A stretch of 64,000 nucleotides of DNA, taken from contig NZ_JAUSWJ010000001.1 in the NCBI RefSeq assembly GCF_030815145.1, positions 1-64,000 of the forward strand, in the 5' to 3' direction. Below are positions 1-64,000 of this stretch, piece by piece. The notes under the pieces were generated by a model, which was not told the DNA's origin, did not search any database, and was given only the letters and a program-made list of their open reading frames with translations. The translations under genes and the position numbers were made by a program. The number at the start of each line of letters is the position of its first letter. The first letter of the stretch is position 1. The stretch comes from Kaistia geumhonensis. GTDB lineage: Bacteria > Pseudomonadota > Alphaproteobacteria > Rhizobiales > Kaistiaceae.

Positions 1-94
1 CGTCCCGATCGCGATGGAAGAGAAGCTCCGCTTCGCCATCCGTGAAGGCGGCCGCACCGTCGGCGCCGGCGTCGTCGCATCAATCATCAAGTAA
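1..94 (+). CDS. tuf: Elongation factor Tu, 3' end only
   Basis: The reading frame from base 2 to the TAA at 92-94 gives the last 30 residues of EF-Tu, with the typical ending [16 protein letters not shown] followed by a short ASIIK tail. EF-Tu delivers aminoacyl-tRNA to the ribosome as a GTP complex, and this segment is the end of its third beta-barrel domain. Its place just before rpsJ is the usual alphaproteobacterial str-to-S10 junction. The GTPase domain lies outside the window, so completeness cannot be judged. Confidence 0.95.
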
Positions 95-156
95 GGCCGA
101 AGCTCCGGAGAGGGCACGTGGCAACGCGTGCCCTCGTGACTTGAGGACAGAAATCG

Positions 157-465
157 ATGAACGGTCAGAATATCCGGATCCGGCTCAAAGCGTTCGATCA
201 TCGCATTCTCGATGCATCGACGCGTGAGATCGTGAACACGGCCAAGCGCACCGGCGCCCGCGTTGTCGGCCCCGTGCCGCTGCCGACTCAGATTGAGAAG
301 TTCACCGTGAACCGGTCGCCGCATATCGACAAGAAGAGCCGCGAGCAGTTCGAGATGCGCACGCACAAGCGCCTTCTCGACATCGTCGATCCGACCCCGC
401 AGACCGTGGACGCGCTGATGAAGCTCGACCTCGCCGCCGGCGTCGACGTCGAAATCAAGCTCTGA
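157..465 (+). CDS. rpsJ: 30S ribosomal protein S10
   Basis: S10, 102 residues, the usual family length. It begins [16 protein letters not shown] and carries the conserved VGPVPLPT and HKRLLDI segments. S10 sits in the head of the small subunit and, as NusE, pairs with NusB in antitermination; a nusB gene occurs near the other end of this window. It lies 62 bases after tuf and 16 bases before rplC, so it is the first gene of the S10 operon. A purine-rich stretch (TTGAGGACAG) a few bases upstream supports the ATG. Confidence 0.98.
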
Positions 466-481
466 GGCGAGCGAGGACATG

Positions 482-1186
482 ATGCGCTCTGGATTGATCG
501 TACAGAAGCTGGGGATGACCCGCATCTATACGGATGCGGGCGAGCAGGTGCCGGTGACGGTGCTGAAGCTCGACAACTGCCAGGTTGTCGCCCATCGCAC
601 GGAAGACAAGAACGGCTACACGGCGGTTCAGCTCGGCAGCGGTCTGGCCAAGGTCAAGAACACGACCAAGGCGGAGCGCGGTCATTTCGCCAAGGCGGAA
701 GTCGAGCCGAAGCGCAAGGTCGCGGAGTTCCGCGTCTCGCCGGAGAACCTGATCGAGGTCGGCGCCGAGCTGACGGCCGAGCATTTCGTCGTCGGCCAGT
801 TCGTCGACGTCTCGGGCACGTCGATCGGCAAGGGTTTCGCCGGCGTCATGAAGCGCCACAACTTCGGCGGTGGCCGCGCGACGCACGGTAACTCGGTCTC
901 GCACCGCGTGCACGGTTCGACCGGTCAGCGCCAGGATCCCGGCAAGGTCTTCAAGAACAAGAAGATGGCCGGCCATATGGGCGACGCCCGCGTCACCACG
1001 CAGAATCTGAAGGTCGTTCGCACCGATGTGGAGCGCGGCCTGATCATGGTCGAGGGCGCCGTTCCTGGTGCCAAGGGCGGCTGGATCGAGGTGCGCGACG
1101 CCGTGAAGCGCGCGCTGCCGAAGGAAGTGCCGTTCCCGGGCGCGTTCAAGGCGCGTGACGCGGCCGCAGCGAAGGAGACCGAGTGA
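482..1186 (+). CDS. rplC: 50S ribosomal protein L3
   Basis: L3, 234 residues from the second of two adjacent ATGs (479 and 482). The second is preferred because the GAGG at 473-476 is better spaced from it and because family members start [14 protein letters not shown]. The central [19 protein letters not shown] loop, the part of L3 that reaches the peptidyl-transferase centre and is glutamine-methylated in many bacteria, is present. The stop codon overlaps the rplD start in a TGATG arrangement, which suggests translational coupling. Confidence 0.97.
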
Positions 1187-1806
1187 TGGACCTGAAGGTC
1201 ACCACGCTTGACGGCGGTTCGGCCGGCGAGATCTCGCTCTCGGACGAGATCTTCGGCCTCGAGCCCCGCGGCGACATCCTGCAGCGCATGGTCCGCTGGC
1301 AGCTTGCTGCCCGCCAGGCCGGCACGCACAAGTCGAAGGGCCGGTCCGAGGTCTCGGGCACGACCAAGAAGATGTACAAGCAGAAGGGCACCGGCGGCGC
1401 ACGCCACGGCGCCAAGACTGCGCCGCAGTTCCGCGGTGGCGGCAAGGCCTTCGGTCCGGTGGTGCGCAGCCATGCGCATGACCTGACGAAGAAGTTCCGT
1501 CAGCTGGCCCTGAAGCATGCGCTGTCTTCCAAGGCCCGCAGCGAGGATCTCGTGATCGTCGCCGACGTGACCATGGCCGAGGCCAAGACCAAGGTCGTCA
1601 AGGAGCGTTTCGCCAAGCTCGGCTGGGCGAATGCCCTGATCATCGACGGCGCGACGGTCGACGAGAAGTTCGGCCTCGCCGCGCGCAACGTTCCGCATAT
1701 CGATGTGCTGCCGGTGCAGGGCATCAACGTCTACGACATCCTGCGCCGCGAGAAGCTCGTGCTGACCAAGGCTGCGGTCGAAGCGCTCGAGGAGCGGTTC
1801 AAATGA
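1186..1806 (+). CDS. rplD: 50S ribosomal protein L4
   Basis: L4, 206 residues, read from the ATG that overlaps the rplC stop. A GTG one codon upstream is possible but less likely. The family hallmark [12 protein letters not shown] and the following basic loop, which lines the polypeptide exit tunnel, are intact. In gammaproteobacteria L4 represses its own S10 operon; I see no comparable leader here, because the rpsJ upstream gap is only 62 bases. The gene ends in an ATGA overlap with rplW. Confidence 0.97.
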
Positions 1807-2096
1807 GCAACCCGACCCATTACGACATCATCCGCAGCCCCGTGCTGAGCGAGAAGTCGACCATCGCGACGGAACAGTCGAAGGTCGTCTTCAACGTCCT
1901 GAAGACGGCGACTAAGCCCGAGATCAAGGCGGCCGTCGAGGCGCTGTTCAAGGTCAAGGTCACGGGCGTGAACACGCTGGTCCGCAAGGGCAAGGTGAAG
2001 CGCTTCCGTGGCGTCGTCGGCAAGCAGAGCGACGTCAAGAAGGCGATCGTGACGCTGGCCGAGGGCGAGTCGATCGACGTCTCGACCGGTCTCTAA
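1803..2096 (+). CDS. rplW: 50S ribosomal protein L23
   Basis: L23, 97 residues, starting in a 4-base ATGA overlap with rplD. It has the family pattern [14 protein letters not shown] near the start, then KFEVK-like and [16 protein letters not shown] segments. L23 surrounds the exit-tunnel opening and is the docking site for trigger factor and signal recognition particle. Length and order are normal for the S10 operon. Confidence 0.97.
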
Positions 2097-2118
2097 GAGA
2101 GAAGAATAGGCTGAAGCC

Positions 2119-2955
2119 ATGGCTCTCAAGCACTACAAGCCGACCACGCCGGGACAGCGCCAGCTCGTTCTCGTGGACCGTTCCGAGCTCTATGCCGGCA
2201 AGCCGGTCAAGGGTCTGACGGTTGGTCTCCGCCAGAGCGGCGGCCGCAACAATCTCGGCCGCGTCACTGCCTATGGCCGTGGCGGTGGTCACAAGCGCAC
2301 CTATCGCCTCGTCGACTTCAAGCGCCGCAAGCGCGACATGACGGCGGTGGTCGAGCGCCTGGAATATGATCCGAACCGCACGGCGTTCATCGCTCTCATC
2401 AAGTATGAGGACGGCGAGCTGAGCTACATCCTGGCGCCGCAGCGCTTGGCGGTCGGCGATACGGTCGTCTCGGCGGCCCAGGCCGACGTGAAGCCCGGCA
2501 ACTGCATGCCGCTCGGCGCAATGCCGGTCGGCACGATCGTCCACAATGTCGAGCTGAAGCCCGGCAAGGGCGGTCAGGTCGCGCGCTCGGCGGGCGCTTA
2601 TGCGCAGTATGTCGGCCGTGACGGCGGCATGGCGATCCTGCGGCTCAACTCGGGTGAGCAGCGCCTCGTCAGCCAGGCCTGCGTCGCGACGGTTGGTGCG
2701 GTGTCGAACCCGGATCATGCCAACATCTCGATCGGCAAGGCCGGCCGTAACCGCTGGCTCGGCAAGCGCCCGAGCGTTCGTGGCGTCGCCATGAACCCGG
2801 TCGATCATCCGCATGGTGGTGGCGAGGGTCGTACCTCGGGAGGCCGTCATCCGGTCACGCCGTGGGGCAAGCCGACCAAGGGCAAGAAGACCCGTAACAA
2901 CAAGTCGACCGACAAGTTCATCGCGCGCAGCCGTCACCTGCGCAAGTCCAAGTAA
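2119..2955 (+). CDS. rplB: 50S ribosomal protein L2
   Basis: L2, 278 residues. It contains the RNA-binding segment [17 protein letters not shown] near residues 54-70 and the nearly invariant [14 protein letters not shown] segment near residues 225-238, which includes the His tied to peptidyl-transferase function. L2 is a primary 23S rRNA-binding protein needed for subunit association. It lies between rplW and rpsS with short gaps, as in other S10 operons. Confidence 0.98.
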
Positions 2956-2967
2956 GAGGGCTCGACC

Positions 2968-3246
2968 GTGTCTCGTTCAATTTGGAAAGGTCCGTTCGTC
3001 GACGGATACCTCCTGCGCAAGGCCGAGAAGAGCCGCTCTTCGGGCCGCGGCGAGGTGGTCAAGATCTGGAGCCGTCGCTCCACGATCCTGCCGCAGTTCG
3101 TCGGTCTGACCTTCGGTGTCTATAACGGCCAGAAGCACATTCCGGTCCTCGTCAACGAGGACATGGTGGGCCATAAGTTCGGCGAGTTCTCGCCGACTCG
3201 CACCTACTACGGCCACACGGCCGACAAGAAGGCGAAGAGGAAGTAA
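2968..3246 (+). CDS. rpsS: 30S ribosomal protein S19 (GTG start)
   Basis: S19, 92 residues, read from a GTG at 2968 (mature start [14 protein letters not shown]). GTG is the only in-frame start that gives the full family N terminus. The conserved [14 protein letters not shown] and [11 protein letters not shown] segments are present. S19 forms a complex with S13 in the small-subunit head, near the A-site tRNA. It is 12 bases after rplB and one base before the rplV start. Confidence 0.97.
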
Positions 3247-3247
3247 G

Positions 3248-3628
3248 ATGGGCAAGCCGAAGCGCGAACGCGCGCTGAAGGAGACCGAGGCTCGTGCGAT
3301 CACGCGCATGATCCGCGTCTCGCCGCGCAAGCTCAACCTCGTCGCGGAGCTGATCCGGGGCAAGAAGGCCAGTACCGCTCTGGCGGACCTGACCTTCTCG
3401 GAGAAGCGCATCGCCCGCGACGTCAAGAAGACGCTCGAGTCGGCGATCGCCAATGCCGAGAACAACCATGATCTCGACGTCGACGCTCTCGTCGTCGCCG
3501 AGGCGTTCGTCGGCAAGGCGCTCGTCATGAAGCGCTGGTCGCCGCGCGCCCGCGGCCGGGTCGGCCGGATCGAGAAGCCGTTTTCGCATCTGACGATCGT
3601 CGTGCGTGAAGCTGGGGAGGCCGCCTGA
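3248..3628 (+). CDS. rplV: 50S ribosomal protein L22
   Basis: L22, 126 residues from the ATG directly after the rpsS stop. The same frame is open further upstream inside rpsS, but that part is not L22-like. The conserved [17 protein letters not shown] segment lies near residues 21-37, and the C terminus holds the [20 protein letters not shown] beta-hairpin region that reaches into the exit tunnel, where macrolide-resistance mutations arise in other bacteria. The stop overlaps rpsC in a TGATG junction. Confidence 0.97.
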
Positions 3629-4341
3629 TGGGCCAGAAAGTCAATCCGATCGGCCTGCGCCTCGGCGTCAACCGGACCTGGGACAGCCGCTGGTTCGCCA
3701 ACAAGGGCGAATACGGCAAGCTGCTCCACGAGGACCAGAAGATCCGTGAGGTCCTGCTCAAGGATCTGAAGCAGGCCGCGGTCTCCAAGATCGTGATCGA
3801 GCGTCCGCACAAGAAGTGTCGTGTGACGATCCACTCGGCGCGTCCGGGCATCGTGATCGGCAAGAAGGGCGCCGATATCGAGAAGCTGCGCAAGACGGTC
3901 GGCAAGCTGACCGACAGCGAAGTGCACATCAATATCGTCGAGGTCCGGAAGCCGGAGATCGACGCGAACCTGGTGGCCGCTTCGATCGCCCAGCAGCTCG
4001 AGCGTCGCGTCGCCTTCCGTCGTGCCATGAAGCGCGCCGTTCAGTCGGCGATGCGCCTCGGCGCCGAGGGCATCCGTATCAACGCTTCGGGCCGCCTCGG
4101 CGGCGCGGAAATCGCCCGCCTGGAGTGGTATCGCGAGGGCCGTGTGCCGCTGCACACGCTGCGCGCCGATATCGACTACGGCACCGCGACGGCGCACACG
4201 GCCTATGGCACGTGCGGCATCAAGGTGTGGATCTTCAAGGGCGAGATCCTGGAGCATGACCCGATGGCGTCCGAGCGTCGCCAGACGGAAGGCAACGAGC
4301 AGGGCTCGGGCAGCGGTCGCCGCCGCGAAAACGCGGCCTGA
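3628..4341 (+). CDS. rpsC: 30S ribosomal protein S3
   Basis: S3, 237 residues. It shows the N-terminal [12 protein letters not shown] motif, the KH-type RNA-binding motif with [16 protein letters not shown] near residues 71-86, and the C-terminal [21 protein letters not shown] region. The last ~25 residues are a charged, low-complexity tail rich in Arg, Glu and Gly. S3 lines the mRNA entry pore of the small subunit. The start overlaps the rplV stop. Confidence 0.98.
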
Positions 4342-4372
4342 CGAGCGCCACTGAAGCCGAGAGAGAAGCAAA

Positions 4373-4786
4373 ATGCTGCAACCGAAGCGCACCAAGTTCC
4401 GCAAGCAGTTCAAGGGCCGGATCCACGGCGTCGCCAAGGGCGGCACGGACCTGAACTTCGGCGGTTTCGGGCTCAAGGCGCTCGAGCCCGAGCGCGTCAC
4501 CGCGCGTCAGATCGAGGCGGCTCGCCGCGCGATCACCCGCGCCATGAAGCGCGCCGGCCGTGTCTGGATCCGCGTGTTCCCGGACGTTCCGGTCACCGCG
4601 AAGCCGACCGAAGTCCGCATGGGCAAGGGCAAGGGCGCGCCCGAGTATTGGGCGGCGCGCATCAAGCCGGGCCGCATCATGTTCGAGGTGGACGGCGTCG
4701 ACGAGGAGACGGCCCGCGAGGCGCTTCGTCTCGGCGCGGCGAAGCTGCCGATCAAGACGCGCTTCATCCAGCGCATCGCCGACTGA
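4373..4786 (+). CDS. rplP: 50S ribosomal protein L16
   Basis: L16, 137 residues. The start [16 protein letters not shown] and the [18 protein letters not shown] and [11 protein letters not shown] segments are classic. L16 binds helix 89 of 23S rRNA and helps position A-site tRNA. It follows rpsC by 31 bases, with a GAGAGAAGC ribosome-binding site in the gap, and precedes rpmC. Confidence 0.98.
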
Positions 4787-4812
4787 AGCGGCGAACGGAC
4801 GAGGACAGAGCC

Positions 4813-5013
4813 ATGAAGGCGAAAGACGTTCGGCTGCAGACGGCCGACCAGCTCGAGACCGAGCTGGCCAATCTGAAGAAGGAGCAGTTCAACCTGCGCT
4901 TCCAGAAGGCCACCGGTCAGCTCGAGAACACCTCGCGCGTGCGGCAGGTTCGCCGCGATATCGCGCGCATCAAGACCATCGCCGCGCAGAAGCGCGCCGC
5001 GGACCAGGGCTGA
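4813..5013 (+). CDS. rpmC: 50S ribosomal protein L29
   Basis: L29, 66 residues, from the ATG at 4813. A longer open frame starts inside rplP but lacks family similarity there. The protein is two helices joined by the [20 protein letters not shown] segment, typical of L29. It sits at the exit tunnel beside L23. GAGGACAGAGCC just upstream provides the ribosome-binding site. Confidence 0.96.
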
Positions 5014-5023
5014 GGAGACGAAG

Positions 5024-5272
5024 ATGCCGAAACGCGTTCTGCAGGGCAACGTCGTCAGCGATGCCAATGACAAGACCGTCGTCGTGCTGGTCGAGCGCCG
5101 CTTCACGCATCCCGTGCTGAAGAAGACGGTGCGCCGGTCGAAGAAGTACCAGGCCCATGACGAGGCCAATAGCTACAAGGTCGGCGATACCGTCTTCATC
5201 GAGGAGTCGAAGCCGATCTCGAAGAACAAGCGCTGGGTCGTTGTCGGCACCGAACTGCCGACGGGCGAGTAA
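5024..5272 (+). CDS. rpsQ: 30S ribosomal protein S17
   Basis: S17, 82 residues, an OB-fold primary 16S rRNA-binding protein. It starts [19 protein letters not shown] and has the conserved [12 protein letters not shown] and KYQAHDE segments. It lies 10 bases after rpmC. The gap to rplN is unusually long for this operon (72 bases) and includes a seven-codon open frame overlapping the rplN start, discussed in the findings. Confidence 0.97.
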
Positions 5273-5344
5273 GCACGGAAGAGGTTCGTCGCGGCTCGTC
5301 CCTGGTGAGGGGCGGGCAGTGACCATGAAAGTAGGCGGCCAGTC

Positions 5345-5713
5345 ATGATTCAGATGCAGACTAACCTCGACGTGGCGGATAACTCCGGCGCTCGTCGTGT
5401 GATGTGCATCAAGGTTCTCGGCGGTTCCAAGCGGAAATACGCCTCGGTCGGCGACATCATCGTCGTGTCGATCAAGGAGGCGATCCCGCGCGGTCGCGTG
5501 AAGAAGGGCGACGTCATGAAGGCGGTCGTCGTGCGCACCGCGAAGGATATCCGCCGTCCCGACGGCAGCGTCATCCGCTTCGACAAGAATGCGGCGGTGC
5601 TGATCAACAATCAGAAGGAGCCGATCGGGACTCGTATCTTCGGGCCGGTGCCGCGCGAGCTTCGCGCGAAGAACCACATGAAGATCATCTCGCTCGCGCC
5701 AGAGGTGCTGTAA
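5345..5713 (+). CDS. rplN: 50S ribosomal protein L14
   Basis: L14, 122 residues, the standard length. It begins [20 protein letters not shown], and the [19 protein letters not shown] segment is typical. L14 binds 23S rRNA at the subunit interface and is the target of the silencing factor RsfS. In many bacteria it opens the spc operon; here no clear promoter is visible in the 72-base gap before it. The stop TAATG overlaps the rplX start by one base. Confidence 0.98.
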
Positions 5714-6030
5714 TGGCTGCCAAGATCAAGAAAGGCGACAACGTCGTCGTCCTGACCGGCAAGGACAAGGGCAAGACCGGCGAGGTGCTCAGCGTGCACC
5801 CGGCCGAGGAGCGGGCTGTCGTGCGCGGCGTCAATCTTGCGCGCCGGCACCAGAAGCAGACTGCGAGCGAGCAGGGCGGGATCGTCTCCAAGGAGCTCAC
5901 GATCCACCTCTCGAACATCGCGATCGCCGACCCCAAGGACGGCAAGCCGACCCGGGTTGGTTTCAAGGTTACCGAAGACGGGCGCAAGCAACGCGTCGCA
6001 AAACGTTCGGGAGATGTGATCGATGGCTGA
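5713..6030 (+). CDS. rplX: 50S ribosomal protein L24
   Basis: L24, 105 residues, from the ATG that shares a base with the rplN stop. The KOW motif is visible in [20 protein letters not shown] near residues 4-23. The [12 protein letters not shown] and [14 protein letters not shown] segments match the family. L24 starts large-subunit assembly. Its 3' end overlaps rplE by 8 bases. Confidence 0.97.
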
Positions 6031-6580
6031 GGCAGCTTACGAGCCGCGGCTCAAGAAGTTCTACGAGGACGAGGTCCGTCAGAAGCTTGTCGCCGAGTTC
6101 GGCTACAAGAACGAGATGGAGATTCCGCGTCTCGACAAGATCGTGCTCAACATGGGCATCGGCGAGGCGGTGAACGATTCCAAGAAGGTCGGCACGGCCC
6201 TCGCGGATCTCGCCCAGATCGCTGGCCAGAAGCCGGCCGTCACCCGCGCCCGCAAGTCGATCGCGACCTTCAAGGTCCGCGAGCAGATGCCGATCGGCGG
6301 CAAGGTGACGCTGCGCAAGGCGCGGATGTTCGAGTTCCTCGATCGCCTCGTCACGATCGCGCTGCCGCGCGTCCGCGACTTCCGTGGTCTCAATCCGAAG
6401 AGCTTCGACGGCCGTGGCAACTACGCCATGGGTATCAAGGAGCACATCATCTTCCCGGAGATCAACTACGACAAGGTCGACCAGGTCTGGGGCATGGACG
6501 TCATCGTCTGCACCACGGCCAAGACGGACGAGGAAGCGCGCGCCCTTCTGAAGGCGCTCAACTTCCCGTTCCGCCAGTAA
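6023..6580 (+). CDS. rplE: 50S ribosomal protein L5
   Basis: L5, 185 residues. Family segments include [17 protein letters not shown] near residues 34-50, the [20 protein letters not shown] stretch and the C-terminal [18 protein letters not shown]5 binds 5S rRNA and contacts P-site tRNA in the central protuberance. Translation starts inside rplX, so the pair is probably translationally coupled. Confidence 0.98.
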
Positions 6581-6605
6581 GTCGCCGGGAAAGGATCAGG
6601 ACGAG

Positions 6606-6911
6606 ATGGCCAAGAAGAGCTCCATCGAGAAGAACAACCGGCGCCGCGCGCTGGCCAAGCAGTACGCCAGCCGGCGTATCAAGCTGAAGGCTGTCGCCAA
6701 CGACGAGAGCCTGCCGCTGGAGGAGCGCTTCCAGGCGCGCCTCAAGCTGGCCGAGTTGCCGCGCAATTCGTCGCCGACGCGCATCCGCAACCGCTGCGAA
6801 GTCACCGGCCGTCCGCGTGGCGTCTACCGGAAGCTGAAGATGTCGCGCATCGCGCTTCGCGAACTCGGGTCGCTGGGTCTTATCCCGGGCCTGGTCAAGT
6901 CGAGCTGGTAA
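6606..6911 (+). CDS. rpsN: 30S ribosomal protein S14 (zinc-independent type)
   Basis: S14, 101 residues. This is the long form without the two CxxC zinc pairs: only one Cys is seen, in [20 protein letters not shown] near the C terminus. It starts [21 protein letters not shown]14 belongs to the small-subunit head. The ribosome-binding site is an AGGA about 10 bases upstream. It is followed 13 bases later by rpsH. Confidence 0.97.
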
Positions 6912-6924
6912 GGAGAACGGTCCG

Positions 6925-7323
6925 ATGACGATGACCGATCCTTTGGGTGATATGCTCACCCGCATCCGCAACGCGCAGCTGCGCCGGCAGTCGAAGGTCT
7001 CCACGCCTTCGTCCAAGCTGCGCCAGCATGTGCTCGAAGTCCTCCAGCAGGAGGGCTATATCCGCGGCTTCGCGACCGTCGACCATGGCGATGGCAAGGC
7101 CGAGATCGAGATCGAGCTTAAGTATTTCGACGGCGAGCCGGTGATCCGGACGATCGAGCGTGTCTCGAAGCCGGGCCGCCGCGTCTATGCCTCTGTGAAG
7201 AGCATTCCGCGCGTCAAGAACGGCCTCGGCGTGTCGATCCTGTCGACGCCCAAGGGTGTGATGTCGGATGCCGACGCCCGCGAACAGAATGTCGGCGGAG
7301 AAGTTCTCTGCCAGGTGTTCTGA
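6925..7323 (+). CDS. rpsH: 30S ribosomal protein S8
   Basis: S8, 132 residues from the first of two nearby ATGs (6925; 6931 would begin [15 protein letters not shown], also common in the family). The AAGGAGAACGG stretch upstream fits either start. The C-terminal [20 protein letters not shown] motif is intact. S8 binds helix 21 of 16S rRNA and in enterobacteria represses the spc operon; I did not identify a matching mRNA site here. Confidence 0.97.
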
Positions 7324-7363
7324 TCCGGCCCCCAGCGCAACACGAACCGGACGGATTGGTCTG

Positions 7364-7897
<534 letters not shown>

Positions 7898-7909
7898 ACG
7901 GAGCCCGTC

Positions 7910-8266
7910 ATGGCCAACATCCAGAAGGACCGGCGCGCCGCGCGTGTCCGCCGTGCGCTCCGCAAGGTGGCGGGAGAGCGTCCGCGCCTCTCGGTCCACC
8001 GCTCGTCGGAGCATATCTACGCCCAGGTGATCGACGATGCCGAGGGCCGTACCCTCGCGTCCGCCTCGACGCTCGAGAAGGACCTGCGCAACTCGCTGAA
8101 GACCGGTGCCGACAAGGCGGCGGCCGAGGCGGTCGGCAAGCTGGTCGCGGAGCGTGCCAAGGCGGCCGGCGTGACGGCGGTCGTGTTCGACCGCGGTCCG
8201 TATCTCTTCCATGGCCGCGTCAAGGCGCTGGCCGACGGAGCGCGCGAGGGCGGGCTCGAATTCTGA
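7910..8266 (+). CDS. rplR: 50S ribosomal protein L18
   Basis: L18, 118 residues, of usual length. It has a basic N terminus ([20 protein letters not shown]), the [16 protein letters not shown] segment, and the [26 protein letters not shown] ending of the family (here given as the last ~26 residues). L18 binds 5S rRNA with L5. Twelve bases separate it from rplF, and 50 from rpsE. Confidence 0.97.
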
Positions 8267-8316
8267 TGCGACCTTCGGGGCGCGTCTAACGGAACAACAG
8301 GACGATTGGGATTTCG

Positions 8317-8865
8317 ATGGCCAGAGAGCAGCGGGAAGAGCGCGACAGCGAATTCGTCGACAAGCTCGTTCACATCAATCGCGTCGCGAAGGTGGTGAAG
8401 GGCGGCCGGCGGTTCGGTTTCGCCGCCCTCGTCGTCGTCGGCGACCAGAAGGGCCGGGTCGGTTTCGGCCATGGCAAGGCGCGCGAAGTGCCGGAGGCGA
8501 TCCGCAAGGCGACCGAGGCTGCCAAGCGCTCGCTCGTCCGCGTTCCGCTTCGTGACGGACGCACCCTGCATCACGACGTGTTCGGCCGCCATGGCGCCGG
8601 CCGCGTCTTCCTGCGCGCCGCCCCTCCCGGCACCGGCATCATCGCCGGCGGCCCGATGCGCGCCGTGTTCGAGACGCTCGGCGTCCAGGACGTGGTGGCG
8701 AAGTCGATGGGCTCGTCGAACCCCTACAACATGGTGCGTGCCACCTTCGCCGCTCTCGCGGCTGAGGACAGCCCGCGCTCCGTCGCGGCTCGCCGCGGCA
8801 TCAAGGTCTCCGTGCTTCAGTCCCGCCGTGGCGGGAACGACGCCGAAGTGGCCGCCGAGGCCTGA
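8317..8865 (+). CDS. rpsE: 30S ribosomal protein S5
   Basis: S5, 182 residues. The N-terminal double-stranded-RNA-binding-like domain shows [17 protein letters not shown] and [17 protein letters not shown] near residues 28-66. The C-terminal ribosomal S5 domain shows [15 protein letters not shown] and [17 protein letters not shown]5 guards the mRNA entry site and affects decoding fidelity. The 50-base spacer after rplR is a little longer than neighbours. Confidence 0.98.
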
Positions 8866-8894
8866 TCGGCCGCGAGGAAGTCGAGGAACTGACC

Positions 8895-9086
8895 ATGGCC
8901 AATGAGAAGACGCTCGTCATTGAGCAGATCGCCAGCCCCATCCGCCGCCCGGTCGACCAGCGCGCAACGCTGATCGGCCTCGGCCTCAACCGGATCCGTC
9001 GCCGTTCGACGCTGCAGGACACGCCTGCGGTTCGCGGCATGATCGCCAAGGTGGCCCATCTCGTCCGCGTTGTGGACGAGGCGTGA
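8895..9086 (+). CDS. rpmD: 50S ribosomal protein L30
   Basis: L30, 63 residues. The family core [20 protein letters not shown] is followed by [20 protein letters not shown], which is typical. It lies between rpsE and rplO, as in most spc operons. GAGGAACTGACC before the ATG supplies the ribosome-binding site. Confidence 0.96.
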
Positions 9087-9106
9087 GCCATAGAAGGACC
9101 AGTCCG

Positions 9107-9592
9107 ATGAAGCTCAACGAGATCAACGACAACCCGGGCGCCCGCAAGTCGCGCATCCGCGTCGGCCGTGGCATCGGCTCCGGCAAGGGCAAGACCGGCG
9201 GCCGTGGCGTCAAGGGCCAGAAGTCGCGCACGGGCGTCGCCATCAAGGGCTTCGAGGGCGGCCAGATGCCGCTGCATCGGCGCCTGCCGAAGCGCGGCTT
9301 CAACAACATCTTCGCGCTCGACTTCAACGAAGTCGGCCTCGGCCGTATCCAGGCCGCGCTCGACGCGGGCAAGCTCGAGGCTGGTGCCGTCGTCACTGCC
9401 GAGTCGCTGAAGGCCGCCGGCGTCATCCGCCGCGTCAAGGACGGCGTGCGGATCCTCGGTTCGGGCGAGCTCAAGGCCGCTGTGACCTTCGAGGTCGCGG
9501 GCGCTTCGAAGCCGGCGATCGAGGCGATCGAGAAGCTCGGCGGCTCGCTCAAGGTTCTCGCTCCGAAGGCCGCCGAAGCCGCGGCCGAGTGA
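9107..9592 (+). CDS. rplO: 50S ribosomal protein L15
   Basis: L15, 161 residues, starting [20 protein letters not shown] at 9107. An in-frame ATG 24 bases upstream would add eight unrelated residues. The glycine-rich, basic N-terminal half ([16 protein letters not shown]) threads through 23S rRNA; the second half is the globular L15e/L18e-type domain with [18 protein letters not shown]. It ends in an Ala/Glu tail and is followed by a 114-base spacer before secY. Confidence 0.97.
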
Positions 9593-9614
9593 CGCGCTGA
9601 GCGCATCCGTTGTC

Positions 9615-9689
9615 GGGACGCCGCTTGATGCGGCGTCTCCGAAAGCCCAGTTTATGTCCCTCTCGGGACATGGGGTCCCCGACTCGGGG
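9615..9689 (+). promoter_or_regulatory. Run of RNA hairpins between rplO and secY
   Basis: Two clean inverted repeats and one looser one follow each other here: GACGCCGC/GCGGCGTC (9617-9624 with 9630-9637, 5-base loop), ATGTCCC/GGGACAT (9654-9660 with 9665-9671, 4-base loop), and CCCC/GGGG (9677-9680 with 9686-9689). None is followed by a T-run, so they do not look like a simple terminator. They may protect mRNA ends, mark an RNase site or regulate secY translation. The function is inference; the repeats themselves are seen directly. Confidence 0.5.
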
Positions 9690-9706
9690 CCCGATCGGAG
9701 CGGCGA

Positions 9707-11038
9707 ATGGCTTCTGCGGCTGAACAACTTGCGGCCAATCTCAATTTCGGCGCCTTCGCCAAGGCCGATGCGCTCAAGAAGCGCATCTGGTTCACGCTGG
9801 GTGCGCTGATCGTCTACCGCCTCGGCACGTATATTCCGCTGCCGGGCATCAATCCGGACGCGCTCGCGAGCGCCTTCAGCAATCAGCAGTCCGGCATTCT
9901 CGGCCTGTTCAACATGTTTTCGGGCGGTGCCGTCGGTCGCATGGCGATCTTCGCGCTCGGAATCATGCCCTACATCTCGGCGTCGATCATCATCCAGCTG
10001 ATGACGTCGATCGTCCCGAGCCTCGACGCCCTCAAGAAGGAAGGCGAGGCCGGCCGCAAGATCATCAACCAGTACACGCGCTACGGCACGGTGCTTCTCG
10101 CCGTCGTGCAGGCCTATGGCATCGCCGTGGGTCTCGAGGGCGGAACCAACATCGTCATCGATCCGGGCCTGTTCTTCCGCATCACCGCGGTGATCACGCT
10201 GACGGGCGGCACGATGTTCCTGATGTGGCTCGGCGAGCAGATCACGTCGCGCGGCATCGGCAACGGCATCTCGCTGATCATCTTCGCCGGCATCGTCGCG
10301 AACCTGCCGCATGCGCTGGCGGGTATGCTCGACCTGACGCGTCAGGGCGCCATGCCGGTCTGGGTCATCGCGCTTGTCGCGATTGTCGCTGTCGCCGCTA
10401 TCCTGTTCATCGTGTTCATGGAGCGGGCGCAGCGCCGCCTGATCATCCAGTACCCGAAGCGCCAGGTCGGCAACCGGATCTTCCAGGGCGAATCCTCACA
10501 TTTGCCACTGAAGCTGAACACCGCCGGTGTGATTCCGCCGATCTTCGCCTCGTCGCTGCTGCTTCTGCCCGCGACCGTCGCGAACTTCACGCAGGGTCAG
10601 GGCCCGAGCTGGTTCAACACGATCGTCGCGCTGCTCGGCCACGGCACGCTCCTCTACATGGCGCTCTATGCTGCCATGATCGTGTTCTTCGCCTTCTTCT
10701 ACACAGCCATCGTGTTCAACCCTTCGGACACGGCCGACAACCTGAAGAAGCATGGTGGCTTCGTGCCGGGTATCCGGCCTGGCCAGCGCACCGCAGAATA
10801 CATTGACTACGTTCTGACGCGAATCACGGTGCTCGGCGCTGCCTATCTGGTGATCGTCTGTCTGCTGCCTGAGTTCCTGATCTCGGCGACGCATGTGCCG
10901 TTCTATTTCGGCGGTACCTCGCTCCTGATCGTCGTCAATGTGACGATGGATACTGTGTCGCAGATCCAGGGGCACCTGCTGGCTCACCAGTATGAGGGTC
11001 TGGTCAAGCGGTCGAAGCTGAAGGGGAAGAGGCGATGA
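9707..11038 (+). CDS. secY: Preprotein translocase subunit SecY
   Basis: SecY, 443 residues, the membrane channel of the Sec system. About ten hydrophobic helices can be picked out. Family marks include the first helix with [12 protein letters not shown], the plug-region [20 protein letters not shown], the [14 protein letters not shown] segment and a C-terminal VDTVSQIQ-like stretch before the basic tail [10 protein letters not shown]. The gene lies in its usual place after rplO and ends in an ATGA overlap with adk. Confidence 0.97.
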
Positions 11039-11640
11039 GACTGATCCTGCTCGGACCACCGGGGGCTGGTAAGGGCACGCAGTCTGCTCGTCTCGTGCAG
11101 GAATATGGCATCCCGCAGCTGTCGACTGGCGACATGCTGCGGGCTGCAGTCGCGGCCGGCACGCCGGTTGGCCTCCGCGCCAAGGCGATCATGGATGCCG
11201 GCAATCTCGTCTCGGACGATGTGGTGATCGGTATCGTCGCCGACCGGATCGACCAGCCGGATGCCCGCAAGGGGTTCATCCTCGACGGTTTCCCCAGGAC
11301 GATTGCCCAGGCGGATGCGCTTGAGGCGATGCTGGCGGGGAAGGGGCTCAAGCTCGATGTCGTCGTCGAGCTCAAGGTCGACCAGAACAAGCTGATCGAC
11401 CGGATCGTGAAGCGCGCCGAGGAGACCAAGGCGCGCGGCGAGCCGGTGCGCAAGGATGACGATCCGGAGGTCTTCAAGACCCGGCTCGAAGCCTACCGTC
11501 GCGACACCGCGGCGATCGCTCCCTACTACAAGGAACGCGGGCGCCTCATCGAGATCGACGGGATGCGGTCGATCGACGAGGTCTGGGCCGATATCAAAAA
11601 GACGGTCTCGCCTCTTGACGAGGTCGTCGCGAGCCGATAA
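11035..11640 (+). CDS. adk: Adenylate kinase, short-lid form
   Basis: Adenylate kinase, 201 residues, converts ATP plus AMP to two ADP in the cytosol. The P-loop [10 protein letters not shown] is at residues 7-16, STGDMLRA and DGFPRT are the AMP-binding and conserved Arg motifs, and [16 protein letters not shown] is near the end. The lid is the short version: after RIVKRAEE there is no four-Cys zinc lid, as is common in alphaproteobacteria. It starts in a 4-base overlap with secY, so the two are co-translated. Confidence 0.97.
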
Positions 11641-11781
11641 GGGTCGCGCCTCAATCCGGCCGGCGCCGTCCCTCGATCAGGAACGGCGCTGTTTGCCGTT
11701 AACAATACGTCCGCAAGGGCCGGCCTCCACCGGACGCGGACATAACTGCCGCCCGTAAGGGTGGCCTACATGGAGACGGCA
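11641..11781 (+). promoter_or_regulatory. Spacer between adk and rpsM with a hairpin
   Basis: This 141-base spacer is among the longest inside the ribosomal cluster. GCGCCGT (11663-11669) pairs with ACGGCGC (11683-11689), extended by CC/GG after one mismatch, and is followed by CTGTTTGCC, which is only weakly T-rich. It may be a leaky terminator or processing site between the spc and alpha operons. No convincing -35/-10 pair was found, so a promoter for the alpha operon is possible but not shown. GGAGACGGCA sets the rpsM start. Confidence 0.35.
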
Positions 11782-12150
11782 ATGGCCCGTATCGCAGGCG
11801 TCAATATCCCGACGAACAAGCGCGTCGTCATCGCGCTTCAGTACATCCACGGCATCGGCGCGAAGAACGCCAAGGACATCGTCGAGAAGGTCGGCATCGA
11901 CCCCTCGCGTCGCGTCAACGAGCTTTCGGACGCCGAAGTCCTTCAGATCCGTGAAGCGATCGACCGCGACTACGTCGTGGAAGGCGATCTGCGCCGCGAA
12001 GTGGCCATGAACATCAAGCGGCTCATGGACCTCGGCGCGTATCGCGGCCTGCGTCATCGCCGTGGCCTGCCGGTCCGTGGCCAGCGCACGCATACCAATG
12101 CGCGCACCCGCAAGGGCCCGGCCAAGCCGATCGCAGGCAAGAAGAAGTAA
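11782..12150 (+). CDS. rpsM: 30S ribosomal protein S13
   Basis: S13, 122 residues, from the ATG at 11782, which has GGAG six bases upstream and gives the usual [15 protein letters not shown] start. An upstream GTG (11761) would add seven residues. The helix-hairpin motif [13 protein letters not shown] and the C-terminal [20 protein letters not shown] tail, which contacts tRNA, are intact. S13 bridges to the large subunit and pairs with S19. Confidence 0.97.
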
Positions 12151-12232
12151 TTTTCGCGAGCTAAGGGGCGCTATGCCCCCGGTGGAGCCGCCGGCATTAC
12201 GGCGGTGACGAGATCGAACCCAAGGATAGAGA

Positions 12233-12622
12233 ATGGCTAAGGACACCACGCGCGTACGCCGCCGCGAGCGCAAGAACATCTCCTCCGGCGTCGCGCATGT
12301 GAACTCGACGTTCAACAACACCATGATCACCATTACCGACGCGCAGGGGAACACGATCTCCTGGTCGTCCGCCGGCATGATGGGCTTCAAGGGCTCGCGC
12401 AAGTCGACGCCGTATGCGGCGCAGATGGCTGCCGAGGATGCGAGCCGCAAGGCCGCCGAGCACGGCATGAAGACTCTCGAGGTCGAGGTTTCGGGTCCGG
12501 GTTCGGGCCGCGAGTCGGCGCTGCGCGCGCTGCAGGCCGCCGGCTTCACGATCACCTCCATCCGCGACGTCACGCCGATTGCCCATAACGGCTGCCGTCC
12601 GCGCAAGCGTCGCCGCGTCTGA
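12233..12622 (+). CDS. rpsK: 30S ribosomal protein S11
   Basis: S11, 129 residues. Diagnostic segments are [40 protein letters not shown] and the C-terminal [18 protein letters not shown]. It forms part of the small-subunit platform near the E site. The 82-base spacer before it holds two small hairpins (GGGGC/GCCCC at about 12166-12180, and CCGCC/GGCGG at about 12189-12206), and AAGGATAGAGA precedes the ATG. Confidence 0.97.
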
Positions 12623-12746
12623 CGGCTCTCGCCGGCGCCCGGAAACGGGGGCCGGCCATTTGCGCTTCGGCATTGCGCCCGCGGCTTCACCCGGGCGACG
12701 GCCCGCCGGTCCGAACGGCGGCGCCTGAGATGGAAAGGATACGGTC

Positions 12747-13763
12747 GTGATCCACAAGAATTGGCAAGAGCTGATCAAGCCGAACAAGCTCGAGGTTACG
12801 CCGGGCTCGGATCCCAAGCGCCTGGCGACCGTCGTTGCGGAGCCTCTGGAGCGGGGCTTCGGCCTGACGCTCGGCAATGCGCTGCGCCGGGTTCTGCTGT
12901 CGTCGCTTCAGGGCGCGGCCGTGACGGCCGTCCAGATCGACGGCGTGCTGCATGAGTTCTCGTCCATTGCGGGCGTGCGTGAGGATGTGACCGACATCAT
13001 CCTCAACATCAAGGAAATCGCCATCAAGATGCAGGGCGATGGCCCGAAGCGGATGGTGGTGCGCAAGCAGGGTCCGGGCGTCGTCACCGCAGGCGACATC
13101 CAGACCGTCGGCGATGTCGAAGTGCTCAACCCCGAGCTCGTGCTCTGCACGCTCGACGAGGGCGCAGAGATCCGCATGGAGTTCACGGTCAACACCGGCA
13201 AGGGTTACGTGCCGGCCGACCGTAACCGGCCCGAGGACGCGCCGATCGGTCTCATCCCGGTCGACAGCATCTATTCGCCGGTCAAGAAGGTCTCCTACCG
13301 GGTCGAGAACACCCGCGAGGGCCAGGTGCTCGATTATGACAAGCTGACGCTGTCGGTCGAGACGGACGGCTCGCTTCGTCCTGACGATGCCGTCGCCTAT
13401 GCGGCGCGAATCGTGCAGGATCAGCTGTCGATCTTCGTCAATTTCGAGGAGCCGCAGAAGGAGACGACGACGGAGAGCATTCCGGAGCTCGCCTTCAACC
13501 CTGCGCTGCTCAAGAAGGTGGACGAGCTCGAGCTTTCGGTGCGCTCGGCGAACTGCCTGAAGAACGACAACATCGTCTATATCGGCGACCTCATCCAGAA
13601 GACCGAAGCCGAGATGCTCCGGACTCCGAATTTTGGTCGCAAGTCGCTCAACGAGATCAAGGAAGTTCTCGCCCAGATGGGTCTCCATCTCGGCATGGAG
13701 GTCACGAACTGGCCGCCCGAGAACATCGAAGAGCTCGCCAAGCGCTACGAAGACCATTATTGA
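12747..13763 (+). CDS. rpoA: RNA polymerase alpha subunit (GTG start)
   Basis: Alpha subunit, 338 residues, read from GTG at 12747. The N-terminal dimerisation domain includes [20 protein letters not shown] near residues 35-54. The C-terminal domain that binds UP elements and activators includes [15 protein letters not shown] and [20 protein letters not shown]. Sizes match alphaproteobacterial alpha. A GC-rich 124-base spacer separates it from rpsK, and GGAAAGGAT upstream supplies the ribosome-binding site. Confidence 0.98.
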
Positions 13764-13811
13764 GATCGCACCCACGGCGTGAGCCGCCGGTCAATTCTGT
13801 AGGAGAGAGCC

Positions 13812-14243
13812 ATGCGCCACGGTAATTCGGGCCGCAAGTTCAGCCGCACCGCCAGCCATCGCAAGGCGATGTTCGCCAATATGGCCGCTGCGCTGATCAC
13901 CCACGAGCAGATCACCACCACGCTGCCGAAGGCGAAGGACCTGCGTCCGATCGTCGAAAAGCTCGTCACGCTCGGCAAGCGGGGCGACCTGCATGCGCGT
14001 CGTCAGGCGATTGCCGAGCTGCGCGACGTCGCGGCGGCGAAGAAGCTCTTCGACACGCTTGGTCCGCGCTACAAGGAGCGGAACGGCGGCTACACCCGCG
14101 TTCTCAAGGCCGGCTTCCGCTATGGCGACAACGCCGCCGTCGCCGTGATCGAGTTTGTCGATCGCGACGTCGAGGCGAAGGGCGCTGCTGATCGCGCGCG
14201 CACCGCGGCCGCCGAGGCCGAGGGCGAGGCCGTCGCGGCCTGA
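13812..14243 (+). CDS. rplQ: 50S ribosomal protein L17
   Basis: L17, 143 residues, last gene of the ribosomal cluster. It has the start [20 protein letters not shown], the [19 protein letters not shown] segment and [17 protein letters not shown] near the end. The final ~25 residues form an Ala/Glu-rich tail, common in alphaproteobacteria. AGGAGAGAGCC lies upstream of the ATG, and a strong terminator follows 23 bases after the stop. Confidence 0.97.
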
Positions 14244-14266
14244 TCGTCCAGTCATCGGATCGAATT

Positions 14267-14294
14267 AAAAAGGCGGCCTTCGGGCCGCCTTTTT
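14267..14294 (+). terminator. Intrinsic terminator of the ribosomal cluster
   Basis: AGGCGGCC (14271-14278) and GGCCGCCT (14283-14290) form a perfect 8-bp stem with a TTCG tetraloop, flanked by an A-run before and a T-run after, so the stem extends to 12 pairs with the A-U part. It is well placed to end transcription after rplQ. Because of the flanking A-run it could also act on transcripts coming from the convergent gene whose stop is at 14333. Confidence 0.93.
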
Positions 14295-14332
14295 CATTTG
14301 TGGGAACGCTCCGCCGACTGGTCAGGCAGCGC

Positions 14333-15052
14333 TCAGGGTCGGGGCGCCAGCGGTGGCGGGAAGGCGAGGATCTCGCTGGTGTAGTTCTCGGCCACGAGGC
14401 TGAACGCCGTGCCGTCCGGCTTCTTGAGCACCGCCCGATGCGCGAGCACGAATCGAGGCATGTCCAAGACGGGTCCATCCTTGGGAAGCGAGATTGGCTT
14501 TGCGCCGCCCGCCATCTCCCAGCCGCCTGGCAGCGGATGCCAGACGAGCTGCGCATCGAGAGTCGTGCGCGAGAAGCCGAGCGGCTTCACGACGCGCCCG
14601 AAGGCGGTGTCCGTCGTCTCGAGCTCGCGGTTCATGGCCTCGGTGAGTTGGCCGGGCCGGTACCAGTTGTCGGCCTCGGACAGGACGCGGCTGCCGCAGG
14701 TGAGGCGAACACGGCGGTGCACGATGCGCTCGTCGGGCCCAGCGCTCAGCGCGGACCGGATCTCGGCGTCGGCGGGCTTCTCCGTGCCCTTGACCCGTTC
14801 CGCGACGATCTTGCTGCCGGCGGGCGCCAGCGCATGGTCGGCACACCAGCGATCGAGGGTCAGCGTTGCCGAAGGCGTCGAAAGCAGCGTCGCGTTGAGC
14901 GTCTGGATGAGGGCGAGCGCAGCGAGGCGAGTTTCGGTCGTGTCCGGCCAGGCGGGCGGCGCCGGCTCGCGTGCGAGCGCGGGGGCGGCCACGAGCAGGA
15001 CGGCGACGGAGACGCCGGCGATGGCGCCGGCGAGGCGGCCGAACGTGGACAT
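14333..15052 (-). CDS. Exported protein of unknown function, weakly chorismate-lyase-like
   Basis: A 239-residue protein with a clear Sec signal (GVSVAVLLVAAPALA, cut near residue 27). The middle part has RRVRLTCGSRVLSEADNWYR, then LETTDTAFGRVVKPLGFSR, and a late LVAENYTSEIL segment. This order of motifs resembles the fold of chorismate lyase (UbiC) and related effector domains, but that is only a pattern-level impression, and an exported location would not suit ubiquinone synthesis. Its start overlaps the stop of the upstream 337-residue gene (ATGA), so the two are one operon. Function not assigned. Confidence 0.75.
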   Translation of the reverse strand: MSTFGRLAGAIAGVSVAVLLVAAPALAREPAPPAWPDTTETRLAALALIQTLNATLLSTPSATLTLDRWCADHALAPAGSKIVAERVKGTEKPADAEIRSALSAGPDERIVHRRVRLTCGSRVLSEADNWYRPGQLTEAMNRELETTDTAFGRVVKPLGFSRTTLDAQLVWHPLPGGWEMAGGAKPISLPKDGPVLDMPRFVLAHRAVLKKPDGTAFSLVAENYTSEILAFPPPLAPRP

Positions 15053-16065
15053 CAGAGCTTTTCCAGCGACGTGAAGCGGAAGAGGAAGCTCGGCTCCGTC
15101 ATCGACTGGTCGAGCGACAGGCGGCTCGAGCGATAGCAGTCCGGCTCGTCGGCGAAGAAGGTGCCCGAGAAGCGAATGGCATCGCCCTTCGCCAGCTTGC
15201 CGACCGCGGCGGCGAGCGGCGTCCCGGCAAGGATCAGCGTCTTGTCCTCGATATCGGACATGGCGTTGTTCCAGGTCTTTACCAGCGTGCCGTCCGGCAG
15301 TGCGACGGACAGGATCGTGCGGCCGCCGGGATCGCGTTCGACTTCCCTGATCGCGCCGACCCAGCCATTGACCTCGGGCTTCTTGACGGCGGCGCAGATG
15401 GCAGCAGCGCGCGAGGACTGCAGCGCTACGCGGTCGTCGTCGCCGGCCTTCTCATAGGCCGTCCGCGCGTCGCCCACCGCCTTGATGAACGCAGTCTCGT
15501 CCCGCGACTGCTTGTCGGCGAGGGCGGCGAGCTTCTCGGCCTCGCTCGGCTGCGGCGGAGCGGGTGGCGGCGCGGGAACTTCCGGTGCGGGCTGCGGCGC
15601 GGGAACGGCGGCAGTCGCATCGGGTGAGGCCGGCTGCTGCGCTCCGGCCGGCGGGGTCGCGGCGAGGGGATCGGTCTCGGTACCGACGACGGTGGTCGTT
15701 GTCACGGAGACCGGGGCCGGCATCTTGTTCGGTGCGAGCTGCGATTCGTCCTTGGAGGCGGCGGGATCGGCGGCCGGCTGCGCGGCAGGCGGTGCAACGG
15801 GCGCAGGATCCGGGAAGGCCGTTTCGGCGGGCTGCGGATCGACGGCGATGGGCTCGGTGACGATCGGCTGCGGCGAGGGCAGGGCGGCGATGTCGAAGCC
15901 GGGCAGGCGCGGCTTCAGGATCGCGCCGCCGCCGCCGACGATGACCGCGAGCAGGCCGAGCGATGTGAAGACGCTGTTGACGAGCCGCGGACCGCGCAGG
16001 ATCAGCGGCATGACGCCGGCGAGCAGCAAGACGAGGCCGGCGATGAAGAGCAGAACCCAGAGCAT
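15052..16065 (-). CDS. Membrane-anchored proline/alanine-rich protein, unknown function
   Basis: A 337-residue protein. Residues 1-23 and about 30-50 are hydrophobic and could form one or two membrane segments. A long Pro/Ala-rich linker follows to about residue 170, then a charged helix (EKLAALADKQSRDETAFIKA), then a C-terminal domain with VNGWVGAIREVERDPGGRTI, GKLAKGDAIRFSGTFF and a final FLFRFTSL, which looks like a small beta-rich (possibly OB-type) domain. The layout suggests an envelope protein with a periplasmic sensor or binding domain. It is translated just before the 239-residue exported protein. Confidence 0.75.
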   Translation of the reverse strand: MLWVLLFIAGLVLLLAGVMPLILRGPRLVNSVFTSLGLLAVIVGGGGAILKPRLPGFDIAALPSPQPIVTEPIAVDPQPAETAFPDPAPVAPPAAQPAADPAASKDESQLAPNKMPAPVSVTTTTVVGTETDPLAATPPAGAQQPASPDATAAVPAPQPAPEVPAPPPAPPQPSEAEKLAALADKQSRDETAFIKAVGDARTAYEKAGDDDRVALQSSRAAAICAAVKKPEVNGWVGAIREVERDPGGRTILSVALPDGTLVKTWNNAMSDIEDKTLILAGTPLAAAVGKLAKGDAIRFSGTFFADEPDCYRSSRLSLDQSMTEPSFLFRFTSLEKL

Positions 16066-16320
16066 CGGTATCCTTCTCGCCCCGCGGCTATTATCCAGAA
16101 GCGGACAACGGCGCCAAGTGCCGAATCAGGCGAATGGAAATGCTCCACCGGCAAGGTGCCGAAGCCAAGACGGGATCGGCGCGACGCTAGGGCCGCAGTG
16201 CGGCGGCGCGGCATGCGAGGAGCGGGCGTCGCGCCGGGGCGACGGAGCACTGCGGCCACGGCGTCGCCTCATTTGATGGCGAATCGTCGCCGAAAGCCTG
16301 AAACCGAGGAGATGGAACGC

Positions 16321-17724
16321 ATGCGGCGACTGGTGATGACGGCCCTGGCGGTAGCGACGCTCGCCACAGCGGCTCCGGCCCGCGCGGCCGAGACGGTTGT
16401 CCCGCCCTCGCAGGCGGCGCTGGTCTATTCCTTCGCGCCGCTCGTGAAGCGCGTCTCGCCGGCCGTGGTCAATGTCTATGCCTCGCGCACGGTGCGCCAG
16501 CGCGTCTCGCCGTTCATGGACGATCCGTTCTTCCGCCAGTTCTTCGGCGGCGGCGGTTTCGCGACACGACCGCGCGTGCAGCAGTCGCTCGGCTCGGGCG
16601 TCATCATCGACAAGTCGGGCGTCGTGGTGACCAACTATCACGTGATCGCCAATGCCGACGAGGTAAAGGTCGCGCTCGCCGACAAGCGCGAACTCGCGGC
16701 CGACATCGTCATGAAGGACGAGCGGATGGACCTCGCCGTGCTTCGGCTCAAGGGCGGGAGTGGCGATTTCCCGACCATCGCCTTCGCCGACTCCGATGCG
16801 CTCGCGGTCGGCGACCTGGTACTGGCGATCGGCGATCCCTTCGGCGTCGGCCAGACTGTCACGAGCGGCATCGTCTCGGCGCTCGCCCGCACGCAGATCG
16901 GCGCGTCCGACTACCAGTTCTACATCCAGACCGACGCGGCCATTAACCCTGGCAATTCGGGCGGCGCTCTCGTCGACATGGAGGGGCGGCTGGTCGGCAT
17001 CAACACGGCGATCTATTCGCGCTCCGGCGGGTCGATCGGTATCGGCTTCGCGATTCCCAGCAACATGGTACGCGTCGTCGTCGCCGCGGCGCTGACCGGC
17101 AAGCGCGTGCAACTTCCCTGGATCGGGGCAGACTTCCAGCAGGTGACGCCCGATCTCGCGGCTGGGCTCGGGCTCGACCGGGCGCGCGGCGCGCTCGTCG
17201 CTTCGGTCGCCGATGGCAGCCCGGCCGAGACGGCGGGCCTCAGAGCCGGCGACCTCGTCGTCAGCGCCGATACCGTGGATGTCGACGATCCGCCCTCTCT
17301 CAATTACCGCCTCGTGACGAAAGGCATCGGCTCCACGGTCGAACTCGGCGTCATCCGGGGCGGGCGGGCCGAGAAGGCGACCATCGCGCTGCAGGCGGCG
17401 CCCGAAGTGCCGCCGCGCGACGAGCGGGTGATCAGCATCGAGTCGCCCTTCGCCGGGGCGACGGTCGTCAATCTTTCGCCGGCCGTGATCGCCGATCTCG
17501 GCTATAAGGGGCGTCGCAGCAAGGGCGTCCTGATCGAGAAGATCGCGGAGGGCTCGATCGCGGCGGGTGTCGGCTTCCAGGCCGGCGATGTCATCGTCGA
17601 GGTCAATGGCGTTCCGGTCGACGCGACGCGCACGCTGGAGGATCTCGCCCGCCAGCGGTTCGACCTGTGGCGGCTGGCCATCGAGCGGGACGGCCGGCTG
17701 ATCCGATCCACCATCGGAGGATGA
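16321..17724 (+). CDS. DegP/HtrA-type periplasmic serine protease
   Basis: A trypsin-like HtrA protease of 467 residues when read from ATG 16321. That start has GAGGAG nine bases upstream and yields a signal peptide MRRLVMTALAVATLATAAPA; ATG 16312 is an alternative. The triad is H107 (VTNYHVIAN), D137 (RMDLAVL) and S213 (NPGNSGGAL). Two PDZ domains follow, seen as GSPAETAGLRAGDLVVSADT and EGSIAAGVGFQAGDVIVEVN. Such enzymes clear or refold misfolded envelope proteins. The next gene, rarA, begins two bases after its stop, so both are co-transcribed. Confidence 0.93.
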   Translation: MRRLVMTALAVATLATAAPARAAETVVPPSQAALVYSFAPLVKRVSPAVVNVYASRTVRQRVSPFMDDPFFRQFFGGGGFATRPRVQQSLGSGVIIDKSGVVVTNYHVIANADEVKVALADKRELAADIVMKDERMDLAVLRLKGGSGDFPTIAFADSDALAVGDLVLAIGDPFGVGQTVTSGIVSALARTQIGASDYQFYIQTDAAINPGNSGGALVDMEGRLVGINTAIYSRSGGSIGIGFAIPSNMVRVVVAAALTGKRVQLPWIGADFQQVTPDLAAGLGLDRARGALVASVADGSPAETAGLRAGDLVVSADTVDVDDPPSLNYRLVTKGIGSTVELGVIRGGRAEKATIALQAAPEVPPRDERVISIESPFAGATVVNLSPAVIADLGYKGRRSKGVLIEKIAEGSIAAGVGFQAGDVIVEVNGVPVDATRTLEDLARQRFDLWRLAIERDGRLIRSTIGG

Positions 17725-17725
17725 G

Positions 17726-19036
17726 GTGAGCAATCTGTTCGAGGCGGCGGGGCTGGAGAAGGCGGCGCCGCGGCCGTTGGCCGACCGGATGCGGCCGACC
17801 CGTCTCGCCGAGGTCGTCGGACAGGACCATCTCGTCGGCGAGACCGGCGCGCTCACCCGCATGCTGAATTCCGGTTCGCTCGGCTCCATGATCTTCTGGG
17901 GACCGCCGGGCACCGGCAAGACGACGGTGGCGCGGCTGCTCGCCGGCGAGACCGACCTTCACTTCGAACAGATCTCGGCGGTGTTCTCGGGCGTCGCCGA
18001 TCTCAAGAAGGCCTTCGAGCAGGCGCGCGCGCGCCGCCAGATGGGCCGCGGCACGCTGCTCTTCGTCGACGAGATTCATCGCTTCAACCGCGCGCAGCAG
18101 GACAGCTTCCTCCCGGTCATGGAGGACGGCACCGTTACGCTGGTCGGCGCGACGACGGAAAACCCGTCCTTCGAGCTCAATGCGGCGCTCTTGTCGCGCG
18201 CCCGCGTGCTCGTCTTTCATTCCCATGACGCGCAGTCGATCGGCCAGTTGCTGACACGGGCGGAGGCGGAGGAGAAGCGCCCGCTGCCGCTCGACGAGGA
18301 GGCGAGGGCGGTGCTGGTCCGCATGGCCGACGGCGACGGCCGCGCGGCCCTAACGCTTGCCGAGGAAGTGTGGCGCGCGGCGCGGGCGGGCGAGGTGTTC
18401 GACGCGGCGGCGCTGCAGGAGATCGTGCAGCGGCGGGCGCCGATCTACGACAAGGGCCAGGACGGGCACTACAACCTGATCTCGGCCCTGCACAAGTCGG
18501 TGCGTGGCTCCGATCCCGACGCGGCGCTCTATTATCTCGCCCGCATGTTCGATGCCGGCGAGGACCCGCTCTATCTCGGGCGCCGCCTGGTGCGCATGGC
18601 GATCGAGGATATCGGCCTCGCCGATCCGCAGGCCCTGGTGATCGCCAATGCCGCCAAGGACGCCTACGATTATCTCGGCAGCCCGGAGGGCGAGCTCGCC
18701 TTTGCGCAGGTCGCCGTCTATCTCGCGACGGCGCCGAAATCGAATGCCGTCTACACCGCTTTCAAGGCCGCGACGGACGTCGCCAAGAAGGGCGGCTCGC
18801 TGCTGCCGCCGAAGACGATCCTCAACGCGCCGACCAAGCTCATGAAGACCGAGGGCTATGGCTCAGGCTATCGCTACGACCATGACGAGCCGGACGCCTT
18901 TTCCGGCCAGGACTATTTCCCCGAGGCGCTCGGGCGGCAGACCTTCTACGAGCCCGTCGAGCGCGGCTTCGAGCGTGAGATCAGGAAGCGGCTGGAGTAC
19001 TGGGCGAAGCTCAGGAAGGAGAGGGGCGGAGGGTAG
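17726..19036 (+). CDS. rarA: Replication-associated recombination protein RarA
   Basis: RarA (MgsA), 436 residues, a clamp-loader-like AAA+ ATPase that acts at stalled replication forks. It starts at GTG 17726. [20 protein letters not shown] opens the ATPase; Walker [10 protein letters not shown] is at residues 59-67, Walker B is [11 protein letters not shown], and sensor segment [13 protein letters not shown] is present. The C-terminal tetramerisation region has [21 protein letters not shown] and [19 protein letters not shown]. Coupling to a degP-like gene is common in this bacterial group as far as I recall. Confidence 0.96.
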
Positions 19037-19142
19037 AGCCGGGCCCCCGTTCGGCGGGATAATCCCGGGTCTTCGGAAAATCCGATGACTTTGGCCCCGA
19101 TCGGGGCAGAATGCAGCGATCGGTCTTGCACGGGCTCACCGC

Positions 19143-19763
19143 ATGTTCCTCATCGGCCAATACGATTCCCCCTTCGTCCGCCGCGTTGGCATCGCGCTCC
19201 GGCTCTACGAGCTGCCGTTCGAGCATCGGCCGTGGTCGAGCTTCGGGGATGCCGACAAGATCGCGCGCTACAACCCGCTCCGGCGCGTGCCGACGCTGGT
19301 GCTCGACAGCGGCGAGGCGCTGATCGAGAGCAGCGCGATCCTCGATTGGCTCGACGAGCAGGTGGAGGAGGAGAGGCGCCTGATCGCCGATCATGGTCCT
19401 GACCGCCGCCGCGCGCTGCGTCTCGCCGCCCTCTCCACCGGTCTCGCCGACAAGGCGGTGATCCTCTTCTACGAGGGCGTGCTGCACAAGGAGAAGTCCG
19501 ACATCTGGGTCGCGCGCTGCAAGGCGCAGATCGCCGATGTGCTGGACGTGCTGGAGAAGGAGCGGGCCGCGGCGCCAACGTCCTATTTCTTCGGCGAGCG
19601 GCTGAGCCACGCCGATATCGCGCTCGCGGCGGCGCTTCGCTTCGTCAGCGACGTTCACCCGGACCTTTACGGTCATCATCCCGCGCTGGAGGCACACGCC
19701 GCCCGCTGCGAGGCGCTCCCGGTCTTCGTCGAGATCTCGCAGCCTTTCGTGCCGCCGGCCTGA
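19143..19763 (+). CDS. Glutathione S-transferase family protein
   Basis: A 206-residue GST. The thioredoxin-like N-terminal domain carries SPFVRRVGIALRLYELPFEH (Ser in the place of the usual catalytic Ser/Cys/Tyr) and the glutathione-binding VPTLVLDSGEALIESSAIL, with the cis-Pro after V and the ES pair. The all-helical C-terminal domain has LSHADIALAAALRFV with the N-capping-box Asp. The substrate is unknown. It follows rarA by 106 bases and converges on an MFS gene 10 bases downstream. Confidence 0.92.
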   Translation: MFLIGQYDSPFVRRVGIALRLYELPFEHRPWSSFGDADKIARYNPLRRVPTLVLDSGEALIESSAILDWLDEQVEEERRLIADHGPDRRRALRLAALSTGLADKAVILFYEGVLHKEKSDIWVARCKAQIADVLDVLEKERAAAPTSYFFGERLSHADIALAAALRFVSDVHPDLYGHHPALEAHAARCEALPVFVEISQPFVPPA

Positions 19764-19773
19764 GGATCAGGCG

Positions 19774-21255
19774 TCAGGCCTCAGGCGCGAGGCGGCGGCG
19801 GATCAGCGTCGCAACCGTCGCAACGAGCGCGATGCCGAACATCAGTCCGAAGCTCGATTCGACGGCGCCCAGCATGGGATGGCCGTAGAAGAAGACGTCC
19901 GTCTGCGTCTCCGCGCTGATCCGCGCCGTCTGGAAGCGCAGCATGGACGCGGCGCTGGCGACGCCGAGGCTGACGCCGAGCATGCGCGCGAGATTGAGCA
20001 TCGCGCCCGCCTCGCCTGAAAGGCCCTTCGGCGCCGTGCCCATGGTGGCGCTGTTGTTCGGCGCCATGAAGAAGCCGAGGCCGGCACCGAAGACGGCGAG
20101 TGCCACCATGCCGATGGCACGCGAGGGGACCGGTTCGAGGGCGATCAGCGACAGGGTGAGCAGCGCGGTCGTGGAGAGCGCCATGCCGAAGAGGCTGAGC
20201 GTCGCCGTCGTGTAGCGCTTCACCAGCATGCCGGCGATCGGCGCCGCGATGCCGAGCGCGATCGGGATCGCCGACATCCTGAGTCCCGCGCGGGTTGGCG
20301 GCTCGTGCAGGCCGCGGATCAGCGCATAGGACATCAGGTAGAACATGCCGTAGAGCAGCGCGAAGCTCAGCATGACGGCGAAGACGCCGAGCGAGAACGG
20401 GCGCGAGCCGAACAACTTCAGATCGATCATCGGTGCCTTTGCGCCCCGCTCGCGCCAGATGAAGAGCGCCAGCAGCGCGACGCCGGCGACGAGGAGCGAA
20501 AGCGACGGGGCCGAGGCGATGCCCCAGTCGGCGGCGTGGTTGAGGACGACGACGAGCGCAACGATGGCTGGCCCGAGCAGCACCATGCCGAGCCAGTCGA
20601 AGCCATTCTCACGAGGCGAGGGGGAATCGTCCGGCAGGACCAGCCAGCCGACGGCGACGCCGACGATGCCCACCGGTACAGTCACCCAGAAGATCGCAGG
20701 CCAGCCGAACGACCCCAGAAGCAGCCCGCCGACGATCGGGCCGAGGCTGACGCCGACCGCCTGCGCGGCGGAGAAATAGCCCATGGCGCGCGGACGGCGT
20801 TCGTTGCCGGCGGCATGGACGAGAATGGCGATCGAGTTGGCGCCGAGCAGCGCCGCGCCGACGCCCTGCACGACGCGGAAGGCGATGAGCTCGCCGAGCG
20901 ACCCGGCCATGCCGCAGAGCGCCGAGGTGACGAGGAAGATCGTCATGCCGAGCAGATAGAGGCGCTTGCGACCGAACATCTCGCAGAGGCGGCCGAAGGG
21001 CGGCAGGGCAGCGGAGAACGCGACGACATAGGCTAGCGCCACCCAGCTGACCACGGTTTCGCGCGTCTCGAATCGGACCGCGAGATCCGGCAGCGCGAGC
21101 TGGACGACGCTGGCGTCGAACTGGCCCATGAAGGAGCCGACGCAGGTGACGGCGACGACATACCAGGGATAGTTCGGCCGGGCGGCGATGCGCTCGCGCA
21201 GCGCCGTGATCGGATTCTTCCCGGTGGCTGCGCCGGACGCCTGCGGCTCGGTCAT
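19774..21255 (-). CDS. MFS multidrug exporter, DHA2 (14-helix) type
   Basis: A 493-residue membrane protein, started at the ATG preceded by GAGGGAAG. The DHA2 pattern is clear: about 14 hydrophobic helices, motif PNYPWYVVAVTCVGSFMGQF near helix 1 followed by DASVVQLALPDL, motif A-like GRLCEMFGRKRLYLLGM, and motif C-like GVSLGPIVGGLLLGSFGW. Such proteins expel hydrophobic compounds using the proton gradient. No MFP/HlyD partner or regulator is adjacent. It is divergent from the formaldehyde dehydrogenase gene across 163 bases. Confidence 0.92.
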   Translation of the reverse strand: MTEPQASGAATGKNPITALRERIAARPNYPWYVVAVTCVGSFMGQFDASVVQLALPDLAVRFETRETVVSWVALAYVVAFSAALPPFGRLCEMFGRKRLYLLGMTIFLVTSALCGMAGSLGELIAFRVVQGVGAALLGANSIAILVHAAGNERRPRAMGYFSAAQAVGVSLGPIVGGLLLGSFGWPAIFWVTVPVGIVGVAVGWLVLPDDSPSPRENGFDWLGMVLLGPAIVALVVVLNHAADWGIASAPSLSLLVAGVALLALFIWRERGAKAPMIDLKLFGSRPFSLGVFAVMLSFALLYGMFYLMSYALIRGLHEPPTRAGLRMSAIPIALGIAAPIAGMLVKRYTTATLSLFGMALSTTALLTLSLIALEPVPSRAIGMVALAVFGAGLGFFMAPNNSATMGTAPKGLSGEAGAMLNLARMLGVSLGVASAASMLRFQTARISAETQTDVFFYGHPMLGAVESSFGLMFGIALVATVATLIRRRLAPEA

Positions 21256-21418
21256 GTATGTCTTCCCTCGAAGGCGGCCTTTATCGCATGGCAACCGCCT
21301 TTGTGCACCGGGAGGCGAGGCATGACGCGCGCCTCTTTCCGGCCCGGCACCGCGGCGTATAAGGTCGGCCGGAAACGGGATCGATCGCGCCGCTGCGATC
21401 ATGAGGGAGGACCGAGGG

Positions 21419-22531
<1,113 letters not shown>

Positions 22532-22538
22532 CGGCCGC

Positions 22539-23663
22539 ATGGCGCTGCCGCTCCGCGCGATCGAGATCGAGAACTACCGCTCGATCCGAAAGCTCCACCT
22601 GCCGGTCGAACGGCTGACGGTTCTTGTCGGCCGCAACGGCGTCGGCAAGTCCAATCTCTACCGCGCGCTCGAGCTCCTCCAGCGCGCGGCGGCGGGTACG
22701 ATCACGCGGGCGCTGGTGGAGGAAGGCGGGATCGAGTCCGCCTTCTGGGCCGGCAAGCGGCGGGACGGAGACCTCGCGCGGATCAGGTTGCGGGCGATCT
22801 TCGACGAACTCGACTATGCGATCGAGATCGGGACGCCGGCGCCGATCGACGAGGCGGCGCTGACGGCGGCCGAGCCCATGGCGAAGGCGGAGGAATTGCG
22901 CTCGCTGCTCGGCCGCAAGCCTGTGACCTTGATGAAGCGGGGCGGGCCGTCGGCCTGGCTCCGTGACGAAGACGGTTCCCGCCAGAGCTACAGCGAGGCG
23001 CTCATCCCGTCGGAGACGGCGCTGGCCGCGTTCCGCGACCAGGGTCGCTTTCTCGAGCTGGAACTCGTGCGGCGGGCATTGACCGACTGGCGCTTCTACC
23101 ACGATTTCCGCACCGATCGCGCCTCGGCCCTCAGGGTGCCGGCGCTCGCCATCACGACGCCGACGCTCGCCTCGGACGGATCGGACCTCGCCGCTGCGCT
23201 CGCGACGGTGAGGATCATCCGCGGCGAGGCGCCGGATATCGAGGCCGCGATCGAGGATGCGTTTCCCGGCGCGCGGCTCTCGTTCGAGTTCGGCCGGGGC
23301 CAGGTGGCGCTCGGCCTGCGGCTCGCCGACCTGCCGCGGACGCTCGCCGTGCACGAACTCTCGGACGGGACGCTTGCCTATCTCGCGCTGGTGGCGGCGC
23401 TCACCAGCTACCGGTTACCGGGCTTCATCGCGCTCAATGAGCCGGAGGCGAGCCTCCATCCCGAGTTGATCCGCCCGCTGGCCCGGCTCATCGCAAGGGC
23501 CGCGGAGCGCACGCAGGTCTGGGTCGTCACGCATTCCGAGCCGCTCGCGGCGGCGCTGGCGGAGGAGGGCGGGGTCCGACCGCGCACGGTGATCAAGGAG
23601 GAGGGCGCAACCTGGATCAGGGGGCTCCGGCGAGTCGGCACCTTCGACGACGATGAGTCGTGA
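22539..23663 (+). CDS. RecF/SMC-like AAA ATPase, function unknown
   Basis: A 374-residue ATPase of the ABC/SMC class, probably in the group of predicted ATPases known as COG4637. Walker A GRNGVGKSN is at residues 31-39, an LSDG signature lies in VHELSDGTLAYLALVAALTS, Walker B is IALNEPEASLHPEL, and the switch His is in VWVVTHSEPL. There is no TOPRIM nuclease domain, unlike OLD proteins, and no long coiled coil. It starts 7 bases after the dehydrogenase stop, so it is likely co-transcribed. No defence-type partner gene is seen next to it. Confidence 0.85.
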   Translation: MALPLRAIEIENYRSIRKLHLPVERLTVLVGRNGVGKSNLYRALELLQRAAAGTITRALVEEGGIESAFWAGKRRDGDLARIRLRAIFDELDYAIEIGTPAPIDEAALTAAEPMAKAEELRSLLGRKPVTLMKRGGPSAWLRDEDGSRQSYSEALIPSETALAAFRDQGRFLELELVRRALTDWRFYHDFRTDRASALRVPALAITTPTLASDGSDLAAALATVRIIRGEAPDIEAAIEDAFPGARLSFEFGRGQVALGLRLADLPRTLAVHELSDGTLAYLALVAALTSYRLPGFIALNEPEASLHPELIRPLARLIARAAERTQVWVVTHSEPLAAALAEEGGVRPRTVIKEEGATWIRGLRRVGTFDDDES

Positions 23664-23672
23664 AGGCCGCCG

Positions 23673-24029
23673 TCAGATCGCGAAGGACGTGCCGCAGCCG
23701 CAGGACGAGGTCGCCAGCGGATTGCGGATCTGGAAGCTCTGGCCGATCAGGTCGTCGGCGAAATCGATCACCGAGCCTTCCATGTAGGGGATCGACACCT
23801 GGTCGATCAGCACGGTGGCGCCGCCACGCTCGATGACGAGATCGTCGTCGTTGCGCGTCTTGTCGAGGTCGAAGCCGTACTGGAAGCCGGAGCAGCCGCC
23901 GCCCGAGACGCTGATGCGCAGCGCCGTGCCTTCGCTCTCCTTCGCAAGGATGCGCGCGATGCGCTTCACCGCGCTGTCGGACAGGGTGATGCCGCTGGTG
24001 TCGGTCATGGTTTCGGTCGTCATGGTCAT
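23673..24029 (-). CDS. erpA: Iron-sulfur cluster insertion protein ErpA
   Basis: A-type iron-sulfur carrier, 118 residues from ATG 24029 (ATGs at 24023 and 24008 are also possible). The core SGGGCSGFQYGFDLD and the C-terminal SSCGCGTSF provide the three conserved Cys that hold the cluster. Such proteins pass [Fe-S] clusters to apo-enzymes. The gene is divergent from the dGTPase-like gene and converges with the ATPase gene, with 9 bases between the stops. The assignment to ErpA rather than IscA/SufA rests on length and on it standing alone. Confidence 0.9.
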   Translation of the reverse strand: MTMTTETMTDTSGITLSDSAVKRIARILAKESEGTALRISVSGGGCSGFQYGFDLDKTRNDDDLVIERGGATVLIDQVSIPYMEGSVIDFADDLIGQSFQIRNPLATSSCGCGTSFAI

Positions 24030-24119
24030 GTTCCATTGCCGGCCTATCACCGGCTGGCGGTTCACGATAGTTAGGAACGCGATTTTTCGTGTCAATCGCA
24101 TCCGGGCGCGGAGGATGGC

Positions 24120-25331
24120 GTGCAGGGCGAATTCGGCGGCCTGATCGGTTTCGGCTCTGCGGGCCGGGCCGCCTATGCGATCGATCCGGCGGCGAGCCGC
24201 GGGCGGCTGCATCCCGAGCCGGCGAGCCCGACGCGCACTCCGTTCCAGCGTGACCGCGACCGCATCATCCATTCGACCGCCTTCCGCCGCCTCAACAACA
24301 AGACGCAGGTCTTCCTCTATGACGAGGGCGACCACTATCGGACGCGCCTCACCCACACGATCGAGGTGGCGCAGATCGCGCGGGCGCTGGCGCGGGCCCT
24401 GCGGCTCGACGAGGACCTCGCCGAAGCGGTGGCGCTCTCGCACGATCTCGGCCACACGCCGTTCGGGCATGCCGGCGAGCGGGCGCTCGACCGTGCGATG
24501 GCGCCCTATGGCGGCTTCGATCACAATGCGCAGAGCCTGCGCGTCGTCACGCGGCTCGAGCGGCGCTATCCCGATTTCGACGGGCTCAACCTTTCCTGGG
24601 AGACGCTCGAAGGCCTCGTGAAGCATAATGGGCCACTGATGGCGCCGGACGGCGATCCGGCCGACTTGCCGGCGGCGATCCGTGCCTATTCCGCGGAGCA
24701 GGACCTCGCGCTTTCGACCTTCGCCTCGGCAGAGGCCCAGGCCGCGGCGATCGCCGACGACATCGCCTATGACGCCCACGACATCGACGACGGCCTCCGC
24801 GCCGGCTTGCTCGATGTGCGCGGCCTCGCGGAGGTGCCGTTCCTCGCCGGCATCATGGACGAGGTGGCACGCCTCCATCCCGGCGTGAGCGGACCGCGCC
24901 TCGTCAACGAGATCGTCCGTCGCGTCATCACGCGCATGATCGAGGATGTGATCCAGCAATCCCTCGCGACGATTGCCGCGGCCGATCCGCGCTCGGCCGA
25001 CGAGGTGCGCCATCTCGGTCGCCAGACGGTGGGGTTCTCGCCGTCTCTCGCGGAGGCTGATCGCGCGGTGAAGGCCTATCTCAAGCGCCATGTCTATCGG
25101 CACGAGCGGGTCATGAGCGTCATGCGCGCCGCCGAGCGGCTCGTCGAGCGACTGTTCGAACGCTATTTCGAGGATCCGGCCGCCCTTCCGGACGAGTGGC
25201 AGCCGCGAGCGGAGGATGCCGAGCCCGCCCGCCGCGCCCGGCGGATCGCTGATTTTCTCGCCGGCATGACCGACCGTTATGCGCTGCGCGAACACAAGCG
25301 CCTGTTTGACGCTTGGCCCGATTTGGGATAG
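24120..25331 (+). CDS. dgt: Deoxyguanosinetriphosphate triphosphohydrolase-like protein
   Basis: A 403-residue HD-domain hydrolase, started at GTG 24120. Family marks are [20 protein letters not shown], the metal-binding [17 protein letters not shown], and [20 protein letters not shown] with the HD pair, then [20 protein letters not shown]. These enzymes remove triphosphate from dGTP or other dNTPs and so adjust nucleotide pools. In Hyphomicrobiales the gene commonly sits between erpA and argS, as here. The exact substrate cannot be told from sequence. Confidence 0.94.
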
Positions 25332-25376
25332 GCGCCACCATCCTTTTCGAGCGCCCATCCGAAAGCGACCGCGATC

Positions 25377-27122
25377 ATGAACATTTTCCGCGATTTCACC
25401 GCGCGCGTCACCTCGGCCGTCGAGGTCGTCCTCGCCGCCGGCGGCCATGCGGGCACGGATCTTTCGCGCATCGTGGTCGAGCCGCCGCGTGACGCGGCCC
25501 ATGGCGATCTCGCCACCAACGCCGCCATGGTGCTCGCCAAGCCGCTCGGCATGAAGCCGCGCGACCTCGCCGAGGCCGTCGCCGGCCGGTTGCGCGACGA
25601 CGAGGACGTCGCCGGCGCGGACGTGGCGGGGCCGGGCTTCATCAACATCACGCTGTCGGCCGCCTATCGCGCCCGCGCGCTCAAGGCGCTGATCGAGGCC
25701 GGCGCCGGCTATGGCCGCTCGACGATCGGCGGCGGGCGGCCGGTCAATGTGGAATATGTCTCTGCCAATCCGACCGGACCCATGCATGTCGGCCATTGCC
25801 GCGGCGCGGTGGTCGGGGATGCGCTCGCCAACCTGCTCGGGGCGGCCGGCTTCGCGGTCACCAAGGAATACTACATCAATGACGCCGGCGGTCAGGTGGA
25901 CGTGCTCGCGCGGTCCGCGTTCCTGCGCTATCGCGAGGCCCTCGGCGAGGATATCGGCGCGATCCCGGAGGGGCTCTATCCCGGCGACTATCTGAAGCCG
26001 GTCGGCGCGGCGCTCGCGGAACGGTTCGGCGCTGCGCTCCTGTCGCAGAGCGAGGCCGAATGGCTGCCGGTCGTGCGCAAGACGGCGATCGATATGATGA
26101 TGGCGATGATCCGCGACGATCTCGCCCTGCTCAACGTCCATCACGACGTGTTCTTCTCGGAGGCGTCGCTCGGAGACCGGATTCCGTCGACCATCGATGA
26201 CCTCACGGCGCGCGGCTTCGTCTATCGCGGCACGCTGCCGCCGCCGAAGGGCCAACTTCCCGAGGACTGGGAGGACCGCGAACAACTGCTCTTCCGCGCC
26301 ACCGATGTCGGCGATGACATCGACCGGCCTCTCATGAAGTCGGACGGGAGCTACACCTATTTCGCCGGCGACGTCGCCTATATGAAGGACAAGGTCGACC
26401 GCGGCTTCGAGCGGCTGATCTATGTTCTCGGCGCCGACCATGGCGGTTATGTGAAGCGTTTGCAGGCGCTTGGCCGGGCTCTCTCAGGCGGAAGCGTGAG
26501 CGTCGAGGTGCTGCTCTGCCAGCTCGTGAAGCTGTTCCGGGCCGGCGAGCCGGTGCGCATGTCCAAGCGCTCGGGCGACTTCGTGACGCTGCGCGACGTC
26601 GTCGAGGAGGTCGGGCGCGACGCGGTGCGCTTCATGATGCTCTATCGCAAGAGCGACGCGCCGCTCGATTTCGACTTCCAGAAGGTGACCGAGCAGTCGA
26701 AGGACAATCCGGTCTTCTATGTCCAGTACGGACATGCCCGTGCCGCCTCGATCCTTCGCAACGCGGCAATCGAGATGCCGGGAATCAACCTTTCGGCGGA
26801 AAGCCTTGCCGGCGCTGATCTTTCATTGCTCGACGACAGCGGCGAGCAGGGGCTCCAGCGGCGGCTCGCGGAGTATCCCCGCATCATCGAGGGCGCGGCG
26901 GAAGCACATGAGCCGCATCGCATCGCCTTCTATCTCTACGAACTCGCAGCCGAGTTCCACCAGCAGTGGAACCGGGGCAAGGATATGCCGCAATTACGCT
27001 TTATTAACCCTGAGCAGCCAGCATCGACCTTGGCTCGGCTTGCCCTTGTTCACGCCATAAAGCTGGTGCTGTCATCCGGTCTCGATGTGCTCGGCGTGAG
27101 CGCGCCCGAAGAGATGCGCTGA
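25377..27122 (+). CDS. argS: Arginine--tRNA ligase
   Basis: ArgRS, 581 residues. Class I signatures: HVGH at residues 137-140 within [17 protein letters not shown], and the KMSKS-equivalent RMSKRSG around residues 394-400. The N-terminal Add-1 domain (residues 1-110) and the C-terminal anticodon-binding helical domain with [16 protein letters not shown] are complete. The start ATG 25377 is 45 bases after the dgt stop. It is followed by the SPOR-domain gene and nagZ on the same strand. Confidence 0.97.
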
Positions 27123-27187
27123 CCGCTGCATCTACGGGCATGATGATAAGCCCGTTTTCCTGATGGACGGGCGGAGAATGGAGCGCG

Positions 27188-28834
27188 ATGGCAGATCGCT
27201 TCGACAAGTCCCTGGCGCGCCGTCCCGCGGCTGATCCCCAGCCGCGCCGCGACGAGGCGACGCTTCCTGACGATGATCCGCTGGTCGAACTGGCCCGGAT
27301 CGTGTCCGGCAACGAGAGCTTCGACGAGATTCTCGGGTCGCGTTACCGGCCGCAGGCCGAACCGCCCCGCGCCGCGGCACAGCCGCGTGCTTCCCAGCAG
27401 CGCGACTTCTCGTTCGATCTGGAGGCCGAGCTGCTGAACGATCTGCATTCCTCGTTCGACCCTTCGGCCCGGCCGGCCGAGGCTCCGGCGCGGTCGGCAG
27501 CCCCGGTGACCCCCCGCGGCACGGAGCCGCCTCGGGCGGCAGCGCAGCCGCGCCCCCAGGACCCGATGGCCCCGCCGATCCGTGCGGCATCGCCGGTAGC
27601 GCCTCCCCGCGCCTCCGCGCCCGTGGAAGCGGGCGAACCCTATGTGGCATCGCCCGATTTCGGTCGTGGCCGCGTTCCGCCCGAAGTCGCACGCCGCCCC
27701 GCGGCGCCCGTGCAGCCGCCTGTCGCGGCGGAACGCCGGGATGTCGACGACGACTTCGACGAGGATTATCTCGAGGACGACGAGTTCGAGCCCTATGACG
27801 ACGATGACGCCGGCTATGCGGACCAGGGCGGCTACGTGGACGAGAAGCCACGCCGCTCGCGGAAGCTGCTGATCACGGCGGGCATCGTTGGTGCGGTCGT
27901 GATAGTGGGCGGCATCGGCGCCTTCGCGCTGATGGGGCGCAGCGGCGGCGGCACGAGCGGAACGCCGCAGATCATCGCTGCGGACGAGGGGCCGACCAAG
28001 GTCGAACCGGAAGTCCAGCCCCAGGCGGCGCAGCAGGACACGCAGCAGAACAAGCTGATCTACGATCGCGCCGATCCCAATCAGGGCTCGCCCGACCAGC
28101 TCGCGCCTCCCGATACGAGCGCGGCCACCGACACCGCACAGACCAACGAGAGCGAGGCCAGCCGCGAGATCTCGCGGATCATCCTCCCCGGTGGCCCCGG
28201 CGACCAGTCGACGGCACCCGCGGTGCCGGGCACCGAGGACGCGACCGACGATTCCGGGCCGCGCAAGGTCCGTACCGTCGTCGTGAAGCCGGACGGCACC
28301 ATTGTCTCCAGCGAGGCGGCGCCGCGCGGAGCGAGCGACGCCGCTCCGACAGCGACCGCCACTGTGCCGGACAATGCGCCTCTGCCGGCGAGCGATGCGC
28401 CGCCCTCGATGGCCGCCAACGACGTGGCGCCCGCCGGGTCGAGCGACACGGCTCCGGTCGCCTCGGCGAAGGACAACTCGCAGCTCCAGCCGCCAGCGGC
28501 GCCGCAGCCGGCCGAGACGGCGGTCGCCGCCGCCCCGACGGTCGCTCCGGAGCCTCCGGCCGCAGCGTCGGCGCCGCCGGTAACCGGTGGGTTCGTGGTC
28601 CAGGTCACGTCGCAGCGCAGCGAGCAGGCGGCGGCCGCCGCCTTCAAGAATCTGCAGAACAAGTTCCCGAGCGTGCTCGGCGGCCGGACGCCCGACATCG
28701 CCAAGGCCGATCTCGGCGCCAAGGGCGTCTATTATCGGGCGCGCGTCGGCCCTATGGCGACCCGCGACGAGGCCGTCAGGTTCTGCGAGCAGCTTAGGGC
28801 TGCCGGCGGCGACTGCATCGTCCAGAAGAACTGA
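27188..28834 (+). CDS. SPOR-domain membrane protein
   Basis: A 548-residue protein. Residues 1-55 include the motif DDPLVELARIVSGNESFDEI. A long Pro/Ala/Arg linker and an acidic patch rich in Asp and Glu precede one membrane segment (LLITAGIVGAVVIVGGIGAF, near residues 230-250). A low-complexity Ala/Pro region then leads to a C-terminal SPOR domain (about residues 470-548: VVQVTSQRSEQAAAAAFKNL through CEQLRAAGGDCIVQKN). SPOR domains bind denuded glycan strands at the septum, so a role in cell division or wall remodelling is likely. It lies between argS and nagZ. Confidence 0.9.
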   Translation: MADRFDKSLARRPAADPQPRRDEATLPDDDPLVELARIVSGNESFDEILGSRYRPQAEPPRAAAQPRASQQRDFSFDLEAELLNDLHSSFDPSARPAEAPARSAAPVTPRGTEPPRAAAQPRPQDPMAPPIRAASPVAPPRASAPVEAGEPYVASPDFGRGRVPPEVARRPAAPVQPPVAAERRDVDDDFDEDYLEDDEFEPYDDDDAGYADQGGYVDEKPRRSRKLLITAGIVGAVVIVGGIGAFALMGRSGGGTSGTPQIIAADEGPTKVEPEVQPQAAQQDTQQNKLIYDRADPNQGSPDQLAPPDTSAATDTAQTNESEASREISRIILPGGPGDQSTAPAVPGTEDATDDSGPRKVRTVVVKPDGTIVSSEAAPRGASDAAPTATATVPDNAPLPASDAPPSMAANDVAPAGSSDTAPVASAKDNSQLQPPAAPQPAETAVAAAPTVAPEPPAAASAPPVTGGFVVQVTSQRSEQAAAAAFKNLQNKFPSVLGGRTPDIAKADLGAKGVYYRARVGPMATRDEAVRFCEQLRAAGGDCIVQKN

Positions 28835-28969
28835 CGAACTGCTTCCTGTGCGCCGCGAGGCGCACAGGGCTCGGCGGGGTTGCGCTCGCCCGCCGAAGCG
28901 GCAAACGCTTCTCATGGACCGTCGGCGCGGCCGAATCAGAGCGCCGCCGGAACCAGGAGCGCGCGCACC

Positions 28970-30028
28970 ATGACCTCTCGCATGACGGCCAAGGCTGGGA
29001 CGGCAAAGGCCTTCATCTCCGGCTGCGCCGGGGCGACCCTCACCGCAGACGAGACCGCATTCTTCCGCGACGAGCGGCCCTGGGGGCTGATCCTCTTCAA
29101 GCGCAATATCGGCACGGCCGAGCAGGTCTGCGACCTCGTCGCGAGCTTCCGCGAGGCCCTCGACGATCCGGACCGGCCGGTCCTGATCGATCAGGAGGGC
29201 GGCCGCGTGCAGCGCATCGTACCGCCGAACTGGCCTGGCCGGCCGGCTGCGCGCCATGCGGGGCGTCTCTTCGCCGAGGACGAGGCGGCGGGACGGCGGA
29301 TGGCCTGGCTGCAGGCACGGCTGATCGCGGCGGATCTCGCCGATCTCGGCATCACCATCGATTGCCTTCCCGTGCTCGACGTCGCGACGAGCGAAACGCA
29401 TCAGGCGATCGGCGACCGCTCCTATGGTCATGACCCCGACATGGTCGCCGTGCTCGGCGCGGCGACGGCTGAAGGATTGATGGCCGGCGGGGTCCTGCCG
29501 GTGATGAAGCACATGCCCGGACATGGCCGCGCCGTGGTCGACAGCCATCATCAGCTGCCTGCCGTCTCGGCGTCGCTTGCCACGCTCATGAAGACCGATT
29601 TCGCCCCCTTCCGCGCGCTGTCCGGCCTGCCGATGGGCATGACCGCGCATATCGTCTTCGAGGCGATCGACCCCGGACGGCCTGCGACGGTCTCCGAGGC
29701 CGTGATCGGCGGCGTCATTCGCGAGAAGATCGGCTTCGATGGCCTCCTGATGAGCGACGATCTCTCCATGAAGGCGCTCGGCGGCGAACCCGGCGACCGG
29801 GCCCGGGCCGTGATCGGCGCGGGATGCGATATCGTCCTCCACTGCAACGGTCTGATGGACGAGATGCGCGGCGTCGCCGCCGCCGTCCCCGAACTCGCCG
29901 GCCGCTCCGCCGAGCGCGCGACCGCTGCGCTGGCATCGCGGGTTTCGGCGCATCCTCTGGACCGGGAGGGCGCCGAGGCCGAGTTCGCGATCCTCGCCGA
30001 GCGGGCCGGTTGGCCCCCTTCGGCCTGA
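28970..30028 (+). CDS. nagZ: Beta-N-acetylhexosaminidase NagZ
   Basis: A glycoside hydrolase family 3 enzyme of 352 residues, read from the ATG ten bases after AGGAG. It cuts GlcNAc from anhydro-muropeptides in cytosolic peptidoglycan recycling. KHMPGHGRAVVDSHH at residues 180-194 holds the catalytic His-Asp dyad, LIDQEGGRVQRI binds substrate, and LLMSDDLSMKAL contains the nucleophile Asp. No signal peptide is seen, as expected. Next come scpA and scpB, the usual Hyphomicrobiales order. Confidence 0.95.
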   Translation: MTSRMTAKAGTAKAFISGCAGATLTADETAFFRDERPWGLILFKRNIGTAEQVCDLVASFREALDDPDRPVLIDQEGGRVQRIVPPNWPGRPAARHAGRLFAEDEAAGRRMAWLQARLIAADLADLGITIDCLPVLDVATSETHQAIGDRSYGHDPDMVAVLGAATAEGLMAGGVLPVMKHMPGHGRAVVDSHHQLPAVSASLATLMKTDFAPFRALSGLPMGMTAHIVFEAIDPGRPATVSEAVIGGVIREKIGFDGLLMSDDLSMKALGGEPGDRARAVIGAGCDIVLHCNGLMDEMRGVAAAVPELAGRSAERATAALASRVSAHPLDREGAEAEFAILAERAGWPPSA

Positions 30029-30038
30029 AGGGACGGCG

Positions 30039-30857
30039 ATGGCCGAGCCGGCACGCGACACGCTAAAGGCTGCCGAGGACTGGGAACGGCCGGATTGGCG
30101 CCCCGCTGAGGAGAGCCCTCCGCTGACGGTCGATGTCGATGGCTTCGAGGGGCCGCTCGACCTCCTTTTGACGCTCGCACGAACGCAGAAGGTAGACCTC
30201 GCGCGCATCTCGATACTCGCCCTTGCCGATCAGTATCTCGCCTATATCGAGGAACTGCGGAAGCTGCGGCTCGAACTCGCGGCCGACTATCTCGTGATGG
30301 CCGCCTGGCTGGCCTATCTCAAATCGCGGCTGCTGCTTCCGGAGCCGCAATCGGGAGAGGAGCCGAGCGGCGCCGAACTGGCGCAGGCTCTCGCCTTCCG
30401 CCTGCAGCGGCTGGAGGCGATGCGCGACGCCGCGGCGCGGCTCGTCAACCGCGACCGCCTCGGGCGCGACGTGCATGCGCGCGGCGCTCCGGAAGCGGTC
30501 GAGATTTCCCGGCGAACCCGCTGGAATGCCACGCTTTACGACCTTCTGACCGCCTATGCTTCGCAGCGCCAGCGCCAGATGGTGTCGATCGTCCATGTGC
30601 GTCGGCGCCAGGTGTGGTCGCTGGCGGAGGGGCGCGAGCTCCTGGAGCGGCTCATCGGCGATATCGCCGAGTGGACGCCAATGGAGGTCTTCCTCTCGCC
30701 CTATCTCGCCAATGCCGAGACGAGGACAAGCGTCCGGGCGAGTGCCTTCGCGGCGGCGCTGGAACTCGTGCGCGAGAACAAGCTGACGTTGCGCCAGGAA
30801 GGGAGCTTCGCGCCGATCCTTCTGCGCGACGCGGGCGCCGGAGACGACGATGGTTGA
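30039..30857 (+). CDS. scpA: Segregation and condensation protein A
   Basis: ScpA, 272 residues, the kleisin of the SMC-ScpAB complex that compacts and separates chromosomes. The N-terminal SMC-binding part has VDGFEGPLDLLLTLARTQKV near residues 32-51 and LADQYLAYIEELRKLRLELA, and the C-terminal winged-helix region has TSVRASAFAAALELVRENKL. It overlaps scpB by 8 bases. Confidence 0.95.
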   Translation: MAEPARDTLKAAEDWERPDWRPAEESPPLTVDVDGFEGPLDLLLTLARTQKVDLARISILALADQYLAYIEELRKLRLELAADYLVMAAWLAYLKSRLLLPEPQSGEEPSGAELAQALAFRLQRLEAMRDAAARLVNRDRLGRDVHARGAPEAVEISRRTRWNATLYDLLTAYASQRQRQMVSIVHVRRRQVWSLAEGRELLERLIGDIAEWTPMEVFLSPYLANAETRTSVRASAFAAALELVRENKLTLRQEGSFAPILLRDAGAGDDDG

Positions 30858-31524
30858 ACCGGTCTCGATCACCTCGCTTGCGCCCGAGGCGCGGCGGATG
30901 GCGCTCCGCATGGCGGAGGCGATTCTCTTCGCCAGCGCCGAGCCGCTGTCGGCGGCCGAGATCGGCGAGCGGCTTCCCGACGGCAGCGATGTGAAGGCGT
31001 TGCTGCGCGAGTTGCAGCTCGCCTATTCAGGCCGCGGGGTCAATCTCGTCGAGGTGGCAGGCAAGTGGATGTTCCGCACAGCTGGCGATCTCGCCTTCCT
31101 CCTGCAGAGCGAGGCCGAGGAACCGAAGAAGCTGTCGCGGGCGGCGCTCGAGACGATGGCGATCATCGCCTACCACCAGCCTGTGACCCGCGCCGAGATC
31201 GAGGAGATCCGCGGCGTCACGACGTCGAAGGGGACGCTCGACGTGCTCCTCGACACAGGCTGGGTGCGCATGCGCGGCCGCCGCCGCGTTCCCGGCCGGC
31301 CGATCACCTATGGCACGACCGAGGCTTTCCTCGTCCATTTCGGCCTCGAGGCGGTCGGCGACCTGCCGGGCCTCGAGGAACTTCGCGGCGCGGGTTTGCT
31401 CGACGGACGTATCCCGCCCGGCTTCACGGTTCCGGAACCGCGGGATTCGGCGGCGCTGACCGAGGACGAGGACCCTCTCGATCCCGCCGACCTGCTCCCC
31501 TCGGGACTCGGCGAGGACGGCTGA
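30850..31524 (+). CDS. scpB: Segregation and condensation protein B
   Basis: ScpB, 224 residues, the winged-helix partner of ScpA. Typical segments are RMAEAILFASAEPLSAAEIG, ETMAIIAYHQPVTRAEIEEI and GWVRMRGRRRVPGRPITYGT followed by FLVHFGLEAVGDLPGLEEL. The C-terminal 35 residues are an acidic low-complexity tail. Overlap with scpA implies stoichiometric, coupled expression. Confidence 0.95.
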   Translation: MVEPVSITSLAPEARRMALRMAEAILFASAEPLSAAEIGERLPDGSDVKALLRELQLAYSGRGVNLVEVAGKWMFRTAGDLAFLLQSEAEEPKKLSRAALETMAIIAYHQPVTRAEIEEIRGVTTSKGTLDVLLDTGWVRMRGRRRVPGRPITYGTTEAFLVHFGLEAVGDLPGLEELRGAGLLDGRIPPGFTVPEPRDSAALTEDEDPLDPADLLPSGLGEDG

Positions 31525-31581
31525 GCCGCTTCGCCCCGCAAAACGGTCGACCGGCGCCACGCTTCGGGATAAACGGCTCCC

Positions 31582-32700
31582 ATGAGCACGACAACGAGCA
31601 CGACGACGCAAACGCTCGAACGGACGGCCTGGGGACGGCGCGGCACGGCCGGCGTTGCCATCGCTTCCCGCCTCGGCTTCGAGGGCATCACGCATCACTA
31701 TGGCGGCGAGGCCTCGCTGCGCGGCATCGACCTCGAGGTTGAGCCCGGCGAGGTTGTGAGCCTGCTTGGGCGCTCCGGCTGCGGCAAGACGACCCTTCTG
31801 CGCGTGACCGCCGGGCTCGAGACGCCGACAGGCGGTCGATTGACGGTCAACGGCCGGGAAATCGCAGGACCCAAGGTCCAGATGCCGCCGGAAAAGCGCG
31901 GCATCGGCCTCATGTTCCAGGACTATGCGCTCTTCCCGCACATGACGATCCTCAGGAACGTAATCTACGGTCTCGCGTCGTTGCCCCGTGCCGAGGCGGA
32001 ACGGCAGGGCCATCTGGCGCTGGCGCGGGTCGGCCTGGACGGCTTCGCCGCCTCCTATCCCCATGAACTTTCGGGCGGCGAGCAGCAGCGCGTGGCGCTC
32101 GCCCGCGCCATCGCGCCGCGACCGGGCGTCCTTCTCATGGACGAGCCGTTTTCGGGCCTCGACAAGCGTCTGCGCGATCATGTGCGCGACGAGACGCTCG
32201 CCATCATCCGCGAGACGCGCGCGACCTGCATCATCGTTACCCATGACCCCGAGGAGGCGATGCGAATGAGCGACCGCATCGCGCTGATGCGCGCGGGTCG
32301 CCTGCTGCAGGTCGGCACGGCGCGCGATCTCTACGAGCGGCCCGTCGATCTCTACGCCGCCCGATTCTTCTCGGAAATGAACGAGTTCGACGGCGTCGTC
32401 CGCGATGGACGCGTCGAGACGCCGGCCGGAAGCGTCGCGGCGCGCGGCCGCGCGGACGGCACCGAAGTGACGGTCGGCATCCGTCCGCAGGGCGTTCGGC
32501 CGGGCGCCGAAGGCGTTCCCGGACGGGTGGTTGGCCACCGTTTCCTGGGCGAGGTCGATCTCTATGACGTGGCCGTCGGCGGCAGCGAGACGCCGGTCAA
32601 GGTTCGCAGCCGCGGCCCGCTGCCCTTCAAGCCGGGCGACACGGTTTTCCTGTCGCTCGAGGAGCGCGACGTTCTCGTGTTTGATAAGGCCTCACAATAG
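31582..32700 (+). CDS. ABC transporter ATP-binding protein (FbpC/PotA-like), orphan
   Basis: A 372-residue importer-type ATPase. After a Thr-rich leader (MSTTTSTTTQTLERT) come Walker A GRSGCGKTT, Q-loop MFQDYALFPHM, signature LSGGEQQRVALARAIA, Walker B LLMDEPFSGLD and switch IVTHDPEEAM. The last ~110 residues form a TOBE-like domain (VGIRPQGVRPGAEG and later). The GLMFQDYALFPH layout and the TOBE domain are closest in style to iron(III), spermidine or sulfate importers. No permease or binding protein is near, so the substrate is unknown. Confidence 0.88.
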   Translation: MSTTTSTTTQTLERTAWGRRGTAGVAIASRLGFEGITHHYGGEASLRGIDLEVEPGEVVSLLGRSGCGKTTLLRVTAGLETPTGGRLTVNGREIAGPKVQMPPEKRGIGLMFQDYALFPHMTILRNVIYGLASLPRAEAERQGHLALARVGLDGFAASYPHELSGGEQQRVALARAIAPRPGVLLMDEPFSGLDKRLRDHVRDETLAIIRETRATCIIVTHDPEEAMRMSDRIALMRAGRLLQVGTARDLYERPVDLYAARFFSEMNEFDGVVRDGRVETPAGSVAARGRADGTEVTVGIRPQGVRPGAEGVPGRVVGHRFLGEVDLYDVAVGGSETPVKVRSRGPLPFKPGDTVFLSLEERDVLVFDKASQ

Positions 32701-32800
32701 CCCTACATGCGGGTTAGCGCTCGGGTCATGTTGCGGCGGGCAAACGTGTCTGCGATAGTCCAGACCGGCCGCGCCGCAGGAGGCGCATCGGAGAGGTTAC

Positions 32801-33031
32801 ATGGGTTCGTTTAGCATCTGGCACTGGCTGATCGTGCTGGTGATCGTGCTGCTGCTGTTCGGCAAGGGCAAGATTTCCGACGTCATGGGCGATGTCGCCA
32901 AGGGCGTGAAGAGCTTCAAGAAGGGTCTCTCCGACGAGGACGAGACGGCTTCGCGTCCGGGGAGCAGCATCGATCACAAGTCGGCCGAGGTGGTGACGCC
33001 GACGACCGACGAGAAGACGCGCACCAGCTAA
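32801..33031 (+). CDS. tatA: Twin-arginine translocase subunit TatA
   Basis: TatA, 76 residues. A single N-terminal membrane helix ([19 protein letters not shown]) is followed by the amphipathic helix [20 protein letters not shown] and a polar tail. The hinge reads FGKGKI, where many TatA proteins have FGxxKL/KI. TatA forms the pore-like assembly that lets folded proteins cross the inner membrane. tatB follows after 81 bases. Confidence 0.96.
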
Positions 33032-33112
33032 CCTCCGCGGAGGTCGCATCCATGCGGGAGCCGCCACGTCGTTGACGGGCGCCTTCCGCCGTGTCGGCAG
33101 GCTTGGCAATCG

Positions 33113-34033
33113 ATGTTCGATATTGGCTGGAGCGAGATCCTCGTGATCGCCGTCGTGGCGATCGTGGTCGTCGGTCCCAAGGATCTCCCGCCGATGCTTC
33201 GCGCGGCGGGGCGCATGATGGCGAAGGTGCGCCGTACGGCAGGCGAGTTCCAGTCGCAGTTCAACGAGGCCCTGCGCGAGGCCGAACTGGACGGAGTCAA
33301 GGACTCGATCAACGAGCTTCGCGGCCTCAACCCACTCAACGAGATCAAGAAGAGCCTCGATCCGGTTACGGCGGCACTCGCCAAGCCGGAGCCGGCGGCG
33401 CGACCTGCGCCTGAGCCGGTTCCCCCGCCTGCCACCCAGCTCGCGCAGCCGATGTCGGACGATGACCTGATGCCGGCTCCAGATCCGATGCCCGTCGACC
33501 GCGCTCCGATTCCGGCTGCGCCCAAGACGGCGGTCGCGCCGGAGATCGCTGCGGTTGGGCCGGAGACCACGGCAGTCGCGGCGGGTGCCACGGCAACGGC
33601 GCCGGGGACCTCTGAGTCCGAGAAGCCTGCCGAGGCGCCGAAACCGGCTCGCAAGCGGGCGTCGCCGAAAGTTGTCGCCGACGTCGTGGACGCTGAGGCA
33701 GCCGCTCCGAAGCCGCGCGCGAGCCGGGCGAAGAAGCCCGCTGGCGATGCCGTGAGCCTCGCGGATGCGCCCAGCGAAACGACGCCTGCGCCGCGGAAGG
33801 CTGCGACGCCGCGTGCCCGCAAGACGATGACGGACGGGGCTGCAGCAATAGCTGCTCCGGCAACTGTCTCGTCGACGCCCGACCCTGCCGCGCCTGAATT
33901 GCCGCTGACGACCGCCGCGCTGGCGCCGGCCCTTCCGCAGGCGGTCGAGCCGCCCCGCCCGATCTCCACGGAGCCCGCTGCGGCCGAGCCGGTCCCCACC
34001 GCTCTTCCGCCGGCCGAAGAGCGTAGCCGATGA
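33113..34033 (+). CDS. tatB: Twin-arginine translocase subunit TatB with long tail
   Basis: TatB, 306 residues, longer than the ~170-200 usual in enterobacteria. The N terminus is canonical: MFDIGWSEILVIAVVAIVVV, then GPKDLPPMLRAAGRMMAKVR. After residue ~85 it is an Ala/Pro/Glu-rich, probably disordered tail of about 220 residues. TatB with TatC receives twin-arginine signal peptides. It ends in an ATGA overlap with tatC. Confidence 0.95.
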   Translation: MFDIGWSEILVIAVVAIVVVGPKDLPPMLRAAGRMMAKVRRTAGEFQSQFNEALREAELDGVKDSINELRGLNPLNEIKKSLDPVTAALAKPEPAARPAPEPVPPPATQLAQPMSDDDLMPAPDPMPVDRAPIPAAPKTAVAPEIAAVGPETTAVAAGATATAPGTSESEKPAEAPKPARKRASPKVVADVVDAEAAAPKPRASRAKKPAGDAVSLADAPSETTPAPRKAATPRARKTMTDGAAAIAAPATVSSTPDPAAPELPLTTAALAPALPQAVEPPRPISTEPAAAEPVPTALPPAEERSR

Positions 34034-34860
34034 CCGAGAAGTCGACACCGGAAGACGAGATCGAAGCGAGCCGCATGCCGCTGATCGATCATCTGATCGA
34101 GCTGCGGCAACGGCTCATCTGGGCGATCGGCGCGATCCTCGTCGCCTTCCTGGTCTGCTTCTATTTCGCCGGGACGATCTACAACATCCTCGTCATCCCT
34201 TATGAGTGGGCGGTGGGTCCGGCGCAGGACGTGAAGCTCATCTACACGGCGCCGCAGGAATATTTCCTGACCCAGATGAAGCTGGCGCTGTTCGGCGCCG
34301 TGTTCATCGCCTTCCCGGTCATCGCCATCCAGATCTACAAGTTCGCGGCGCCCGGCCTCTACAAGCACGAGCGGCACGCCTTCATTCCCTATCTCATCGC
34401 GACGCCGGTTCTGTTCTGCATCGGCGCGGCGCTGGTCTATTTCCTGATCCTGCCGCTGGCGCTCCACTTCTTCCTGTCGTTCCAGCAGACGGGCGGAGAA
34501 GGCAAGGCGTCGATCGAGGCGCTGTTCAAGGTCAACGAGTATCTCGGCCTGATCATGACGCTGATCCTGGCCTTCGGGACGGTGTTCCAGCTTCCGGTCG
34601 TCCTGACGCTGCTCGGGCGCGCCGGCATCGTCACCAGCGAGATGCTGAAGACGAAGCGCCGCTACGCGATCGTCATCGCCTTCGTGATCGCGGCCGTGCT
34701 CACGCCGCCGGACATGATCAGCCAGATCTCGCTCGCCGTTCCCGCGATCCTTCTCTACGAGCTGTCGATCGTCTCGGTGCGCATGGTCGAGAAGCAGAGG
34801 CGCGAGGCTGCCGCCAAGGAGGCAGCCAAGGAAGCCGCAGAGGAGGCCGCGGAGGGTTGA
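34030..34860 (+). CDS. tatC: Twin-arginine translocase subunit TatC
   Basis: TatC, 276 residues with about six membrane helices. Family marks are MPLIDHLIELRQRLIWAIGA at the N terminus, the YTAPQEYFLTQMKLALFGA segment, and FAAPGLYKHERHAFIPYL. TatC is the receptor for the SRRxFLK motif. A Tat substrate, the L,D-transpeptidase at 52240, is encoded in the same window. The C-terminal tail is a Lys/Glu/Ala helix. serS, often next in related genomes by my recollection, is absent; parC follows. Confidence 0.96.
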   Translation: MTEKSTPEDEIEASRMPLIDHLIELRQRLIWAIGAILVAFLVCFYFAGTIYNILVIPYEWAVGPAQDVKLIYTAPQEYFLTQMKLALFGAVFIAFPVIAIQIYKFAAPGLYKHERHAFIPYLIATPVLFCIGAALVYFLILPLALHFFLSFQQTGGEGKASIEALFKVNEYLGLIMTLILAFGTVFQLPVVLTLLGRAGIVTSEMLKTKRRYAIVIAFVIAAVLTPPDMISQISLAVPAILLYELSIVSVRMVEKQRREAAAKEAAKEAAEEAAEG

Positions 34861-34990
34861 CCGCTTTAGCGGCTGCCCCCTGTCGGCGCGCAAGGTCCGC
34901 AGACGTCGAGACACCTTAAGGTTGATCCGACGATTGGCGGAGGCCTGCCTGCCTTGAATTGGTGGCCTTTGCGGGGTAGTCGGGCAGGTC

Positions 34991-37246
34991 ATGGGTAAAG
35001 CGCTGATTCCGCCCGGCGGCGGCGACATCGAGGGCATCAATCTGCGAGAGGCGCTCGAGCAGCGCTACCTCGCCTATGCGCTCTCGACCATCATGCACCG
35101 CGCGCTGCCGGATGCGCGGGACGGTCTGAAGCCCGTTCATCGCCGCATCCTCTATGCAATGCGGCAGCTGCGGCTCGATCCCGACGCCGGATTCAAGAAG
35201 TCCGCCCGCGTCGTCGGCGACGTCATTGGTAAATATCATCCGCATGGCGACCAGTCCGTCTATGACGCACTGGTGCGACTCGCCCAGGACTTTGCGGTCC
35301 GCTTCCCGCTGGTCGACGGACAGGGCAATTTCGGCAATGTCGACGGCGATAGCGCCGCGGCGATGCGCTATACCGAAACGCGGATGACCGAGGTCGCCGC
35401 CCTCCTGCTGGAGGGTATTGACGAGAACGCCGTCGATTTCCGCGAAACCTATGACGGCGAGGACCGCGAGCCTGTCGTCCTGCCGGGCAACTTTCCCAAT
35501 CTCCTCGCCAACGGGTCCTCCGGGATCGCGGTCGGCATGGCGACGTCGATCCCGCCTCACAACGTGGCCGAGCTCTGCGATGCCGCGCTGGCGCTGATCG
35601 AGAAGCCCGATGCTGGCATCGAGGAGCTTCTCCAGCATGTGAAGGGCCCGGATTTCCCGACTGGCGGCATCATCGTCGACGGGCCGGCTTCGATCGCCGA
35701 CGCCTACCGGACCGGCCGCGGCGGCTTCCGCGTGCGCGCCCGCTGGCATATCGAGGACCAGGGCCGCGGCACCTATCTCATCGTCGTCACGGAGATTCCT
35801 TATCAGGTGCAGAAGTCGCGCCTGATCGAGAAGCTGGCCGAACTGGTTCAGAACAAGCGCGTGCCGCTGCTCGTCGATGTGCGCGACGAATCCGCCGAGG
35901 ACATCCGCGTCGTCCTCGAGCCGCGTGCCCGGACGGTCGACGCGGCGCTGCTGATGGAATCGCTGTTCAAGCTCAGCGACCTCGAGAGCCGCATCTCGCT
36001 CAACATGAATGTCCTGTCGAAGGGCATCGTGCCGAAGGTCATGAGCCTTTCGGAGGTGCTGCGCGAGTGGCTGGACCACCGCCGCGAGGTGCTGCTGCGG
36101 CGCTCCGCCTTCCGCGCCGATCAGATCCGCAAGCGCCTCGAGGTGCTCGGCGGCTATATCATCGCCTTCCTCAATCTCGACGAGGTGATCCGGATCATCC
36201 GCGAGGAGGACGAGCCGAAGGTCGAGCTGATGCGCACCTTCGAGCTGACGGACGTGCAGGCCGAGGCAATCCTCAACATGCGACTGCGCTCGCTGCGCAA
36301 GCTCGAGGAGATGGAACTGCGCCGCGAGCACGCGGGTCTGACGAAGGAGCTTGCGGATATCGAGGCGCTGATGGCGTCCGAGCGCAAGCAGTGGAAGACC
36401 ATTGCCTGGCAGATCGGCGAAATCCGCAAGACCTTCGGTCCCGAGACGCCGCTCGGCAAGCGGCGCACGACCTTCGCCGACGCGCCTGTCCACGATGTCG
36501 AGGATATCCAGCAGGCGATGATCGAGCGCGAGCCGATCACGGTCGTCGTTTCGGAAAAAGGCTGGATCCGGGCGCTCAAGGGCCATGTCGCCGATCTTTC
36601 GACGCTGACCTTCAAGACCGACGACGCCCTTCGCTTCGCGCTGCATGCCGAGACGACGGACAAGATCCTCGTCTTCTCGACCGGCGGCCGCTTCTACACG
36701 CTCGGCGCCGACAAGCTTCCGGGCGGTCGCGGCCATGGCGAGCCGATCCGCCTGATGGTCGACATGGACAACGAGCAGGACATCGTCGCCGTCTTTGTTC
36801 ACAAGCCCGGCCGCAAGCTGCTCGTCGCCTCGACGGAAGGCTACGGTTTCGTCGTTGCCGAGACGGAGGTTGTCGCCAATACCCGCAAGGGCAAGCAGGT
36901 GCTGAATGTCGAGGGGACGGTCGAGGCCGGCTTCTGCGTCGATGCCAGCGGCGACATGGTCGCGATCATCGGCCGCAACCGCAAGTTCCTCGCCTTCCCG
37001 ATGGAGCAGATTCCGGAGATGGGACGCGGCAAGGGCGTCCGGCTGCAGCGCTATCGCGACGGCGGACCCTCGGATATCCGCAGCTTCTCGCGCGAGAAGG
37101 GCCTGACCTGGCAGGATTCCTCGGGACGCTCCTACACGCGCAGCATGGAGGAGCTGAAGGATTTCATCGCCGATCGCGGCCAGGCAGGCCGCCTGCCGCC
37201 GGACCGCTTCCCGAAGACCAACAGCTTCGGAACGCCGGCTCTCTGA
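34991..37246 (+). CDS. parC: DNA topoisomerase IV subunit A
   Basis: ParC, 751 residues. The breakage-reunion domain shows [20 protein letters not shown], the quinolone-region-like [20 protein letters not shown], and the catalytic Tyr in [12 protein letters not shown]. The C-terminal part has beta-pinwheel repeats of the ParC kind (for example [20 protein letters not shown]). It lacks the GyrA-box-like continuation, and the tail is short, consistent with ParC rather than GyrA. The enzyme separates linked daughter chromosomes. The next gene starts directly after its stop. Confidence 0.94.
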
Positions 37247-39427
37247 ATGAGCGCGACCTCAGACGACAGGGTGCGACCGCAGCGGCCCGGGCGGGACGGC
37301 CGCATCGGCAGCCTGCTGCGTATGGCGCTGTCGGAAGGCGGCATCCGTCTCGGCCTTCGCCATCCGCCGCGCTTCGCGCTCTATCGCATCCTCGGCAACG
37401 ACCTGCCGCCGCGCCACAGCGCGGGGCAGACGCTGACCAATGTCCGGTTCATTCTCGATCATGAGCCGGAGTTCGCGAACTGCACCAAGCACTGGGTGCT
37501 GAACCGGATCACCGATCCCGCCGTCGAGGCCGATCTCGTCGCGCTGCTCACCGAGCGCGGGCAGGATTTCTTCCGCATCCCCTTCGAGCCGGATGCCTAT
37601 GCGGGCTGCGGCTGGGATGTCGGCGCGCTTCGCGACGAGGATTTTCTCGCCGCGCTCGGTGAGGACGAGGGCGAGCACAACTGGCGCATCGCCTACCGCC
37701 TGCGGCTCGCCAAGAATCTCTATGCCATGAACAACAACGGCGCCCGCAACGCCGCGCTCGATCGTGGCCGGGCGATCGCCGACGTGGTGCTGCCCTTCGA
37801 CGGGAACATCTTCCTCACCGAGGACGTGTTCGCCGAGCTGGCACAGGCGGTCCGGCGCGATCCGCGGCTGCGCTATCTGGTCGTCCCCATGGTCCGGATC
37901 GGCGATCAGCCCGAGCGGCTCCTCGGCGAAGGAATCCCGCACGACGCGACGGAGGAGCCGCAGATCGGGCTGCACAGACTGGCGCTCGGCCGGTTCGACG
38001 ATCGCCTCGGCTACGGTCTGAGGCCGAAGGTCGATCTGCTGACCCGCCTCAAGGTCGACCATCCGGCCGTGATGGGACCGATCGACCGCTGGGATCTGGA
38101 CGAGATCGCCGCGCCCGCCGACGCGTCGCGGCATCTGGTCGTCGGCCGCGTCGCTCGCCTTCCCTCCGGAACAGCCGGACTTGAGGTCGGGGAGGGCGCG
38201 CGCGTTGACCGCTGGCGCGCCCGCAATGCAGGCATCATCGACAAGCTCGACGGCCTCGACCGGGCGCTGATCGCTGCGCGCCACAGCGAGGGACCGATCC
38301 TCTTCGACGCGGAAGCGATCGAGCGCGTCGCGGCGGGAGAACCGGGAACCGTTGCAGGGGCTCTCAAGGCTGCCATCGTGGCGGCGGCCGAGGCCGCGAT
38401 GGTCGCCGGCACCATGTCCGTTCTGGACAAGACCGCCATCGCGCAGAGCGGCGATCCGCACGACTACCACTCGCGGGCACCCTATTCCTGGCCCGATCCG
38501 GCCAAGACGGACGGAAGACCCTATCTCTACCGCGACGGCGAGCGCGTCGCGGAGGCGCAGTCCGGCCATCCGGCGATCGAGGCTTTCGATCGCGATCGCC
38601 TCCGCCACATGTTCGCGGGCACCGTCAGCGCCGCGCTCGCCGGCGCGGTGACGGGACTGCCGCTCTATTCCGACTTCGCGGCTGCTTTCGTCCGGCGCTG
38701 GTTCCTCGACCCGGCGACCGCGATGAACCCGCATTTCGCCTATGCGCAGGTGCGGCCCGGGCATGACGGTGACCGGGGGCAGGGGGCGGGGCTCATCGAA
38801 TGGCGTCGCGTCGGCGCGCTGCTGGATGCCATTCGACTGCTCGCAGCCTCGGGCCATCTTTCAGCCGGCGAGATCGCAGCGCTGCGGACCTGGTTCGGTG
38901 CCTTTGCCGACTGGATGCGATCGAGCCCGCAGGGGCGGGAGGCGCGCGTCTCGCGCAACAATATCGGCACCTATTATGATACCGAGATGCTCGCGATATC
39001 GCTGTTTATCGGCGATTTCGACGAGACCGTCCGATGCTTTCGCCGTCTTTCGGTCCGCGCGAATGCGCAGTTCGCCCGTGATGGCGCACAGCCGCTTGAG
39101 GAACGGCGGACGCTGCCGCTTCACTACACCGCCTTCAACCTGCTCGGCTGGGCCGAAGCGGAAGCAATCGCCCGCCGGCTCGGGCTCGAAGCGCAGCTGG
39201 CCTGCGAAGATCGGCGACGGGCAGCGGTCGATGGCGCGGTCGCGGGCATGGCGTTGGCCGATGCCAAGGTCGACCCGAATCTGCTCAGAATCCTGGCGGT
39301 GCTGAGGGCGGTCGATCGCTGGGAAACGCTGGCTGAGCGGGCGAGCATCCTCATCGCCACGGACGATTTCCTGCCGTTCTGGGCGCTGATCGATCCCCGA
39401 ATCCTCGGTGCTGCCGAGGGCGAATAG
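37247..39427 (+). CDS. Fusion protein: glycosyltransferase-like domain plus alginate-lyase-like domain
   Basis: A 726-residue protein with no signal peptide. Residues ~40-330 hold RILGNDLPPRHSAGQTL, CTKHWVLNRI, then NNNGARNAALDRGR and VVLPFDGNIFLTED, a layout like GT-A glycosyltransferases (donor site and an acidic motif). Residues ~390-680 match the alginate-lyase family (PF05426) pattern: GDPHDYHSRAPYSWPDPAK (H405, Y407), MNPHFAYAQVRPG, SRNNIGTYYDTEML (N571-Y577) and LPLHYTAFNLLGW. In the family members I know the third motif reads NNHGTWYD, so a His is Ile here. The gene begins immediately after parC. Domain names are inference from motif patterns; function is unknown. Confidence 0.7.
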   Translation: MSATSDDRVRPQRPGRDGRIGSLLRMALSEGGIRLGLRHPPRFALYRILGNDLPPRHSAGQTLTNVRFILDHEPEFANCTKHWVLNRITDPAVEADLVALLTERGQDFFRIPFEPDAYAGCGWDVGALRDEDFLAALGEDEGEHNWRIAYRLRLAKNLYAMNNNGARNAALDRGRAIADVVLPFDGNIFLTEDVFAELAQAVRRDPRLRYLVVPMVRIGDQPERLLGEGIPHDATEEPQIGLHRLALGRFDDRLGYGLRPKVDLLTRLKVDHPAVMGPIDRWDLDEIAAPADASRHLVVGRVARLPSGTAGLEVGEGARVDRWRARNAGIIDKLDGLDRALIAARHSEGPILFDAEAIERVAAGEPGTVAGALKAAIVAAAEAAMVAGTMSVLDKTAIAQSGDPHDYHSRAPYSWPDPAKTDGRPYLYRDGERVAEAQSGHPAIEAFDRDRLRHMFAGTVSAALAGAVTGLPLYSDFAAAFVRRWFLDPATAMNPHFAYAQVRPGHDGDRGQGAGLIEWRRVGALLDAIRLLAASGHLSAGEIAALRTWFGAFADWMRSSPQGREARVSRNNIGTYYDTEMLAISLFIGDFDETVRCFRRLSVRANAQFARDGAQPLEERRTLPLHYTAFNLLGWAEAEAIARRLGLEAQLACEDRRRAAVDGAVAGMALADAKVDPNLLRILAVLRAVDRWETLAERASILIATDDFLPFWALIDPRILGAAEGE

Positions 39428-39435
39428 GGCTTGTT

Positions 39436-40188
39436 TCAGGCCGGCGGCGCGGCCTCCCATCCCTGCGCGCCGAGATGCTCCTGCGGCTGGTAGCGGGCCT
39501 TGTAGGCCATCTTGCGCGAGCCGGCGACCCAATAGCCGAGATAGACGTAAGGCAGGCCCATCTTCCGGGCGCGGGCGATGTGGTCGAGGATCATGAAGCT
39601 GCCGAGCGACCGCTCGGCATAGCTCGGCTCGTAGAACGAATAGACCATCGACAGGCCGTCGGAGAGGATGTCGGTCAGCGCCGTGCCGATCAGCGCGCCG
39701 TCGCCGCGGCCGGTCAGGGCGCTGTCCGGGCCGCGGAACCGATACTCCACCAGCATCGTCTCGACATGGGTGTCCTCGACCATCATCGCGTAGTCGAGCA
39801 TGGTCATGTCGGCCATGCCGCCCTCGGAGTGGCGCGCGTCGAGATAGTCGCGAAAGAGCGAATACTGCTCCGAGGTCGGGGCCGGCTCGACGCGGCTGCC
39901 GACGAGGTCGCGATTGCGCTCGACCACCCGGCGGAAGCCGCGGCCGGGGACGAAGCGATCGACGGGGACACGCACCGACACGCAGGCCTTGCAGCTTTCG
40001 CAGGCCGGGCGATAGGCGATGTTCTGGCTGCGCCGGAAGCCGCCCTGGGTGAGGATTTCGTTGAGCGCCGAAGCCCGGGCACCGACGAGATGCGTGAATA
40101 CCTTTCGCTCCATCTGCCCATGCAGATAGGGGCAGGGCGAGGGCGCCGTCAGGAAGAACTGGGGCGTTTCTGTCTGGTGATGCGTCAT
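39436..40188 (-). CDS. bpt: Aspartate/glutamate leucyltransferase (N-end rule pathway)
   Basis: Bpt, 250 residues, moves Leu from Leu-tRNA onto proteins beginning with Asp or Glu, marking them for ClpAP through ClpS. Diagnostic segments are [39 protein letters not shown] with the Cys cluster, and [20 protein letters not shown] near the end. It converges with the fusion gene (8 bases between stops) and lies 80 bases downstream of the RDD gene on the same strand. Confidence 0.95.
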
Positions 40189-40268
40189 CAGCCGCCATGC
40201 CGGGCAATGGGCCCATCGCGCCGACGATAATACGCCGGCACGATCTCCCGGAAGAGCAAATCAGAAGG

Positions 40269-40775
40269 TCAGCGGCCGGTCGCCTGGAGAGGCGCGCGGT
40301 TGAGGACGACGGCGCCGATCAGCATGTCGTGCAGAAGGCGCTTGCGGTTGGAAAAGAGGGCGATCAACAGGATGAACGGCGTCAGCAGCGAGATCGACGC
40401 CCAGTAGAGGATGACATGGATCCCGGCGAGTATCGGCCCGATCCGGCTGCCGTCGGAGGCGCGAATCGTAAGCCCCATCAGGCGCATGCCGGGCGTCGCC
40501 GCCTTCGGCCCGCCAAGCGTCAGCGCCACATACAGCACGCCGACGATGGCGAAGAGCGGCAGCGCGAAAAGGAACCAGCCGACGCCGAACGTGACGAGTC
40601 CGAGGGCGACCACCACCAGGGCGGCGATGACATCGAAAACACCGATCAGCACCACGTCGACGATGAACGCAAGCATCCGCCGCCCGAGAACGCCCGCATA
40701 AAGTTCGGGCTCGCGCGCCGGATCATAGAATTCGCCGGCTACATAGAAGTCCGGCTCAGAAATCGCCATCGTCAA
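40269..40775 (-). CDS. RDD family membrane protein
   Basis: A 168-residue protein with about three to four membrane helices. The RDD signature is split as GRRMLAFIVDVVLIGVFDVI (Arg and Asp near the first helix) and GMRLMGLTIRASDG in the middle. RDD proteins include ion exchangers and proteins of unknown role, so no function is assigned. It precedes bpt on the - strand and is divergent from the glycosyltransferase gene across 170 bases. Confidence 0.88.
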   Translation of the reverse strand: MTMAISEPDFYVAGEFYDPAREPELYAGVLGRRMLAFIVDVVLIGVFDVIAALVVVALGLVTFGVGWFLFALPLFAIVGVLYVALTLGGPKAATPGMRLMGLTIRASDGSRIGPILAGIHVILYWASISLLTPFILLIALFSNRKRLLHDMLIGAVVLNRAPLQATGR

Positions 40776-40945
40776 CTACTCCCGTCTACTACCGCAGCTT
40801 GCATCGTATCATCCACTGATGCTAGATCGCCCGATGGTCCGAGACCACCGAAGTTTAACGTCGCGGCCGTCCACCACACACGCCAAAGCGCAATCCCGGC
40901 CGCGTTGTCGGGGTCGTTTCGACAAGCCACGAATGATGCTCCCGT

Positions 40946-41923
40946 ATGGTCTCCATCACAGCCGCAGCCCAACCGCGCCTCTCGATCGTCGCCCCCGCCT
41001 ATAACGAGGAGGGGTGCTTGGAGGCCTTCCATCAGCGGGCCTCCGATGCCGCCCGCGCCGTTGCCGGCGACAGTTTCGAAATCATCATCATCGACGACGG
41101 TTCCCGCGACCGTACCTTCGCGATGGCACGCGACCTCGCCGACCGCGATCCCCATGTGGTGGCGGTGAAGCTGTCGCGCAACTTCGGTCATCAGCTGGCG
41201 CTGTGCGCCGGCCTCACGATCTGCCGCGGCGACTATATCCTCGTGATCGACGCCGACCTGCAGGACCCGCCGGAACTCGCCTCCGAGATGTTCCGCGTCA
41301 TGGAGGCGGAGCGCGCCGACGTCGTCTATGGCCAGCGCCGCACCCGCGCGGGCGAAACCGCCTTCAAGCTCGGCAGCGCCAAGCTGTTCTATCGCGTGCT
41401 GCGGCGTCTCGCCGATGTCGACATTCCCGCCGACACGGGTGACTTCCGCCTGATGACGCGCCGGGTCTGCGACATCCTCAATGCCATGCCGGAGCGGTAT
41501 CGCTTCACGCGCGGTCTCGTCTCCTGGGTCGGCTTCCGCCAGGTGCCGGTCGCCTATGATCGCGCGGCGCGCCATGCCGGCACGACCGGATACCCGCTGA
41601 AGAAGATGATCCGCTTCGCCGTCGACGCGGTCACCAGCTTCTCGATCCTGCCGCTCCGCGTCGCGAGCTTCACGGGAATTGCGACGGCGCTGGTCTCGTT
41701 CCTTGCCATTCTCTGGTCGCTGGTCGCCTGGATGCTCGGCCACACCGTCGCCGGATGGGCGAGCCTCCTTTCGGCGATCTTCCTCGTGGGCGGCATCCAG
41801 CTGTTCGTGCTCGGTATCATCGGCGAATATCTCGGCCGCCTCTATCTCGAGACCAAGCGCCGCCCGCTCTTCATCATCGATGAGGTCCGGCGGGCAGGGG
41901 TGTCGACGGATTCCGAGACGTAG
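40946..41923 (+). CDS. GtrB/ArnC-like family 2 glycosyltransferase, membrane-bound
   Basis: A 325-residue glycosyltransferase with a cytosolic GT-A domain (LSIVAPAYNEEGCLEAF; IIIIDDGSRDRTF; VIDADLQDPPELA; DTGDFRLMTRRV) and two C-terminal membrane helices (about residues 235-260 and 268-290), ending VLGIIGEYLGRLYLETKRRP. This is the build of enzymes that charge undecaprenyl phosphate with a sugar at the inner face of the membrane (GtrB, ArnC, DPM1 relatives). Two large GT-C-like membrane proteins follow, which would be plausible users of such a lipid-linked sugar. No GtrA-type flippase is seen. Confidence 0.9.
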   Translation: MVSITAAAQPRLSIVAPAYNEEGCLEAFHQRASDAARAVAGDSFEIIIIDDGSRDRTFAMARDLADRDPHVVAVKLSRNFGHQLALCAGLTICRGDYILVIDADLQDPPELASEMFRVMEAERADVVYGQRRTRAGETAFKLGSAKLFYRVLRRLADVDIPADTGDFRLMTRRVCDILNAMPERYRFTRGLVSWVGFRQVPVAYDRAARHAGTTGYPLKKMIRFAVDAVTSFSILPLRVASFTGIATALVSFLAILWSLVAWMLGHTVAGWASLLSAIFLVGGIQLFVLGIIGEYLGRLYLETKRRPLFIIDEVRRAGVSTDSET

Positions 41924-41934
41924 CGGGGGATGAC

Positions 41935-43620
41935 ATGACATCCGAAATCTCGGACGCGGGACGCCGCGCCGTTCCCAATCGCCTCGAAAGGCTGGCGTCA
42001 GCTTTGCCCTATGTTGCGATCTTTGTCGTGACCTTCGTCGCCAACATCTCCTTCAGCTTTCGAGAGGGCCGGCTTGCGACCGTTCCGTACTATGACGACG
42101 TGTCGTATCTTGCCGACGCCTTCGATCGGCTGACTTTCGGAGCCGGCGACGGGCTCTCCGCGCTCGTCGACTCCTTCTGGAGTAACCCGCCGCATGCGCC
42201 AACCTCCACGCTGACGGCGATGCTGGGTTTCTGGATCTTCGGACCTGAGCCCGTCTCTGCCTATCTTGCCAATGCCTGGGGGCTCGCCCTCTACATCGCG
42301 GTGGCGACCTATGTAAGCCGGCCACTCGGGGCGCAGATTCCGCGCATTCTCTTCGTGGCGATCCTCGCTTTCGTGCCCGTCTCCCATGTGATGGTCACGG
42401 AGTTCCGGCCCGACATGGTGGCTGGCCTACTCTTCGGCGTTGCGCTGATGGCTACCTGCGCCGCCGACTTCCGGATTATGGACTTTAGGGCGAAGCTGGT
42501 CCTGGTGGCAATCGCGATCGCGGCGACCGTGGCCAAGCCGAGCGGCATCATCGTCGCGATCCCAGGGATCGGGATCGCTTTCGTTATCAGCGTCGTCGCG
42601 CAGGGGCTGTTTTCCTCCGCAGACAGGTCGCGGCTGGTTCGTGGCGCGCTGACCAGTCTCGGGCTGTATGTTGTTGCCCTGGTTCCCTTCGCGATCCTGC
42701 TCGGAGCGCCGACGGTCGGCTATATCGAGCAGGTGCTCTTCTCGAATGCGGACATCTGGACGACGCCGGGCGACCGCTGGTTCCACTGGACTTATCACTC
42801 GTTCGGGGAGGGCGCCACAAAGGCGCTCGGTCCGTTTGGACCTCTGGCCTTCGTCCTAGTCGCGTCCGACCTCGTAGTCTATGCGCGCATCCGATCCTAC
42901 CGCCAACGGAAGATCCTCCCGCTGTATGCGACTCTGGCGATCGTCTATTGCGCCATGTCGATGTCCAACGAGAAGACGATCTTTCAGGGAAGCTACTTCT
43001 ATCTTCCCCTTCTGCTCGCTGGGGCAAACGCCTTCGTGCGCATGTCGGTCGAAGGCAGGAAACGCTGGCCGGATGGAGCGCCCTCCGCAATCAGGGGGGT
43101 ACTAGGCGTCGGCCTAACGCTCTCCGTGCTGTTGCTCCCGCTGGTCGGGGCCTACACGCCCCGATATCGCGATCAGAACGAGTCCGCAGTGCTGATGCCC
43201 AAGGTGGCCAATGCGCTTTTTGCTCTGAACAGGAACGAGTGGTCGACGAGCTCGGCTTGTCGGGACAGGCTGATGTCGGTGCTTGTCACTAGCCTCGATC
43301 CCTTCCCGGCGGTCGCGATCCGATACGCTGTCGCGCGCGGGGGGCTCAGAATGGATACTCTCAATGCCTATTTTCCCCGCAGCTTGGACGAAGCACTGAC
43401 GGCGGTCGACGACGCCGATGTCGTCTTGACGGTCGATCCGGTCGAGGCGAGACATGCCAACACCTTCATCCGGATATCGACAATGATTCCCGACATCTTC
43501 CGGCACTTGAGCGATAAACAGGGCACGCGAAAGGTTCAGATCGGTACCTACTACGGCTCGCCTTACTGGCTCTTCATCAATTGGAATTGCGCCCAAGAGG
43601 GGGCAGCGAAGCACGATTGA
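41935..43620 (+). CDS. Multi-spanning membrane protein, probable GT-C glycosyltransferase (copy 1)
   Basis: A 561-residue protein with roughly 10-12 membrane helices. After the first helix comes an acidic motif, VPYYDDVSYLADAFDRLTFG, resembling the periplasmic acidic motif of GT-C enzymes such as ArnT and PMT. TEFRPDMVAGL and NEKTIFQGSYFYLPLLLA follow, and the last ~150 residues are a soluble domain ending IGTYYGSPYWLFINWNC. It begins 11 bases after the GtrB-like gene, so they are likely an operon. It is a paralogue of the next gene. Base composition is lower in G+C than its neighbours (31 of 60 bases at 43441-43500). The acceptor is unknown. Confidence 0.8.
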   Translation: MTSEISDAGRRAVPNRLERLASALPYVAIFVVTFVANISFSFREGRLATVPYYDDVSYLADAFDRLTFGAGDGLSALVDSFWSNPPHAPTSTLTAMLGFWIFGPEPVSAYLANAWGLALYIAVATYVSRPLGAQIPRILFVAILAFVPVSHVMVTEFRPDMVAGLLFGVALMATCAADFRIMDFRAKLVLVAIAIAATVAKPSGIIVAIPGIGIAFVISVVAQGLFSSADRSRLVRGALTSLGLYVVALVPFAILLGAPTVGYIEQVLFSNADIWTTPGDRWFHWTYHSFGEGATKALGPFGPLAFVLVASDLVVYARIRSYRQRKILPLYATLAIVYCAMSMSNEKTIFQGSYFYLPLLLAGANAFVRMSVEGRKRWPDGAPSAIRGVLGVGLTLSVLLLPLVGAYTPRYRDQNESAVLMPKVANALFALNRNEWSTSSACRDRLMSVLVTSLDPFPAVAIRYAVARGGLRMDTLNAYFPRSLDEALTAVDDADVVLTVDPVEARHANTFIRISTMIPDIFRHLSDKQGTRKVQIGTYYGSPYWLFINWNCAQEGAAKHD

Positions 43621-43768
43621 AGGCGGCCTTCCCGTCCGCGTCGCCTCAGGCTCACGATTCGCGGCGATATGCTGCATCGCAGCGCCGATCGGAGCCACCT
43701 AGGGTCGGCGCCAGCAACGGCCTCCGAAGCTACCATCACAATGAGGACTGCCAGCTCTGACGGCGAGA

Positions 43769-45439
43769 TTGCGAGACCACGCTGAGACCGCGGCGTATGA
43801 GGGGCCCTCCCTGGTTCGCGCGAGCCTGCGCAGTCTTCCCTTCGCCGCCATATTCGCGGTCGTCTTCCTCGCCAATCTCGCTTACAGCCAGCGCACCGGC
43901 CGGTTCGCAAGCGAGCCGACCTATGACGACGTCATCTACCTGGCCGATGCCTATATCCGGCTCGCTTTCGCGCCGGGCAACGGGCTCTTCTCCGTCGTCG
44001 CATCCTTTTGGCATTTGGCCCCGCATGCGATCGTCAGCACGCTCACGGCCATGGCGGGCTACTGGGCCTTCGGGCCGAGTGATGTCTCGCCTTATCTGGC
44101 CAATGGCTGGGTGCTGGCGCTTTATTTCGTGGTCATCACCTATCTGACCCGGCCGCTCGGTTCGCTGTTCGACAGGGTCCTCCTTGTCGCGACGCTCGCC
44201 TTCGTTCCGGTCGCGCATGCGATGGTGACGGAGTTTCGGCCCGACATGGCCGCCGGGCTGGTCTTCGCCCTGGCGCTATGGGCGATCTGCACCATCGATT
44301 TCAGGCAGGTGACGGTCCGGCGGCGTGTCGGCATCGTCGCGCTCGCCGCCTTCGCCACCATCATGAAGCCGAGCGCCGTGGTGCTGACGATTCCGGCGCT
44401 CGGTTTCGCGGTGCTCGCGACGCTCGTGGCGCAGGGCGCACTGGTGCGGGAGGACCGGCTGAAAGTCATCGGGAGCGCGTTGATCAGCGTGGCGCTCTAT
44501 GCCGCGATGCTCCTGCCCTTCGCGATCCTGCTGGCGGGCGAGACCGTCAGCTACATCTACGACGTGCTGATCACCGATGCCGACATATGGACGACCCCCG
44601 GGGATCGCTGGTTCCACCTCAACTACCACCTGTTCGGCCCCGGCGGCCACCAGGCCCTCGGTCATTTCCGGCGCGTCGGCCTCTGGGTGCTCGTCATCGA
44701 TCTGCTCGTCTATGTGCGCTTCCCCGCCTATCGGAAGCGCGGCGTGCTGCCCTATACGGCCACCCTCGTCGTCGTCTTCGTCGCGATGTCCGTGTCCCGC
44801 GAGAAGACCGTCTTCCAGGGCAGCTTCTTCTATCTGCCATTCCTGCTGGCGGCGGTGGCGGCCTTCGTGCGGCTCGTCTCGGCCGCGCTCGCGCTTCGGC
44901 CCGAGCTTGCGCGGACGAGCCTCAGAGCCGCGCTCGCGATCGTGCTCGCCGTCGAGATCGTGGCGTTGCCGCTCGGCGGCGCCTATTTTCCGCGCGCGGA
45001 CGAGGGCTCGGAGGCGAATCGGCTCCTTCCGAAGGTGAAAGACGCCATCGTCGCGCTCCGGCGCGACGAATGGCTCGGCAGCCCCAGCTGTTCGGCGAGG
45101 GCTATGAGTCTCTCCGTGACCAACTACGATCCGCTGACTCCGGAGACCGTGCAACTGTCGCTCGCCAAGGCCGGCATCCAGCTCTCGACCGACTACAATT
45201 TTCTGGCACGCAGCCTCGACGAGGCGATGGCGACCATCGACCTCGCCGATCTCGTGCTCATGGTCGATCCCGGCGCGAGCCAGAGAAACACCTGGACGCC
45301 CATCTCCGCCTTCGTGCCCGAGATCTTCGATCGGCTCAGCAACCAGCCTGGCGTCAGGCGGATCGAGGTCGGCACCTACCGGCAAAAGCCTTATTGGCTA
45401 TTCGTCAAGCCGCATTGCGAGCCTGTCAGCTCGCCATAG
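43769..45439 (+). CDS. Multi-spanning membrane protein, probable GT-C glycosyltransferase (copy 2), TTG start or frameshift
   Basis: A 556-residue paralogue of the preceding protein. Matching landmarks are PTYDDVIYLADAYIRLAF, TEFRPDMAAGLVFALALW, SREKTVFQGSFFYLPFLLA and the end VGTYRQKPYWLFVKPHC. No ATG or GTG begins this frame; the first usable codon is TTG 43769. An ATG at 43741 in the neighbouring frame would encode MRTASSDGEI before running out, so a one-base change could have separated it. The local G+C is high (43 of 60 at 44941-45000), unlike copy 1. It converges with ilvA. Confidence 0.78.
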   Translation: MRDHAETAAYEGPSLVRASLRSLPFAAIFAVVFLANLAYSQRTGRFASEPTYDDVIYLADAYIRLAFAPGNGLFSVVASFWHLAPHAIVSTLTAMAGYWAFGPSDVSPYLANGWVLALYFVVITYLTRPLGSLFDRVLLVATLAFVPVAHAMVTEFRPDMAAGLVFALALWAICTIDFRQVTVRRRVGIVALAAFATIMKPSAVVLTIPALGFAVLATLVAQGALVREDRLKVIGSALISVALYAAMLLPFAILLAGETVSYIYDVLITDADIWTTPGDRWFHLNYHLFGPGGHQALGHFRRVGLWVLVIDLLVYVRFPAYRKRGVLPYTATLVVVFVAMSVSREKTVFQGSFFYLPFLLAAVAAFVRLVSAALALRPELARTSLRAALAIVLAVEIVALPLGGAYFPRADEGSEANRLLPKVKDAIVALRRDEWLGSPSCSARAMSLSVTNYDPLTPETVQLSLAKAGIQLSTDYNFLARSLDEAMATIDLADLVLMVDPGASQRNTWTPISAFVPEIFDRLSNQPGVRRIEVGTYRQKPYWLFVKPHCEPVSSP

Positions 45440-45463
45440 CGCGCGTGGGCCATCGCCACGGGC

Positions 45464-46708
45464 CTACGGCGCCGCGAGGCGGTCGACGCGGTAGTGGCGC
45501 GCCTCGAGCGCCCGCTCGATCTCGTCGGTATGCGCCGGCCCATGCGTCTCGATGGTGACGTCGACGATCGCGCCCTTGGCCGGCACCGAGAGCAGCGTGC
45601 GGTTGTGGTGCACTTCGAGGATGTTGCCGCCGCAGGCGCCGATGGTCGCCGCGATGTCGCCGAGCACGCCTGGCCGGTCGGGAATGGTGAGGCGCACGGC
45701 GACGATCTTGCCGGCGCGGGCGAGCTCGCGGACCATGATCGAGGCGGCGAGGCGCGGGTCGATATTGCCGCCGCAGAGCACGAGCCCGATGCGCTTGCCG
45801 GCAAAGCGCTCCGGATAGGCGAGGAGCGCGGCGAGCCCGGCCGCGCCCGCGCCCTCGGCCATGGTCTTCTGCAGCGTGAGATAGGCGTTCACCGCGCGTT
45901 CGATGGCGCTTTCCGGCACGAGCAGGACGTCATCGACGAACTGCCGGGCGATGGCGAGCGTGAGCCGCCCGACATTCTTGACGGCGATGCCTTCGGCGAG
46001 CGAGTTGCCGCCGCATTCCTGCGAAGTCCCGTCGAGTGCCGCCCGCATCGAAGGGTAGAGCTCGGTCTCGACGCCGATGACCTCGAGCCGCGGCGACAGC
46101 GCCTTGGCGGCGATCGCCATGCCGCCGATGAGCCCGCCGCCGCCGACCGGCACGACCAGGCAGTCCAGCGGGATGCCGCTCTCGATCATCTCAAGCGCGA
46201 CCGTGCCCTGGCCCGCGATGACATGGCGATCGTCATAGGGATGCACCCAGACTGCGCCCGTCGTCTCGGCGATCCGCGCGGCGACGGCCTGCGACTCGGC
46301 GAGCGTCTCGCCCTCGACCACGACGCGGGCGCCGAAGGAGCGGGTCGCCTCGATCTTCACGAAGGGGGTCGTGGCCGGCATCACGATGGTCGCCGGAATG
46401 CCGAGTCGCGCGGCGTGATAGGCGACCGCCTGGGCGTGGTTGCCGGCCGACATGGCGACGACGCCGGCCCGCCGCTCGTCGTCATCGAGCGAAAGGAGCT
46501 TTACCAGCGCGCCGCGCTCCTTGAAGGCGGAGGTGACCTGGAGATTCTCGTATTTGACGAAGACCTCGGCGCCGGTGAGCTGGCCGAGCCGGGGCGCCGG
46601 GAGGAACGGTGTCCTGAGCACGCTGCCCTCGATGGCGCGGGCGGCGTCGCGGATGTCGTCGATGGTGGGAATGGCGACGGCGTCGGCCGTCTCTGCTGGC
46701 GCATGCAT
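45464..46708 (-). CDS. ilvA: Threonine ammonia-lyase
   Basis: A 414-residue PLP enzyme that turns Thr into 2-oxobutanoate and ammonia. The catalytic Lys lies in KYENLQVTSAFKERGALVKL, the phosphate-binding loop is VPVGGGGLIGGMAIAAKAL, and a C-terminal ACT domain (about residues 330-414) has VAVRLTIPDRPGVLGDIAAT. This single-ACT form may be the biosynthetic or the catabolic enzyme, so the symbol is provisional. The start ATG 46708 follows the LivH-like gene by 19 bases, and both lie downstream of hemB. Confidence 0.9.
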   Translation of the reverse strand: MHAPAETADAVAIPTIDDIRDAARAIEGSVLRTPFLPAPRLGQLTGAEVFVKYENLQVTSAFKERGALVKLLSLDDDERRAGVVAMSAGNHAQAVAYHAARLGIPATIVMPATTPFVKIEATRSFGARVVVEGETLAESQAVAARIAETTGAVWVHPYDDRHVIAGQGTVALEMIESGIPLDCLVVPVGGGGLIGGMAIAAKALSPRLEVIGVETELYPSMRAALDGTSQECGGNSLAEGIAVKNVGRLTLAIARQFVDDVLLVPESAIERAVNAYLTLQKTMAEGAGAAGLAALLAYPERFAGKRIGLVLCGGNIDPRLAASIMVRELARAGKIVAVRLTIPDRPGVLGDIAATIGACGGNILEVHHNRTLLSVPAKGAIVDVTIETHGPAHTDEIERALEARHYRVDRLAAP

Positions 46709-46727
46709 GACTGCCCTCCGGCACCCG

Positions 46728-48089
46728 TCACGATAGACGGATCGGCCGTCCCTCCTCAAGCGCAGCCCTGCGGCCGAACAGTCCGTCAGGTCGCAGCAGG
46801 AAGAGAAGCGTGATGATGGCCAGCACGGCGATGTCGCGCTCGCCGGGCCCGAAGACCGCCGCCCAGCCGGTCTCGATGGCTGCGAGCAGCAGCGCGCCGA
46901 CAAGGGCCCCGCGGGGCGTGCCGCCACCGATCAGGCAGGCGATGAGCGCCTTGAGGCCGAGCATCAACCCCGCCGAGAAGGATGTGCCGCCATAGCCGAG
47001 CGCCAGGATCGAGCCGGACAGCGAGGCGAGGCTGGAGGCGAGGATGAAGGTGACGCCGGTCACCGCCGCGACATCGATGCCGAACAGCCGCGCCGCGAGC
47101 GCGTCTTCGGCGACCGCGCGCCAGGCCCTGCCGAAGGCCGACCGCGCGAGGATCGCGAACAGCCAGACGACCGCGAGCGCGGACATCGCGAGAATGACGA
47201 TCCGCATCACCGTCACGACCACGGGGAACGGGCCCGCCGCGATGAGCACCTGATCGCCGAGCATCGGCTGCAGCCAGATCTCGCGCGATCCCTGCGCGAT
47301 GCGTACCCCCTCGGAAACGACGATGCCGAGCCCGACGGTGGCGACGATGAAGGCGCGGGGCGGTCGCGCCAGGAGCGGCATCACGACGGTACGCGCCGTC
47401 AGATAGCCGAAAAGGGCGGTGAGCGAGACCGAGGCGGCGAGGGAGACCAGCATCACGGTGACGAGCGAGGGCACATGGGCGGTCGCCGCCGTCACGACGC
47501 CGAAGACCGCGCCGAAGCCGCCGATCATCGCGAAATCGCCGAAGGCCATGTTGAGGCGCCCGACGAGGCCGTAGATGAGCGCATAGGCGAGAGCCAGCGG
47601 CACGTAGAAGGCGGCGACGTTGAGGGCGTTGACGACCTGCTGCACGGCATAGCCCGCCCAGGCGGGCAGGGCGATCGGGAGGAGGGCGTAGCGCGGCGGG
47701 GCCCATCCCGCTTCCGACACGGCCGCCTGCACGGCGCCAGGCTGTTCCAGAAACCAGCGCTTCAGGAGGCCGAGCCGCCATTCCGGCATCCGCCCGGAAA
47801 AGCCGCGGACCGCCAGGATGTCGGTTCGCCCCGCGCTGAACGACCCGCCGGCGAACGCGCAATCCGCGAAGAGCGTGCGCGGGTCGCCCTCGGCGGTGAA
47901 GATCACGCGCACGGCATTGGTGGCGCCGCTCAGTGGCTCGACCGAACGGATCGTGACGGGACGGCCGTCGGGTCCGATCGCTGTGGCGATGGCGACGCAG
48001 ACGATCGACTGCTGGCGGTCGACATCGCTGCAGGCGGCCAGCCCCAGCGCCGCGACGATGGCGAGCGCTGCGAGAACGATCCGCCGCAT
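46728..48089 (-). CDS. LivH-type branched-chain amino acid permease with lipoprotein-like N terminus
   Basis: A 453-residue protein. Residues 1-20 look like a lipoprotein signal (VLAALAIVAALGLAAC, lipobox L17-A-A-C20). Residues ~21-140 form a soluble region with PEWRLGLLKRWFLEQPGAVQ. From ~145 it is a standard LivH permease with about eight helices: YALIYGLVGRLNMAFGDFAM, VATVGLGIVVSEGVRIAQGS and the cytosolic coupling motif RAVAEDALAARLFGID. LivM, LivG, LivF and LivK partners are not nearby. It lies 19 bases after hemB and 19 before ilvA, so all three may be one transcript. Confidence 0.85.
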   Translation of the reverse strand: MRRIVLAALAIVAALGLAACSDVDRQQSIVCVAIATAIGPDGRPVTIRSVEPLSGATNAVRVIFTAEGDPRTLFADCAFAGGSFSAGRTDILAVRGFSGRMPEWRLGLLKRWFLEQPGAVQAAVSEAGWAPPRYALLPIALPAWAGYAVQQVVNALNVAAFYVPLALAYALIYGLVGRLNMAFGDFAMIGGFGAVFGVVTAATAHVPSLVTVMLVSLAASVSLTALFGYLTARTVVMPLLARPPRAFIVATVGLGIVVSEGVRIAQGSREIWLQPMLGDQVLIAAGPFPVVVTVMRIVILAMSALAVVWLFAILARSAFGRAWRAVAEDALAARLFGIDVAAVTGVTFILASSLASLSGSILALGYGGTSFSAGLMLGLKALIACLIGGGTPRGALVGALLLAAIETGWAAVFGPGERDIAVLAIITLLFLLRPDGLFGRRAALEEGRPIRLS

Positions 48090-48108
48090 TCCCGCCGCCG
48101 CCTCGCTG

Positions 48109-50482
<2,374 letters not shown>

Positions 50483-50748
50483 GGCTGTCTCGTCGCTCAG
50501 CGCCCGTTCGTCGCGGCGCGGGACGCGCCGGTTGTTGCGCGGAGCGCAGCGGGCAGGGCGGCCCCGGAGGAGGCCGGACGGATTCTGGCAATCGCCGAAA
50601 GCGTGGACATGAACGCAATGATATCGGAGGCGCGCGCGCACCGCCAGTGCGCTGCAGCGTCGGTCGCACGGCTTTGACGGCGGTGCCGCCGTCAACTATC
50701 CGGAGAGGGCAGGGGCGAGCGACACGAGCCAGCAGCGAGGGATCGCGG

Positions 50749-51171
50749 ATGATGGACCATGAGGTGACCCAGCTTCCGAGCGAGCCCGACAATCCGTGGG
50801 CGCTGGCGCTCACCATCTATCTGCGGGGCATCGCGGCCCTGCTGCTTTTGCTCGGCCTGCGCCAGTGGCTCTACATCGCCGGAATCTTCGACGAGGCGGG
50901 CTGGTCGTTCGAGACCATGACGACGGCCTGGCGCTTCGTCACCGTCCATCTGGCGGTGGTCGATCTCGTCGCCGCCGTCGGACTGTGGATGCGGGTCGCC
51001 TGGGGGAACGTGCTCTGGGTCTATGCGGCGGTGTTCGAGATCGCGATCCACACCGCGTTCGCGGAGACCTTCGGCGTCGATCCGATCATCGTCGGCTTCC
51101 ATGTGCTGGCGCTCGCGGTGTTTCTCGGCCTCGTCTTCATGGAGCGCCGCCAGGCAGCGAGGGCCGATTGA
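50749..51171 (+). CDS. DUF6163-like small membrane protein
   Basis: A 140-residue protein, read from ATG 50749 with GAGGGA upstream (50752 is equally possible). It has about four membrane helices: LRGIAALLLLLGLRQWLYIA, VHLAVVDLVAAVGLWMRVAW, ending VLALAVFLGLVFMERRQ. I recognise it as the DUF6163 type seen between hemB and ldtR in Hyphomicrobiales. Function unknown; the steady link with a cell-wall regulator hints at an envelope role, which is inference only. Confidence 0.8.
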   Translation: MMDHEVTQLPSEPDNPWALALTIYLRGIAALLLLLGLRQWLYIAGIFDEAGWSFETMTTAWRFVTVHLAVVDLVAAVGLWMRVAWGNVLWVYAAVFEIAIHTAFAETFGVDPIIVGFHVLALAVFLGLVFMERRQAARAD

Positions 51172-51240
51172 GCGGCAGCGGGAACCCCGCCGGGACACCA
51201 GTCTTTAACGCTAAAACTCGTCTCGAATGCCCAAATCCGA

Positions 51241-51349
51241 GGTAAGTGGCTGTTAAGTGTGATGTTTAAGCTGATCTTCAAATCGGCCGCTTAAGGTCCC
51301 TTCTCATGAGGCGGGAAGAATACTCGCCACGAAACAGAGAGGCCTCGAG
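51241..51349 (+). promoter_or_regulatory. Promoter-operator region of ldtR with repeated TTAAG
   Basis: This AT-richer spacer holds three TTAAG words at 51253-51257, 51266-51270 and 51291-51295; the last lies in the palindrome CTTAAG (51290-51295). A GGTAAG at 51241 resembles them. The first two are 13 bases apart, close to one helical turn plus three. MarR-type regulators bind such short inverted or repeated sites, and LdtR is reported to act on its own gene in related species, so these are candidate operator parts. A clear -35/-10 pair was not identified. Confidence 0.35.
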
Positions 51350-51862
51350 ATGATCAACGCGAAGCGGACAGTGGATTCGCTCAATCAACCGCAGACCCCG
51401 GCTGAGCTGAAGCCCCTATACATGGAGGCGCTGACGCTGGTCGAGCGGCTTCATCGCCGCCTTCTCGATGTGATCAAGGACGAGTTCGACCGTTCGGGCC
51501 GTTCCGACGTGAACAGCGTCCAGGCGCTGTTGCTGTTCAACATCGGCGACTCGGAGCTGACGGCCGGAGAACTTCGCTCGCGCGGCTATTATCTCGGCTC
51601 GAACGTCTCCTACAATCTCAAGAAGCTGGTCGAGATGGGCTACATCCACCACCAGCGCTCGCGGATGGACCGCCGCTCGGTCCGAGTCAGCCTGACGCCG
51701 AAGGGCCAGGAGATCGCCAACATCGTCGGCAATCTCTACGAGCGCCACATCCGCTCGATCCAGCAGGTCGGCGGCATCGCGATCGACGACTTCCAGCTGA
51801 TCAACAAGTCGCTCCACCGCCTCGAGCGCTTCTGGACCGACCAGATCCTCTACCGGCTCTGA
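51350..51862 (+). CDS. ldtR: MarR-family regulator LdtR
   Basis: LdtR, 170 residues, a winged-helix regulator described in Liberibacter and Sinorhizobium, where it controls the L,D-transpeptidase gene ldtP. The DNA-binding part has VNSVQALLLFNIGDSELTAG, GYYLGSNVSYNLKKLVEMGY (recognition helix) and RMDRRSVRVSLTPKGQEIAN (wing). The N- and C-terminal helices would form the dimer interface. The gene lies 377 bases before the transpeptidase gene on the same strand. Confidence 0.93.
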   Translation: MINAKRTVDSLNQPQTPAELKPLYMEALTLVERLHRRLLDVIKDEFDRSGRSDVNSVQALLLFNIGDSELTAGELRSRGYYLGSNVSYNLKKLVEMGYIHHQRSRMDRRSVRVSLTPKGQEIANIVGNLYERHIRSIQQVGGIAIDDFQLINKSLHRLERFWTDQILYRL

Positions 51863-52239
51863 AGTTTCCCATATCCCCACCCCTGGGTCAGGCCGGCAGG
51901 CTCCGTCGCAACAGCGGCGGGGCCTTCGCCTTTTCAGTCCGCTGACGTCATCCGGTCGCGACTGCCGAACCGCGTGGAGCGCGTGAACCCGGCGGTAACC
52001 ATCGGCCGCCATCATCGCCGGAAACCTCGGGCTTCCGGCCGAACCCGTGACATGAAAGCGCCATACTGGCGTGAAAACGAAGCCGGAACGATGTGGGGCG
52101 CGCGTCGGGCGTGCTTTCGCGTTAGCATGTGCAGCAAAGCGGATGGTGATCCGCGAGAACCGATGTCGCGGTGCGGAGCGGGGCAGGCGCCTCGAAACCC
52201 TGGCGCAGCGCCGGTTCCAGCAATGAAGAGATCGGACTG
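51863..52239 (+). other. Gap of 377 bases between ldtR and ldtP
   Basis: No gene is supported here. GGCTCCG (51899-51905) can pair with CGGGGCC (51918-51924, one G-U pair), followed by TTCGCCTTTT, a weak terminator-like element for ldtR. The rest is GC-rich with a less GC-rich patch near 52060-52135, where the ldtP promoter may lie. The TTAAG words seen before ldtR do not recur. GAAGAGATCG before 52240 is the likely ribosome-binding site of ldtP. Confidence 0.5.
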
Positions 52240-53547
52240 ATGAGCGGTTCCTCCAAGCGTCCCTCCTTCGATGGCATGACTTCCGGGCTGCGCGGTCTTT
52301 CGCGGCGCAACATGCTGAAATTCCTCGCCGGTGGCGCGGCCGTGTCGGCGCTCGGCGCCGGCTCGGCCTTCGCGCAGGGCGTCGATCCGATCCAGCAGAT
52401 GCTGCAGAGCTCGTTCCAGGAGGCTTCGGACGGTTTCGATGCCGGCACGGGCGGCGTCGCCTCGGTGCGCACCAGCGAGCCGATCCTCTCGCCATCGACC
52501 TCGATGGCCGTCGAGGGTGCCATTGCTCGCTATAATGAAATCGTCGCTGCCGGCGGCTGGCCGCAGGTTCCGGGCGATCAGAAGCTGAGCCTCGGCATGC
52601 GCGATCCGGCCGTGGTGATCCTGCGCCAGCGCCTCACGGTCTCCGGCGATCTCGCGCCCGGCATTCCCTCGTCCGAGACCTTCGATTCCTATGTCGATGC
52701 TGCCCTGCGCCGGTTCCAGGCGCGGCACGGGCTGCCGGCCGACGGTGTGCTTGGCTTCGCGACGGTTGGCATGATGAACGTGCCGGCGGATGTTCGCCTG
52801 GCGCAGCTTCAGACCAATCTGGTGCGCCTCAAGGCCATGTCCGGCCCGCTCGGCGATCGCTACGTCATGGTCAACGTGCCGGCCGCCTCGATCGAGGTGG
52901 TGGAAGGGCTGCGGGTCATCTCGCGCCACACGGCGGTGGTCGGCAAGATCGACCGCGAGACGCCGATCCTTAACTCCAAGATCTATCGCATCAGCTTCAA
53001 CCCCTACTGGACGGTGCCGGCCTCGATCATCCGCAAGGACCTGATCCCGCTGATGCAGAAGCAGCCGGACTACCTGACCAAGAAGCATATCCGCATCTAC
53101 GACAATGCCGGCATCGAGGTGCCGCCCACGGCGATCGACTGGAACACCGACCAGGCGACCAAGGGCTATCTCTTCCGGCAGGATCCGGGCGATTTCAACT
53201 CGCTGGGCACCGTGCGCATCTCGTTCCACAACGACGAGGACGTCTACATGCACGACACGCCGCTGAAGGACATCTTCGGCAATGTCGAGCGCTTCGACTC
53301 GTCGGGTTGCGTGCGTGTGCAGAATGTTCGCCAGGTCATCGCCTGGCTGCTGCGCGATAATCCGGAGTTCCCGCGCTCGCGCATCGACGAGATCTTCAAG
53401 ACCGGCGAGCGGGTCGACGTGAACCTGAAGCCCGAGATTCCGGTCTATCTCGAATATATCACCGCCTGGGCGACCCCGGACGGCGCGGTCTATTTCCGCA
53501 ACGACATCTACAACCGCGACGGCGTCGGCCAGATCGCGTTGCAGTAG
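52240..53547 (+). CDS. ldtP: L,D-transpeptidase LdtP with Tat signal
   Basis: A 435-residue peptidoglycan cross-linking enzyme. A twin-arginine signal lies at residues 21-27 (SRRNMLK) followed by FLAGGAAVSALGAGSAFAQ. A peptidoglycan-binding helical domain follows (about 115-175: ILRQRLTVSGDLAPG, AALRRFQARHGLPADGVLG). The YkuD domain runs from about 200 to 400, with H338 in MHDTPLKD and the catalytic C357 in FDSSGCVRVQNV. ldtR lies upstream, as in related species. The start follows GAAGAGA. The tatABC genes in this window could export it. Confidence 0.93.
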   Translation: MSGSSKRPSFDGMTSGLRGLSRRNMLKFLAGGAAVSALGAGSAFAQGVDPIQQMLQSSFQEASDGFDAGTGGVASVRTSEPILSPSTSMAVEGAIARYNEIVAAGGWPQVPGDQKLSLGMRDPAVVILRQRLTVSGDLAPGIPSSETFDSYVDAALRRFQARHGLPADGVLGFATVGMMNVPADVRLAQLQTNLVRLKAMSGPLGDRYVMVNVPAASIEVVEGLRVISRHTAVVGKIDRETPILNSKIYRISFNPYWTVPASIIRKDLIPLMQKQPDYLTKKHIRIYDNAGIEVPPTAIDWNTDQATKGYLFRQDPGDFNSLGTVRISFHNDEDVYMHDTPLKDIFGNVERFDSSGCVRVQNVRQVIAWLLRDNPEFPRSRIDEIFKTGERVDVNLKPEIPVYLEYITAWATPDGAVYFRNDIYNRDGVGQIALQ

Positions 53548-53675
53548 GGCGCGCGTCGCCTTCGCACACCCACCATCGATAGGTTGGCGCCTTGGCGCCG
53601 ACCGCATGATATGGTACGTGCCGCCGTCCGGTGCGGCGCGTCCTTTCCGCCTGCCCGAGGAGAAGGAACATCGCC

Positions 53676-54980
53676 ATGTCGCTGATCGATAGCGCGCGCC
53701 CGGCCACCACGGCCGACTTCTTCAATCGCAGTCTCGCGGAGTCCGATCCCGAGATTGCCGATGCGATCGCGAAGGAGCTCGGTCGCCAGCAGGGCGATAT
53801 CGAGCTGATCGCTTCCGAGAACATCGTGTCCCGCGCCGTGCTCGAGGCGCAGGGCTCGATCATGACCAACAAATATGCCGAGGGTTATCCGGGCAAGCGC
53901 TACTACGGCGGCTGTGAATTCGTCGACATCGCCGAGACGCTGGCCATCGAGCGCGCCAAGAAGCTGTTCGGCGCCGGCTTCGCCAATGTGCAGCCGAATT
54001 CCGGCAGCCAGATGAACCAGGCGGTCTTCCTGGCGCTCCTGGAGCCGGGCGACACCTTCATGGGCCTCGACCTCGCGGCGGGCGGACACCTGACGCACGG
54101 GTCGTCGGTCAACATGTCCGGCAAGTGGTTCAAGGTGGCGCCCTATGGCGTGCGCCGCGAGGACCAGCTGCTCGACTATGAGGAGATCCAGAGGATCGCC
54201 GAGGAGTCGAAGCCGAAGCTGATCATCGCCGGCGGCACCGCCTATTCGCGCGTCTGGGATTTCAAGCGCTTCCGCGAGATCGCCGATTCGGTCGGCGCCT
54301 ATCTCATGGTCGACATGGCGCATTTCTCCGGCCTCGTCGCCGGCGGCGTGCATCCCTCGCCGATGCCCTATGCGCATGTCGTGACCTCGACGACGCACAA
54401 GTCGCTGCGCGGTCCGCGGGGCGGCCTCATCCTCACCAATGACGAGGCGATCGCCAAGAAGATCAACTCGGCCGTCTTCCCGGGCCTCCAGGGCGGGCCG
54501 CTGATGCATGTGATCGCCGCCAAGGCGGTGGCCTTCGGCGAGGCGCTGCGTCCCGACTTCAAGATCTACGCGAAGAACGTCGTCGAAAACGCTCGTGCGC
54601 TTGCGGAAACGTTGCGCGCTGCCGGCTTCGACATCGTCTCGGGCGGCACCGATAACCACCTGATGCTGGTCGATCTTCGTCCGAAGGGCCTGCGCGGCAA
54701 CATCTCCGAGAAGGCGCTCGTGCGCGCCGGGCTCACCTGCAACAAGAACGGCATTCCCTATGATCCGGAGAAGCCGTTCGTGACCTCGGGAATCCGTCTC
54801 GGCACGCCGGCGGCGACCACCCGCGGCTTCGGCGTCGCCGAGTTCCAGGAGGTCGGCCGTCTGATCGCCGAGGTGCTGGGCGCGGTCGCCCAGTCCGAGG
54901 ACGGCAGCGCGCCGCTCGTCGAGGCGTCGGTCAAGGAGCGTGTCCACGCGCTCACCGATCGCTTCCCGATCTATTCCTGA
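53676..54980 (+). CDS. glyA: Serine hydroxymethyltransferase
   Basis: GlyA, 434 residues, interconverts Ser and Gly with tetrahydrofolate. The PLP lysine is in [18 protein letters not shown], and [31 protein letters not shown] and [13 protein letters not shown] are diagnostic. ATG 53676 follows GAGGAGAAGGA. The upstream gap carries a repeated TTGGCGCC (53584-53591 and 53592-53599). A TTGGCG and a TGATAT 17 bases later make a weak promoter candidate. No glycine riboswitch pattern was seen. Confidence 0.97.
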
Positions 54981-54992
54981 CGAAAGTCCGCC

Positions 54993-55469
54993 ATGCGCTG
55001 TCCCTATTGCGGAAGCGACGATACGCAGGTCAAGGATTCGCGTCCGTCGGAGGACAGCAACTCGATCCGCCGCCGCCGGGTCTGCACGACCTGCGGCGGC
55101 CGTTTCACGACCTTCGAGCGCGTCCAGCTGCGTGAGCTGACCGTGCTCAAGAAGAGCGGGCGCCGCGTTCCCTTCGATCGCGACAAGCTGATGCGCTCGG
55201 TGGAGATCGCGCTCAGGAAACGTCCGGTCGAGCCGGAGCGGGTCGAGCGGATGATCAACGGCGTGGTCCGCCAGCTCGAGAGCAGCGGCGAGAGCGAAGT
55301 CAATTCCGACCAGATCGGCGTGCTGGTCATGGAGGGATTGAAAGGGCTCGACGACGTTGCCTATGTGAGATTCGCCTCGGTCTACCGGAACTTCCGCGAG
55401 GCGAAGGATTTCTCGACCGTCCTCAGCGAACTCGCGTCGCCGGAGCCGGTGGAACTCGATCGGAAATAG
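54993..55469 (+). CDS. nrdR: Transcriptional repressor NrdR
   Basis: NrdR, 158 residues, represses ribonucleotide reductase genes in response to ATP/dATP. A zinc ribbon [18 protein letters not shown] with C3, C6 and [13 protein letters not shown] (second Cys pair) precedes the ATP-cone, [20 protein letters not shown]. It lies 12 bases after glyA and 39 before ribD, the common arrangement. No NrdR box was looked for successfully in this window, and no reductase gene is present. Confidence 0.97.
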
Positions 55470-55508
55470 TCGCGACGCCGCGGCCCGCGTGCCGTCGCCG
55501 GGGGCAGC

Positions 55509-56648
55509 ATGACGGACGCGGCGCGGCTCACGAGCGATCCCGAGACCGATCGGCGGCTGATGGCGGCTGCCCTGCGGCATGGGCGGCGCAACCAGGGCCG
55601 CACCCACCCAGCCCCGTCTGTCGGCGCGCTCGTCGTTCGTTTCGACAGCGGCCAGCCTGTCGTCGTTGGCCGCGGCGTGACATCGCCGGCCGGGCTCACG
55701 CCTGCCACCGTCGCGGCGCTCACCGAGGCCGGCGAGGCAGCGCGGGGCGCAACCTTCTACACGACGCTCGAGCCGATGATGCGCCACGGCGACGGCTATT
55801 CCGAAACCGATGCGTTGATCGCGGCGGGTGTCACGCGCCTCGTCTCCGCGATGGACGACCCCGATCCGCGCCGGACCCGATCCGGCTATGCGCGGCTGCG
55901 CGAGGCGGGGATCGATGTGACCGCCGGCGTGCTCGGCGAGGAGGCGCGCCGCGCCCATGCCGGCTTCGTCAGCGTCGTGCGCGACGGCCGGCCGCATGTC
56001 ACGCTGAAGCTGGCCGTTTCGGCCGACGGCATGATCGGGCGCAAGAGCGGCGAGCGGATGCTCGTTTCCGGGCCCGAGGCCTTTCGCCGCCTGCAGATGT
56101 TGAGGATCGAGAGCGACGCCTCGCTGATCGGCATCGAAACGGCGCTCGTCCACGATCCGAGCCTCGCGGTTCGCGTCCCGGGCCTGCGCCATCTCTCGCC
56201 GATCCGCATCGTGCTCGACGCCGATGCCCGGCTCGCTCCGGGCTCGGCGCTCGTCGCTGGCGCGCACGAGGTGCCGCTCTGGCTGTTCGTCGGCCCGGAA
56301 GCGCCGCCCTCGGCCGTCGCGCGGCTCGAGGAGGCGGGTGTGACCGTCCTGACGGTCGGCACCGGGAGCGGCGGTCTCGATATCAGGGCCGTCATGCGCC
56401 ATCTCGCCGAGCGCGGCATCACGCGGCTCCTGGTCGAGGGCGGCGCCCGCATCGCGGCGAGTTTCGTGGGGCAGGGGCTGGCCGACGAGGTCGTGCTGTT
56501 CCGCGCGCCGGTTGTGATCGGCCCGGATGGCGTGCGGGCGCTCGCCGGAGGAGCCCTCTCCGCCATCGAGCGCAGCCCGCGCTATCGCATCGTCGAGGAC
56601 GTTTCGCTCGGCGAGGACCGCCTGATCCGCTTCGAAAGGACCACCTGA
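55509..56648 (+). CDS. ribD: RibD with degenerate deaminase and intact-looking reductase domain
   Basis: RibD normally performs two steps of riboflavin synthesis: an N-terminal zinc deaminase and a C-terminal NADPH reductase. This 379-residue protein keeps the fold landmarks of the deaminase (HPAPSVGALVV, TLEPMMRHG, DALIAAGVTRLV) but the HAE motif is P65-A66-T67 and the two zinc Cys are M90 and E99, so metal and catalytic Glu are gone. The reductase part is well kept: TLKLAVSADGMIGRKSGE, SDASLIGIETALVHDPSL and RLLVEGGARIAASF. It is two bases from ribE. It probably works as a reductase only, as plant PyrR does. Confidence 0.9.
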   Translation: MTDAARLTSDPETDRRLMAAALRHGRRNQGRTHPAPSVGALVVRFDSGQPVVVGRGVTSPAGLTPATVAALTEAGEAARGATFYTTLEPMMRHGDGYSETDALIAAGVTRLVSAMDDPDPRRTRSGYARLREAGIDVTAGVLGEEARRAHAGFVSVVRDGRPHVTLKLAVSADGMIGRKSGERMLVSGPEAFRRLQMLRIESDASLIGIETALVHDPSLAVRVPGLRHLSPIRIVLDADARLAPGSALVAGAHEVPLWLFVGPEAPPSAVARLEEAGVTVLTVGTGSGGLDIRAVMRHLAERGITRLLVEGGARIAASFVGQGLADEVVLFRAPVVIGPDGVRALAGGALSAIERSPRYRIVEDVSLGEDRLIRFERTT

Positions 56649-56650
56649 CC

Positions 56651-57259
56651 ATGTTCACCGGGATCATCACCGATGTCGGCACCGTGACCGCCGTCGAGCG
56701 GCGCAACGACGTGCACCGCATCACCATCGACAGCGTCTACGACCCGGCGACGATCGCCATCGGCGCCTCGATCGCCTGCGCGGGCGTTTGCCTCACCGTG
56801 ATCTCGCTCGATCCGAAGGCCGAGGGCGGCACGCGTTTCGACGTCGAGGCGGCGCCGGAGACGCTGGCACTCACCGAGGTCGCGAAATGGGACGCCGGCA
56901 CGCGCATCAATCTGGAGCGCTCGCTGAAGATCGGCGACGAGCTCGGCGGCCATATGGTGTCCGGCCATGTGGATGCGCTGGCCACGATCGTCGCCCGCGA
57001 GGATCTCGGCGAGACGACCCGTTTCGTCTTCGAGGTACCGCATGCCTATGCCCGCTTCATCGCCACCAAGGGCTCGGTGGCGCTGGACGGCACGTCGCTC
57101 ACGGTCAACTGGGTCGACGGCGATCGCTTCTCGGTCCTGCTCATCCCGCACACGCTTCAGGCCGACGTGACGACCTGGGGCGCGCGCCAGATCGGCGACC
57201 GCGTGCATCTCGAGGTCGACCAGATGGCCCGCTATGTCGCGCGTCTCAACGAGGCCTGA
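56651..57259 (+). CDS. ribE: Riboflavin synthase alpha chain
   Basis: Riboflavin synthase, 202 residues, makes riboflavin from two lumazine molecules. Both lumazine-binding repeats are visible: MFTGIITDVGTVTAVERRND and ACAGVCLTVISLD in the first; GHMVSGHVDALATIVARED and LDGTSLTVNWVDGDRFSVLL in the second. The ribE symbol follows common usage (ribC in E. coli). It starts two bases after ribD and converges with the cysteine hydrolase gene (12 bases between stops). Confidence 0.96.
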   Translation: MFTGIITDVGTVTAVERRNDVHRITIDSVYDPATIAIGASIACAGVCLTVISLDPKAEGGTRFDVEAAPETLALTEVAKWDAGTRINLERSLKIGDELGGHMVSGHVDALATIVAREDLGETTRFVFEVPHAYARFIATKGSVALDGTSLTVNWVDGDRFSVLLIPHTLQADVTTWGARQIGDRVHLEVDQMARYVARLNEA

Positions 57260-57271
57260 CCGCCGCCGCCT

Positions 57272-57970
57272 TCACAGGGAGACAGGCAGGGGGTTCTCGA
57301 TGAAGCCGATCACCTCGTCCGTCGACATCACGTCGGCGAAGATGGTCACCATGTTGGTGAGCGAGGCGTTGTGGTCGGCGTCGTTCAGCGCCGAGGTCGC
57401 GTCCGAGGTGAAGATCACCCGGTAGTTCATCTGCATCGCGTCGCGGGCCGTCGATTCGCAGCAGCAATTCGTCACGGTGCCCGAGATGATGAGCGTGTCG
57501 ATGCCGCGCTCGGCGAGGATCGACTGCAGCGGCGAGGCGCCCGGCGCGAAGCAGGAATAGCGGTTCTTGTCCATGACGATGTCGCCCTCCGCGACCTCGA
57601 TCCCGGCGTAGATCTCGCGGCCATGGGTGCCGGGGCGCAGGATCGCCTTCACATTGTCCGACCGGCGCTTGTCGCAGAAATAGCCGAGCCAGATGGTCCA
57701 GCGCTCCTCGACATCGGCGTCGAGCGACATGCGCGTGAAGATGTTGAGCCCGCCCCTGGCGCGCATCGCGGACGAGATGCGGTTGATGTTGTCGACCGTG
57801 TCGCGCGAAAGCGGCACCTCCAGCTCGGCTCCCTCCTCGAGGAACGCGTTCTGCATGTCGATCACGAGATGCGCCGTCCGGGCCGGATCGATATCCGAGA
57901 AGACGTGATCGACGCCGCGCCAGGCGCGCACGGTCTCCAGCGCCTGGTCGATATTCACGATGTGCGGCAT
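57272..57970 (-). CDS. Isochorismatase-family cysteine hydrolase
   Basis: A 232-residue hydrolase with the Asp-Lys-Cys triad of the isochorismatase fold: Asp in HLVIDMQNAFL, Lys in IVMDKNRYSCFAPG, and Cys in GTVTNCCCESTARDAM. ATG 57970 was taken as start because MPHIVNIDQALETV reads well; an upstream start at 57994 is less likely. Relatives include biuret, ureidoacrylate and nicotinamide amidohydrolases, so the substrate is open. It stands on the opposite strand inside the riboflavin cluster, between ribE and ribH. Confidence 0.88.
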   Translation of the reverse strand: MPHIVNIDQALETVRAWRGVDHVFSDIDPARTAHLVIDMQNAFLEEGAELEVPLSRDTVDNINRISSAMRARGGLNIFTRMSLDADVEERWTIWLGYFCDKRRSDNVKAILRPGTHGREIYAGIEVAEGDIVMDKNRYSCFAPGASPLQSILAERGIDTLIISGTVTNCCCESTARDAMQMNYRVIFTSDATSALNDADHNASLTNMVTIFADVMSTDEVIGFIENPLPVSL

Positions 57971-58228
57971 GGGCAGTCCTCGTCGGCACGTCAACTTCGG
58001 GAGGGCGAAGCGGCAGTTTCGGAAGCCGCCCGGACGGGCGCAAGCCTCATGATGCGGCGCTGCGAGCCGCCGTCATGGGCAGCGCGCGAATGCGGCGGGC
58101 GGGCCGGGCGGATTGCGATCACGGCCGGCGGCGCGGCATGGCGCGCGCGCCGTGCCTTTTCGCTTTACACTGCCGGAGGCGCATGGTTCACCTGCCGCCC
58201 GATCCCGACCAGCAAGGCCATTTCCGAC

Positions 58229-58681
58229 ATGAGCGACGCTGCCCCCCATCTCCTCGTCATCGAGGCCCGCTTCTACGAGGATATCGCCGATGCGCTCTTC
58301 GAGGGCGCGAGCCAGGCCCTCACGAAGGCCGGCGCCACCTTCGAGCGCATCTCCGTTCCGGGCGTGCTGGAGATTCCCGCCGCGCTTTCGATGGCGCTGG
58401 CGGCCATGGAGGACGGCGAGGCCGATTACGACGGCTTCGTCGTGCTCGGCACTGTGATCCGCGGCGAGACCACGCATTACGACATCGTCGCCAACGAATC
58501 GGCCCGCGCCATCATGGACATGGCGGTGATCGAGGCGCTGGCCGTCGGCAACGGCATCCTGACGGTCGAGAACGACGAGCAGGCCTGGGCCCGCGCCAAG
58601 GCGAGCGACAAGAACAAGGGTGGCGCGGCGGCCGACGCGGCGCTGACCATGATCGCGCTCCGCAAGAAATTCGGGCTCTGA
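58229..58681 (+). CDS. ribH: 6,7-dimethyl-8-ribityllumazine synthase
   Basis: Lumazine synthase, 150 residues. It condenses the RibD product with a four-carbon phosphate to give lumazine. Diagnostic segments: [53 protein letters not shown] and [11 protein letters not shown]. The 258-base gap upstream, shared with the divergent hydrolase gene, shows no firm promoter. nusB starts one base after the stop, so the pair is co-transcribed. Confidence 0.96.
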
Positions 58682-58682
58682 C

Positions 58683-59213
58683 ATGCCGCCAGCCGACAAG
58701 GCGCCAGCCTCGGGGCCGGTTCCCCGCATGATCCGGCCCGCCAACCAGCGGGGCGTCGCGCGCCTCGCCGCGGTGCAGGCGCTCTACCAGATGGATGTCG
58801 GCGGCGCCTCGCTCACCGAGGTCGTCGCCGAGTTCGAGAATTTCCGCCTCGGGAAGGAAGTGGACGGCGAGCAGTATCGCAACGCCGACGCCGCCTTCTT
58901 CCGCGACATCATCGCCGGCGTCGTCCGCGAGCAGCGCAATCTCGACCCGGTGATCCACACCTCGCTTTCGGCAGACTGGCCGCTGTCGCGCATCGATGTG
59001 ACGCTGCGCGCCATCCTGCGCTGCGGCGCCTATGAGCTCGTCGGGCGCAAGGATGTGCCGGGCAAGGTCGTGATCACCGAATATGTCGATGTCGCGCGCG
59101 CCTTCTTCGGCGACGGCGACGAGTTGCGGCTGGTGAATGCCGTGCTCGACACGACCGCCCGCCGCCTGCGACCGGCCGAGTTCGAAGGCGACAGCCGGGG
59201 CCGAAATGGCTGA
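58683..59213 (+). CDS. nusB: Transcription antitermination factor NusB
   Basis: NusB, 176 residues, slightly longer than E. coli NusB. The basic N-terminal part [19 protein letters not shown] and the C-terminal [20 protein letters not shown] with [20 protein letters not shown] are characteristic. NusB with S10 binds boxA RNA to prevent early termination of rRNA transcripts. It overlaps thiL by 8 bases. Confidence 0.96.
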
Positions 59214-60201
59214 GGATGCGGCGCGGCCGGGCGAGTTCGATCTGATCGCCCGCTACCTGCGACCGCTGGCGGACGATCCCGCCGCGCTGAATCTCACCGA
59301 CGACGCGGCGGCCTTCGTGCCGCCGCCCGGCCAGACACTGGTCCTCACCAAGGACATGGTGGCGGCCGGCGTTCACTTCTTTCCCGACGACCCTGCCGTC
59401 TCGATAGCCCGCAAGGCGCTTCGGGTCAATCTGTCCGATCTCGCGGCGAAGGGCGCGCGGCCTGTCGGCTATCTGCTCGGCCTCGCTCTGCCGGGCGATT
59501 GGACCCCCGCATGGATGGCCGATTTCGCGGCCGGGCTCGCCGGCGACCAATCCGCCTACGGCATCCCGCTTCTCGGCGGCGACACCGTTCGCGCGGCCGG
59601 CGGGCTCACGCTGTCGATCACGGCCATCGGCGCCGTGCCGGATGGCGGCATGGTGCGCCGCGCCGGCGCGCGGGCGGGCGATGCCCTCTATGTCAGCGGC
59701 ACGATCGGCGACGCTGCGCTCGGCCTCCGCCTGCGCCTCGGCACCATCGACGGCACGGCCGCCGGGGAGGGGAAGGCGCATCTTCTCGACCGCTATCTCC
59801 ATCCGCGGCCACGTCTCGCCCTCGCCGAGGCGGTGCGGCTGCACGCCCATGCCGCGCTCGACGTGTCGGACGGGCTCGTCGGAGATCTCGGCCATATGCT
59901 GAAGGCCTCCGGCGTCGGCGCGCGGCTGGAGGCGGATCGCGTACCGCTCTCGGATGCGGCGCGTGCGCTTGTCGGCGCCGATCCTTCGGCGCTCGTGAGC
60001 ATCCTCTCCGGCGGCGACGACTACGAGATCCTCGCCGCCGTGCCGCCCGACCGCGCTGCCGCCTTCGAGGCCGAGGCGGGGGCGGTCGGCGTTCCCGTCA
60101 CCCGCATTGGCACCATCCTCGCGGAGCCGGGCCCGCCGCAGGTGGTCGACGGCGAGGGACGGATCATCCATCTCGCGAGGGCGTCGCATGACCACTTCTG
60201 A
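59206..60201 (+). CDS. thiL: Thiamine-monophosphate kinase
   Basis: ThiL, 331 residues, phosphorylates thiamine monophosphate to the active diphosphate. Start ATG 59206 overlaps nusB ([18 protein letters not shown]). Metal- and ATP-binding segments [39 protein letters not shown] and [14 protein letters not shown] are intact, as is the late [16 protein letters not shown] and GGDDYEIL. Its end overlaps the next MFS gene by 14 bases. Confidence 0.95.
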
Positions 60202-61420
60202 GCCGCTGGAAGGCGCCGCGCTCGACGCCGCGGTGAAGCGCAACGCCATCGTGCTGACGGCGGCGACCGCGTTCGGCGGCTCGATGATGCCGATCGCCGT
60301 CGCCTTCGGCGGCCTCGCCGGCGTCTATCTGCTCGGTCCCGACAAGTCGCTCGCGACCGTGCCGGTGACGGCGCTGACGCTCGGCTCGGCCGTCGCCACC
60401 ATCCCCGCGGCGATCCTGATGGCGCGCATCGGCCGGCGGGCCGGCCTCGTCCTCGGCGCTGTTCCCGGCATCCTCGGCGGCGTGCTCACGGCGCTCGCCA
60501 TCGTCGCGGGCTCGTTCTGGCTGTTCGCCGCGGCCTCGATCCTGATCGGTGCGTCCGCCGCCTTCGGGCAGCAATATCGCTTCGCGGCCGTCGATGCCGG
60601 CACCGAGATGGCGCGGAGCCGTGCGCTCGGCCTCGTGATGGCCGGTGGTATCCTCGCGGCCGTCATCGGTCCGCAGGCCGCCATCCTGACCCGCGATCTC
60701 TTCAGCCCCATTCCCTTCGCCGGCGCCTATGCCTCCATCGCCGTGCTCGCCGTCGTGGGTGCGCTGATCGTCAGCCGCGTGCGCGATCTCGTGCCGCCGC
60801 GCCCGCGCGGAAGCAGTCACGATCGCGGCCGGCCGCTCCTCGTGATCATGCGCCAGCCGCGCTTCATCGCTGCCGTGCTGTGCGGCATGGCCTCCTATGC
60901 CATGATGAGCCTCGTGATGACCGCCGCGCCGATCGCGATGGTGGGCTGCGGGCTGACGCAGGACGACGCCGCCCTCGGCATCCAGTGGCATGTCCTCGCG
61001 ATGTTCGCGCCGAGCTACTTCACCGGTCGCCTCATCGAACGCTTTGGCAAGAATGCCATCGTGATCGCCGGCCTTCTCATCCTCTGCGCCTGCTCGGTCG
61101 TGGCGATCGCCGGCATCACGCTCGCGCATTTCTGGATCGCGCTCGTCCTGCTCGGCATCGGCTGGAATTTCGGCTTCGTCGGCGCGACGGCGATGCTCAC
61201 CGAGACCTATCGTCCGGAGGAGCGCGGGCGCGTCCAGGGCCTCAACGACTTCCTCATCTTCGCGATGTCGGCGCTGGCCTCGTTCTTTGCCGGGGTGCTG
61301 ATCGGCGGTCCGGGATGGATCGCGGTGAACAGCATCGTCTTCCCAACGGTCGCGCTCGCGCTCGCCGCGCTGGCGCTCGCCTCGCTGGCCCGCGGGACAA
61401 TCGCTCGGCCTTCCCCTTGA
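60188..61420 (+). CDS. MFS transporter, unknown substrate
   Basis: A 410-residue protein with about 12 membrane helices. Motif A-like MARIGRRAGLVLGAVPGILG follows helix 2, and the second-half equivalent is RLIERFGKNAIVIAGLLIL. Segments such as IGASAAFGQQYRFAAVDAG are shared with a common proteobacterial MFS subgroup whose substrates I do not know. It starts inside thiL, so it is likely translated from the ribH-nusB-thiL transcript; a link to vitamin traffic is a guess only. Confidence 0.87.
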   Translation: MTTSEPLEGAALDAAVKRNAIVLTAATAFGGSMMPIAVAFGGLAGVYLLGPDKSLATVPVTALTLGSAVATIPAAILMARIGRRAGLVLGAVPGILGGVLTALAIVAGSFWLFAAASILIGASAAFGQQYRFAAVDAGTEMARSRALGLVMAGGILAAVIGPQAAILTRDLFSPIPFAGAYASIAVLAVVGALIVSRVRDLVPPRPRGSSHDRGRPLLVIMRQPRFIAAVLCGMASYAMMSLVMTAAPIAMVGCGLTQDDAALGIQWHVLAMFAPSYFTGRLIERFGKNAIVIAGLLILCACSVVAIAGITLAHFWIALVLLGIGWNFGFVGATAMLTETYRPEERGRVQGLNDFLIFAMSALASFFAGVLIGGPGWIAVNSIVFPTVALALAALALASLARGTIARPSP

Positions 61421-61557
61421 CCGCCGCCCAAACCCGTTCTCAACTCTAGTTCCGCTGGGAAAGAGACGGGAGGAACGGTGCTCTTCCCCGGCATTCGAAG
61501 CCGGCCCGGCGCGCCTGCGTCGGCATAATCTAGGCCGGACAGGGGAGGGAAGAGGAC

Positions 61558-63702
61558 GTGATTTACCTGATCATACTCTGTGCGCTCGTGGCGCTAGCCT
61601 ATGGCGCCTGGGCGACACAGTCCGTGCTCGCCGCCGACGCCGGCTCGGCGCGCATGCAGGAGATTGCCGCCGCGATCCGCGAGGGCGCCAGCGCCTATCT
61701 GCGCCGCCAGTACATAACCATCGCCGTCGTCGGCGTGGTCATCTTCGTCATCGTCGCCCTCCTGCTGTCGCTGACGGTCGCGATCGGCTTCGCGATCGGT
61801 GCCATCCTGTCGGCCATCGCGGGCTTCGTCGGCATGAACGTCTCGGTGCGCGCCAATGTGCGCACCGCGCAGGCGGCGACCAAGAGCCTCGCGGAAGGCC
61901 TCGACATCGCCTTCAAGTCGGGCGCCATCACCGGCATGCTCGTGGCCGGCCTCGCGCTGCTCGGCGTCTCGGTCTACTACCTCGTGCTGACGGGCTTTTC
62001 CGGTTACCAGCCGGGCGACCGCGTCGTGATCGACGCCCTCGTCGCACTGGGTTTTGGCGCCTCGCTGATCTCGATCTTCGCCCGCCTCGGCGGTGGCATC
62101 TTCACCAAGGGCGCCGATGTCGGCGGCGATCTCGTCGGAAAGGTCGAGGCCGGCATTCCCGAGGATGACCCGCGCAACCCGGCCACGATCGCCGACAATG
62201 TCGGCGACAATGTCGGTGACTGCGCCGGCATGGCGGCCGACCTCTTCGAAACCTATGCGGTGACGCTTGTCGCGACCATGGTGCTGGCGGCGATCTTCTT
62301 CGCCGGCTCGCCGATGCTGCCCAGCATCATCCTCCTGCCGATGGGCATCGGCGCCGTCTGCATCCTCACCTCGATCGCCGGAACCTTCTTCGTCAAGCTC
62401 GGCCCGAGCCAGTCGATCATGGGCGCGCTCTACAAGGGCTTCATCGCCTCGGCGCTGTTCTCGATCGTCGGCCTCGCGGTGGCGACGACGCTCTTCACCG
62501 GCTGGGGCGACCTGACGACCGTCTCTGGCGCCACGATCAACGGCACCAACCTCTTCTTCTGCGGCGTCGTCGGCCTCGTGGTCACCGGACTGATCGTCTG
62601 GATCACCGAATACTATACCGGCATCGGCTATCGGCCGGTGCGGTCCATCAGCCAGGCCTCGGTCACCGGCCATGGCACCAACGTCATCCAGGGCCTCGCC
62701 GTCTCGCTGGAGGCGACCGCTCTGCCGACGATCGTCATCGTCGCCGGCATCATCGTCACCTATGCGCTGGCGGGTCTCTTCGGCACCGCCGTCGCCGTCT
62801 CTACCATGCTCGGCCTCGCCGGCATGGTGGTCGCGCTCGACGCCTTCGGCCCGGTCACCGACAATGCCGGCGGCATCGCCGAGATGGCGGGCCTGCCCAA
62901 GGAGGTGCGCAAGTCGACCGACGCGCTGGACGCGGTCGGCAACACGACCAAGGCGGTCACGAAGGGCTACGCGATCGGCTCGGCCGGTCTCGGCGCGCTC
63001 GTGCTGTTCGCAGCCTACAACTACGATCTCTCCTACTTCATCGCCGAAGCCAACAAGGAGGGGGCGACCGCCTTTCAGTATTTCAAGGGCGTCGTTCCCG
63101 ATTTCACGCTCTCCAACCCCTATGTCGTGGTCGGCCTGCTGCTCGGCGGCCTGATCCCGTACATCTTCGGCGGCATCACGATGACCGCCGTCGGCCGGGC
63201 GGCGGGCGCCATCGTCGAGGAAGTGCGGCGCCAGTTCCGCGAGAAGCCGGGCATCATGGCCGGCACCGACAAGCCCGACTATGGCAAGGCGGTGGACATC
63301 CTCACCAAGGCGGCGATCCGCGAAATGGTGATTCCCTCGCTGCTGCCGGTTCTGGCGCCGATCGTGGTCTACTTCATCATCCTCGCCATCGCGGGGAAGA
63401 GCGAAGCCTTCTCGGCCGTGGGAGCGATGCTGCTCGGCGTCATCGTGACGGGCCTCTTCGTCGCCATCTCGATGACGTCCGGCGGCGGCGCCTGGGACAA
63501 TGCGAAGAAGTCGTTCGAGGACGGCTTCACCGACGCGTCCGGGCAGACTCACTTCAAGGGTTCCGACGCGCACAAGGCCTCGGTGACCGGCGATACCGTC
63601 GGCGATCCCTACAAGGATACCGCCGGCCCGGCCGTGAACCCGGCGATCAAGATCACGAACATCGTCGCGCTGCTGCTGCTCGCGGTGCTCGCCCATCATT
63701 GA
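61558..63702 (+). CDS. hppA: Membrane-bound proton-pumping pyrophosphatase, K+-insensitive
   Basis: A 714-residue integral membrane enzyme, about 16 helices, started at GTG 61558. It couples pyrophosphate hydrolysis to proton export. Substrate-site motifs are [40 protein letters not shown] and the C-terminal [18 protein letters not shown]461-N-T-T-K465 carries Lys where the K+-dependent class has Ala, marking the K+-insensitive subtype. A bidirectional terminator lies 50 bases downstream. Confidence 0.96.
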
Positions 63703-63751
63703 GCGCGAGCGAGGCGCGGTCCTCCTGGGCGGCGCCTTTTGCCCAAGAATG

Positions 63752-63780
63752 AAAATGCCCGGGCTTGTCCCGGGCATTTT
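63752..63780. terminator. Bidirectional intrinsic terminator between hppA and bamE
   Basis: AAAATGCCCGGG (63752-63763) and CCCGGGCATTTT (63769-63780) form a perfect 12-bp stem around the loop CTTGT. With T-runs on both strands it can end the hppA transcript and the convergent bamE-like transcript. Confidence 0.93.
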
Positions 63781-63814
63781 CGTATCCGCGAGGGGAGCCG
63801 GCGGCTCCGGCCGA

Positions 63815-64000
63815 TCAGCCGCCGCCGAACGGGTTGCTGGCGCCGACGCCGAGGGCGCCGGTGAGCACCTGTTCCAGGAAGGCCTGGTCCTTGCCGCCGG
63901 TCGGCGTCGTCTGCGTGATGAACTCGAAGACGTGGCCGTCCTTGAGGCCGTAATCGGCGACGCGCTCGACGACGTGATTCTTGTCGAAATAGACGGCGAG
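63815..64000 (-). CDS. bamE: Outer-membrane assembly lipoprotein BamE-like, C-terminal part only
   Basis: The - strand reads 61 codons from the window edge to a TGA at 63815-63817, not interrupted. The segment contains LAVYFDKNHVVERVADYGLK, then FEFITQTTPTGGKDQAFLEQ, the usual C-terminal region of the SmpA/OmlA (BamE) family in Hyphomicrobiales, and ends SNPFGGG. BamE is a lipoprotein of the machine that folds outer-membrane beta-barrels. The signal peptide and lipobox lie outside the window. Confidence 0.8.
   Translation of the reverse strand, partial: LAVYFDKNHVVERVADYGLKDGHVFEFITQTTPTGGKDQAFLEQVLTGALGVGASNPFGGG

Follow-up and report, generated by a model that had tools for sequence, protein, structure and literature searches.

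The presence of RibD in a bacterium is commonly taken as a sign that it synthesizes its own riboflavin. In plants, PyrR is a reductase with an inactive deaminase domain and PyrD is a separate RibD-type deaminase, and to our knowledge, the riboflavin-pathway deaminase of archaea is still without an assignment. Reductases that act without a fused deaminase are also found in fungi and archaea (RIB7 and MjRED). These enzymes are reported to reduce their substrate before deamination and carry a Thr or Asn at a position where bacterial RibD reductases have a Lys favoring the deaminated substrate (PMC3631187). Furthermore, a variant of the pathway has been described for Sinorhizobium and Brucella, in which BrbF, a formamidase of the creatininase family, is essential for riboflavin and RibD is bifunctional; in that report, no enzyme is assigned to the step preceding BrbF, and the gene context of brbF includes CobW (PMC9478397).

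The RibD studied here is encoded in the window, i.e., the whole analyzed stretch of 64,000 nucleotides from Kaistia geumhonensis, by an open reading frame at 55509-56648 (+ strand) that starts with ATG and encodes 379 amino acids. As a whole, this protein is recognized by the RibD model TIGR00326 (218.6 bits against a cut-off of 156.35), and its reductase part matches the Pfam model RibD_C with 120.7 bits, while the N-terminal domain reaches only 19.6 bits with PF00383, which is below the Pfam cut-off of 25. Alignment to the solved RibD structures of Escherichia coli and Bacillus subtilis confirmed what the original prediction had read from this gene, namely that the HAE motif is replaced by P65-A66-T67 (55701-55709) and both zinc-binding Cys by M90 and E99. 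It also revealed that the loss goes further, since the Asn of the NPxVG motif is replaced by Ala35 (55611-55613) and the His of the PCxH motif by R92, which lies within the same segment as M90 and E99 (55776-55805). In total, the substitutions are Asn35 to Ala, His65 to Pro, Glu67 to Thr, Cys90 to Met, His92 to Arg, and Cys99 to Glu, so that neither the zinc ligands nor the catalytic Glu of the deaminase (HAE, PCxH...C) are left. The fold of the N-terminal domain (codons 12-145; 55542-55943, + strand) is nevertheless predicted to be intact, as the AlphaFold model has a mean pLDDT of 90.6, with values of 86-97 per block across residues 11-160. The reductase domain (codons 160-377; 55986-56639, + strand) has retained K167, D216, and E310-G311-G312, in agreement with the earlier reading that its motifs are kept; K167 and E310 are the equivalents of B. 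subtilis Lys151 and Glu290. With RibD architecture, a dead deaminase site, and intact reductase residues, the classification of this protein as PyrR-like and reductase-only is well supported at the level of sequence.

In order to determine the extent of this loss, RibD was compared across 14 Kaistia genomes, comprising that of K. geumhonensis (G000; a single contig of 4.59 Mb) and 13 others, each of which yielded one full-length match devoid of internal stops. Asn35, Cys90, His92, and Cys99 are lost in all 14, whereas they are intact in all 16 non-Kaistia genomes whose RibD was aligned (5 sister genera and 11 genomes representing other families of the order; G023, the 17th, yielded no locus and was left out). 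The same positions are intact in each of 70 additional named loci, some of which come from those same genomes, and lost in 10 of 10 named Kaistia loci, which largely represent the same species and are therefore not independent. The loss is thus old and genus-wide, as the original prediction had proposed to check by surveying relatives, and a sequencing error, which it had named as a possible refutation, is ruled out. The residues that replace the zinc ligands vary among Kaistia species (M, V, A, T, P, or S at position 90; E, D, A, V, or S at position 99). The HAE motif has decayed less uniformly, being complete in 5 of the 14 proteins and damaged in 9, with His alone lost in 2, Glu alone in 5, and both in 2 (the window and L010). 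The simplest history is that the zinc site and the Asn were lost once, before Kaistia radiated, and that HAE then decayed slowly. RibD from the sister genera Prosthecomicrobium and Bauldia, which share the operon order and are up to 63% identical to the Kaistia protein, differ from it in having retained every deaminase residue. Among the matches listed in a literature search that mostly extended to journals other than subscription journals, none had a title referring to a bacterial RibD with a dead deaminase.

A whole genus therefore encodes a protein that is recognized by the RibD model but lacks the deaminase residues. As the residues for the first step are lost and those for the second are kept (K167, D216, and E310-G311-G312 in 14/14 Kaistia genomes), the missing step must be covered by another, still unproven enzyme or by uptake of the vitamin. 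If the pathway runs, Kaistia must hold an unrecognized deaminase, which might help with the archaeal one; if it does not run, RibD-based predictions of vitamin independence are wrong for this genus. The Lys equivalent K167 is present in all 14 Kaistia proteins, which distinguishes them from RIB7 and MjRED with their Thr or Asn. This suggests that deamination still precedes reduction in Kaistia and, consequently, that the missing activity should act on the diaminopyrimidine nucleotide DARoPP.

The explanation that we favor, albeit with modest confidence, is that the pathway is still running and that the deamination has been taken over by an enzyme belonging to neither the RibD nor the PF00383 family. 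According to this view, RibD would have lost its deaminase activity in the Kaistia ancestor, with this half of the protein retained only as a structural domain, and would now, like plant PyrR, act as a reductase only. A BrbF-type formamidase would yield DARoPP, the replacement enzyme would strip off its 2-amino group, and RibD would reduce the deaminated product, after which RibH and RibE would complete the synthesis of riboflavin.

The genes for the last steps are found next to ribD: ribE, encoding riboflavin synthase (56651-57259, + strand; above the NCBIfam cut-off), and ribH, encoding lumazine synthase (58256-58681, + strand; family match). Selection on these genes was estimated as dN/dS by the Nei-Gojobori method in close Kaistia pairs. 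The reductase domain of RibD (0.07-0.11), ribE (0.06-0.13 in five pairs), and ribH (0.035-0.11 in four pairs) gave values similar to those of the comparison genes nusB (0.014-0.11) and thiL (0.095-0.13). The purifying selection on the reductase domain, ribE, ribH, and the probable brbF described below indicates that the pathway is probably still in operation. An isochorismatase-family hydrolase is encoded in the window between ribE and ribH, in the opposite orientation (57272-57970, - strand). Among the Kaistia loci covering this place, the insertion occurs only in the window and in L068-L070, which rules it out as a general replacement deaminase. Within the regions examined, no new gene common to Kaistia was found within the rib operon or in the neighborhood of ribN or of the gene for RibBA.

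RibBA itself has a dead GTP cyclohydrolase II half, the zinc-binding Cys being gone in 14/14 Kaistia genomes and 5/5 sister genera (G000:C1:2163906-2164358, L186, for K. geumhonensis; L171-L197 for its relatives), and among 30 aligned RibBA loci, these Cys are kept only in G019, G022, and G023. The RibB half has kept its DRENEGDL motif in all 14 Kaistia genomes. Because the sister genera combine the dead half with an intact RibD, it is unusable as a sign of auxotrophy. Moreover, it need not break the pathway in Kaistia, given the BrbF route of Sinorhizobium and Brucella. Another GTP cyclohydrolase II-like protein, which is only distantly similar (58 bits; G000:C1:3696270-3696719, in L210), was observed in 13 of the 14 Kaistia genomes, with G015 as the only sister-genus genome to encode it.

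A PF02633 protein is present in 14/14 Kaistia genomes, 5/5 sister genera, and 27 of the 31 genomes searched; since it is absent from the remaining four (G020, G021, G027, and G029), BrbF would not be universal in the order. The brbF-like protein common to all 14 Kaistia genomes (13 aligned together, G010 separately) belongs to the creatininase family and groups with the Rhizobium copy encoded beside CobW, to which it is 49% identical, compared to 33% for a second copy in K. geumhonensis. CobW was found near the brbF-like locus in 9 of the 14 Kaistia genomes (G001-G005, G007, G008, G010, and G011). It was not found at the K. geumhonensis locus, while the regions from G006, G009, and G013 may end too early to include it. 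By homology and partial context, the Kaistia protein is probably BrbF. Hence, Kaistia would resemble the Sinorhizobium and Brucella variant in combining BrbF with the lack of a working cyclohydrolase II half, but, with RibD described as bifunctional in that variant (PMC9478397), would add a second step without an assigned enzyme. It should be noted that the occurrence of CobW at only 9 of 14 loci and the four genomes without PF02633 count against the explanation that we favor.

The strongest rival, which we regard as possible but clearly the less probable reading, is that Kaistia has lost de novo riboflavin synthesis and imports the vitamin through a riboswitch-controlled RibN-like transporter, the remaining rib genes being relics or repurposed. 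An FMN riboswitch was identified in 13/14 Kaistia genomes and 0/5 sister genera (18/31 genomes overall), although absences, including that in G004, may be misses, with only 73 candidates scored in large genomes. In the ten Kaistia regions examined, the riboswitch is followed by an EamA transporter gene (in K. geumhonensis, the riboswitch is at G000:C1:2108157-2108306, - strand; L163:1501-1650), whose product is 39-41% identical to the one behind the riboswitch in G023 and which we name RibN by resemblance. The presence of this riboswitch-controlled gene, lacking in the sister genera, is a point against a running pathway, and a RibBA with a dead cyclohydrolase II half would likewise fit import. 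However, that half is just as dead in sister genera with intact RibD, and purifying selection acts throughout Kaistia on the reductase domain, ribE, ribH, and the brbF-like gene. Furthermore, RibN in alphaproteobacteria usually occurs alongside full synthesis (PMC4418817), so that the RibN-like gene would permit auxotrophy but does not show it. No report on the riboflavin needs of Kaistia was among the matches listed in our literature search, which mostly covered journals other than subscription journals. With import as a live rival, the original prediction was too strong in stating that this bacterium must have a separate deaminase or a new enzyme for the step.

For a running pathway, the split between PyrR and PyrD in plants would suggest a separate RibD-type deaminase as a partner. 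Kaistia RibD shares with PyrR its architecture, the lost zinc site, and the kept reductase, but its loss is independent and confined to one bacterial genus, and no partner equivalent to PyrD was found. A search of the K. geumhonensis genome for a second RibD returned, besides the known one, only a match at chance level (E 0.88) and two proteins of the PF00383 family, so that no second RibD or RibD-type deaminase was found in this genome. PF00383 itself gave four hits there: the dead RibD, TadA, Cdd, and one nucleoside-deaminase-like protein. Of 60 PF00383 loci analyzed, 57 could be sorted, while L282, L286, and L317 showed no HAE/PCxxC pattern in our search and were left unclassified. Within Kaistia, Cdd was found in 14/14 genomes, while 9 have a third deaminase and 5 a long Cdd-like enzyme. 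As this sorting did not separate TadA from the nucleoside-deaminase-like proteins, TadA was judged by another alignment, which included it from 13 of 14 Kaistia genomes (the exception, G006, is 92% complete and gave no match) and 5/5 sister genera; Cdd was aligned from 4/5 sister genera. Thus, no PF00383 deaminase in this set is both specific to Kaistia and common to the whole genus, TadA and Cdd being the only ones shared, which speaks against a genus-wide replacement from this family. Of the original prediction, the PyrR-like RibD therefore stands, whereas its dedicated partner, sought as a RibD-type protein or a free protein of the cytidine-deaminase fold, was not found; its other suggestion, a new enzyme for this step, gains weight from the empty search.

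Considerably less probable than import is that Cdd or TadA, or different enzymes of the cytidine-deaminase fold in different species, deaminate the intermediate in addition to their housekeeping role. The near-complete occurrence of both in Kaistia is in line with this, as is G001, for which a PF00383 search across 31 genomes gave matches for TadA and Cdd only. However, both proteins look ordinary, and both also occur in sister genera whose RibD is intact. The weakest alternative, deamination by the altered N-terminal domain of RibD through another mechanism, is consistent with its predicted fold and with the low dN/dS of the closest pairs (0.072 and 0.085), indicative of purifying selection, but we consider it very improbable, as both zinc-binding Cys are gone, the catalytic Glu is gone in 7/14, the substitutes differ between species, and the domain evolves about 3 times faster than the reductase domain in L072-L075. 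In the three pairs within L072-L075, dN/dS was 0.22-0.26 for the N-terminal and 0.07-0.09 for the C-terminal domain, while the pair L069/L070 gave 0.085 and 0.069. The domain is not relaxed in the pair of the window and L068 (0.072 against 0.111), which is a point against our favored explanation. Distant pairs are near saturation, and their medians (0.33 and 0.24 for the N- and C-terminal domains in Kaistia, 0.21 and 0.22 in the sister genera) have to be read with care.

As for a replacement from neither the RibD nor the PF00383 family, DARoPP has a ring that is a substituted isocytosine. Enzymes near the 8-oxoguanine deaminase family deaminate isocytosine (PMC6186785). A guanine-deaminase model, run over 18 genomes (13 Kaistia genomes, with G006 left out, and 5 sister genera), revealed amidohydrolases beside the brbF-like gene. 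In K. geumhonensis, three 8-oxoguanine deaminase-family amidohydrolases are encoded there in tandem (G000:C1:3328778-3333042, L247), and two copies of this genome exceed the cut-off of 532 bits for 8-oxoguanine deaminase, with 588.8 and 615.6 bits. The lower of these scores, obtained with NF006055, belongs to candidate C (C1:3,328,778-3,330,124, - strand). Two paralogs, A and C, are of interest here: 13 Kaistia sequences of C cluster in one clade (support 99/99), while 10 Kaistia copies of A group with four sister-genus genes. Candidate C occurs in 13/14 Kaistia genomes at an identity of at least 80%, while identity does not exceed 71% in the 17 other genomes, and its metal-site residues are kept in 13/13. 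It adjoins the brbF-like gene in 12 Kaistia genomes, and in G007, both are located at contig ends. C is present and A absent in G003, G010, and G011. dN/dS is 0.07-0.16 for C compared to 0.02-0.05 for A.

This paralog is our best single candidate for the missing step, although the assignment is tentative and rather doubtful. A sole replacement would have to accompany every dead RibD, and G012 has neither A nor C in an unbroken stretch, yet its RibD is equally dead, which also weighs against our favored explanation. Moreover, the locus may be catabolic, given the adjoining ABC transporter, which we take from its sequences to be of the dipeptide type. On the drawn (midpoint) rooting, the split between A and C is older than that between Kaistia and its sister genera; C may therefore not have arisen together with the loss in RibD, and the link may be a coincidence within one genus. 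If candidate C did replace the step of the cytidine-deaminase fold, a prospect we likewise rate as unlikely, an unrelated member of the amidohydrolase superfamily, descended from the 8-oxoguanine/isocytosine deaminases and encoded beside BrbF, would constitute a new class of riboflavin-pathway deaminase. The middle one of the three tandem amidohydrolases of K. geumhonensis (copy B) groups only with a copy from G008.
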